Virus record (IMG/VR): IMGVR_UViG_3300042474_000451 | Span: 1-37,002 of that record | DNA: 37,002 nt | Reading direction: 5' to 3' (one strand) | DNA from: a virus | In this document: positions 1 through 37,002 of the stretch, piece after piece | Position numbering within the stretch: the first letter of the stretch is position 1 | Layout of the letters: the number at the start of each line of letters is the position of its first letter | Program-made: the position numbers and the translations under genes | The notes under the pieces: generated by a model | What the model was told of the DNA's origin: nothing | The model's database searches: none | Seen by the model: only the letters and a program-made list of their open reading frames with translations

Positions 1-125
1 GCAATGCTTTTGGTTCAACAATGCCTGATGCTTTTGGATTGGTAATTGTAGACTTTTCAGGTGCAGCTATTCATACAACAAATCATAGAATCTATTATTC
101 ACTCATAAACAAAGTACAACGATAA
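1..125 (+). CDS. C-terminal end of the fibre-like exported protein (split by contig opening)
   Basis: This is the last roughly 41 codons of the gene annotated in full at 35132-37000, duplicated here only because the contig ends overlap. Its TAA stop (123-125) shares its last A with the ATG of the next gene (TAATG). It shows that the exported-protein gene at the right end is directly followed by the small exported protein at 125, so they form one operon across the junction. It should not be counted as a separate gene. Confidence 0.9.
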   Translation, partial: NAFGSTMPDAFGLVIVDFSGAAIHTTNHRIYYSLINKVQR

Positions 126-127
126 TG
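1..127. repeat. Contig-end overlap, left copy
   Basis: These 127 bases are identical to the last 127 bases of the window. De Bruijn assemblers leave an overlap of exactly k bases on a closed circular contig, and 127 is a common largest k. The repeat therefore most likely marks a circular assembly rather than a biological terminal repeat. It begins and ends at arbitrary points relative to genes: it starts inside one coding region and ends on the ATG of the next. Confidence 0.95.
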
Positions 128-565
128 AAAAAACTAATCTTCATAGCCTTGATGTTGGCTTCATTAACATCATTTAGTCAAGTTGAGACAATTAGAGTAT
201 TGTCAATTGATAGATATCAATCTCAAGGGTATTGTGTTATAAGAGCAGGATTCCGCATAGCCATTCCAAATCCTTTGGGAAGTTCTGCTCAATGTGATAG
301 AATTGTAATGTCTTATGCGAACAAATATAATATTTCAAGGATAGATTCTATTGCAGGTAAAAAATATGCTTACATTATACAAGAAGAATCAATTACACCA
401 ACAACTACTAAGACTCAAATTAGAACAACTTTGGTTAATAGGTTTAATGATTTAACATCAAAGATTGCTATTTTTGTGGCTAATTTAGAAGTGTATGATT
501 CAACACTTGGCGAATCTTATATTGACAATGTATGGCAACTTTCACCTCAAATAAATTCGTTATGA
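125..565 (+). CDS. Small exported protein, unknown function
   Basis: The 146-residue product starts with a clear signal peptide: MKK, then a hydrophobic stretch at about residues 4-15, then SFSQ. A Ser/Ala-Gln cleavage end is typical of Bacteroidota secreted proteins. The mature part of about 127 residues has no motif I recognise and no further membrane segment. The start overlaps the stop of the preceding fibre-like gene (TAATG), and the end overlaps the LamG gene by ATGA, so the three are translationally coupled. An export signal on a gene in the late tail/lysis region is unusual. The protein could be a surface or periplasmic factor made during infection or an accessory to the two neighbouring exported proteins; this is inference. 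Confidence 0.8.
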   Translation: MKKLIFIALMLASLTSFSQVETIRVLSIDRYQSQGYCVIRAGFRIAIPNPLGSSAQCDRIVMSYANKYNISRIDSIAGKKYAYIIQEESITPTTTKTQIRTTLVNRFNDLTSKIAIFVANLEVYDSTLGESYIDNVWQLSPQINSL

Positions 566-1281
566 TAAGGGGATTTGCGGTATTATTATTGGTTATAGTG
601 TTGAGTTCATTTGGGTCATTTGCGCAATTAAATAAAGGTTTGATTGCGCACTATCCTTTGAATGAAGGAGGTGGTACTATTATAGTTGATAAGACAAGAT
701 TTAATAATGGCACTTTAAACAATACTGCATTAAGTTCTACAAGTGGATGGAATTTAAGAAAATGTATTGTACTTGATGGAGTAAATGATAATATCCAAAT
801 GGGTAAATCAGATATATCTAAAATGTCTAGTATGACATCTATGACGGCTAGTTGTTGGGTTAAGTTTAATTCAACAACATTAGGCTCTGGTGGTGCAGGG
901 TTTGTATCAAAATGGGTAACACCATCTTCTAGTGGTTTTGTACTTAGAGCTGTTTTTTTTGAATATAGATTTTCAGTTTTTATCGGTGGTGTAGGTTTTA
1001 CAGGAGCATATCCTTTTACGTTAGATTTGGAATGGCATCATATAGTCGGTGTATATAATGGTGCAAATGTGTATTGTTATGTTGATGGAAAATTAGGTTC
1101 TACAATAGCTACTACATCAGGAACAATAGGTTATAATTCAGCTACTACATTAAAAATAGGTTCTTATCAACTTAACGCAGATTACCTAAATGGGAATATA
1201 AATAATGTAATGATTTGGGATAGAGCATTATCGGCAACTGAAATAAGACAACTATATGTAAAACAATACAATAAACGATGA
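562..1281 (+). CDS. Exported LamG/concanavalin-like lectin-fold protein
   Basis: The 239-residue product has a signal peptide (hydrophobic residues about 6-17, ending SFAQ). It is followed by a LamG/jelly-roll domain. Visible family features are the opening LIAHYPLNEGGG, a LDGVNDNIQMG segment, a WHHIVGVYNGANVYCYVDGK core, and the closing NNVMIWDRALSATEIRQLY, which is the usual end of LamG-like laminin/pentraxin folds. The family binds carbohydrates or surface ligands. I chose the ATG at 562 rather than an in-frame ATG at 532, because 562 overlaps the upstream stop (ATGA) and puts the signal peptide at the N-terminus. In a phage this fold fits receptor or glycan recognition, but the signal peptide implies export from the cell. 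Confidence 0.85.
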   Translation: MIRGFAVLLLVIVLSSFGSFAQLNKGLIAHYPLNEGGGTIIVDKTRFNNGTLNNTALSSTSGWNLRKCIVLDGVNDNIQMGKSDISKMSSMTSMTASCWVKFNSTTLGSGGAGFVSKWVTPSSSGFVLRAVFFEYRFSVFIGGVGFTGAYPFTLDLEWHHIVGVYNGANVYCYVDGKLGSTIATTSGTIGYNSATTLKIGSYQLNADYLNGNINNVMIWDRALSATEIRQLYVKQYNKR

Positions 1282-1475
1282 ACCTAATCACTCTCACTTG
1301 GACTGGCACATACGAAGATTTGAAGCAGTTATACATTGCTCATATCGAAACCGATGCCATACTTGGAGATGATGTGGAAAGTAAAGCGGAGATGGTTTTT
1401 GGATTAATGCAACACCTAACCTTGAATAATAATATAAAAGCTAAAGTTGATATAAAGCAATGGAAACAAAACTAA
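1278..1475 (+). CDS. Small hypothetical protein
   Basis: This is a 65-residue acidic protein with no signal peptide, membrane segment or known motif. It starts with an ATGA overlap on the LamG gene and its last 16 bases overlap the start of the holin-like gene at 1460. The tight coupling on both sides supports a real gene in the lysis operon. It is not recognised. Confidence 0.65.
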   Translation: MNLITLTWTGTYEDLKQLYIAHIETDAILGDDVESKAEMVFGLMQHLTLNNNIKAKVDIKQWKQN

Positions 1476-1801
1476 TAGAAGAGATGTTAAAGCAAAGCGC
1501 ACTTGTAGGTGTGTTAGCTTTTTGTGGTTACATACTATGGAAACGATACGATAAGTTTACCGAACGTACAATGAATGAACTTGATTCACTTCGTGCGGAA
1601 GTGAAGCGTATTATGGAAGAAGATAGAGTGAAGATGTATAGCATCATTGAAACAAATACTCGTAGCATTGATAGACAATCTTTGATGATGGATAGGTCGG
1701 CTAAAGTAATGGAGTGTATCATTGAGCAAATCAAAGACTTTAAGGAAAGTGATTTGTACCAGGAACATTTAGGTAGAAAAGTTAAAACAATCCGTAAATG
1801 A
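1460..1801 (+). CDS. Holin-like single-TM, coiled-coil protein
   Basis: The 113-residue product has one N-terminal membrane segment (about residues 13-29) followed by a charged, heptad-rich helix to the end. This architecture resembles BhlA/UviB-type and related small phage holins, which permit endolysin release across the inner membrane. It lies directly upstream of the GH24 endolysin (ATGA overlap at 1798), the usual place for a holin. The family assignment rests on architecture and context only. It could instead be a spanin-like or other accessory lysis protein. Confidence 0.6.
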   Translation: METKLIEEMLKQSALVGVLAFCGYILWKRYDKFTERTMNELDSLRAEVKRIMEEDRVKMYSIIETNTRSIDRQSLMMDRSAKVMECIIEQIKDFKESDLYQEHLGRKVKTIRK

Positions 1802-2259
1802 AAGTATCGCAAGTCGGAATTAAACTAATCCAAACATTTGAATCTTGTCGCTTACAAGCCTATCAAGATAGTAAAGCTATTTGGACAATCGGTTGGGGAA
1901 ATACGCAATACGAGAACGGCATCCGAGTTAAGAAAGGTGATGTACTTACTCAGCAACGTGCTGATGAGTTATTCGCTACGATATTGATTAGCTTTGAGTA
2001 TGGAGTAAACAAGCGAGTTGGCGCATCGGTGACGCAAGGTATGTTCGATGCGTTAGTATCATTCAGTTATAATCTTGGGTTAGGTAATCTTGATAAGTCA
2101 ACGCTACTCAAGAAAGTAAACGCTAATCCGTTAGATGCCACGATCCGTACGGAATTTATGAAGTGGGTAAATAAGGGTAGTTCATTTGAGAAAGGCTTAA
2201 CACGAAGGCGCAAGGCAGAAGCAGATTTGTACTTCACAACAACATCATCAACAACATAA
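1798..2259 (+). CDS. Endolysin, GH24 lysozyme (T4/lambdoid type)
   Basis: The 153-residue protein cleaves the peptidoglycan glycan backbone at the end of infection. The GH24 catalytic triad Glu-8x-Asp-5x-Thr is visible as Glu15, Asp24 and Thr30, inside FESCRLQAYQDSKAIWTIGW. The later motifs also fit: LTQQRADELF, then QGMFDALVSFSYNLGLG, then GLTRRRKAEADLY at the C-terminus. Length is normal for the family. There is no signal peptide or anchor, so it needs a holin to cross the inner membrane, which agrees with the small membrane proteins on either side. Confidence 0.93.
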   Translation: MKVSQVGIKLIQTFESCRLQAYQDSKAIWTIGWGNTQYENGIRVKKGDVLTQQRADELFATILISFEYGVNKRVGASVTQGMFDALVSFSYNLGLGNLDKSTLLKKVNANPLDATIRTEFMKWVNKGSSFEKGLTRRRKAEADLYFTTTSSTT

Positions 2260-2263
2260 AGAT

Positions 2264-2443
2264 ATGTCAGACATTAAAGTAAACATTTCGCAAGAAGGTA
2301 AAGACATCATAGTCAACGAGGCTTCGATAGTCGCTAATCAACTTGCATCAACACCATCAAGAACCTTCGGAGGTAAACTTTGGAGAGGTATTGTAAAAGG
2401 ACTTTTGGTAATATTGCCATTTATTAAAATAACAAAAAAATGA
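2264..2443 (+). CDS. Small membrane-associated protein in lysis cassette
   Basis: The ORF encodes 59 residues and starts four bases after the endolysin stop. The N-terminal part is polar. The C-terminal part (about residues 40-57) is hydrophobic with flanking lysines, suggesting one membrane segment with a basic tail. The stop overlaps the next ATG (ATGA at 2440). It is not recognised. Position suggests an accessory lysis role, for example an anti-holin, a holin partner or a spanin component. Confidence 0.6.
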   Translation: MSDIKVNISQEGKDIIVNEASIVANQLASTPSRTFGGKLWRGIVKGLLVILPFIKITKK

Positions 2444-2655
2444 AAAAAGCATTAACAACTCCGTTTGGAACATTCGTAAAAGGATTCGCAACTATTATCC
2501 TATCTTTGTGGCTTGTCGAGTTAAGCAATGGTCACGATTTATTCAGTTTTGATTTGGTTATGGTTAAAAAGTTATTGACGGCAGGAATAGTGGCAAACTT
2601 GCCTGTGTTGATTAATTGGATAAACCCAGCATACACGGCTTACGGCAACAAGTAG
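2440..2655 (+). CDS. Two-TM small protein, candidate second holin
   Basis: The 71-residue product has two hydrophobic segments, about residues 12-28 and 41-61, joined by a short polar loop (NGHDLFSFD). Two-TM proteins of this size beside an endolysin are often holins. It is the last gene before a strong terminator, so it closes the lysis operon. Because the gene at 1460 is also holin-like, one may be the pore former and the other a regulator. That split is inference. Confidence 0.6.
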   Translation: MKKALTTPFGTFVKGFATIILSLWLVELSNGHDLFSFDLVMVKKLLTAGIVANLPVLINWINPAYTAYGNK

Positions 2656-2666
2656 TAATGACTTAT

Positions 2667-2694
2667 AAGGGTGGCGTATATTCGTCACCCTTTT
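2667..2694 (+). terminator. Intrinsic terminator ending the late/lysis operon
   Basis: A 10-bp stem (2667-2676 with 2683-2692, one G-U pair) has a 6-base TATATT loop and is followed by TTTT and a further T-rich tail. It sits between the lysis cassette and the metallophosphoesterase gene and marks a probable end of late transcription. Confidence 0.75.
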
Positions 2695-2711
2695 CACTTT
2701 AAAATACACAA

Positions 2712-3866
2712 ATGACATCGAAGTGGATTAAGTACAATGACGTTATTAAGCAGATATATTCAGAGGAGAAAACAGGAGTAGAGATAGCACAAAGCATCTT
2801 GAATGTTAAAGCAAATAGTAAAGAGAACAATGATGTTAAAGAGTTAGGTAGATATATCTCAAGACACGGAAGACGCATTGCCGATGTTCAAGAAGGAATC
2901 TACGAAGCTGCCAACAGACTTGGTGTATCAATAATGGATGCCAAGACAATGTGGCTAAAGGATGAAGGCGCATCAATACAAGTTAAGAATCCGAATTATG
3001 TGCCACAAGAAGTGCAACGAGTTGAGACACTTCGTTCTGAATTGATTGCCGATTTACAAGCCTACCGACCAACATTTACCAAGATAAAACGTGAGATTTG
3101 CAAGGATGGTCACTTGTTAGTTATTGATCCTGCTGACATTCATATCGGTAAATTATGTTCAGCGTTTGAAACTGGCGAAGATTATAACTCTCAGATAGCG
3201 GTTAAACGAGTTTTAGAGGGGGTTAACGGCATCTTGAATAAGGTGTCTGCGTATAACATCGACAAGATACTTTTCATTGGTGGTAACGATATATTGCACG
3301 TTGATAATGCCAAGTCTTCGACTACATCACTTACGCAACAAGATACCGATGGGATGTGGTATGATAATTTTATGATAGCCAAGAAGTTGTACACCGATGT
3401 CTTGGAATTATTGTTATCGGTTGCCGATGTTCATTTTACGTTTAATCCATCAAACCACGATTATACCAATGGATTCTTCTTGGCGCAGATTATTCAAACT
3501 TATTTTAAAGATTGCACAAACATAACTTTCGATTGTTCGATAGCACATCGCAAGGCATATCAATACCATAATAACTTGATAGGTACAACGCACGGAGATG
3601 GTGCGAAACAACAAGACCTTCCATTGCTTATGGCACTTGAGTATACCAGAGAATGGGCAGAAACGAAACATAGATACATCTATACGCATCATATCCATCA
3701 TAAGTCATCCAAAGATTATGCAGGAGTAACAGTTGAATCATTACGTTCGCCAAGTGGCACGGATAGTTGGCATCATCGTAATGGGTACTTGAGTATCAAA
3801 GCAGTTGAAGGATTTTTGCATCACAAACAACACGGACAAGTCAGTAGAATCACACATTTATTTTAA
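2712..3866 (+). CDS. Calcineurin-like metallophosphoesterase with N-terminal HTH-like region
   Basis: The 384-residue product contains the metal-binding motif series of the calcineurin-like phosphoesterase superfamily: ADIHIG (D142, H144), GGND (190-193), NHD (248-250), THGD (293-296) and THHIHH (325-330). These enzymes use two metal ions to cleave phosphomonoesters or phosphodiesters, including nucleic acids. Residues 1-90 are separate and begin with a segment (YNDVIKQIYSEEKTGVEIA) that could be a helix-turn-helix, which would point to a DNA substrate. The gene follows the lysis terminator, so it may have its own weak promoter or depend on read-through. The exact substrate cannot be read from the sequence. 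Confidence 0.85.
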   Translation: MTSKWIKYNDVIKQIYSEEKTGVEIAQSILNVKANSKENNDVKELGRYISRHGRRIADVQEGIYEAANRLGVSIMDAKTMWLKDEGASIQVKNPNYVPQEVQRVETLRSELIADLQAYRPTFTKIKREICKDGHLLVIDPADIHIGKLCSAFETGEDYNSQIAVKRVLEGVNGILNKVSAYNIDKILFIGGNDILHVDNAKSSTTSLTQQDTDGMWYDNFMIAKKLYTDVLELLLSVADVHFTFNPSNHDYTNGFFLAQIIQTYFKDCTNITFDCSIAHRKAYQYHNNLIGTTHGDGAKQQDLPLLMALEYTREWAETKHRYIYTHHIHHKSSKDYAGVTVESLRSPSGTDSWHHRNGYLSIKAVEGFLHHKQHGQVSRITHLF

Positions 3867-3868
3867 CT

Positions 3869-4111
3869 ATGGCAAAGGAAGAAAAAGAAAAAGAAGAAGA
3901 ATTATTTGCTGATGCAATCGTTGAGTTCACAACGAATAGTGAATACATCACCAATAGTTACTGGGCAATATCGGCAGTACAAGAACTTGACCCTATGACG
4001 GCAGATGGTAGAGCAATGAAGAACCGAATCTTAACTCGTTGTTTTAAGATTATTGATATGTGCGTAGATGAGATGTATAGTGAACTATTTGACCCAAGTG
4101 CCGATGACTAA
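3869..4111 (+). CDS. Small acidic hypothetical protein
   Basis: The 80-residue product starts two bases after the metallophosphoesterase stop. The N-terminus is a run of Lys and Glu (KEEKEKEEE) and the rest is helical and acidic. There is no membrane segment or known motif. It overlaps the next small ORF by 8 bases (ATGACTAA). Confidence 0.6.
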   Translation: MAKEEKEKEEELFADAIVEFTTNSEYITNSYWAISAVQELDPMTADGRAMKNRILTRCFKIIDMCVDEMYSELFDPSADD

Positions 4112-4208
4112 CGAAGAGAAACGTATTGAAGTGATGAAGAGATTATTGTTGATAGAAGCCGAAGCCGAACGATTACGCAAGTTGATGCGTGAGTTGATAA
4201 GTAGGTAG
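4104..4208 (+). CDS. Very small coiled-coil-like protein
   Basis: The ORF encodes 34 residues and begins with an ATGACTAA overlap on the previous gene, a coupling typical of this genome. The product is almost entirely a charged helix (EEKRIEVMKRLLLIEAEAER). It is the last gene before a hairpin at 4241-4260. Evidence is limited to the overlap, the codon pattern and the position. Confidence 0.45.
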   Translation: MTNEEKRIEVMKRLLLIEAEAERLRKLMRELISR

Positions 4209-4240
4209 TAAGATTGTTTTCATATGTGTATTTTAAGAGC

Positions 4241-4260
4241 CACCTCGTTTCTACGAGGTG
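4241..4260 (+). terminator. Hairpin, probable terminator
   Basis: A perfect 8-bp stem (CACCTCGT with ACGAGGTG) has a 4-base TTCT loop, 32 bases after the last gene of the block. The following sequence (ACTTGCTTTTAG) contains only a short T run, so termination may be partial or factor-assisted. It separates the 2712-4208 block from the early promoter region. Confidence 0.5.
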
Positions 4261-4340
4261 ACTTGCTTTTAGGGTGTGTCCTATCTCCCTTCGGGTGCAA
4301 GTCGGCACGTTTGTGGTTGCAATTTGCGACTGAATTCCAC

Positions 4341-4406
4341 ATTCTCAAAAAATTTCTTCCGTTGGTATCATTGGGTTTCAGCGAAATTTGAAAAATAAAT
4401 GAGAAT
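4341..4406. repeat. Nested inverted repeats upstream of early promoter
   Basis: Two 7-bp inverted pairs are nested: ATTCTCA (4341-4347) with TGAGAAT (4400-4406), and AAATTTC (4350-4356) with GAAATTT (4383-4389). The outer right arm ends three bases before the probable -33 box at 4410. The arrangement fits a binding site for a dimeric regulator or a structured DNA element. Its function is not known. Confidence 0.45.
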
Positions 4407-4442
4407 ATATTTGGTAGTATGGAGAATATAATATTATATTTG
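4401..4442 (+). promoter_or_regulatory. Early promoter with tandem GAGAATATA operator-like repeats
   Basis: The -7 box TATATTTG (4435-4442) matches the Bacteroidota consensus TAnnTTTG, and TTTG at 4410-4413 lies 25 bp upstream, as expected for the -33 element. The 9-mer GAGAATATA occurs at 4401-4409 and 4422-4430, exactly 21 bp apart (about two helical turns), placed across and between the promoter elements. This looks like an operator for a protein binding one face of the helix. It drives the gene block starting at 4460. Confidence 0.7.
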
Positions 4443-4459
4443 CATATCAATTAAAAACA

Positions 4460-4825
4460 ATGAACGCACAGCAACTAATAGAATCAAAAGACTTAATTTC
4501 AAATATGATTGAAACACAAGCATCAATGTTAAATATTGAATTAAAATCAAACATCACTTCTTCATTTACTGATTACGGATGTTCAACTTATTTCTATGTA
4601 TTAAATGCAAATACAAATGAGCAAGTTAAAGTTAGAGTAAGTGACCACGATGCAACCAATTCTGTAAGACAAGCAAATGAGATGATGTTTTGTATCTCAA
4701 AGGGAATTGAAACAATATTTACTCAAATAGAAAAAGTAACTAACCCTGAAAGATTTACAATCACTTCAAAGCAAGTTCAATATGGCAAAAATTTAATCAC
4801 AATAAAAGAATACAAAAAAAACTAA
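4460..4825 (+). CDS. Hypothetical early protein
   Basis: The 121-residue product is the first gene behind the early promoter. It has no signal peptide, membrane segment or motif I recognise. The sequence is noticeably AT-rich compared with the genes after 5089, with frequent AAT and AAA codons. Being first in an early operon it may be a host-takeover or anti-defence factor, but nothing in the sequence says which. Confidence 0.75.
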   Translation: MNAQQLIESKDLISNMIETQASMLNIELKSNITSSFTDYGCSTYFYVLNANTNEQVKVRVSDHDATNSVRQANEMMFCISKGIETIFTQIEKVTNPERFTITSKQVQYGKNLITIKEYKKN

Positions 4826-4829
4826 TAGA

Positions 4830-4901
4830 ATGAAAAAACTACTCATCTACTCAATCATCGCCATTCAAGTAATAATGGTCACATTCATCATCTACTGCTG
4901 A
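4830..4901 (+). CDS. 23-residue membrane peptide
   Basis: The ORF follows the previous stop closely (4823-4825) and encodes MKKLL, then a continuous hydrophobic stretch to the end. It could be a single-span membrane peptide. Support is limited to position and composition. Chance occurrence cannot be excluded. Confidence 0.35.
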   Translation: MKKLLIYSIIAIQVIMVTFIIYC

Positions 4902-4952
4902 ATGTGGATTATCGCAGCAAGTTCACATCTTTAAAAACTAAAACATAAGACA

Positions 4953-5096
4953 ATGGCAAAAAAAACAGGCGCAAAGCCAAAGTACAAGACACCGCTAATG
5001 GGCGTATTCGTCCGAGTGGCAAACGAAAAGGATAAGAAAGTTATCCGTAAGACCGAAAAAGAATTGTTAACTAAACATCTAATCAAAAATGACTAA
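4953..5096 (+). CDS. Small basic protein
   Basis: The 47-residue product is strongly basic, with many lysines (MAKKTGAKPKYKTP at the start and KEKELLTKH-type sequence at the end). It overlaps the next gene (ATG at 5089) by 8 bases, supporting translation. A basic small early protein could bind nucleic acid. The family is not recognised. Confidence 0.55.
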   Translation: MAKKTGAKPKYKTPLMGVFVRVANEKDKKVIRKTEKELLTKHLIKND

Positions 5097-5349
5097 AGTA
5101 ACTATCATCGGAGAGGCAACACCGATAGAAAAAAAGAAGCCTATTGAGTTTGTGAAATGTATTGGCGCAATGAGTATCCTTGACGCACAAGCACTTAATT
5201 ATATGTGGAAGAATATCGAACTTATATCTAAGAATTATGTAGATGGTTATGACCTTATGTTTGCCTACAATAATAATAGGTCAGATGGAATAGCATATCT
5301 CGGTCACTTCAATGACGGCATAGTAGAAGAGGAGGTGTGCAATGACTAA
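5089..5349 (+). CDS. Hypothetical early protein
   Basis: The 86-residue soluble product has no recognised motif. Both ends overlap neighbours by 8 bases (ATGACTAA at 5089 and ATGACTAA at 5342), a recurring coupling arrangement in this phage. It sits in the run of small genes between the early promoter and the recombination genes. Confidence 0.7.
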   Translation: MTKVTIIGEATPIEKKKPIEFVKCIGAMSILDAQALNYMWKNIELISKNYVDGYDLMFAYNNNRSDGIAYLGHFNDGIVEEEVCND

Positions 5350-5569
5350 TCTACACATTAACCATCCGCTTGTCATTGATATGGCTAAAAACAAAGACAT
5401 ATCACGAATTGAAGCTATTGCCGAACTAACCGCAGAAGAAAGCGGAGTGCAACCTCACGAGATGCAGATGTACCTTGAGGAATTTCACAAGAATATGGCG
5501 GATAGTATGACATACACAGATAGCATTTCAAGAGCCTTAGTTTACACATTTAAACCATTGAACAAATGA
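5342..5569 (+). CDS. Hypothetical early protein
   Basis: This is a 75-residue helical acidic product with no recognised motif. It is coupled to its upstream neighbour by an 8-base overlap and to the downstream gene by ATGA at 5566. Confidence 0.68.
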   Translation: MTNLHINHPLVIDMAKNKDISRIEAIAELTAEESGVQPHEMQMYLEEFHKNMADSMTYTDSISRALVYTFKPLNK

Positions 5570-5844
5570 TAGCATCAACACATTACAACATCGTATCTGC
5601 GTGGATAGATTCCTGCATCACTACTGAGCAAATGGATAGCGTTATTGACTTCATCATCAACCGCCTTATTACCGATGAAAAGACACACGATGACTTGGTA
5701 GCTTATTGGAAGTTAAAAAACGGACATCGCCAATGGACAGCATCTAAAGTGGCACTATCTGAAGACTGGGTACGATTGGATGATGAGCAAGGAGTTAAAG
5801 GTGACCTTGAATATCACGAACCTCAACCGACTGATGTTTGCTAA
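5566..5844 (+). CDS. Hypothetical early protein
   Basis: This is a 92-residue acidic soluble protein with no recognised motif, beginning with an ATGA overlap. It is the last gene of its sub-block. The 62-base gap that follows holds a TACTTTTA sequence at 5882-5889, one base short of a TAnnTTTG box, which might be a weak internal promoter for the recombination genes. Confidence 0.68.
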   Translation: MIASTHYNIVSAWIDSCITTEQMDSVIDFIINRLITDEKTHDDLVAYWKLKNGHRQWTASKVALSEDWVRLDDEQGVKGDLEYHEPQPTDVC

Positions 5845-5906
5845 TATTTAGTTAACGATGATTTCGTATTAAAAAATTAATTACTTTTACAAAAATTATA
5901 TACACA

Positions 5907-6251
5907 ATGAAAACACAACACAAATTCCCAATGTTCCTGCAATCGCCAAGCGGAATATTTAAACAACTATGGCTAAACGAAAAAGAATCTATTAATGTAG
6001 TCTCTTTGCGAGACATTCAAGTAAGCAATCTTGGATTAGAATGGCATCTTGAACAAGGCTACATTCCATCAACACAAAATGAATTTCTCGATGCGATTAT
6101 TATTGCTGAACAAGTTATTACAAAAGCGAAATTACTTGCTTGGAAAACATTATCATCAATGACCGAAGTTGAAAAACAACGTGAACGTGAAGATGATGTT
6201 CACGAAAGTAGTGACTTCGTAGGCGAAAGAGAAGGAGGTAACAATGAGTAA
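5907..6251 (+). CDS. Hypothetical protein upstream of recombination genes
   Basis: The 114-residue product has a globular N-terminal part (about 1-85) and a highly charged tail rich in Glu and Arg (VEKQREREDD and following). It overlaps the annealing-protein gene by 8 bases, so it is part of the recombination operon. I do not recognise the family. Confidence 0.72.
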   Translation: MKTQHKFPMFLQSPSGIFKQLWLNEKESINVVSLRDIQVSNLGLEWHLEQGYIPSTQNEFLDAIIIAEQVITKAKLLAWKTLSSMTEVEKQREREDDVHESSDFVGEREGGNNE

Positions 6252-6930
6252 TAATACCAACTTAGTCAAGGCAACAAAGCCGACTATCACTTCGCTATTT
6301 AAACAATTAGACGTAGCAATACCACTTGAGCAACTCAACGTGGTACTTGCTACACCGCCACCGAGTGCTTGGGTTAAACAACATCCATTCATCAAGGGGT
6401 ATAACTACCTGCCGATTGATAAGGTTGAATATCTGCTTCGTAGATGCTTTAAAAAGTATTCGATTGAAGTACTGAAGACTGGTATGCTTATGAATGCGGT
6501 TGAGGTAACAGTTAGGGTTCATTACCTTAATCCTGCAACCAATACGATGGAATTTCACGATGGAGTTGGGGCGCAAGAACTACAAACAAAAGCAGGTAGT
6601 GGTTCACTTCAGATGGATATGTCAAACGTAGGCAAAGGTGCGGTAATGATGGCACTTCCAATCGCTAAGACAATCGCTATCAAAGACGCTTGTGACCACT
6701 TTGGAGACTTGTTTGGTGCAAACTTAAACCGCAAGGATGTGATAGCGTTTACAGGAGATACTGAGTTGCTATCTTACGATAAGATTAACGATGCCAAAGA
6801 GAAAGAAAGGGTATCGAAATTTATCGAACAATGCTTGAATCTTAGCGACTTAACATCGGTTCGTGATGTTGCTCAAACACTTGGTTTAACTTCACAATAC
6901 TACACGAAGGAGGCGTTATTAAATGGATAA
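6244..6930 (+). CDS. Rad52-like single-strand annealing protein (probable recombinase)
   Basis: The 228-residue product has the look of phage annealing proteins of the Rad52/ERF/Sak group. A LPIDKVEYLLRRCF segment is followed by a central beta region (NAVEVTVRVHYLNP). The conserved helix region near residues 130-165 includes KGAVMMALPIAKTIAIKDAC, then DHFGDLFGANLNRKD. These proteins coat and anneal single strands during recombination and replication. The next gene is a YqaJ/RecB-type exonuclease, and such pairs normally work together on double-strand ends. The exact subfamily cannot be fixed by eye. Confidence 0.65.
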   Translation: MSNNTNLVKATKPTITSLFKQLDVAIPLEQLNVVLATPPPSAWVKQHPFIKGYNYLPIDKVEYLLRRCFKKYSIEVLKTGMLMNAVEVTVRVHYLNPATNTMEFHDGVGAQELQTKAGSGSLQMDMSNVGKGAVMMALPIAKTIAIKDACDHFGDLFGANLNRKDVIAFTGDTELLSYDKINDAKEKERVSKFIEQCLNLSDLTSVRDVAQTLGLTSQYYTKEALLNG

Positions 6931-7615
6931 GCAATTACTTTTCAGATGTAGTGGTGTGGGTGCATTACTAACTGAACCGAAACTAAAAGCGGATAAAGAC
7001 GCAGGAAACTTGTCGGCAACGGCTAAGACATTAGTGCAATCAATGTGGTTACAATATGAGTATGGATATCGTGAATTTGTGAACAACGAGTATATGGACA
7101 AAGGCTTGGCGATGGAACAAGATTCAATGCAGTTAGTTCAAGATGTGCTTGGTGGTGCTTTTAGGACAAAGAATCGTGAGAAGTTACAAGATGAGTTCAT
7201 CATTGGTACACCTGATATTATCCTCACGGATGCGGTGGAAGACATCAAGACTTCGTGGTCATTAAGGACGTTTTTTGAAGCTGAACCGAATACGATGTAT
7301 GAAGTACAGGCGCAATGCTATATGAAGTTAACAGGAGTTCATAAGTATCGGTTAATCTATGCTCTTGTGCCTAATACGAAGGAGATGGTTATAGCCGAAT
7401 GCGAACGTCTTGCGTGGAAGTTTGGACGCAACTATGAGAACGAAGATTATATTGCTCAATGTCAGCAGATCCAACGTAACAATGACATCGTACTTGAACT
7501 ACCTATTGAGAAGCGTATCAAGGTATTTAACTTTGACTATGATGCTATCTTGATGGAGAAGTTACAAGGCAAGATAATCAAGGCAAGAGAATACTATAAT
7601 ACGTTATCACTATGA
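6923..7615 (+). CDS. Phage exonuclease, PD-(D/E)XK (YqaJ/RecB-type)
   Basis: The 230-residue product carries nuclease motifs in order: an acidic helix with Glu65 (KGLAMEQDS), GTPD (Asp98), EDIKT (Asp107 and Lys109) and the downstream helix EVQAQCYMKLTG typical of YqaJ/lambda-exonuclease relatives. It would resect DNA ends to single strands for the adjacent annealing protein. The gene overlaps its upstream neighbour by 8 bases and its downstream neighbour by ATGA. Length matches phage members of the family. Confidence 0.82.
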   Translation: MDKQLLFRCSGVGALLTEPKLKADKDAGNLSATAKTLVQSMWLQYEYGYREFVNNEYMDKGLAMEQDSMQLVQDVLGGAFRTKNREKLQDEFIIGTPDIILTDAVEDIKTSWSLRTFFEAEPNTMYEVQAQCYMKLTGVHKYRLIYALVPNTKEMVIAECERLAWKFGRNYENEDYIAQCQQIQRNNDIVLELPIEKRIKVFNFDYDAILMEKLQGKIIKAREYYNTLSL

Positions 7616-7914
7616 CACCTCCTAACTGCATCAAGATAGTATTTAGTACTAATCAGCATAGTTATCGTGTATCATCGCAACATCCATTCTTTTTGCATAC
7701 TACTGAGGTGCTTACATCGTATCGCAATGGTGTGCTGACCATAACAAGACCAACGATTGACTATCAAGGAAAGACATATAGAGTGTGTGTACCAAAGTCA
7801 TCTCGTGACCATCGGTTATTCCATATTGCCATATCGCAAAATGTACCACTTGGAGTGTTTGAGATTGATGAGGAAGAAAGCAATGAAGATAAGTTGGTGA
7901 TATATTTGGAGTGA
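7612..7914 (+). CDS. Hypothetical protein ending at attC-like site
   Basis: This is a 100-residue product with no recognised motif, likely beta-rich at the N-terminus and with an acidic C-terminus. It is coupled to the exonuclease by ATGA. Its TGA stop is the first three bases of the TGATAAC box of the folded site at 7912-7964. Confidence 0.65.
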   Translation: MTPPNCIKIVFSTNQHSYRVSSQHPFFLHTTEVLTSYRNGVLTITRPTIDYQGKTYRVCVPKSSRDHRLFHIAISQNVPLGVFEIDEEESNEDKLVIYLE

Positions 7915-7964
7915 TAACGGTCAGCTACAAGCAGTGCCTCATTGCTTTGTAGCGCAAGTTATTA
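7912..7964 (+). repeat. attC-like folded site A
   Basis: The arrangement is box TGATAAC (7912-7918), a 5-base spacer, arm GCTACAAGCAGTG (7924-7936), a 3-base loop, arm CATTGCTTTGTAGC (7940-7953), a 4-base spacer, and box GTTATTA (7958-7964). The outer boxes pair with each other. The long arms pair with one extrahelical base. This R''-L''-L'-R' order with unpaired spacers and a bulge is the architecture of integron attC sites, although GTTATTA deviates from the GTTRRRY consensus. A terminator-like hairpin is the main alternative, but there is no T run. Confidence 0.5.
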
Positions 7965-7996
7965 CATATTAAATAACACATTAAAAAACATACAAA

Positions 7997-8425
7997 ATGG
8001 ACATAGAAATAGTAAAACAAATCAAAGCAACACCAACCAAGTACACCTACAAGGAATGGGCGAAACTTGCGAACGTAACGTATCGCACGATGCACCAGTT
8101 CTTTTACCGAAATGGATTAAAAGGTAAAGATTCAGGATATCGAAAAACACCGATAGTTTTGGAATACATAATGGAACACGCAATGGAGAAAACCGCACTT
8201 GAATGGGCAGATTATTATAAGATAACCGAACACCAAATTAGGCACTACATATCATATCGTGGTATCAAAGTAAAGTCAGGATTCGGTGCAAAGATTAAAG
8301 CCAAAAAGGAGAAAGCATTGCTTATTGATAACACACCACTTGCACCTGATATGATAGACTTTCAATGGGTACATCCAACTTTAGCAGATTATGGATTAGG
8401 ATTAAAAACTACGAACAATGGATAG
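7997..8425 (+). CDS. Putative DNA-binding protein with repeated HTH-like segments
   Basis: The 142-residue basic product seems to contain two similar helical segments, one around residues 17-42 (YTYKEWAKLANVTYRTMHQF) and one around 60-85 (TALEWADYYKITEHQIRHYI). Each resembles a helix-turn-helix followed by a basic loop. A regulatory or replication-linked DNA-binding role is inferred. The gene overlaps the DnaA-domain gene by 8 bases. The two genes together lie between attC-like sites A and B. Confidence 0.65.
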   Translation: MDIEIVKQIKATPTKYTYKEWAKLANVTYRTMHQFFYRNGLKGKDSGYRKTPIVLEYIMEHAMEKTALEWADYYKITEHQIRHYISYRGIKVKSGFGAKIKAKKEKALLIDNTPLAPDMIDFQWVHPTLADYGLGLKTTNNG

Positions 8426-8783
8426 AATACTTATAGACATCGCAACAGGGTTAAACATCCCAATCAAGAAAATTCAAGATAGTGGACGAGGAACTTTTGA
8501 CATCGCAACGGCAAGACATTTGTTTTGTTTCATAGCTTACGAGAATGGTTACAACCTTTCCGAAATAGGTAGATTTCTTTCGTATCGTGACCACACAACT
8601 ATCATTAATTCGATTAAAGTTGTGAATAATATGAAAGACACACAAGATGCTCTTTACGAGAGATTTGTTACCTTGCTAAGACATAATGCGCCAAACTTGA
8701 AAACATCCTTGTATGAGCCTCGTAGGAGGTATAGTGGGGATTGTTGTATCATCAGTAGGTTTGAGATAGTCAAGTGCAGGTAA
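8418..8783 (+). CDS. DnaA domain IV-like DNA-binding protein
   Basis: The 121-residue product contains only the C-terminal DNA-binding domain of the initiator DnaA. The signature is visible: TARHLFCFIAYENGYNLSEI, then GRFLSYRDHTT (RDHTT at 57-61), then a basic helix. In DnaA this domain recognises DnaA boxes. There is no AAA+ ATPase domain. A stand-alone domain in a phage might recruit or antagonise host initiation, or act as a regulator. The TAA stop lies inside the box at the left edge of site B, so the gene ends exactly at the folded site. The last roughly 30 residues are not part of the DnaA domain. Confidence 0.8.
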   Translation: MDRILIDIATGLNIPIKKIQDSGRGTFDIATARHLFCFIAYENGYNLSEIGRFLSYRDHTTIINSIKVVNNMKDTQDALYERFVTLLRHNAPNLKTSLYEPRRRYSGDCCIISRFEIVKCR

Positions 8784-8869
8784 CGGTTGAGGCTAAGAGC
8801 AGTTGCCTAAAATACTGCTCAAAATATGCACTATGCTTGATGGCAATTGCTTTTAGCCTTTGTTAGCGG
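8777..8869 (+). repeat. attC-like folded site B
   Basis: Box CAGGTAAC (8777-8784) is followed by a 6-base spacer and arm GGCTAAGAGCAGTTGCC (8791-8807). A 34-base loop separates it from arm GGCAATTGCTTTTAGCC (8842-8858), which is followed by TTT and box GTTAGCGG (8862-8869). The 17-bp stem pairs completely if two G-T pairs are allowed. A second possible hairpin (GAGCAGT with ACTGCTC) lies within. The order of boxes and arms is that of an attC site, and the long loop is within the range known for attC. Confidence 0.6.
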
Positions 8870-9935
8870 CTGCTGCGGTAAAATTTAAAATAATGATTTT
8901 AGAAATAGAAAACCTTTTTGGCGAAAAAAAACAAGAGCAATACAAACCTGAAAGAGAGAGTTTGCAAAAAGAATTGTCGTTAATCTTTAATAATGATTTG
9001 ACATTAGAAAAATTAGTAAATTTTATTACTAATGATTTTTCTGAAACATTAGAATATCATCAATTATGCTTTGGGTTAAGTTCTTGCCAAAAAACAAGTC
9101 TTTTATTTAACCCGCATAGACTGGACACTAAAGCAGGTAAAAGTAAAATGAGTTGCTTCGAAGCATTAAAAAACTATAATTTTCTTAATGGTTTATCAAG
9201 AATGATTTTGCACGAAAGGAAACAAAAAGGAGATAATTATAAAAGCAGATATGGAGAACTTCTATATCAAATATTAGCTTTTAATATAAATGGCGTTCAA
9301 TATGTAAATGAAATACATCCTTTAATATCAAGAAATTTAGCTTTAAAATATTGCAATGGATTAAATTCAAAAGTTTTAGATCCGTGTGCTGGATGGGGTG
9401 GCAGAATGATTGGATTTAGTACAGTTGTTAAAGAATATTATGGATTTGAACCATACACTAAAACTTACAACGGCTTAAATAAACTTGGTAATTGGATAAA
9501 AGAAAGAAACGAATACTTTAATTTTAAAATTGAAAATTTACCATTTGAAGATGCAGTAATAGAACACAATGAATTTGACTTTGCATTTACAAGCCCCCCA
9601 TATTATGATACAGAAAAATATGGCAATGAAAAAACAAACTCGTACAATAGATATAAATCATTTAATGATTGGTGTGATTTGTTTTATTTACCTATGATAC
9701 AAAAAACAATGAACGCATTAAAAAAAGACTGTTCATTTGTTTTAAATATAGGCAGTAGAGTTTACCCATTAAATGAAGTTTTAAAAAGTAATTTTTCAAA
9801 CAAATACTTAATTGAAAATGAAAAAGATATGTTACAAGGGAAAAAGTCAGGACTTAAAGATAACTCAAACGAAGGCGAAACTTTTTATAGGATAGTAAAG
9901 TAGCAGTTGCCGCTAACTCATCGCTACACGCTACG
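8863..9935 (+). mobile_element. Putative integron-type gene cassette carrying a DNA methyltransferase
   Basis: The unit runs from TTAGCGG (after the G of site B) to the G of GTTATAGC in site C and contains one gene. In integrons a cassette's own attC begins with a box that is the reverse complement of the cassette's own first bases. Here CCGCTAAC in site C (9910-9917) is the perfect reverse complement of GTTAGCGG in site B (8862-8869). The gene between is clearly more AT-rich than its surroundings: 9001-9060 has 10 G/C in 60 bases, while 7021-7080 has 21. No integrase is encoded, so mobilisation would have occurred in trans. This is an inference from structure. Confidence 0.5.
8893..9903 (+). 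CDS. DNA methyltransferase, amino (N6-adenine or N4-cytosine) type
   Basis: The 336-residue product has the SAM-binding motif DPCAGWGGRM (residues 163-172) and the catalytic motif TSPPYYDTEKY (233-243). S-P-P-Y is characteristic of amino methyltransferases, so the product is m4C or m6A. The order (SAM motif, then catalytic motif) matches several N4/N6 groups. Residues 1-140 are a separate helical region of unknown role. I chose the ATG at 8893 because the possible TTG at 8860 would lie inside the site B box. The gene is unusually AT-rich and stands alone between sites B and C. It probably protects phage DNA from host restriction. Confidence 0.85.
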   Translation: MILEIENLFGEKKQEQYKPERESLQKELSLIFNNDLTLEKLVNFITNDFSETLEYHQLCFGLSSCQKTSLLFNPHRLDTKAGKSKMSCFEALKNYNFLNGLSRMILHERKQKGDNYKSRYGELLYQILAFNINGVQYVNEIHPLISRNLALKYCNGLNSKVLDPCAGWGGRMIGFSTVVKEYYGFEPYTKTYNGLNKLGNWIKERNEYFNFKIENLPFEDAVIEHNEFDFAFTSPPYYDTEKYGNEKTNSYNRYKSFNDWCDLFYLPMIQKTMNALKKDCSFVLNIGSRVYPLNEVLKSNFSNKYLIENEKDMLQGKKSGLKDNSNEGETFYRIVK

Positions 9936-9942
9936 TTATAGC
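9910..9942 (+). repeat. attC-like folded site C (short)
   Basis: Box CCGCTAAC (9910-9917) is followed by a short partly self-complementary segment containing CGCTAC and GCTACG, then box GTTATAGC (9935-9942). CGCTAAC and GTTATAGCG pair apart from a two-base bulge. The site begins 6 bases after the methyltransferase stop. It is shorter and less regular than sites A and B. Its main support is that CCGCTAAC is the exact reverse complement of the site B box. Confidence 0.45.
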
Positions 9943-9996
9943 GCATAGCATAACATAACAACATAAACAAGCTGTGATTCAGCAACCATATACAAA

Positions 9997-10359
9997 ATGA
10001 GTACAGAAAAGTACACAGCCGATGGTCGGCTATTAATCAAAAGAGATTCGGTGCAAATATCCGACAAGTTCACCAAGCGTGAGTTCATCTTGCAAACGGA
10101 TGGCGATTATCCGCAGTATCTTCAATTCCAATTGACGCAAGACAAATGTCCTTTGTTGGACAAGTTCCAAACTGGGCAACAAGTTACCATCCACTTCAAT
10201 ATTCGTGGTAAGGAATGGACAAAGGATGGCAAGACATCGTATTTCAATTCGCTTGAGGCTTGGAGGATAGAGGCGAAAGGTAGCGGTCAACACATTGAGA
10301 CAGTTCAAGCAGAGATAGTGCAACCGAGTGATCCATTAGGAGATTCGCTTCCATTTTAG
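9997..10359 (+). CDS. Single-stranded DNA-binding-like protein (DUF3127 type)
   Basis: The 120-residue protein matches the DUF3127 family common in Bacteroidota: VQISDKFTKREFILQT, then YPQYLQFQLTQDKCPLLDKF, then VTIHFNIRGKEW and YFNSLEAWRIE. It ends in an acidic DPLGDSLPF tail like the protein-interaction tip of bacterial SSBs. The fold is an OB-fold expected to bind single-stranded DNA during replication and recombination. It complements the annealing protein, exonuclease and primase-helicase of this phage. The family is a good host-phylum marker. Confidence 0.85.
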   Translation: MSTEKYTADGRLLIKRDSVQISDKFTKREFILQTDGDYPQYLQFQLTQDKCPLLDKFQTGQQVTIHFNIRGKEWTKDGKTSYFNSLEAWRIEAKGSGQHIETVQAEIVQPSDPLGDSLPF

Positions 10360-10595
10360 CGTATTCCGTGCCACATTGACGATTTCCTTACTTCTTCCCT
10401 GAATAAATAAAGGTTTGAAAATGAAAAGTTTTTTTCTGGTGGTATCAAAAAAAACTTGGATGTGGCACAAAATCGCTGAAAGCTACGATAGGTATAGGTT
10501 ACAAAGGAAAGGCAATGTGGCGGCACTTTTATACATCCGACATAATGTTTCATAAACATAAATTATTTTAAAGTGTTTATCGTAACCATTAGTTA
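10360..10595. other. Non-coding region with TGTGGCAC-type repeats; candidate origin
   Basis: The stretch contains GTGCCACAT (10368-10376), its perfect reverse complement ATGTGGCAC (10460-10468), and a related ATGTGGCGGCAC at 10514-10525, separated by A/T-rich tracts (a T run at 10429-10435, an A run at 10447-10454). It lies between the SSB-like gene and the primase-helicase gene. Repeated sites beside AT tracts and replication genes suggest an origin or regulator sites. A 44-codon ORF at 10421-10555 exists but has no supporting overlap or motif, and I do not annotate it as a gene. Confidence 0.35.
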
Positions 10596-10628
10596 TTTCT
10601 TATAATGTACTTTTAACTATTATCTTTG
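10596..10628 (+). promoter_or_regulatory. Promoter for replication leader
   Basis: The -7 box TATCTTTG (10621-10628) fits the Bacteroidota TAnnTTTG consensus. TTTC at 10596-10599 is one base off the TTTG -33 element and lies at the standard 25-bp distance. Transcription would begin near 10632, about 180 bases before the primase start, giving a long structured leader. Confidence 0.65.
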
Positions 10629-10631
10629 CAC

Positions 10632-10789
10632 CAATAGTAAAAGTAATCAATTAGATATACTTATGTATTGTTTTTTTATGTAACTCGAATTTATGTTTAG
10701 GTAGTACCATTACCAATGATAACAATTATATTAGTCCTTTATTGAAAGTCGGAATGGTACTCCGACGAGTAGATAAAGGACTTTTTTTT
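10632..10789 (+). ncRNA. Structured leader / attenuator RNA (or small RNA) ahead of the primase gene
   Basis: From the promoter at 10621 to the T run at 10789 the transcript would be about 158 nt. It ends in a two-part hairpin with an eight-T tract. In addition, AGTACCATT (10703-10711) is perfectly complementary to AATGGTACT (10753-10761), which covers the whole apical loop of that hairpin. Such loop pairing can form a pseudoknot or compete with the terminator, as in attenuators and riboswitches. If termination is efficient, the RNA is a small RNA. If regulated, it controls primase-helicase expression. I know of no family match. Confidence 0.45.
10733..10789 (+). terminator. Intrinsic terminator/attenuator inside the primase leader
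   Basis: The outer stem AGTCCTTTAT (10733-10742) pairs with ATAAAGGACT (10773-10782), 10 bp perfect. The inner stem GTCGGA (10748-10753) pairs with TCCGAC (10761-10766), with a 7-base loop ATGGTAC. Eight consecutive T follow (10782-10789). This is the strongest terminator-like structure in the window, yet it lies downstream of a promoter and 21 bases before the primase start, so it should work as an attenuator. Confidence 0.7.
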
Positions 10790-10810
10790 ACTATTAATTT
10801 AGAAAGTATT

Positions 10811-13186
10811 ATGAAAATAAGCATATTCAAAAACTTCAACGAAGTATCGGCAGCATATCACCGAGATGTTTACGACATCTTAAAACGTATCAAGGAAGGC
10901 AAATCAAAGCATATCATTGATGAGATTGAAAGCACTACCGATGAGGCTAAACAAAAGCAACTAAAGAACACATTACCTGCTATCTTGTTTAGCGGAACAT
11001 TCACCCAACGTAATGCAGTAAGTATTATCGAGCATTCAGGACTTATATGTTTGGACTTTGATAATTTTGATACTCCTGATCAAATGAACCAGTATAGGGA
11101 ATCGTTTATATCAGACCCATTTACTTTTGCTTGTTTCCTATCACCAAGAAGAAATGGATTGAAGGTATTAGTCAAGATTCCAAAAGATATTCCTAATCAC
11201 AAGAGATACTTTGATTCATTGAAGGATAAATTCAATTCACCTTACTTCGATATTCATTGTAGCGACATTTGTAGAATATGCTTTGAGTCTTATGATGCTG
11301 ATTTATATGTCAACGATGATAGCTTAGAATGGACGGAATTAAAAGAAGTTGATATTTATGAAGTAACCGAAGAGGTAAGAATACCCATCAAATCGGATAA
11401 TGAGATTATAAGTAGGTTGCTAAAGTGGTTCAATAAGTTCTCGATGTCATCAGGTGAACGTAATGCGAATCTATTCAAGTTAGCATCAGCCTTGAACGAT
11501 TATGGCATTAGTTTAAACGAGGCGATGAGGGTTTGCTTACAATATCAACAAAAAGACTTTACACAGCGTGAAATTGACACAACTGTCAAAAGTGCCTACA
11601 AGAAAACATCACAACACCATACCAAGTTCTTTGAAGACATCCATACCAAGAAACGAGTAGAGGAACTAATACGTTCAGGTAAAGATATTAAGATGGTGCG
11701 TAAATCATTTCCTGAATTGAACGATGATGAATTTGATATGGCGGTGGAATCGGTTAAAGATAACATCAGCGTGACTGACTTTTGGGAATATACACAAAAA
11801 GGTAATGTCGTGGTTCAACATCACAAGTTTAAAGGATTCCTTCAAGAGCATAACTTTTACAAGTATTATCCTTCAAACGCTGGGTTTATATTTATCAATA
11901 TCTTTGAGAATCTTATTGAAGAAACAAACAAGGACAAGATTAAAGATTTTGTATTGCATCATCTTGAGAATGCCGAAAATATTGGAATGAAGCCTTTTGA
12001 TTTTATGGCAGGAAATACCAAGTTCTTCACCTATGATTACTTATCATTCTTGAACACCAAAGATGTTACCTTGCTTGAAGACACTCAAGAGGAAGCATAT
12101 TTGTACTATCTGAACAAGGTAGTAAGGGTATCAAAGACCAATGTTGAAGAGATTGATTATATTGATTCAGGTGGATATGTTTGGAAAAATCAAATCATAC
12201 AACGTGAATACAAGAAAGCCGATAGTAGTGGATGTGTTTATGAAAGATTTATACACCTTGTCGCAGGAAGTGATACGGAACGATTTAAGAGCATCAAGTC
12301 GGTTATTGGGTACTTGCTTCACTCGTTTAAAACAAGCGCAAATAACAAGGCTATTATACTCAACGATGAGACTATAAGCGACACACCGAATGGCGGTAGC
12401 GGAAAGGGATTGTTTAGTAATGCCATCAGCAAAATGAAGAAGTTGAATAGTTTGGATGGTAAGATATTCAGTTTTAATGACCAATTCAAATATCAGACAA
12501 TTTCAACCGATACTCAAGTATTGGTATTTGATGATGTCAAGAAACACTTTGACTTTGAGAGTTTATTTAGCCTTATCACGGAAGGAATCACGATAGAACG
12601 TAAAGGTCAACTGGCAATCAAGTTACCTGTAAACAAGTCACCAAAGATTCTTATCAATACCAATTATACAATTGGTGGTGCGGGTGGTTCGTTTGATAGA
12701 CGCAAGTTTGAGGTTGAGTTTAGTAGTCACTTTAATGCGAATCATACACCATTGCAGGAGTTCAAACACTTGTTATTTGATGAATGGTCGGAGGAAGAAT
12801 GGTCAAAGTTTGACAACTTTATGATTGGTTGCGTTCAATTCTACTTTGAGAATGGATTGATTGTATCAGAGTTTAAGAATTTAGAAGTTAGGAAGTTCAT
12901 AAGCAAGACATCAAACGAGTTCTATGAATACACTTTGGATGTTGAAAATATGCCATCAAACACAAGGATATATTCTAAAAAGTTCTTTGAAGATATTATT
13001 GAAGAATATGTTGACTTGAAGAAGTGGTTAAGTCAAAAGAAGTTAAAGATGTGGGTTGACCAATATGCAATGTTTTACGGCAAGAAGATAATATTTGATA
13101 AAGACCACATTGGTCGATACTTTGAAATTAAAACAAACAACAATGAATTTACAGCCGACCCAATCATACAAGACATCGAGTTCTAA
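10811..13186 (+). CDS. Replicative primase-helicase (BT4734/VirE-N domain, PriCT, SF3 helicase)
   Basis: The 791-residue product joins three parts. Residues about 1-170 resemble the BT4734/VirE N-terminal primase-related domain (SGTFTQRN, GLICLDFDNFDT at 78-88, GLKVLVKIP). Residues about 195-275 look like a primase C-terminal helical domain (SSGERNANLFKLASAL). Residues about 490-690 form a superfamily 3 helicase with Walker A GGSGKG (528-533), Walker B LVFDDV (571-576), motif C KILINTN (612-618) and DRRKFEVEF after it. It should prime and unwind phage DNA. I prefer the ATG at 10811. Upstream in-frame starts (ATG 10754 and earlier) would translate through the terminator hairpin. Confidence 0.88.
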   Translation: MKISIFKNFNEVSAAYHRDVYDILKRIKEGKSKHIIDEIESTTDEAKQKQLKNTLPAILFSGTFTQRNAVSIIEHSGLICLDFDNFDTPDQMNQYRESFISDPFTFACFLSPRRNGLKVLVKIPKDIPNHKRYFDSLKDKFNSPYFDIHCSDICRICFESYDADLYVNDDSLEWTELKEVDIYEVTEEVRIPIKSDNEIISRLLKWFNKFSMSSGERNANLFKLASALNDYGISLNEAMRVCLQYQQKDFTQREIDTTVKSAYKKTSQHHTKFFEDIHTKKRVEELIRSGKDIKMVRKSFPELNDDEFDMAVESVKDNISVTDFWEYTQKGNVVVQHHKFKGFLQEHNFYKYYPSNAGFIFINIFENLIEETNKDKIKDFVLHHLENAENIGMKPFDFMAGNTKFFTYDYLSFLNTKDVTLLEDTQEEAYLYYLNKVVRVSKTNVEEIDYIDSGGYVWKNQIIQREYKKADSSGCVYERFIHLVAGSDTERFKSIKSVIGYLLHSFKTSANNKAIILNDETISDTPNGGSGKGLFSNAISKMKKLNSLDGKIFSFNDQFKYQTISTDTQVLVFDDVKKHFDFESLFSLITEGITIERKGQLAIKLPVNKSPKILINTNYTIGGAGGSFDRRKFEVEFSSHFNANHTPLQEFKHLLFDEWSEEEWSKFDNFMIGCVQFYFENGLIVSEFKNLEVRKFISKTSNEFYEYTLDVENMPSNTRIYSKKFFEDIIEEYVDLKKWLSQKKLKMWVDQYAMFYGKKIIFDKDHIGRYFEIKTNNNEFTADPIIQDIEF

Positions 13187-13373
13187 AATTCAAGAATTAT
13201 GTCAACAAGCAAACCGATTATCTTGCGTCACACGAGAACATTTGACCTCGTCACAACGGAAGGATTTAATCTCACTCAAGACCGACAAGATGAACCACCT
13301 CGAAGCGGAACAGGTGAATTTACGATACCAACAACACTTAACGCAATGTCGCAACGAAACGAAAACCTTATAA
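13143..13373 (+). CDS. Small ORF overlapping the primase end, alternative to 13199-13411
   Basis: The 76-residue frame from ATG 13143 starts inside the end of the primase gene. It encodes a Gln/Leu/Lys-rich, probably helical product (SSKIQELCQQANRLSCVT and following). Its amino-acid composition looks natural and no stop interrupts it, but it overlaps almost entirely with the frame at 13199-13411. Either one or both may be translated. I cannot decide from composition alone. Confidence 0.4.
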   Translation: MNLQPTQSYKTSSSKIQELCQQANRLSCVTREHLTSSQRKDLISLKTDKMNHLEAEQVNLRYQQHLTQCRNETKTL

Positions 13374-13411
13374 AACTCATAGTCCAGTTAGGACTAACAA
13401 TAGAAAGATGA
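13199..13411 (+). CDS. Small hypothetical protein coupled to the C5 methyltransferase
   Basis: The 70-residue frame starts 12 bases after the primase stop and ends in an ATGA overlap with the methyltransferase gene. That arrangement is the usual coupling in this genome and favours this frame over the one at 13143. The product is polar, without motif, and partly low in complexity. Confidence 0.45.
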   Translation: MSTSKPIILRHTRTFDLVTTEGFNLTQDRQDEPPRSGTGEFTIPTTLNAMSQRNENLIKLIVQLGLTIER

Positions 13412-14061
13412 AAGTACTAAATTTATATGCTTGTTTAGGTGGCAACCGATACAAGTGGGATGAAGTAGCCAATATTGAAGTAACTGCGGTTGAACTTGAC
13501 CCTGAAGCAGCAAGACTTTATCAAGAAAGGTTTCCAAATGATAATGTAATTGTAGCAGATGCACACCAATACTTATTAGACCACTTTAAAGAGTTTGATT
13601 TTATTTGGAGTTCGCCACCTTGCCCAAGCCATAGCAAAGTAAGAATAAGTCAAAAAAATAGAGAAACTTTTAAATTCATTTATCCTGATATGAAACTTTA
13701 TGAAGAAGTAATTTTCTTAGATAATTTCTTTGATGGTAAATATGTAGTTGAAAATGTAACACCCTACTATGAGCCATTAATACCAGCTAAAAAACGAGGT
13801 AGGCATTTATATTGGACTAATTTTAATTTGCCGAATGATTTAAAAGAAAGAAAACTTGATGGAACTTTGACAAATATGGTTGATGAAATTGGAACATTAT
13901 CTAAATTTCACGATTACGATTTTAGAAAATATAAAGGAGAACAAAGCACTACTAAAATGGCTCGTAATCTTGTTGATTATGAAGCAGGTAAAACAATATT
14001 TGCAACTGCTTTAGGAATAATGATACAATCTAACACTACTCAAAAACAACTATTCCAATGA
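13408..14061 (+). CDS. DNA cytosine-5 methyltransferase (short phage form)
   Basis: The 217-residue product has the C5-methyltransferase motifs: a SAM site near the N-terminus (LNLYACLGGNRYKW), VELDPEA (28-34), the catalytic PPCPS with Cys72, ENV (115-117), RHLYWTNF, and a closing ARNLVDYEAGKTIFATALG like motifs IX-X. The length is short for the family, leaving little room for a target-recognition domain, which is seen in compact phage enzymes. It is coupled on both sides by ATGA overlaps. It transfers a methyl group to C5 of cytosine in phage DNA, probably against restriction. Its later half is more AT-rich than its neighbours. Confidence 0.88.
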   Translation: MKVLNLYACLGGNRYKWDEVANIEVTAVELDPEAARLYQERFPNDNVIVADAHQYLLDHFKEFDFIWSSPPCPSHSKVRISQKNRETFKFIYPDMKLYEEVIFLDNFFDGKYVVENVTPYYEPLIPAKKRGRHLYWTNFNLPNDLKERKLDGTLTNMVDEIGTLSKFHDYDFRKYKGEQSTTKMARNLVDYEAGKTIFATALGIMIQSNTTQKQLFQ

Positions 14062-14567
14062 CACGAGCAGAAAAACAACGAATCATCCAAGCCAAGCAAC
14101 GATACTCAAGAGCCAAGTATCCAAGCATCACACCTCAACAAGATAGCTTTGACCATTACGGACGAACCGACACAACCGCTAACGGACTAACCGCTTGTGT
14201 ATGCGATTACCTCAAGTACGAAGGACATCAAGCGGAGAGAGTTAGTAATCAAGGTCAAGCAAGGGTTAACAAGGTCATAGATGGCTTAACAGGACAACAG
14301 ATAGGCAATCGTACACAAGGTGTTACCTTCACTCCTGGTCAAGGAACACTAGGTACTGCTGACATCCATTCAACCATCGGAGTTATGATAGGTGGACATA
14401 AGGTAGGTATATCGGTAAAGATTGAGATTAAGATGAAGGACAAGCAATCGAAAGCGCAAAAGAAGTATCAGAAAAGCATAACGGCATCAGGTGGTGTATA
14501 TGTAATTGTTCATTCGATGGAAGAGTTCTTTAAGTTCTATGATAACCTATTGTTAAAGTATAAATAG
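14058..14567 (+). CDS. VRR-NUC/Holliday-resolvase-like PD-(D/E)XK nuclease
   Basis: The 169-residue product shows GTADIHSTI (Asp102), KIEIKMKDKQS (Glu123, Lys125, Gln130) and AQKKYQKSITASGGVYVIV. This is the D-ExK-Q pattern of VRR-NUC and related small nucleases. Such phage enzymes cleave branched DNA before packaging or act in recombination. The N-terminal 30 residues are basic. It is the last gene of the replication block. The promoter at 14593 starts the next block. Confidence 0.7.
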   Translation: MTRAEKQRIIQAKQRYSRAKYPSITPQQDSFDHYGRTDTTANGLTACVCDYLKYEGHQAERVSNQGQARVNKVIDGLTGQQIGNRTQGVTFTPGQGTLGTADIHSTIGVMIGGHKVGISVKIEIKMKDKQSKAQKKYQKSITASGGVYVIVHSMEEFFKFYDNLLLKYK

Positions 14568-14600
14568 ATTGTATTTAATTAATTAAGTTGCATATATTTG
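14568..14600 (+). promoter_or_regulatory. Promoter before the 14620 block
   Basis: The -7 box TATATTTG (14593-14600) matches TAnnTTTG exactly. ATTG at 14568-14571 lies 25 bp upstream in the -33 position. The region immediately after the nuclease gene is AT-rich (TTAATTAATTAA). The start codon at 14620 follows within about 16 bases of the expected transcription start. Confidence 0.68.
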
Positions 14601-14619
14601 CACAATAGAACATAGCATA

Positions 14620-14802
14620 ATGAGTAAACCAATACACAACGAACGTAACGCAGGTCGAAAACCGATGTATAACGAGCCATCAACTAAGAGCAAGAGTTAT
14701 ACAATACCAGCGAGTAAGATGCAAGACTTTGATGAATATGCCAAGCGGAAGATTAAGGAGTATATGGGTAATAAAGGACACAACGTAAACGTAACAGAGT
14801 AA
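14620..14802 (+). CDS. Small basic protein, possibly DNA-binding
   Basis: The 60-residue product is rich in Lys, Arg, Asn and Ser, with an N-terminal NAGRKPMYNEPS and a helical second half (KMQDFDEYAKRKIKEYMG). The pattern of a short strand (SYTIPAS) followed by a helix could be a partial ribbon-helix-helix, but the second helix is not clear. It is the first gene behind its own promoter, as expected for a regulator. Confidence 0.6.
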   Translation: MSKPIHNERNAGRKPMYNEPSTKSKSYTIPASKMQDFDEYAKRKIKEYMGNKGHNVNVTE

Positions 14803-14817
14803 ATTATATAACACATT

Positions 14818-15450
14818 ATGAAGAACATACACTTAATAAATGACAATATCTACATCACTAATGATGAAGTAATTAAAGCAGGTGATTATTTTTGGAAACC
14901 CGATTGCAATATGATTTTCAAAGCAGAGTACACACCACATAAAGGTTGTGAAAAAGTCATATTGACAACAGACCAAGACTTAATCAAAGATGGTGTACAA
15001 CCTATTGACAATGAGTTCTTAGAATGGTTTGTTAATCATCCAAGTTGTGAGGAGGTTAAAATAGAATCTTGGCAAACTAAAGGAGAGTGGGATATAGACT
15101 ACAAAATCATCATTCCAAAAGATGAAGCTAAACAAAGAGCCAAAAACTATATGTCATTAAAGGGTGCGTTAGAACCTAATCAGATTAAGTGTTATTGCGG
15201 TCACACAACAACTTGTGATTGTAGTCCATTAGAAGAATCCAAGAAAACATCAGTTAACTGGTTAATTGAAACATTGGAATCCGATATCAAAGTTGATGAA
15301 TCAAATATGGTTACTATCAGAATACACGAACACGATTATCTTATATCTAAGAAAATAGCGTTAGAAATGGAGAAAAAGCAGATAATTGATGCTTGTATTT
15401 ATGGACCTTTTGAAGATTTAGCAGAAGATTTCTACAACAAAACTTACTGA
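14818..15450 (+). CDS. Hypothetical protein with Cys/His cluster
   Basis: This 210-residue soluble protein has a central cluster CYCGHTTTCDC (residues about 121-131) that could bind zinc, and a long acidic/helical remainder. I recognise no family function. It follows the small basic gene by 15 bases and precedes a second Cys-containing protein by two bases, so the three probably form one transcript. Confidence 0.75.
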   Translation: MKNIHLINDNIYITNDEVIKAGDYFWKPDCNMIFKAEYTPHKGCEKVILTTDQDLIKDGVQPIDNEFLEWFVNHPSCEEVKIESWQTKGEWDIDYKIIIPKDEAKQRAKNYMSLKGALEPNQIKCYCGHTTTCDCSPLEESKKTSVNWLIETLESDIKVDESNMVTIRIHEHDYLISKKIALEMEKKQIIDACIYGPFEDLAEDFYNKTY

Positions 15451-15452
15451 TA

Positions 15453-15656
15453 ATGGACATAACACTCTGCAAGGGCAACAACTGCCCAATGAAAAAACAA
15501 TGTAAGCGGTACACATATAAACCTGACTTTCCAATGTACCAATCTTACTTCACGGAATCTCCAATTAAGGATGGCAAATGTGAGATGTTTTGGGGAGATA
15601 AGGCTGATGAGATTATGGAACAGTTAAACAAGATAGTAAGAGGTGAGCAGAAATAA
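15453..15656 (+). CDS. Small cysteine-motif protein
   Basis: The 67-residue product begins with a four-cysteine arrangement: CKGNNCPMKKQCKRY and a later Cys at about residue 43. This suggests a small zinc ribbon or metal-binding fold, followed by an acidic helix. It is a small conserved-looking type of protein, function unknown. Confidence 0.7.
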   Translation: MDITLCKGNNCPMKKQCKRYTYKPDFPMYQSYFTESPIKDGKCEMFWGDKADEIMEQLNKIVRGEQK

Positions 15657-15794
15657 ACAAATGCGCCTACACATCAGTACAATATAGCGAAGAATAAGTG
15701 TGTCAGCGTATTGATGGTGTAGTAATTCGATGATGTTAGCGGTTTTAACACTTTCCTACTAACGGAGAAAAAGCGCAGTTGTTTATTACTTTTA
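15657..15794. other. Non-coding region with imperfect inverted repeats and GTTAGCGG
   Basis: CTACACATCA near 15667 and TGATGGTGTAG near 15711 can pair with one bulge. A GTTAGCGG (15735-15742), identical to the site B box, follows, and CTAACGG occurs near 15758. The layout is reminiscent of the folded sites at 7912-9942, but spacers are too long and no matching CCGCTAAC is present, so I do not call it an attC-like site. No gene is visible. Confidence 0.35.
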
Positions 15795-15818
15795 TATTAC
15801 ATTACATTATTTGTGTTG

Positions 15819-15826
15819 TAACTTTG
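15819..15826 (+). promoter_or_regulatory. Promoter for packaging genes, nearly leaderless
   Basis: TAACTTTG matches the TAnnTTTG -7 box. The terminase small-subunit ATG at 15834 lies only 7 bases after the box, so the expected start site is about 4 bases before the start codon and the mRNA would be almost leaderless. The -33 element is weak (TTTT at 15790-15793). Confidence 0.55.
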
Positions 15827-15833
15827 CATTACT

Positions 15834-16346
15834 ATGGCAGCACCTAAAGGAAATCAATATGCACTTGGATGTGCAACTGGTAGAGATAAAATATTTAAAA
15901 CACCTGATGAGTTATTAACTTCATTTTTAGAATATAAGAAAGAAGTTAATGGCAATCCGTGGATAAAACACGAAGCTATTAAATCAGGTGAATTTACAGG
16001 TCAATTAATTTCAATACCTTTACAAAGACCATATACTCTTAAAGGTTTTTCGGTCTTTTGCGGTATTAGTTATCAAGGTCTTTTTAACTATGGACATAAC
16101 GAAAGTTATAATGAATTTTTTGAGGTCTATAATAAAATCGAGACTGAATGTGATGTTCAAAAGTTTGAAGGTGCTTCTGTTGGGGCATTTAATGCCAGTA
16201 TTATTGCTCGTGATTTAGGGTTAACAGATAAACAAGATATAACCACTCAAGGTGAGAAAATAACTTCTAAAATTGATTTAACCAAATTCACAGATGATGA
16301 ACTTAGACTTATTGCTGAACTACAACGCAAAAGCGGAGTTAGCTAA
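15834..16346 (+). CDS. terS: Terminase small subunit
   Basis: The 170-residue protein recognises phage DNA for packaging and works with the large subunit. The N-terminus MAAPKGNQYALG is typical of this group of small terminases. A long helical part and the motif NASIIARDLGLTDKQDI near residues 117-143 match DNA-packaging proteins found in front of TerL. It ends in a helical tail (DDELRLIAELQ). It overlaps the large subunit start by 53 bases. Confidence 0.82.
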   Translation: MAAPKGNQYALGCATGRDKIFKTPDELLTSFLEYKKEVNGNPWIKHEAIKSGEFTGQLISIPLQRPYTLKGFSVFCGISYQGLFNYGHNESYNEFFEVYNKIETECDVQKFEGASVGAFNASIIARDLGLTDKQDITTQGEKITSKIDLTKFTDDELRLIAELQRKSGVS

Positions 16347-17865
16347 AAGGAACTATATTGATTTCGTTAAATATGTTAAGCCTGACTATGAGGCTAATTG
16401 GCATCATAATTTACTTTGCGAATATCTTGATAAATTTATAAGAGGTGAGATAAATCGATTGATGGTTTTTATGCCACCTCAACACGGAAAGTCTGAATTA
16501 GTTAGTCGCAATTTACCTGCTTACATATTAGGTAAGAACCCTAAATCAAAGATAGTATTAGCTTCATATAGTTCTGATTTGTCTTGCACTTTTAATCGTG
16601 ACTGCCAACGTATTATTGATAGTGAGTTATATAAGGATGTATTCCCTGATACCTTTCTAAATAGCACCAATATTGTTACTGCATCTAAATCGTGGTTGAG
16701 AAATAGTGAAAAGTTTGAGACGGTTGGATATGGTGGATTTCTTAAGACGGTTGGTGTAGGTGGTTCACTTACAGGAACACCTGCTGATTATGCCATTATT
16801 GATGACCCTGTCAAAGATAGTATAGAAGCGATGTCAGGTACTTATCAGTTCAGGAATTGGAATTGGTATAACGATGTATTGTATACTCGTATTCATAATG
16901 ACACAAGAATATTGATAACGCAAACGAGATGGGATGTCAATGATTTAAGTGGTATGTTATTGAAAAAAATGGAAGATGGTTCTGGAGAACAATGGACGAT
17001 ATTGGTTCTGCCTGCTATAAAAATAAACAACGATAACCTTGAAGACCCAAGAGAGATTGGCGAACCATTATGGTCAAATAAGCACGACCTTAAAAAACTC
17101 AATATGGTTAGGTCTCAATCGTTAAGGACTTTTCAAAGTTTATACCAACAAGACCCTAAACCAACTCAAGCAGGTGGCGAATTTTATAAAGAATTTACAA
17201 TAAATGGTAATGTAAAAGAATTAAATTATAATCCTGATTTGCCTATTCATTTAACCTTTGACTTCAATGTCAACCCTTATATGACTTGTTGTGTTTGGCA
17301 GATGATAAATAAAAAGTGTTATCAAATTGCTGAGATATGCACCAAGTCACCGAATAATACTACTAAGGGAGTGTGTAATGAAATTAAACGTAAATATCAA
17401 GGGCATATGTCAGGATGCTTTATCTATGGGGACCCAGCAGGTAAGCACGAGGATACTCGAACTGAAAAAGGGTCTAATGATTATACCATCATCAGAAATG
17501 AATTGTCAGTATTTAAACCTCAATTAAGGATAGATACCAAATCGCCATCGGTAGTGATGAGAGCAAATTTTATCAACACGATATTTGCAAATGGGTTTGA
17601 TGGCATTGAACTTTACATTGACAATAAATGCGAAAACACATTGAACGATTATTTATATTTAAAAGAAGATTCGGACGGAAAAAAGAAAAAAGAAAAAGCC
17701 AAAGACTCTTCGACAGGTATATCGTTTGAAAAGTTTGGACACACATCTGATGCCAATGATTACTTTATATGCACGGCTTTTGCTAACGAGTATACCAAGT
17801 ATCAACGTGGTGACATTGCTCAAGCCATTACTATCGGCAAGGTGCATAGTAAAAACAGTTACTAA
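16294..17865 (+). CDS. terL: Terminase large subunit (ATPase-nuclease)
   Basis: The 523-residue packaging motor has a Walker A-type PPQHGKSE (61-68), Walker B YAIIDDP (166-172) and the coupling region LITQTRW (207-213). The nuclease domain shows TFDFNVNPY with Asp323, GDPAGKHEDT with Asp380, and SDANDYF near the end. These fit the Terminase_6-type nuclease family. The start at 16294 (with a second ATG at 16297) gives a 53-base overlap with terS. A later start would remove little of the N-terminus. The gene is followed by TAATG coupling to a small membrane peptide. Confidence 0.95.
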   Translation: MMNLDLLLNYNAKAELAKRNYIDFVKYVKPDYEANWHHNLLCEYLDKFIRGEINRLMVFMPPQHGKSELVSRNLPAYILGKNPKSKIVLASYSSDLSCTFNRDCQRIIDSELYKDVFPDTFLNSTNIVTASKSWLRNSEKFETVGYGGFLKTVGVGGSLTGTPADYAIIDDPVKDSIEAMSGTYQFRNWNWYNDVLYTRIHNDTRILITQTRWDVNDLSGMLLKKMEDGSGEQWTILVLPAIKINNDNLEDPREIGEPLWSNKHDLKKLNMVRSQSLRTFQSLYQQDPKPTQAGGEFYKEFTINGNVKELNYNPDLPIHLTFDFNVNPYMTCCVWQMINKKCYQIAEICTKSPNNTTKGVCNEIKRKYQGHMSGCFIYGDPAGKHEDTRTEKGSNDYTIIRNELSVFKPQLRIDTKSPSVVMRANFINTIFANGFDGIELYIDNKCENTLNDYLYLKEDSDGKKKKEKAKDSSTGISFEKFGHTSDANDYFICTAFANEYTKYQRGDIAQAITIGKVHSKNSY

Positions 17866-17963
17866 TGAACATACAAAATCCAAAGGAAGAGATAATAGGC
17901 ATATTGATTACGATGGTAGTAGTATTGTGTTATTTCGTATACATATTCTCCATACTTTTTTAA
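17865..17963 (+). CDS. 32-residue single-TM peptide
   Basis: The ORF starts on the terminase stop (TAATG) and encodes MNIQNPKEE followed by a continuous hydrophobic segment of about 21 residues. It is a possible single-span membrane peptide. The coupled start is the main support. The promoter at 17979 follows. Confidence 0.45.
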   Translation: MNIQNPKEEIIGILITMVVVLCYFVYIFSILF

Positions 17964-17978
17964 GTGCGTTACTTTTCG

Positions 17979-17986
17979 TATATTTG
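17979..17986 (+). promoter_or_regulatory. Promoter for head/neck genes
   Basis: TATATTTG is an exact TAnnTTTG -7 box 15 bases before the ATG at 18002. The expected -33 region holds only a T run (17956-17961), so the upstream element is imperfect. It would start transcription of the Mu gp36/portal/gpF group. Confidence 0.55.
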
Positions 17987-18001
17987 CATCAAACTTTGCC
18001 A

Positions 18002-18826
18002 ATGAGTTACCTAATCTTACAAGACTACAAGAAACTGATTCAATCAGATAACCTATCTCAAATCATAGGTGCTGATTATTCTTTAGTAACTCAGATGCAA
18101 CTCGCAGCACAAGCAGAAGTAGTCAGCTACTTACGGCAGAAGTATCTAACATCGGCAGAGTTTACCGATACATCAATCTACGACTACAACTTAACATATT
18201 ACGGCAAGAATAGAGTGTATTTTGATGCACCTGCATTCAGCACCACATCAACCTATGCACTTCATTCGCAGACGTTATACTTGGGCAATGTTTACAAGAA
18301 CACAATAGCCATCACGGTTGCAGGTGCTTGGAATCCTGCTAAATGGCAGTTACTTGGCGCACAATACGATATCTTATACATTGGTCTTGACAGTCCTGAA
18401 TGGGATTATTACGCAACTTATCAAGTAGGTGACGATGTATGGTATGCAAACAAAACATACACTTGTGTTGTCGCTAATCTATCGGTTCAACCAAATGAAC
18501 ATCCTGAGTTTTGGGGTACAGGTACAACATACTCAAGGACAGGTAGTTCACTTGTATCAGGAGATGCCGCTTGGATTACAGCAGATAACCGCAATCAACA
18601 AATGGTTAATATGATGATAGATGTAACATTATTTCATCTTCATTCACGCATTGCACCACGAAACATTCCAGACCTTAGAGTTAAGCGTTATGATGATGTG
18701 ATTGCTTGGTTGAAGAATTGCAGTAAAGGTACTGACATCACCGCAGACCTTCCATTGATACAACCGAAGTCAGGTCAACGAATACGATATGGTTCACGAT
18801 TGGTTAAACAAAACAACAACTACTAA
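18002..18826 (+). CDS. Mu gp36-like head-neck protein with inserted carbohydrate-binding-like domain
   Basis: The 274-residue product has the flanks of the Mu gp36/DUF1320 family. The N-terminal helix region covers AEVVSYLRQKYL, and the C-terminal region covers VDVTLFHLHSRIAP-type sequence and KRYDDVIAWLKNCSKG. About 150 residues are inserted between them, including YQVGDDVWYANKTYTCVV and a Pro...W end (residues about 140-172) like CBM5/12 chitin-binding modules. I chose the ATG at 18002, because the open frame upstream runs into the terminase in another frame. It precedes the portal gene (TAATG). Confidence 0.75.
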   Translation: MSYLILQDYKKLIQSDNLSQIIGADYSLVTQMQLAAQAEVVSYLRQKYLTSAEFTDTSIYDYNLTYYGKNRVYFDAPAFSTTSTYALHSQTLYLGNVYKNTIAITVAGAWNPAKWQLLGAQYDILYIGLDSPEWDYYATYQVGDDVWYANKTYTCVVANLSVQPNEHPEFWGTGTTYSRTGSSLVSGDAAWITADNRNQQMVNMMIDVTLFHLHSRIAPRNIPDLRVKRYDDVIAWLKNCSKGTDITADLPLIQPKSGQRIRYGSRLVKQNNNY

Positions 18827-20136
18827 TGGGTATAATCAGCAACATCAAGAACGTACTATCATCAACACCTAAGATAGTTCAATCGGCTAAGACACCGATA
18901 GTACCTATTCAGTTACTTCGTATCCGTCAAGATGTAACAACAAGAGCAGCAGCTATCAACGAGGCAGAACGAGCTTATTATCCATTTCGTGTGAAGATGC
19001 AACAAATGTATGTCAACACAAGAGAAAACGGATTCATCAAGGCGTGTGTTGAACGTAGAAAAGATTTAACACTTCTTCGTAAATGGGAGTTTAGAACCGC
19101 ATCAGGTGAGATAGACCAACAACTAACCGACTTACTTTGCCATACTATAAACGGCAAGACGCAACTCAAGACTTGGTTCACTACCTACTTATCGATATGT
19201 ATGGACGCTTTGTTCTTCGGTTATTCAGTTGTTCACTTGGATGATATCATTGATGGTGAATTTCCATATATCAACACCATCAAGCGTGAGAACGTATCAC
19301 CTGACCGCATCACTATCGGATCGTTTGCATATATGACGAGTGGATGTAAGATACAAGAGGAAGAAGAGTTTAAGAATTGGTATGTGTTTGTTGGTACACC
19401 TAACGAAACAGGCGCATCACGTTGCGGATATGGATTGTTCTGGGAGTTATCTATCTACGAGATATTTATGCGCAACCTATTAGGCTTTAATGGTGATTTC
19501 GTTGAGTTGTTCTCGCAACCATTTAGAGTCGGTAAGACTAATAAGACTAACGAAGCCGAACGACAAGAGTTTGCCAATACGTTAGCGCAAATGGGTTCAT
19601 CAGGTTGGGCGGTATTGGATGACATCGGTGATAGTATCGAGTTCATTGAGACATCACTTGGTGGAAGTGGATATAAGGGTTATGATAACTTTGAGGCAAG
19701 ACTTGAAGCTAAAGTATCGCAGATAATACTTGGTCACGCTGATGCTATCAAGTCAATCGCAGGTAAGTTAGGAAATAGTGGTGAAGAATCACCGGCACAA
19801 CAAGCACTTAAAGATAAGCAAACTAAAGACGCATCGTTTGTTTTACCATTAGTAAACAAGCAACTATTCGACCGCCTAAGAGCATTAGGTTTCAACATAG
19901 CTGAGGGTTCAGTAGCGTGTATGATGAATGATAGCGAAGAGGTTGATAACGCTAATACTATCGCAGACTTAAGCGTAAAGATTAAGCAAGGTGGGTTACA
20001 GATGGATGGGAAATACTTCACCGAGAAGACTGGCATACCATTGGCAGAGATAGTTGTACCGACACCGAATGCACCTACGTTCCCTGCAAAGATTCAGAAT
20101 AAGTTAAACAAGATGTATTCTAAACATAGTCATTAA
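18826..20136 (+). CDS. Portal protein, Mu gp29-like (DUF935)
   Basis: The 436-residue protein forms the dodecameric vertex ring through which DNA enters. Family features include FIKACVERRKDLTLLRKW, the core DALFFGYSVVHL, GLFWELSIYEIFMRN, FSQPFRVGKT, and the C-terminal AKVSQIILGHADAIKS region. Length is close to other DUF935 proteins (Mu gp29 is about 512), slightly short. It lies between the gp36-like gene and the gpF-like gene with TAATG overlaps on both sides. Confidence 0.9.
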   Translation: MGIISNIKNVLSSTPKIVQSAKTPIVPIQLLRIRQDVTTRAAAINEAERAYYPFRVKMQQMYVNTRENGFIKACVERRKDLTLLRKWEFRTASGEIDQQLTDLLCHTINGKTQLKTWFTTYLSICMDALFFGYSVVHLDDIIDGEFPYINTIKRENVSPDRITIGSFAYMTSGCKIQEEEEFKNWYVFVGTPNETGASRCGYGLFWELSIYEIFMRNLLGFNGDFVELFSQPFRVGKTNKTNEAERQEFANTLAQMGSSGWAVLDDIGDSIEFIETSLGGSGYKGYDNFEARLEAKVSQIILGHADAIKSIAGKLGNSGEESPAQQALKDKQTKDASFVLPLVNKQLFDRLRALGFNIAEGSVACMMNDSEEVDNANTIADLSVKIKQGGLQMDGKYFTEKTGIPLAEIVVPTPNAPTFPAKIQNKLNKMYSKHSH

Positions 20137-20906
20137 TGGAGTATAGTAATAGTCAAATAGAGAAGTTAATCAAGGGCATTGAGGACGGTAGTATTACCGA
20201 ACTTGATTTGCCATTAGATTATTATCAAGCATTGACTAAATACTTAGAGAAGGCGGTCTTAGAAGGATTTGGTGTAGGCTTTGAAGCTATTGCTACCGAC
20301 CCATTCTTACAAGAGTTAGTAACGAATGTTTATATGTTTAGTGCAGCTAAGACATATAATGGTGTTAAAGCTATGAGTGCTGATTTAGTGGATGAAAACG
20401 GCAAAGTAAGAACTTACAAAGAGTTTTACGATAAAGCAAGAGAGACTTATGATACTTATAATCTAAGGTACTTACCAACCGAATACAACACCGCAATAGC
20501 ACAAGCAGATAGCGCATCGAAGTGGCAACGAATAGAGCAAGAGAAAGATGTGTTACCAATACTTGAGTATTCAGCCATTGGTGATGCTTGTGATATATGT
20601 CAACCATTAGATGGAATGACCGCACCTGTTGATGACCCAATATGGGATAGCGTTGCACCTACCAACCACTTCAACTGCAAGTGTATAGTCTTGCAACACG
20701 ATGAGAACAAATCACTAACCGAATCACCAGAAGATATTGTTGGTCCTGTGGTCGAGCAGATGAGTGCGAAAGGACAAGATATATTTATCAACAACGTAGG
20801 TAAGACGGGTGAAATATTCACCGCAGACCATCCCTACTTCGATGCACCTGCAAAACTTGGACAAGATAACTTTGGATTACCTTTACCTAACTTTGAAGAA
20901 GAATAA
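20136..20906 (+). CDS. Head morphogenesis protein, Mu gpF / SPP1 gp7-like
   Basis: The 256-residue product has the diagnostic cysteine-histidine motif of the family: CDIC (152-155), then HFNCKC (178-183), with a WDSVAPTNHF lead-in. The family is a minor head protein attached to the portal. The N-terminal half is helical, and the C-terminal part has no further motif. It is directly downstream of the portal by TAATG overlap, the standard order. Confidence 0.88.
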   Translation: MEYSNSQIEKLIKGIEDGSITELDLPLDYYQALTKYLEKAVLEGFGVGFEAIATDPFLQELVTNVYMFSAAKTYNGVKAMSADLVDENGKVRTYKEFYDKARETYDTYNLRYLPTEYNTAIAQADSASKWQRIEQEKDVLPILEYSAIGDACDICQPLDGMTAPVDDPIWDSVAPTNHFNCKCIVLQHDENKSLTESPEDIVGPVVEQMSAKGQDIFINNVGKTGEIFTADHPYFDAPAKLGQDNFGLPLPNFEEE

Positions 20907-21239
20907 ATGAGTACAATAATACACAAAGGCTACAAAGCCAATATGACCATTGATATGATACAAGCGTGTCTTGACTTTTGGAAGGTGCGTAACCGACCTG
21001 TCGAAGAGATAATGCTTAGAGCAGATAAGTGGGCAGAGTTTAAAAGAGGAATGCTTGAACGCAAACCTGAATGGGAAGCGGACCTTGAACACTTTAAAGA
21101 AGTATCGTTTAAGAACGTAACTATCAAGAAAGGTAGTGAATTTATGGACAAAGCATTAATGGAAAAGCTACGAGTATTAGTTTACGATGATGAACATATT
21201 GAGATGGTAAAACAACAACAAGACACCGACTTAGGATAA
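20907..21239 (+). CDS. Hypothetical head-region protein
   Basis: This 110-residue charged helical product is placed between gpF-like and gpG-like genes and starts immediately after the gpF-like stop. It shows no recognised motif. In related phages this position can hold small head or completion proteins. The function is not readable here. Confidence 0.75.
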   Translation: MSTIIHKGYKANMTIDMIQACLDFWKVRNRPVEEIMLRADKWAEFKRGMLERKPEWEADLEHFKEVSFKNVTIKKGSEFMDKALMEKLRVLVYDDEHIEMVKQQQDTDLG

Positions 21240-21715
21240 TGGGGATAATGCACCGATTCAACTTACAGCAAGTAAAAGCAAACTTAGAAAGAACTAAGCG
21301 TGAGTTACCTATGAAGTTATCTGCACAAGCAGAGAATCATTTTGCCGAATCGTTTACCAAAGGTGGACTTGACGAGTATAAGTGGAAGGAAGTCAATCGA
21401 AGAATAGATGGTACGAAGGAATACAAGTACAAACCAAAGGGGATAAGTCTATCGGCTAACCGAAGCAACCCTATCTTAGTCGGTACAGGTACACTTAGAC
21501 GCAAGGTAGCACGGTCAGCAGTTGAACGTACATTCCAACGCATACGATTGGAAGTAGACTTACCATACGCATCGATTCACAACGAGGGTGGTCAAGCAGG
21601 ACGCAATCACGCAACGACTATTCCTGCACGACCTTTTATGAAACAAACAGCAACATTAACAAGTATGCAAACGAGCTTGATTCGTGAGTATATGGATAAA
21701 ATTTGGAACACTTAA
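21239..21715 (+). CDS. Mu gpG-like virion morphogenesis/tail-completion protein
   Basis: The 158-residue product resembles the Mu G / phage virion morphogenesis family: VGTGTLRRKVARS, YASIHNEGGQAG, and TIPARPFMKQ near residues 80-143. These motifs are characteristic of the family, which acts at the head-tail connection. The start overlaps the preceding stop (TAATG). A second in-frame ATG follows at 21248. Confidence 0.85.
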   Translation: MGIMHRFNLQQVKANLERTKRELPMKLSAQAENHFAESFTKGGLDEYKWKEVNRRIDGTKEYKYKPKGISLSANRSNPILVGTGTLRRKVARSAVERTFQRIRLEVDLPYASIHNEGGQAGRNHATTIPARPFMKQTATLTSMQTSLIREYMDKIWNT

Positions 21716-21725
21716 CACAACAACA

Positions 21726-22589
21726 ATGGCAAGAACAGTTCAGCAGTGCAATGATTATTTAGTAACGCAGTTAGTAACGCAACTCGGTAGTATCGGCATA
21801 ACTATCAATCCAAACACTTGGTCAGCAAGAAATCTATTAAGGGCGATATGCTATACGTTTGCGGTTGCTCAATCACTTGCCGAGCAGTTGCAAGACATCC
21901 AAATCGCAAAGATGCAAGACATATTAGAGAAGTCAGCGTCAGGGAGTGCGAAATGGATACAAGATGCCGTGTTTAGATTCCAATACTCATCCGCAACACC
22001 TCAATACTTGACAAACGTGGGTGGTGTTGTTCAATACCCAATCATCAACGAATCATTGCGTATCGTAACGGCTTGTTCAGTTGGTACTAACTTCGCTAAT
22101 CAAGTATTAGTCAAGGTGGCTAAAGGTTCACCACTTGTTTCATTGACATCACCCGAAGTGACCGCATTACAAAGTTATGTCTTACTTAAAGGAACGGCAG
22201 GTATAACATACGTTGTATCATCAGCAGCATCTGATAAGATTCGTATCGAAGGAAGTATTTACTATCAAGGTATCTATACTTCAGTTATCAATACCAATGT
22301 CATCAATACTTTGAACACATACCTTGCAAACTTATCCAAGACAAACTTTGGTGGTGATATAAAAGTATCAGATTTGGAGACACTTATCCGTCAAATTGAA
22401 GGAGTGAATGATGTTGTATTTGAACGAGTATCTTGTCGCTTAGATGGTCAAGCCGTTCTTACTGGAGTTGATTTGGTCTTGGCAGGAGATTGGGTGTTAA
22501 GAAAATATACATCAGGTGCAGGATATTTGGTTCAAGAAACTACCGCAGGGCATACCTTTACCGATACACTAACCTTTATAGCTGAATAA
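21726..22589 (+). CDS. Baseplate J-like protein
   Basis: The 287-residue product has a C-terminal half like baseplate gpJ proteins. It shows IRIEGSIYYQGIY, then INTLNTYLANLSKTNFGGDI, then KVSDLETLIRQIEGVNDV, the usual helix-strand pattern ending in a -GV-DV turn. The family forms the baseplate wedge. I chose ATG 21726. The frame stays open to 21684 but that would overlap the gpG gene. Its position inside the head block, far from the other baseplate genes, is unusual. Confidence 0.7.
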   Translation: MARTVQQCNDYLVTQLVTQLGSIGITINPNTWSARNLLRAICYTFAVAQSLAEQLQDIQIAKMQDILEKSASGSAKWIQDAVFRFQYSSATPQYLTNVGGVVQYPIINESLRIVTACSVGTNFANQVLVKVAKGSPLVSLTSPEVTALQSYVLLKGTAGITYVVSSAASDKIRIEGSIYYQGIYTSVINTNVINTLNTYLANLSKTNFGGDIKVSDLETLIRQIEGVNDVVFERVSCRLDGQAVLTGVDLVLAGDWVLRKYTSGAGYLVQETTAGHTFTDTLTFIAE

Positions 22590-23257
22590 TGGCACAACTT
22601 TTTAACATCGATATAAACAAACTTATATCGGATTTGCTTCCGATTAATAAGCGCACTACTTATATCAAGACACTTACATCGGGTTTATTATCAGCGTTCA
22701 ATCGTATGTATCAAATCTTCTATAAGTCAATGATAGGAGATGCAACGGCTACTACTTGGAGTGCAGGTACATATACCTCAGGTGCGCACGTTAAGTATAA
22801 GGACGGCTCGGTGTACGAATGTATGGTAGCATCTACAACCGCAGAGCCAACCGCATCAACCGATTGGTTACGCATATTGGATAGCTTCATTGGTTCGGAT
22901 GAAAGTCAGAACTTTAACGCTACTAAATTGGAATTAGAATACGCATTGAACAAACGATTCGGCACAACGTACGTTAACCCACCAAGTGTTAGTCCTATCT
23001 ACATATCAAACATCACACCGCCTGTTATTGTCTTTCGTGTGGGTGGTATTGAATCAATATCATCATCATCATACAACAATGGAAGTGATTCTTTCGTAAT
23101 AAACGATTATAGCTTCCCATTACCTGCTAACTTTACTATCAACATACAAACCGCAACATACAACGCATTAGGCACAACTAAAGAACAGATAGTGCGAAAA
23201 TTTGTTGATAGATATGTCGCAATCGGACTTACTTACACAATAACAACATACCCTTAA
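22589..23257 (+). CDS. Tail/baseplate protein with carbohydrate-binding-like module
   Basis: This 222-residue product is coupled to the J-like gene by TAATG, so it may occupy the gpI position of other contractile tails. Residues about 50-88 (WSAGTYTSGAHVKYKDG, then VYECMVAST, then a W) match the compact CBM5/12-like pattern also seen in the gp36-like protein. The remaining parts are not recognised. The gpI relationship is inferred from order only. Confidence 0.6.
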   Translation: MAQLFNIDINKLISDLLPINKRTTYIKTLTSGLLSAFNRMYQIFYKSMIGDATATTWSAGTYTSGAHVKYKDGSVYECMVASTTAEPTASTDWLRILDSFIGSDESQNFNATKLELEYALNKRFGTTYVNPPSVSPIYISNITPPVIVFRVGGIESISSSSYNNGSDSFVINDYSFPLPANFTINIQTATYNALGTTKEQIVRKFVDRYVAIGLTYTITTYP

Positions 23258-23261
23258 AAAA

Positions 23262-24041
23262 ATGAAAAACTTACTTACAAACTCAATTACAACATCTGTT
23301 GGATTTCCTGTCAAATCAGGAACACTTGACTTCTTACAAAACGCATCAAGTGAGATGCTCATTGCCTTAGCACGTTCGATAGTTGGCAAAGGATATTCTG
23401 CATCTACACCTTATGCGTTATATGGATGCAACAATACAGGTTCAGGTTCATCTTATGTTATTGAAGAAGGTGCTATCTTATGGAATGGGGTATTGTATCT
23501 TGTACCTGCGGTTAGTTTTACATTAACAGGAGGAAATTCGGTGTATGTAATAGGCTCAACAAGTTATGTAACAAGTTCGGTTGCTGACCCTGTTACGTTT
23601 ACCGATGGTGTTGCAAGAAACGTTCACGCAGATACTAAGATGTCGGTCTATCAAAGCGCACTTGCACCATCACCAACTCAAGGGTTTTCTTATTCGGGAT
23701 TGAAATATCTTAACCAAATAAGTGATACACTTTCATTAACAACTAATTTCTCTGTTTATAGTGGGTTGACTCCAAAGGTAAGTTTGAGTAACAACATTGT
23801 AACATTTAGTGGAGTTATTTTAATTGGTAATCCTACACTACCTGAAACTATTGCTACATTGACAAGCAATTATTATCCGTCTTCAACAAAATATATTACA
23901 GCAACACTAATTGATAGTACAGGTCAGTTTATTACGGCTATATTAAAAATATCTACATCAGGAGTTTTAAGTTTAGAAGATACAAGTGCTTTATATGGAG
24001 GATATAATATTTATTTAGACGGACTTAATTATAAACTATAA
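23262..24041 (+). CDS. Putative tail-fibre or baseplate-associated structural protein
   Basis: The 259-residue product is beta-rich, Ser/Thr/Gly-rich and lacks charge clusters, as is typical for fibres. It begins NSITTSVGFPVKSGTLDFLQ and has a repeated strand-like composition throughout. It follows the J-like and I-like genes as tail fibres often do. There is no signal peptide. No family is recognised with confidence. Confidence 0.55.
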   Translation: MKNLLTNSITTSVGFPVKSGTLDFLQNASSEMLIALARSIVGKGYSASTPYALYGCNNTGSGSSYVIEEGAILWNGVLYLVPAVSFTLTGGNSVYVIGSTSYVTSSVADPVTFTDGVARNVHADTKMSVYQSALAPSPTQGFSYSGLKYLNQISDTLSLTTNFSVYSGLTPKVSLSNNIVTFSGVILIGNPTLPETIATLTSNYYPSSTKYITATLIDSTGQFITAILKISTSGVLSLEDTSALYGGYNIYLDGLNYKL

Positions 24042-24051
24042 TCCCATCCCA

Positions 24052-24243
24052 ATGCAAGAACCAAAGAAGTCAACATCACTTGAAAGAAAAGTGGAAGCAT
24101 ATCCAAATCCGAAGTATCATACGTTGGTGGTGAACTATGCCAAAGACCAAGAAGTAAGTCGGTCAGAAGTAGTTGGCGATGCCTTGCGTTTATATTTCGA
24201 TTCAATGCCTAAAGATAAGATTGAACGGCTATTAAAGTCATAA
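24052..24243 (+). CDS. Ribbon-helix-helix (CopG/Arc-like) DNA-binding protein
   Basis: The 63-residue protein has a central strand (KYHTLVVNY, residues 21-29) followed by two helices (VSRSEVVGDALRLYF, 35-49, and KDKIERLLK), the RHH pattern. It has a short basic N-terminus. RHH proteins bind operators as dimers. It lies in front of a terminator-promoter unit at 24262-24296 and may regulate the head genes behind it. Confidence 0.75.
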   Translation: MQEPKKSTSLERKVEAYPNPKYHTLVVNYAKDQEVSRSEVVGDALRLYFDSMPKDKIERLLKS

Positions 24244-24261
24244 AAAAGATTTGTAATGTAC

Positions 24262-24286
24262 AAGCCTTCCATACTTTGGGAGGCTT
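24262..24286 (+). terminator. Terminator hairpin abutting a promoter
   Basis: AAGCCTTCCA (24262-24271) pairs with TGGGAGGCTT (24277-24286) with one G-T pair and a 5-base loop. The sequence continues TTGTATTTTTG, so the T run merges with the next promoter. It separates the baseplate/RHH transcript from the capsid transcript. Confidence 0.65.
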
Positions 24287-24288
24287 TG

Positions 24289-24296
24289 TATTTTTG
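24289..24296 (+). promoter_or_regulatory. Promoter for capsid genes, nearly leaderless
   Basis: TATTTTTG fits TAnnTTTG and is only 5 bases before the ATG at 24302, so transcripts would be almost leaderless. The terminator stem occupies the place of the -33 element, so recognition depends mostly on the -7 box or on an activator. Confidence 0.5.
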
Positions 24297-24301
24297 CACC
24301 T

Positions 24302-25408
24302 ATGGAGATGTATTTTAGCTATTGCATTGATGCTACCGCAGACGAACCGATAATGTTGGTCAATCGTCAAATCGGTGCATCTTACACCGAAGAAGGTGAA
24401 TGGGATGGACTTCCATACATCGATGGTGCTAAATTCCAAGAAGAGTTATTATGCCTTGATATGATGGGCAAAAAAAGAATCCAAGTTTGGATTAACTCCG
24501 AAGGTGGTAGTGTTTTGCAAGGAATGAATATGTTCAACGCAATCATCAAAAGTCGAACTCCTGTTGACACTTACAACGTAGGTGTTGCTGCATCCATATC
24601 AGGTGCAATCTTTATGGCAGGACGCAAACGTATTATGTCCGACTATGCTCAGTTTATGATGCACCCTGTTAGCGGTGGAGATAACAAGTCAATGGATGCG
24701 TTCAGAACATCAATCGCAACAATGTTATCCGCAAAGTGTGGAATTGAGATTGATACAATTATGTCCTTTATGGATGTCACTACTTGGATGGATGCAAACA
24801 AATGCAAAGACTTAGGTATATCAACAGATACTGAATTTACAAGTTCTTTAAACAAGAAGTTTGTACCAAATACAACTTCCGAAATTATGCCGTATGCCGA
24901 TAAACTAATCAATAAATTAATCACTAAAACTAAACCAAAAATGACACAAGTCACGAATAAGTTGAACCTTAACGCAGATGCTAACGAAGCATCAATTGTA
25001 GAGGCTATCAACAAGTTGCAAGAAGCAACAAATGTCGCTAATGCTGCAACTGAAACGGCAAACAATGCTCGTATCGCAGCAGAAGAAAGAATCGCTTCAT
25101 TAGAAGCAGAATTAACACAAGCCAAAGCAGAATTGGAAGCATCGAAAGAAGCTACATTGGATGCAGAAGCTACCGCATCAGCTACTGAGTTGGTAAACAC
25201 ATTTAAGGCTCGTATCGGTAACAAAGCCGAGACATTAGCTAAATGGGTTAACCTTGCTAAGTTAGATATGGAAGGAACTAAGTCAATCTTAGAAGACTTA
25301 CCATTGAACGTAGCATCACCTAAAGCTAACGCTGAACCTGAATATCAACAAGCGACTGCCGCTTCTATTATGGCTAACATCACCGCTAAAAATCAAGTTA
25401 AAAACTAA
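24302..25408 (+). CDS. ClpP-like (S14) prohead protease with fused scaffold
   Basis: The 368-residue product has an S14 ClpP-type protease at residues about 1-190. It shows WINSEGGSVLQGMNMFNAI, the serine in VGVAASISG (Ser98), His121 in FMMHP, and a probable acidic residue in the following helix (Asp164 or Asp170). Residues about 215-310 form an Ala/Glu-rich coiled coil (EERIASLEAELTQAKAELEA), as expected for a scaffold joined to the protease. It should mature the prohead. It is directly upstream of the capsid gene. Confidence 0.88.
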   Translation: MEMYFSYCIDATADEPIMLVNRQIGASYTEEGEWDGLPYIDGAKFQEELLCLDMMGKKRIQVWINSEGGSVLQGMNMFNAIIKSRTPVDTYNVGVAASISGAIFMAGRKRIMSDYAQFMMHPVSGGDNKSMDAFRTSIATMLSAKCGIEIDTIMSFMDVTTWMDANKCKDLGISTDTEFTSSLNKKFVPNTTSEIMPYADKLINKLITKTKPKMTQVTNKLNLNADANEASIVEAINKLQEATNVANAATETANNARIAAEERIASLEAELTQAKAELEASKEATLDAEATASATELVNTFKARIGNKAETLAKWVNLAKLDMEGTKSILEDLPLNVASPKANAEPEYQQATAASIMANITAKNQVKN

Positions 25409-25429
25409 ACCCTAACATACAATTCTAAA

Positions 25430-26557
25430 ATGAAACAAACACAAAAATTCGCACTATCACTTGTACTTATTGCCCTCGTTAGTACAACTCTGTCAATGGC
25501 AGTAGGTGCATCACCTTTAATGGTTGCAGGGGTATTATTTGCTATTGGAGCAGTTATCGGTGCAGCTAAAGCATTCGGTGCAACTATTCCTAATTTAACT
25601 CCATCAGGTTCTTTGAAAGGAGACGGATTCACAATCTCTGATACAACCTACGCAGGTGAAGCAGCAGGTCAGTTTATTGTTCGTGCCATTACTGGTAACG
25701 AGACAGTTCAAGGTGGTCACGTTTATGTAAAAGATGGTATTAAAAAGAAATTCACTATTCCACGTTGGGATGCTGATTATGAAGATTTGATTCAAGATAG
25801 AATGGCTACACCTGTAAGCAAAGGTGAGCAAGTTATTAGTTCTCGTACATTAACTCCTGCCGATTATATGATCTATATGGAGTTCAATCCTCGTGACTTT
25901 GAAGACCATTGGTATGCTCAACAATTGAATCCAACTTTAATCGACCGAACATTACCTGCATCAGTTGAATCAGTAGTTATTCAACAAGTATTAAAGCGTC
26001 ACGATAGATATGTAAACAAAATGATTTGGGCAGGTGATACAACTACAACAGGTATCTATAAGTACTTTGACGGATTCGTTAAAAAAGCAACTGATGATAC
26101 TAACACATTGGATTTAGCAGGTCAATCAATCTTAACTGATGCCAATTTAACAGGTGCTATCATAGCTCAAATTACACGTATCTATGATTTAATACCTGCT
26201 GCTTTGAAGTATGACCCATCAATGAAATTGTTCTTGTCTTATGACTTGTATGATGCTTATGCTAAGGCTCTTATCGCACAAACTAACAAAAATGCCGATC
26301 ACGAATCAATGCAATTGAATATCAAGTACAGAGGTTTACCTGTAGTTCGTATTGCTGACTTCCCTGCTAACAAAATGATGTTTGCTAAAGGTAGCGCAGG
26401 AATGGATTCTAACCTTTGGGTAGGTATGAACTCTGTTGAAGATGCTAAGTTGGAAATGAACAAAGTACAAAACAACTCTGAATTATTCTACGTTAAGATG
26501 CTTTGCAAATTAGATGTTCAATTCGGATACACGCAAGAGGTAGTAAACTACGTTTAA
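25430..26557 (+). CDS. Major capsid protein with hydrophobic N-terminal extension
   Basis: This 375-residue protein is identified by its position (behind protease-scaffold, before sheath) and by its C-terminal features: EFNPRDFEDHW, IQQVLKRHDRYVNKM, RGLPVVRIADFPANKMMFAK and LWVGMNSVEDAKLEMNKV. These recall capsid proteins of the HK97-fold group. Residues 1-52 are unusual, with a signal-peptide-like start and two strongly hydrophobic segments (about 8-26 and 29-49), then LTPSG. This part could be a cleaved delta region or a membrane-targeting segment, removed by the upstream protease. Confidence 0.8.
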   Translation: MKQTQKFALSLVLIALVSTTLSMAVGASPLMVAGVLFAIGAVIGAAKAFGATIPNLTPSGSLKGDGFTISDTTYAGEAAGQFIVRAITGNETVQGGHVYVKDGIKKKFTIPRWDADYEDLIQDRMATPVSKGEQVISSRTLTPADYMIYMEFNPRDFEDHWYAQQLNPTLIDRTLPASVESVVIQQVLKRHDRYVNKMIWAGDTTTTGIYKYFDGFVKKATDDTNTLDLAGQSILTDANLTGAIIAQITRIYDLIPAALKYDPSMKLFLSYDLYDAYAKALIAQTNKNADHESMQLNIKYRGLPVVRIADFPANKMMFAKGSAGMDSNLWVGMNSVEDAKLEMNKVQNNSELFYVKMLCKLDVQFGYTQEVVNYV

Positions 26558-26560
26558 ACT

Positions 26561-26770
26561 ATGGAAGGTACTAAAGAACAAATTCTCTCAATAATCAAAG
26601 ATGAAGTCTCTCGCAATAGCCATATCTCTACGATATGGCTATCCGAAGACGGATTAGACTTCACTTGGAATACGAATCAGAATAACTATCCAACATCATT
26701 CTCAAGGGAAGAGATACTAAATCCCGAACAAACAAAAAAAGAAGTTAAAACAACAACAAAAAATAAATAA
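26561..26770 (+). CDS. Small hypothetical protein behind capsid gene
   Basis: This 69-residue product has a charged C-terminus rich in Lys and Thr and no recognised motif. It starts three bases after the capsid stop. Its coding sequence contains a perfect 11-bp hairpin at 26616-26642. The residues encoded by the hairpin (HISTIWLSED region) do not suggest coding constraint. Confidence 0.65.
   Translation: MEGTKEQILSIIKDEVSRNSHISTIWLSEDGLDFTWNTNQNNYPTSFSREEILNPEQTKKEVKTTTKNK
26616..26642 (+). promoter_or_regulatory. Perfect 11-bp RNA hairpin behind the capsid gene
   Basis: ATAGCCATATC (26616-26626) and GATATGGCTAT (26632-26642) form a perfect stem with a 5-base TCTAC loop. No T run follows, so it is not a standard intrinsic terminator. 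It lies about 60 bases downstream of the capsid stop. It may protect or process the capsid mRNA, or regulate translation of the small gene that contains it. Confidence 0.5.
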
Positions 26771-26772
26771 TT

Positions 26773-27156
26773 ATGCCTAATACATCAGCAAGAATACCAT
26801 CTTCAGCAAAAAACATCGACAATACACATCGCAAATATCAAAGCGATTATCAAGCACCAGCATACGCTGCCTCTATTGCAGTTGTAACTAAAGCTAACTG
26901 CAAAGACACACTTATCAAAGTTGGTCAATTAACAGGTGCTTTAACTTTAACTTGTGCTACTGACACAAACTTTGTAGGCGATACAATGACTTTCTTGTTT
27001 ACTTGTGATTCAACAATTCGCACTATCACATACTCAACAGGATTCGGTTATGTAACTGCTACTCAAGCATTAGTTGCTTCCAAATCAGCATCTTCAACTT
27101 GGATGTGGAATGGTGCAATTTGGGTAGAAGTATGTCGTTCGATTGCTACAGCATAA
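26773..27156 (+). CDS. Putative capsid decoration / head fibre protein
   Basis: The 127-residue product starts with a polar N-terminus (about 1-30). The rest is a beta-rich, Thr-rich domain with alternating hydrophobic residues (TLIKVGQLTGALTLTCA and following) ending in WMWNGAIWVEVCR, a pattern common in head decoration or fibre proteins. The call comes from composition and from its position between capsid and sheath genes. No specific family is recognised. Confidence 0.55.
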   Translation: MPNTSARIPSSAKNIDNTHRKYQSDYQAPAYAASIAVVTKANCKDTLIKVGQLTGALTLTCATDTNFVGDTMTFLFTCDSTIRTITYSTGFGYVTATQALVASKSASSTWMWNGAIWVEVCRSIATA

Positions 27157-27180
27157 GTTAACCTTTAAACCACAACAACA

Positions 27181-28740
27181 ATGGCACAGCCAAATATAAC
27201 CTTCATAGAAGGTAGCGGTGGATTAGGTCGACCACTTGAAAGTAAAGACCACATAAGCGGATACGCAGTATTCTCTTCGACTTATGCAACAGTATTGCCA
27301 TCAGGATTCACTACAACGGCAAGAGTGAAAGCCTTGTATAGTGCTGATGATGCAGTTGCAGCAGGTATTGTTAAAGATTATTCAGATGGTACTTCAGCAT
27401 CGGGTTCTTATGCAGTTACCGCCGTTGGTTCAGATGGTAATACGGTTGAATTGAAGGTGGCAGATTTGAATCCATTGACAGGTGCATCTCGTATTATCTC
27501 ATTGGGTGTATATACAAAAGTAGCAGGTGATACAACAACTACTTTAGTTGCAACGGCTATTAAGAATATTATCAACTCAGGTACTGCGACTCACGGATAT
27601 ACTGCAACATCATCAACGGCAACAGTTACTATTGTAGCACCTAAATCAATGGGTTCATTCTTGAACTCAGGCACTCCGATAACTGCGACTTATGTAACAA
27701 CAGGAACTGCAATCGCAGGTACTATTACTCAGTTTACAGGCGGTGTAAGTTCACAATTGGCTATTCACTATTATCATATTAGCGAGTTCTTCCGTATGCA
27801 ACCGAAAGGTATCTTGTATGTTGGTTTGTACAACACATCAACAACGTATACCGAGATTACTGATATGCAAACTTATGCAACAGGTTCAATGCGTCAAGTA
27901 GCCGTGTTTAAAGATGGTACTTGGGCGAGTGGTGATATTACAATATTAAACGCAATCGCAGTCACTAACAAGACAAACTACAAGCCGTTGAGTATCTTGT
28001 ATGCAGGTAACTTGGTAGCTACTGCCGACATCACAACTGTAACTGATTTCTCTACTTCAACAACTAATCTTGTTACATCGGTTATATCTCAAGATGGTGG
28101 TGGTAAGGGTCATTTCTTATTTGAATCATCATTGACAGGCGGTGCTAAGAAGTCAATCACAAACATCGGTACTGCATTAGGTACTATTGCACTTGCTAAG
28201 GTAAGCGAATCGATTGCTTGGGTTGGTAAGTTCAACATCAGCGATGGTGTTGAGAATGAAATAGTCGAATTTTGCAATGGTCAATTATGGACAGCATTAA
28301 GCCAATCAGCATTAGAGGCATTGTTCTCTAAGCGTCATTTGTGGGCAAAGAAATTTACAGGGGTAAGCGGTACGTTCTGGGTGGACTCATCTTGTGCGGT
28401 CGCCACTACCTCAGACTATGCCTATATCGAGAACAACCGCACCATCTGTAAAGCGGAACGTAACTTGTACACGGCTTACACTCCGTTGTTAAACTCGCCT
28501 ATTACGTTCAACGCAAACGGAACTATCACCGATAACACGATTGCATACTTTGAAAATGTTGGTAACGCTGCACTTGACCAAATGGTTAAAGACAACGAAT
28601 TATCTGCGAAGTCAGTAACAATCAATCCAACGCAGAATGTATTAAGCACATCAACGCTAACTATCGCAGTAACATTGGTCATCAATGGAGTTGCACGAAT
28701 CATATCTATTCCAATCGGATTTAAACCATCAATAGCATAA
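27181..28740 (+). CDS. Tail sheath protein (DUF2586-like), contractile tail
   Basis: The 519-residue protein is the contractile sheath. The N-terminus (ITFIEGSGGLGRPLESKDHI) and the later HYYHISEFFRMQPKGILYVG fit the DUF2586 sheath family. The C-terminal domain (YIENNRTICKAERNLYTAYT, then a closing beta part with ARIISIPIGF) is as in sheaths. Residues about 70-195 are a Ser/Thr-rich beta insertion. Such insertions project from the sheath in other phages. The tube gene is next. Confidence 0.8.
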   Translation: MAQPNITFIEGSGGLGRPLESKDHISGYAVFSSTYATVLPSGFTTTARVKALYSADDAVAAGIVKDYSDGTSASGSYAVTAVGSDGNTVELKVADLNPLTGASRIISLGVYTKVAGDTTTTLVATAIKNIINSGTATHGYTATSSTATVTIVAPKSMGSFLNSGTPITATYVTTGTAIAGTITQFTGGVSSQLAIHYYHISEFFRMQPKGILYVGLYNTSTTYTEITDMQTYATGSMRQVAVFKDGTWASGDITILNAIAVTNKTNYKPLSILYAGNLVATADITTVTDFSTSTTNLVTSVISQDGGGKGHFLFESSLTGGAKKSITNIGTALGTIALAKVSESIAWVGKFNISDGVENEIVEFCNGQLWTALSQSALEALFSKRHLWAKKFTGVSGTFWVDSSCAVATTSDYAYIENNRTICKAERNLYTAYTPLLNSPITFNANGTITDNTIAYFENVGNAALDQMVKDNELSAKSVTINPTQNVLSTSTLTIAVTLVINGVARIISIPIGFKPSIA

Positions 28741-28744
28741 CAAA

Positions 28745-29170
28745 ATGGCAACAGCATTACTAAACGGAGTTAACTATTCAAGCGTTAATATAACCGTCAT
28801 CATACCAATCTTAGGACCAGTTATTGGCATCACTAAAGTTGAGTATATGGAAGAGCAAACTATTGACGATAACTACTCATTGGGTGTTAATCCAACATCA
28901 CGAGGATTTGGTCAAAAGAAATATACAGGTTCAATCAGCATTTATAAAGATGTTTGGAATCGAATCATTGACGCATCACCTTTGAAAGACCCTCTATCAT
29001 TACCTCCATTTGAGGTAACGATAGTGTTTGGTGGCGCAGCGACAGGTGGCTATCGTAAAGAAACACTTCACGCTGTGAACTTCAAATCGAATCCATTCTC
29101 AGTAAGTGCAGGTGATACAAAAGTATTACTCGACATTCCATTGGCGATTGGTGGCATTGATAGAGTATAA
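28745..29170 (+). CDS. Tail tube protein
   Basis: The 141-residue protein has a beta-rich core (ITKVEYMEEQTIDDNYS, then PTSRGFGQKKYTGSISIYKD, then FEVTIVFGGA, then HAVNFKSNPFSVSAGDT) in keeping with tube proteins of contractile tails. The assignment is based on position directly between sheath and chaperone genes and on length. The tube forms the inner DNA channel within the sheath. Confidence 0.75.
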   Translation: MATALLNGVNYSSVNITVIIPILGPVIGITKVEYMEEQTIDDNYSLGVNPTSRGFGQKKYTGSISIYKDVWNRIIDASPLKDPLSLPPFEVTIVFGGAATGGYRKETLHAVNFKSNPFSVSAGDTKVLLDIPLAIGGIDRV

Positions 29171-29195
29171 TTCGTAACAATTAAAACAAAATAAA

Positions 29196-29579
29196 GTGGC
29201 AAAAGAAGTATCAGTATTATTAGACATCATCAGTGATGAAGAACGCAAGAGTTATGAAGATAAGTGTATCGAATTAGCAACTGCACATAACGTAGGCAAG
29301 GTTCACGTTTGCGTACAATTTAAACCTGAAACTAACGAACGAATAGTAAGCTACATCAAAGAGCCGAACTATGTAAGTAAGTTAGCGTTAATGGGTAAAG
29401 CGAGTGAGTTAGATATGTATGCAGCAGGAGAGGAACTTCGGTTGATATACCAAATCAAAGAAGAATCGCATCCATTGACTTATGGCGAAACGTATGATTG
29501 TGAGCCGTATAAATTAGGTGTAGTTCAACATTGTCTTGGTGTTATTACCATCGTAACAAATCGCTTTAAAAAAAACTAA
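29196..29579 (+). CDS. Tail assembly chaperone, G-type product (GTG start)
   Basis: The 127-residue product is read from a GTG at 29196. No in-frame ATG is available before residue 14. It is a soluble, slightly acidic protein ending RFKKN. It lies between the tube and tape-measure genes, the standard position of tail assembly chaperones, and overlaps a -1 frameshift site at its end. It would bind the tape measure during tube assembly. The extended product is listed separately. Confidence 0.8.
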   Translation: MAKEVSVLLDIISDEERKSYEDKCIELATAHNVGKVHVCVQFKPETNERIVSYIKEPNYVSKLALMGKASELDMYAAGEELRLIYQIKEESHPLTYGETYDCEPYKLGVVQHCLGVITIVTNRFKKN

Positions 29580-29746
29580 GCGAATACAAAATTAACAACG
29601 ACACCGAAGATATACACCGTATGGCTGCGTATATTCGGTGTTGTTGTCATTTAAACCCTGAGGCATTATCAGACGATGAATTTGCAAAGGAGTATTGTAG
29701 AGCAAAGTGGTTTTTAGAAGTAGCACATCAAGTTAAATTCGAGTAA
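29196..29746 (+). CDS. Tail assembly chaperone, GT fusion by -1 frameshift
   Basis: Ribosomes slipping back one base on A AAA AAC (29570-29576) continue in a frame open from CTA 29576 to TAA 29744-29746. This adds 56 residues (LSEYKINNDTEDIHRMAAYI and on to WFLEVAHQVKFE), for about 183 in total. The extension has no start codon of its own close to the junction, and its stop overlaps the tape-measure ATG (TAATG), so it is clearly part of the operon. Fusion of this kind is standard for tail chaperones in long-tailed phages. Most ribosomes should still make the shorter product. Confidence 0.82.
29570..29647 (+). promoter_or_regulatory. Programmed -1 frameshift signal: A AAA AAC heptamer and stem-loop
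   Basis: The heptamer lies at 29570-29576, directly before the zero-frame TAA (29577-29579). Starting 18 bases later is a long stem-loop: 29595-29608 pairs with 29634-29647 (14 bp, one G-U), and 29611-29615 pairs with 29629-29633 (5 bp), with a two-base bulge and a 13-base loop. The spacer is longer than the usual 5-9 bases. Confidence 0.82.
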
Positions 29747-31353
29747 TGGCAAACATAGTAGAATACATATTAGGACTTAAATCGGACGGCTTCCAATCTG
29801 GGATAAATGGTGCTATTGGTTCTACTCGTGCGTTGGATTCGGCATTTGATAAGGTTAAGACTACTGCACTTGGATTCTTTGGTGCTTATGAAGGCTTGGC
29901 ATTCATCAACAAGAGTGTTGATATGTTCAACGAATCGGCTCAAGCATCGGCTCAATTGGACGCATCATTAAGAAGCACGGCTAATGCAGCTAACTTAAAT
30001 CGTGATGCGTTAGACAAGCAATCCGAAGCATTGATGCGGAAGTCATTGTTTGATGATGATGCCATCACAGGCTCTCAATCTTTACTTGCAACATTTGTGA
30101 ATGTAAAGGACACCATTTATATGGATGCTATTCCTGCGATTGTTGATATGTCAACAAAGTTAGGAAAAGATTTATTAGGTACAACAACACAAGTCGGTAA
30201 GGCATTACAAGACCCTATTAAGGGTATGAATGCGCTTCACAAATCAGGTGTAGATTTTAGTGATTCTCAAAAAGCAACCATTAAAAGTATGGTTGATATG
30301 AATAATATTGCAGGGGCGCAATCAATAATACTACAAGAATTACAAAAAGAATATGGTGGTTCAGCATTGGCTGCATCAGAAGCAGGTACAGGTCCGATGG
30401 TTGTATTACAGCACATCTTTGGAAATGTTCGTGAAGAGATAGGTGGTATGGTTATGGCATTGGTCATAGATTTAAAACCAGCATTGGTATCTTTGATTGA
30501 CGGATTAAGTAGTGCGGTTCATTGGGTCAAAGAAAACGGAAGTACAATAAAAGCACTTGTTTATGGGTTTGGTGTATTTAGGGTTGCAATGATAACGGTT
30601 GTTCCATTGATTGAAGGGTTTACTATTGCTACAACGGCAATGGCAGTAGCCGAAGGAACGGCTGCAATAGCTACAACGGCATTACTTGGACCTCTTGGAT
30701 TAGTAGCCATTGCTATTGGTGCATTAGCAGCCGCTTATATATATTTATCCGATTCAGCAGATAGAGCAAAAAAAGCGCAAAAAGAACAAGCCGATTCACA
30801 AAAGAAAGAAGAGCAAAGTGGATTAGAAGCATCTTATAATTATCTTAAAGAACACGGAGTTAAGACTGAAAATTTAAGAAAACAAATAAGTGAGAAGGCT
30901 ATAATTCAAGCCGATTTAGATATTAAGGAAGCCAAAGATAAACAAGCAGCGTTGGCTAAACTACAAGCACCTGAACGTAATCCTTATAAAGAAAGCGGAG
31001 ATGTTGCGGTAGAATCTTTTTGGGCAAAGAAAAATGCGGATGAAAAACAAGCAGCACAAGATTTAATGAATGCTGAAGCAAGAAAACAAGCCGCAATAGA
31101 TTTTAATTCAAGAGCATTGGGCAAGGCAACTAAGGCAGGTGCAGGTGCTAAAGCAACAGGGGCAACACCACCAAAGACGGACAAAGCAACTGGTAGTAAA
31201 TCAGTTACTATCAATATGCAAATAAACGATATTATAAAAGAGTTTACCATCAACACTACTAACATCAAGGAAGGTGCAAATAGGGTTAAGGATATAATCA
31301 CAGATGCGATATTGAACTCAATTAATTCATCACTTCATACGGCAGGACAATAA
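29746..31353 (+). CDS. Tail tape measure protein
   Basis: The 535-residue protein is alpha-helical with an N-terminal coiled region (AQASAQLDASLRSTANAANL). It has a central hydrophobic stretch at about residues 275-345 (ALVYGFGVFRVAMITVVPLI and further), followed by Ala/Lys/Gln-rich helices. This is the normal tape-measure pattern. The position after the chaperone frameshift supports it. The length is modest, suggesting a tail of roughly 80 nm by the usual 0.15 nm per residue rule. Confidence 0.88.
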   Translation: MANIVEYILGLKSDGFQSGINGAIGSTRALDSAFDKVKTTALGFFGAYEGLAFINKSVDMFNESAQASAQLDASLRSTANAANLNRDALDKQSEALMRKSLFDDDAITGSQSLLATFVNVKDTIYMDAIPAIVDMSTKLGKDLLGTTTQVGKALQDPIKGMNALHKSGVDFSDSQKATIKSMVDMNNIAGAQSIILQELQKEYGGSALAASEAGTGPMVVLQHIFGNVREEIGGMVMALVIDLKPALVSLIDGLSSAVHWVKENGSTIKALVYGFGVFRVAMITVVPLIEGFTIATTAMAVAEGTAAIATTALLGPLGLVAIAIGALAAAYIYLSDSADRAKKAQKEQADSQKKEEQSGLEASYNYLKEHGVKTENLRKQISEKAIIQADLDIKEAKDKQAALAKLQAPERNPYKESGDVAVESFWAKKNADEKQAAQDLMNAEARKQAAIDFNSRALGKATKAGAGAKATGATPPKTDKATGSKSVTINMQINDIIKEFTINTTNIKEGANRVKDIITDAILNSINSSLHTAGQ

Positions 31354-31808
31354 TGATACTAAACAACGCACCAACGGTCATCAAGTTTAACGGAAGTAGT
31401 TATCCAACTTCAATAGATGGACAAACGAAGTCATTTCCTGATATCGTATTAAAGTCAGCATTGATAAGTGTATCACAAGCAAAGCAAATTATCAAGACGC
31501 AGATTCAAGGGCGAGATGGTTCGGTTAAAGAATACATTGGACTTGATGATTATGCCATCTCAATAGTTGGTACAATAACAAGTACTAATAATGTTGAGCC
31601 GATACAAGATAGACTTGATTTAAAGGCAATGTTAGACGCACCTATATCTATTGGTGTGGTGTGTCCTTATTTAAATCAACTTGGCATTACCGATGTGGTG
31701 ATAGAGAGTTATGATTTGCCACAACAAGCAGGTGGTATATCGTATCAAACTTTTTCAATAAATTGCATATCTGAATACGCAAATCAACTCCGTATAGCAA
31801 GTGTATAA
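31353..31808 (+). CDS. Tail/baseplate-associated protein (DUF6046-like, tentative)
   Basis: This 151-residue soluble product is placed between the tape measure and the hub gene. Its VSQAKQIIKTQIQGRDGSVKEYI and PIQDRLDLKAMLDAP segments recall small tail proteins found in this position in Bacteroidota phages. The exact family is a memory-based guess. It may link tube and hub, as Mu gp43 or other peptidoglycan-binding tail proteins do. It is coupled by TAATG upstream. Confidence 0.55.
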   Translation: MILNNAPTVIKFNGSSYPTSIDGQTKSFPDIVLKSALISVSQAKQIIKTQIQGRDGSVKEYIGLDDYAISIVGTITSTNNVEPIQDRLDLKAMLDAPISIGVVCPYLNQLGITDVVIESYDLPQQAGGISYQTFSINCISEYANQLRIASV

Positions 31809-33012
31809 CGTACTAAACTATATAACGATTAAGCAGATGCCATCAAAGGCATACCCGAATCATAACAAGGTGATAAGGCTTGACTTTTTGGAATCGTATA
31901 GTTACGAATCAACGTGGAAGGAGATGTCAAGTAAGGGAACGATAAGCATTCCAAAGAACTTATATTATAAGGATGAAGGCAATGCGTTAAATCCGTTAAA
32001 TGGTTCAAAAGTTAATATCGGTGGGTTCAATTCAGAGCCACTTATTATGCGTGGTGATAAGATAACACTTACTGCTGGGTATAGATACAAGAAGCCATCA
32101 CTTACTTGGGGATGGGTGGATGAAACTTCACAGATATTAGACGGATATATTACACGAGTATACGCAAAGATTCCAATCACTTTTGATGTTGAGGATAATA
32201 TGTGGTTACTGAAGCAAACGGCACTTACTAACAAGACATATAAAGCAACTGATACTATTGAAACTATTTTAAAGGATATAGCATCACAAGTCGCAGACAA
32301 ACATCCGACCGCAGACCCAATAGTAGTTAATCAAGAATCATCAACAACTGTTGGTACTATCATAGTTGAAAACGAAACAGGGGCGCAGTTCTTAGAAAGA
32401 TTGCATAAGCTATTCGGCTTAACAACTTATATGCGTGGTAATGAGTTGCGATGTGGAGTAATGCAATATAACACGGCAGAGGCACAAGAACAGATATTCA
32501 TAATGAATGGTCAGCAAGGCAATGTACCTGCTGATGGTCAAGAATTGGAGTTCCAACGCAAAGAAGATGTAGTTGTATCAACACGAGCATATAACACGAT
32601 TCAAAAGGATAATGGTAGTAACAAGGATGGTTCAAAGAAGTTGAAGAAAGAACGAATTGAAGTGCTTGTTACTTTAAAGAATGGCGATATAACTTCGACA
32701 AGCATTAAGGCAGGTGAACATACACCTGATAATACGGAAGGCGAACGAACTACTTTTTTTGACCCATCGGCAAAGACGGAAGCGGACTTGATATCAGGTG
32801 CAACAAAGCAACTTGAACTAATGCGTTACGATGGGTTAACTGGATCGTTTGAAGCGTTCGGAATACCATTCGTCAGATACGGAGATAATGTGCGTATCAA
32901 GAACCCAAAGCAACCCGAACAAGATGGGTTGTATAAGGTGAAAGGGGTAACGTATTCAGGCGGTACATCGGGATTAAGACAAACAATTAAATTACACTAC
33001 AAGATAGGATAA
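31801..33012 (+). CDS. Baseplate hub protein, gp44/gpD-like (GTG start)
   Basis: This 403-residue product is in the hub position. It shows ITLTAGYRYK, ILDGYITRVYAKIPITFDVE and QFLERLHKLFGLTTYMRGNE, then VKGVTYSGGTSGLRQTIKLH near the C-terminus. These resemble late-control gpD/Mu gp44-type hub proteins. Translation uses a GTG at 31801, which overlaps the previous gene by 8 bases (GTGTATAA). It should connect the tube end with the spike. Confidence 0.72.
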   Translation: MYNVLNYITIKQMPSKAYPNHNKVIRLDFLESYSYESTWKEMSSKGTISIPKNLYYKDEGNALNPLNGSKVNIGGFNSEPLIMRGDKITLTAGYRYKKPSLTWGWVDETSQILDGYITRVYAKIPITFDVEDNMWLLKQTALTNKTYKATDTIETILKDIASQVADKHPTADPIVVNQESSTTVGTIIVENETGAQFLERLHKLFGLTTYMRGNELRCGVMQYNTAEAQEQIFIMNGQQGNVPADGQELEFQRKEDVVVSTRAYNTIQKDNGSNKDGSKKLKKERIEVLVTLKNGDITSTSIKAGEHTPDNTEGERTTFFDPSAKTEADLISGATKQLELMRYDGLTGSFEAFGIPFVRYGDNVRIKNPKQPEQDGLYKVKGVTYSGGTSGLRQTIKLHYKIG

Positions 33013-33521
33013 TGGGAGATATTGCAACAGCTATACGAATGATAACGAACACACACCTTACGGATAAGGTGAGAATGTTTGATGCTGAGGTCAATAGCGT
33101 ATCAATGACGGACAGAACGTGCGAAGTGACAATGATAGGCGGTAAGTCTGCCAATACCTTAACTGTCCGATTGATGGCATCTGCCGATGATGGGTTACTA
33201 ATGAAGCCAACTATCGGAAGTACAATCGTGGTAATGATGTCGGAATACACCGCACCATTCGTGGCTAAGTATTCAGGAGTTGATAGTATCACGATGTTAG
33301 GAGGTGATTTAAAAGGACTTGTAAAGGTGGATGATTTAGTAACGCAATTGAATAACTTGGAAAATGACATTACTAATTTAAAGAACGCATTTACAAGTTG
33401 GGCAGTAGTACCAAGCGATGGAGGAGGAGCTTTAAAACTTGCGACAACGTCTTGGGCAGGTAGTCCTATCACTAACACACAAGCGTCAGATTTAGAGAAC
33501 ACAAACATAACACAAGGCTAA
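33012..33521 (+). CDS. Baseplate spike-like protein (gp45/gpV-like)
   Basis: The 169-residue product has an N-terminal OB-like part (FDAEVNSVSMTDRTCEVTMI, residues about 22-70) followed by GSTIVVMMSEYTAPFVAKYS and a short C-terminal helix and strand region. This fits gpV/Mu gp45-like spike or assembly proteins, but no apical metal-binding tip is visible and the tail is short. It is coupled by TAATG at both ends. Confidence 0.65.
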   Translation: MGDIATAIRMITNTHLTDKVRMFDAEVNSVSMTDRTCEVTMIGGKSANTLTVRLMASADDGLLMKPTIGSTIVVMMSEYTAPFVAKYSGVDSITMLGGDLKGLVKVDDLVTQLNNLENDITNLKNAFTSWAVVPSDGGGALKLATTSWAGSPITNTQASDLENTNITQG

Positions 33522-33823
33522 TGCAACCACGATACGATATAGGAATAGACAAAGATTATATGAACTCCAACAATGATATATCTTGGAGTGAATCCGATAT
33601 ACAACATATTGAAGATACAATTGAACTTCGACAAGGTGAATGCAAAGAGTTTCCGAATGATGGAGTAAGTATTGGAATGTATCTCAATTCGCAAGGAATG
33701 GAAAGTGATGTCGCACGAAAAACTATTATAGAATTGCAACGAGATTTGTATATTTGCAACAATCCTTTAGTGAGTTATTCGGCTGATGGAACATTGATAA
33801 TCAATCCAAATGTAACTATATGA
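33521..33823 (+). CDS. Baseplate wedge protein (gpW/gp25/Mu gp46-like)
   Basis: The 100-residue product has an IEDTIELRQGECKEFPNDGV core with SYSADGTLIINPNV at the end. The pattern of a short helix, a GE-type turn and a closing strand resembles Mu gp46 and W/gp25 wedge proteins. The order after the spike gene is as in Mu (45 then 46). It overlaps the next gene by ATGA. Confidence 0.62.
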   Translation: MQPRYDIGIDKDYMNSNNDISWSESDIQHIEDTIELRQGECKEFPNDGVSIGMYLNSQGMESDVARKTIIELQRDLYICNNPLVSYSADGTLIINPNVTI

Positions 33824-34065
33824 CGCAATTCATAGCCATATCAAATAGTACGATATATGATGTATGCTTAAACACATACGGCACGTTGAATTTATTAGGC
33901 AAATTAATGGATGACAATAATCACGAAGGAGTGAACACGAACCCAGTACAAGGGCAAGTATTCTTATTTGATGAGAACTTGGTTAATGTTCAAACCAATC
34001 AATCATTGGTACAAAATTATTCAATCACAGCAGGAGAAAATGAACTTAAATACGCAACCGCATAA
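33820..34065 (+). CDS. Small tail protein, possibly gpX/LysM-like
   Basis: This 81-residue product has NSTIYDVCLNTYGTLNLLGK at its N-terminus, a pattern like the LysM-type fold of tail protein X, which binds around the tail tube end. The remaining part is polar. It is placed between the gp46-like gene and the terminator-fibre fusion. Confidence 0.5.
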   Translation: MTQFIAISNSTIYDVCLNTYGTLNLLGKLMDDNNHEGVNTNPVQGQVFLFDENLVNVQTNQSLVQNYSITAGENELKYATA

Positions 34066-35126
34066 TGGGAATCAAAGAAGCAATCAAATCGGTAGTAACT
34101 AAACTTGAATCGGTGCAATGTACTAATCAAGATGGTAATGTTGTCGGTTTGAACGTGATGATATGGGCAGACCAACGAGATGAGCAACCAGATATGATTG
34201 TTTATGCAAAACCTGCTTGTTTTCTTGAGACGATATTATCAACAGGACTTCCGATAGGTAACAATGCGTTATCTTATGAGGTAACTTTTAGAGTTATGAT
34301 AGAGCAAGAGCAATACAACTCTGAAGGTAATATTGACCTTGAATTATCATTACTTGATTTAAAAGATTCGGTGCATCGTGCATTACAAAACTTTAAACCA
34401 TTGAATTGCTCACCGATGTATCAAAGCGGTCGTGAGTTAGATTATACGCAAAGCAATCGTTATTTGGTTGTGCTTGAATATTCATCGCATTTTGTAGACT
34501 TGATGAGTACTGAACTTGACCCTGCAATGGGTTACATTGTTGATACAATCGATGCGCCTATATTATCAATGGAAGAAGAAATATTTGTAGGCACTATTGA
34601 TGATGATGTTGTACCAACTTATGCAGTTGCAGGTGGTGGTATTGTACCGATTTATAGCTATGGTCCATCCGTTTGGTATAATGACATTGGTTTGCCAAAA
34701 GTAGGTCAAGGAAAGAATGGAGATTATTATCTCAACGATACTAACGGAGATGTATACAACAAAGTTGACGGCACTTGGGTACTTGTAGCCAATATTAAAG
34801 GTCAAGATGGAGGTGGTGCAAGTGGAGGTTTGACAAACGTAGTTGTTACGCTTGGAATGATTGTCGGTGGCGAATTAACTGCCGAAGATGGTAAGTGTTA
34901 TATCTTAGAAAATGGAACGCTTATTAGTGACATCAACTTTAATTTAGACCATCTAACTATCGAGAATAATACTTGTATGTTCATCAATCGAGATATAAGT
35001 TATGTAGTTAGTCTAAGTGGCTCAACGGCATATTACGCTGATGAAAGAATAGCGACAACAATATACAAGCAAGAAGATTGCGAGTTCAGATTTGCAAATG
35101 GTAAAATAAGAGTATTAAGAGGATAA
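34065..35126 (+). CDS. Tail-terminator-like domain fused to a fibre-like C-terminus
   Basis: The 353-residue product has an N-terminal part (about 1-150) with a ferredoxin-like composition resembling tail-terminator or completion proteins (VIYAKPACFLETIL, SYEVTFRVMIEQEQYNSEGN, YLVVLEYSSHFVDLMS). A linker follows at about 150-200. Next comes a fibre-type segment PKVGQGKNGDYYLNDTNGDV, then NKVDGTWVLVANIKGQDG (about 207-247), common in tail fibres and collagen-like phage proteins. A final beta domain closes the protein. The combination is odd and may indicate a domain fusion. It is the last gene before the exported-protein block. Confidence 0.6.
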   Translation: MGIKEAIKSVVTKLESVQCTNQDGNVVGLNVMIWADQRDEQPDMIVYAKPACFLETILSTGLPIGNNALSYEVTFRVMIEQEQYNSEGNIDLELSLLDLKDSVHRALQNFKPLNCSPMYQSGRELDYTQSNRYLVVLEYSSHFVDLMSTELDPAMGYIVDTIDAPILSMEEEIFVGTIDDDVVPTYAVAGGGIVPIYSYGPSVWYNDIGLPKVGQGKNGDYYLNDTNGDVYNKVDGTWVLVANIKGQDGGGASGGLTNVVVTLGMIVGGELTAEDGKCYILENGTLISDINFNLDHLTIENNTCMFINRDISYVVSLSGSTAYYADERIATTIYKQEDCEFRFANGKIRVLRG

Positions 35127-35131
35127 AAAAT

Positions 35132-37000
35132 ATGAAAAAACTAATAACAATCATAGCAGTAAGTCTGCTCACAATCAACGCACAAGCACAATACGGAGGT
35201 GTTATTCGTGCGGTAAATAATAGCAATGTAATCGGTGAGATTCAACGAATCGGTGCATCAATGAAGGTACACGATACCGCATTGGTGAACATCCAAACGG
35301 CTATGAAGTTGAAGACAGATAGCATCTATACACGGCTTGGAAGCGGTGTTGGTGTATCATCTATTCCAAGTGCAACGCAAGATGTGTTGGTTAGTATTGA
35401 AAGTTACATTCAAAATATTGATGCGACATCGCTGAATTTAGTATCATTAAAACTAAAGACAGATAGCATCTACAAACGTATGTATCAAGATAGCATCAAC
35501 CTTGCCAAGTTAGGTACAGGTGTTACTACCACATTGGATAGTGCTACGCAACGTAGTACAATAAAAGTAAGTGGACACGATAGTACTACGGATAGCAGAC
35601 TTGGTGTTAAGTTATTGGTTAATCCAACCATCACTAACGATAGTAGTACATTAAGTAGAACAACTATCAAGGTAAGTAACTTCCCTGCAACACAAGCGGT
35701 AAGTGGAAGCGTTACGGCAACATTGGATAGTGCTACACAAAGAAGTACTATGAAGATTAGCAATTTTCCTGCTACACAAGCCGTAAGTGGTACATTTTGG
35801 CAAACAACACAACCTATAAGTGGAACTATAACTACAACGCCTCCATCTAATGCAAGTAGTAATATATCTCAGATAAATGGTATAACTCCATTAATGGGCA
35901 ATGGGGTAACAGGTACAGGTTCACAACGAGTAACAATAGCATCAGATAATACAGCTTTTAGTGTAAATACAATACCATCGGCTACTGATTCGACCAAATA
36001 TAGAGGTACAATACAAGTTAGCAACTTCCCTGCTACACAGCCTGTATCATTATCAGGTAATGTTAACACAACCATATCAGGTGTTGTTAAGAAAACATTA
36101 GGCACACAAGTAGTATCGGCAGATACAGGATTAGTTGTGAATGCGGTTATGCACGGCTTGTCAACAGGCGGTGGTGGTGGATATCACGATGTAAAAGTTA
36201 ACCCATCAGGCGCATTAACGGTTGATGCTACTCAGTCAGGTACTTGGAATGTGAATAATGTAAGCGGTACTATATCACTTCCAACAGGTGCGTCAACTGA
36301 AAGTACATCAAGTGCTATTTATGCAGAAATTTTAGACCAAAGTACTAATTATTTGTCACCAAGTAAGTTGAAATTAGACAGCATATACACACGGCTTGGA
36401 ACTGGAGTAACTGTCAATAGTCATCCTGTTACGTTCACAAGACTTAAATCATCAACAGATACGGTGGCAATATCAGGTAGCATAACCGCTACCGCAGGTG
36501 CAACAACTATCTTTGATTCAACTTATACGGCAGTTCAAATGGATACGGCAGGACTTGGCGCAAAGGCTAACTCGGCAACGGTTGGATGGCAATCAGATTC
36601 GGTTGGGTTGCGTCAACACAAGTGTACCGATGTAAAGATAGGAGTTAAGATAAGTATGGCAAACACCGCACCTGCAAATGATAAAGCGGTGTATGTGTAT
36701 GTATACCCAATGTGGTATGATGGTAGTACTTGGTACTTTACATCAGGCGGTACAACAACTCTTCCATCAGGTGCAAATAGTACTTATACAATTGCATCAC
36801 CTAATAACTTACGATTGCTTGGAGTGTTAAGTTACACTACTACAAATATGATATTACAAGACCAATTTGTACTAAGCAATGCTTTTGGTTCAACAATGCC
36901 TGATGCTTTTGGATTGGTAATTGTAGACTTTTCAGGTGCAGCTATTCATACAACAAATCATAGAATCTATTATTCACTCATAAACAAAGTACAACGATAA
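35132..37000 (+). CDS. Exported repeat-rich fibre-like protein
   Basis: This 622-residue product has a signal peptide (MKKLITIIAVSLLTINAQAQ, cleavage after Gln/Ala). It is followed by many imperfect repeats: KTDSIYxR three times (residues about 63, 111 and 413), TLDSATQRST, and SNFPATQ(A/P)V(S) three times. The last repeat type occurs in phage tail fibres. The C-terminal third (from about 470) is a unique beta-rich domain. The gene is complete, and its final 125 bases are repeated at the window start because of circular closure. A signal peptide on a fibre-type protein is unusual. It may be displayed on the cell surface or mature through export. Confidence 0.8.
   Translation: MKKLITIIAVSLLTINAQAQYGGVIRAVNNSNVIGEIQRIGASMKVHDTALVNIQTAMKLKTDSIYTRLGSGVGVSSIPSATQDVLVSIESYIQNIDATSLNLVSLKLKTDSIYKRMYQDSINLAKLGTGVTTTLDSATQRSTIKVSGHDSTTDSRLGVKLLVNPTITNDSSTLSRTTIKVSNFPATQAVSGSVTATLDSATQRSTMKISNFPATQAVSGTFWQTTQPISGTITTTPPSNASSNISQINGITPLMGNGVTGTGSQRVTIASDNTAFSVNTIPSATDSTKYRGTIQVSNFPATQPVSLSGNVNTTISGVVKKTLGTQVVSADTGLVVNAVMHGLSTGGGGGYHDVKVNPSGALTVDATQSGTWNVNNVSGTISLPTGASTESTSSAIYAEILDQSTNYLSPSKLKLDSIYTRLGTGVTVNSHPVTFTRLKSSTDTVAISGSITATAGATTIFDSTYTAVQMDTAGLGAKANSATVGWQSDSVGLRQHKCTDVKIGVKISMANTAPANDKAVYVYVYPMWYDGSTWYFTSGGTTTLPSGANSTYTIASPNNLRLLGVLSYTTTNMILQDQFVLSNAFGSTMPDAFGLVIVDFSGAAIHTTNHRIYYSLINKVQR
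35312..36410 (+). repeat. Internal DNA repeats in the fibre-like gene
   Basis: AAGACAGATAGCATCTA occurs exactly at 35312-35328 and 35456-35472, and a diverged copy appears near 36370. ACATTGGATAGTGCTAC occurs exactly at 35531-35547 and 35720-35736. The 13-mer ACACGGCTTGGAA recurs near 35330 and 36390. Such repeats favour recombination that lengthens or shortens the protein. Confidence 0.7.
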
Positions 37001-37002
37001 TG
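36876..37002. repeat. Contig-end overlap, right copy
   Basis: This is identical to 1-127. It contains the last codons of the fibre-like gene and ends on the ATG of the next gene, which continues at position 125. Confidence 0.95.

Follow-up and report, generated by a model that had tools for sequence, protein, structure and literature searches.

A probable integron-type methyltransferase cassette, inverted relative to its attC site, in a freshwater phage

We analysed a 37,002-nucleotide stretch of viral DNA (hereafter the window; IMG/VR record IMGVR_UViG_3300042474_000451) from a freshwater phage and find that in all likelihood it holds an integron-type gene cassette at 8784-9916. This cassette is joined at a resident half-site, site C, probably through a recombinase of the host; it is inverted relative to its attC site and is swapped at two hot spots. 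The features to which the text refers are as follows, all on the + strand.

8776..8870, +: attC site B, with core boxes TAAC (8781-8784) and GTTAGCGG (8862-8869) and stem AGGCTAAGAGCAGTTGCC / GGCAATTGCTTTTAGCCT
8784..9916 (approximate), +: mobile cassette unit (upstream hairpin and methyltransferase), 1133 bp, bounded by TAA^C in site B and TAA^C in site C
8893..9903, +: DNA methyltransferase, 336 aa, motifs DPCAGWGGR and TSPPYYD, predicted N6-adenine/N4-cytosine type
9910..9917, +: box CCGCTAAC, which complements the core box of site B and is joined to resident site C
9918..9949, +: resident half-site C, spacer TCATC and 11-bp hairpin GCTACACGCTA/TAGCGCATAGC, no GTT core box after it
7911..7965, +: resident site A, the second hot spot, consisting of GTGATAAC, a hairpin and GTTATTAC; empty in the window

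As described in an earlier note on this DNA, the methyltransferase gene is AT-rich, with 27% GC where the window has 37%, and its stop codon (9901-9903) lies 6 bases 5' of the box CCGCTAAC. The protein matches PHROG DNA methyltransferases as well as the Pfam family N6_N4_Mtase, the latter with E=1e-4 and 22.8 bits, below the curated cut-off of 26.7, and with the SPPY motif seen. One homologue in IMG/VR, 81% identical, is located outside any cassette in contig L002, and a separate row of cassette-like units lies 3' of the terminase in that same contig. A search of bacterial genomes for a close relative of the protein found none, and a search of deposited phages revealed no DNA similarity to the window. 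The predicted structure of the methyltransferase (pLDDT 37) was discarded as evidence. A second DNA methyltransferase, of C5 type, is found at 13408-14061, outside any recognised cassette. The Phage_integrase profile gave no match in the window or in the 7 relatives tested; a tyrosine recombinase is present in 7 of 27 other cassette-bearing viral contigs.

The core boxes at 8862-8869 and 9910-9917 are exact reverse complements over 8 bp, just as the earlier note had claimed, and complementarity of 8-13 bp across the gene also occurs in other cassettes of relatives. We rejected this box pair as sole evidence for a cassette since the 8-mer GTTAGCGG is present in five copies in the window. However, the + strand of site B, taken as single-stranded DNA, forms a hairpin whose fold beats 200 of 200 shuffles (z -3.2). 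In addition, we built our own covariance model, R1, for which 38 bacterial (Bacteroidota) attC sites were the sole training set. R1 recognises site B at 8776-8870 on the + strand with 51.4 bits (E=4e-11) as opposed to 11.7 bits on the − strand, and finds nothing credible over the rest of the window, where the next-best place has E=2.5. The attC score above background that the earlier note had proposed to seek with IntegronFinder or HattCI was thus obtained with R1 instead. R1 also matches cassettes of relatives. Site B carries G.T wobbles where classical attC sites carry extrahelical bases, and attC sites of this type have a conserved G.T/C.A asymmetry in place of bulges. Sites A and C were considered as complete attC sites and rejected, as R1 recognises neither. 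The copy of GTTAGCGG at 15735 was likewise ruled out as an attC site, by its fold and by R1; it belongs to an intergenic inverted repeat at 15649-15790 (89% over 18 nt).

Scans with the primase, the single-strand-binding protein and a DnaA-like protein yielded about 16 close relatives covering the region, and these define the borders of the cassette. In L004, L006, L007, L084 and L091 the hot spot is empty, window position 8777 being joined to 9948, while L082 retains only the bare resident site C as the constant piece GGATAACTCATCGC...GCATAGC. L005, L021 and L080 carry different genes or cassettes between GGATAAC and AACTCATCGC, and half-site C is constant in these three and in L082. The junctions of relatives at this hot spot, and those in unlinked contigs, fall at TAAC, with precise gain or loss at a core crossover. 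The earlier note had expected breakpoints at the G/TT positions of the boxes in relatives lacking exactly 8863-9935; they do lie in the TAAC/GTTA core boxes, but what the relatives lack or replace is approximately 8784-9916, and no usable second core box is found near 9935. Three further relatives (L085, L089 and L124) have another cassette in common, with core boxes matching at 13 of 15 bases and with a different right-hand border. In L003 (7660-9135) the same hot spot is occupied by a different putative methyltransferase without an attC hairpin, and so the hot spot also takes genes by other means. In L082 (4555-4990) two copies of AAACAAGCTGTGATTCAGCA flank a further inserted gene; this sequence is a conserved motif of the 5' leader preceding the DUF3127 gene.

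Occupancy of the second hot spot, site A, varies in the same manner among the relatives. Site A is filled in L005, L080, L084, L089, L091 and L124, with two cassettes in both L084 and L091; it holds a partly degraded cassette in L003, is empty in L021 and L085, and in L082 and L132 the hairpin is absent altogether. One cassette hairpin in L084 contains a small ORF within its loop (2771-2990).

Cassettes of this type also occur in other backgrounds in IMG/VR, with the same bases as cut points. Contigs L236, L263 and L284 have in common a unit of 653-663 bp that is 99.85% identical and has different immediate neighbours in each. This unit starts at the TAACG before its hairpin and ends at the next TATAACG. 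The hairpin and the gene downstream of it thus travel as one, the outcome predicted if crossover takes place at the core box when the attC is inverted. A pattern scan of IMG/VR found 67 viral stretches containing 177 R1 attC matches, and the viral loci, where spot-checked, encode terminase, primase and helicase. Contrary to what the earlier note had supposed, such cassettes are therefore not rare in IMG/VR, and examples in phages have already been published (PMC9892861). L239 and L288 are two stretches of one large viral contig of 169658 bp (IMGVR 3300043411_001575) with more than a dozen cassette-like units, nearly all of phage polarity and many with methyltransferases.

A 28-base pattern from the phage hairpins was searched against 257 Gb of bacterial and archaeal genomes and returned 75 stretches, nearly all labelled Bacteroidota. 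The bacterial sites form arrays of up to 9 sites in 8 kb in which each core box complements the next across the gene. A search of 14 Bacteroidota genomes (L213-L226) for the integron-integrase family found nothing above its cut-off; when the regions around the best matches were fetched, 12 of these 14 recombinase regions contained attC sites, always on the same side of the recombinase. For eight array-associated recombinases the XerA-like family (NF040815) is the best or second-best match, at 188-222 bits, and the same eight match TIGR02249 in two pieces at 169-219 bits, against a cut-off of 265. Aligned to IntI4, the L222 recombinase has no counterpart of residues ~200-249, the IntI-specific domain, and otherwise matches, including a C-terminal SPLD as in integron integrases. 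Site B of the window is thus of the attC type of chromosomal Bacteroidota cassette arrays lying beside a XerA/IntI-like integrase, and Bacteroidota would appear to be the host group of the phage.

Could homologous recombination within repeated hairpins, aided by a RecE-like exonuclease, have shuffled these units between phages with no site-specific recombinase now at work? We consider this rather unlikely, though it is the strongest of the alternatives. The window does encode a RecE-like exonuclease, and 44 of 60 viral sites belong to one class that is near-identical over 83 nt; recombination between such hairpins could yield part of the pattern. However, units that replace one another at the two hot spots of the window are unrelated in stem and loop, having only the TAAC core in common with their target, the junctions fall at that core, and the bacterial arrays have an integrase adjacent to them.

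The orientation of the genes sets the phage and bacterial cassettes apart. We scored polarity in a frame in which the hairpin reads TAACG...TGTTA, using longest-ORF gene calls and non-redundant counts. In viral contigs 101 cassettes are plus and 7 minus (101/108 with attC 5' of the gene), compared with 14 plus and 97 minus in bacterial contigs (14/111 inverted; Fisher p=2e-37), where a few of the minority cases may be ORF miscalls and cassettes from the same contig are only partly independent. The minus-strand genes of the bacterial arrays correspond to the classical arrangement, attC 3' of the gene; in the window cassette, by contrast, the gene follows its attC hairpin. L182 and L201, both with the 83-nt class typical of most viral sites, contribute six of the 14 bacterial plus cases. 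L201 (JAHEYD010000008, labelled as the archaeon Candidatus Nitrosotalea) combines attC sites of Bacteroidota type with phage polarity and a phage-type exonuclease, and is probably a mis-binned phage contig.

These findings bear directly on the classical reading implied by the earlier note, in which the cassette would span 8863-9935 with site C, 3' of the gene, as its own attC. Core-box complementarity is symmetric and fits both readings. However, site C persists without any cassette (L082) and with other cassettes (L005, L021 and L080), the upstream hairpin travels with the gene in L236, L263 and L284, and R1 recognises site B on the + strand and not site C. The classical reading is accordingly very improbable: site C is a resident half-site and the attC is site B, which precedes the gene and is inverted with respect to it. 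The broader claim of the earlier note, an integron-type methyltransferase cassette in a phage without an integrase, is supported by the attC model, the borders seen in relatives and the lack of a Phage_integrase match.

Two further explanations merit little credence. The hairpins are intergenic stem-loops, and attC hairpins can act on transcripts, so one might read them as RNA elements or terminators of transcription, with ordinary phage mosaicism behind the differences in genes; this is hard to reconcile with exact presence or absence at TAAC, complementarity across the gene, the strand preference of R1 and a search of Rfam in which the hairpins matched no family, and it is contradicted by identical units in different backgrounds. 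Movement by a hairpin-recognising transposase, of the IS200/IS605 or REP type in which single-strand hairpins are paired with fixed cleavage tetranucleotides, is equally hard to credit: each unit has a single hairpin, the core boxes complement each other across the gene and the arrays adjoin a tyrosine recombinase.

We return, then, to an inverted integron-type cassette. We propose that it became linked to resident half-site C when strands were exchanged at G^TT in the core box, which reads TAA^C on the + strand, presumably with the hairpin recombining as a single strand. A tyrosine recombinase of the integron type most likely carried this out and, since the phage has no gene for one, would come from the host. 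The upstream hairpin travels with the gene, with the result that the inserted gene is co-oriented with the phage genes around it, and phages swap such cassettes at the two hot spots. The methyltransferase most likely methylates phage DNA against host restriction.

The cargo differs between the two pools: that of phages is mostly DNA modification, which would be expected to let phages escape restriction by bacteria, and that of bacteria is mixed. Among 89 viral cargo proteins we find 24 N6_N4_Mtase, 5 Mom and 4 MT-A70, together with single instances of Dam, D12, a C5 methylase, a TET-associated glycosyltransferase and the Thoeris inhibitor Tad3. Among 78 bacterial cargo proteins there are 2 C5 methylases, and the other phage cargo families are absent among the 25 listed of 79 families. 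The reversed viral polarity suggests that phages keep a cassette pool of their own. Two ideas may account for the reversal: first, the phage arrangement would make the recombining strand the coding strand, exposed by transcription; second, it may reflect a founder effect within a closed phage pool.

Parts of this picture have precedents. Qi et al. 2023 (PMC9892861), a study of 17 clusters, describes attC clusters without an integrase (CALINs) as well as methyltransferases in phages, among them phage P12002L, reported to infect a Polaribacter strain and to have divergent attC directions; recombination of such sites with attI1 is also reported. The P12002L CALIN, as described there, resembles the window cassette in its attC-type sites, its DNA methyltransferase cargo and the lack of an integrase, and P12002L gives a weak match to R1 (30.6 bits). 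A CALIN comprises at least two attC sites close together without an integrase, whereas R1 recognises only site B in the window. In contrast to the present analysis, the accessible text of that study does not describe a consistently inverted polarity, a comparison of empty and filled states across a population or a phage pool set apart from others.

The Bacteroidota arrays resemble sedentary chromosomal integrons in that their genes are flanked by attC, point away from an integrase at one end of the array and have core boxes that complement each other across each gene, but their integrase lies below the integron-integrase cut-off and that of L222 is without the IntI-specific domain; the phage cassettes differ from such integrons in their opposite gene polarity. 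The array recombinases likewise resemble XerA/XerC-like recombinases (NF040815), the best or second-best family for the eight scanned, but they adjoin cassette arrays, and that of L222 is IntI4-like except for the missing segment. IntegronFinder 2.0 reported few complete integrons in Bacteroidetes (PMC9024848). Within the accessible open-access literature, outside which lie most subscription journals and preprints, we found neither a consistently inverted polarity nor a XerA-like integrase beside Bacteroidota arrays in any earlier report, and the same holds for a pool of anti-restriction cassettes peculiar to phages. What is already known is that phages can carry attC cassettes with methyltransferases.

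Our wider proposal, for which we judge the case evenly balanced, is that Bacteroidota phages keep their own pool of anti-restriction cassettes. The orientation of its genes with respect to attC would keep it separate from the bacterial pool, and array integrases of the host, from the XerA-like branch without the IntI domain, would move it. The choice of attC strand has been understood as the integron's guarantee that captured genes are expressed (PMC2727003); a large phage pool of reverse polarity would be this strand rule turned round for a different transcriptional setting. Widespread Bacteroidota arrays would escape integrase-based detection, since their integrase scores under the integron-integrase cut-off and is apparently without the IntI domain, and the phage pool would offer phages a ready-made means of exchanging DNA-modification genes.
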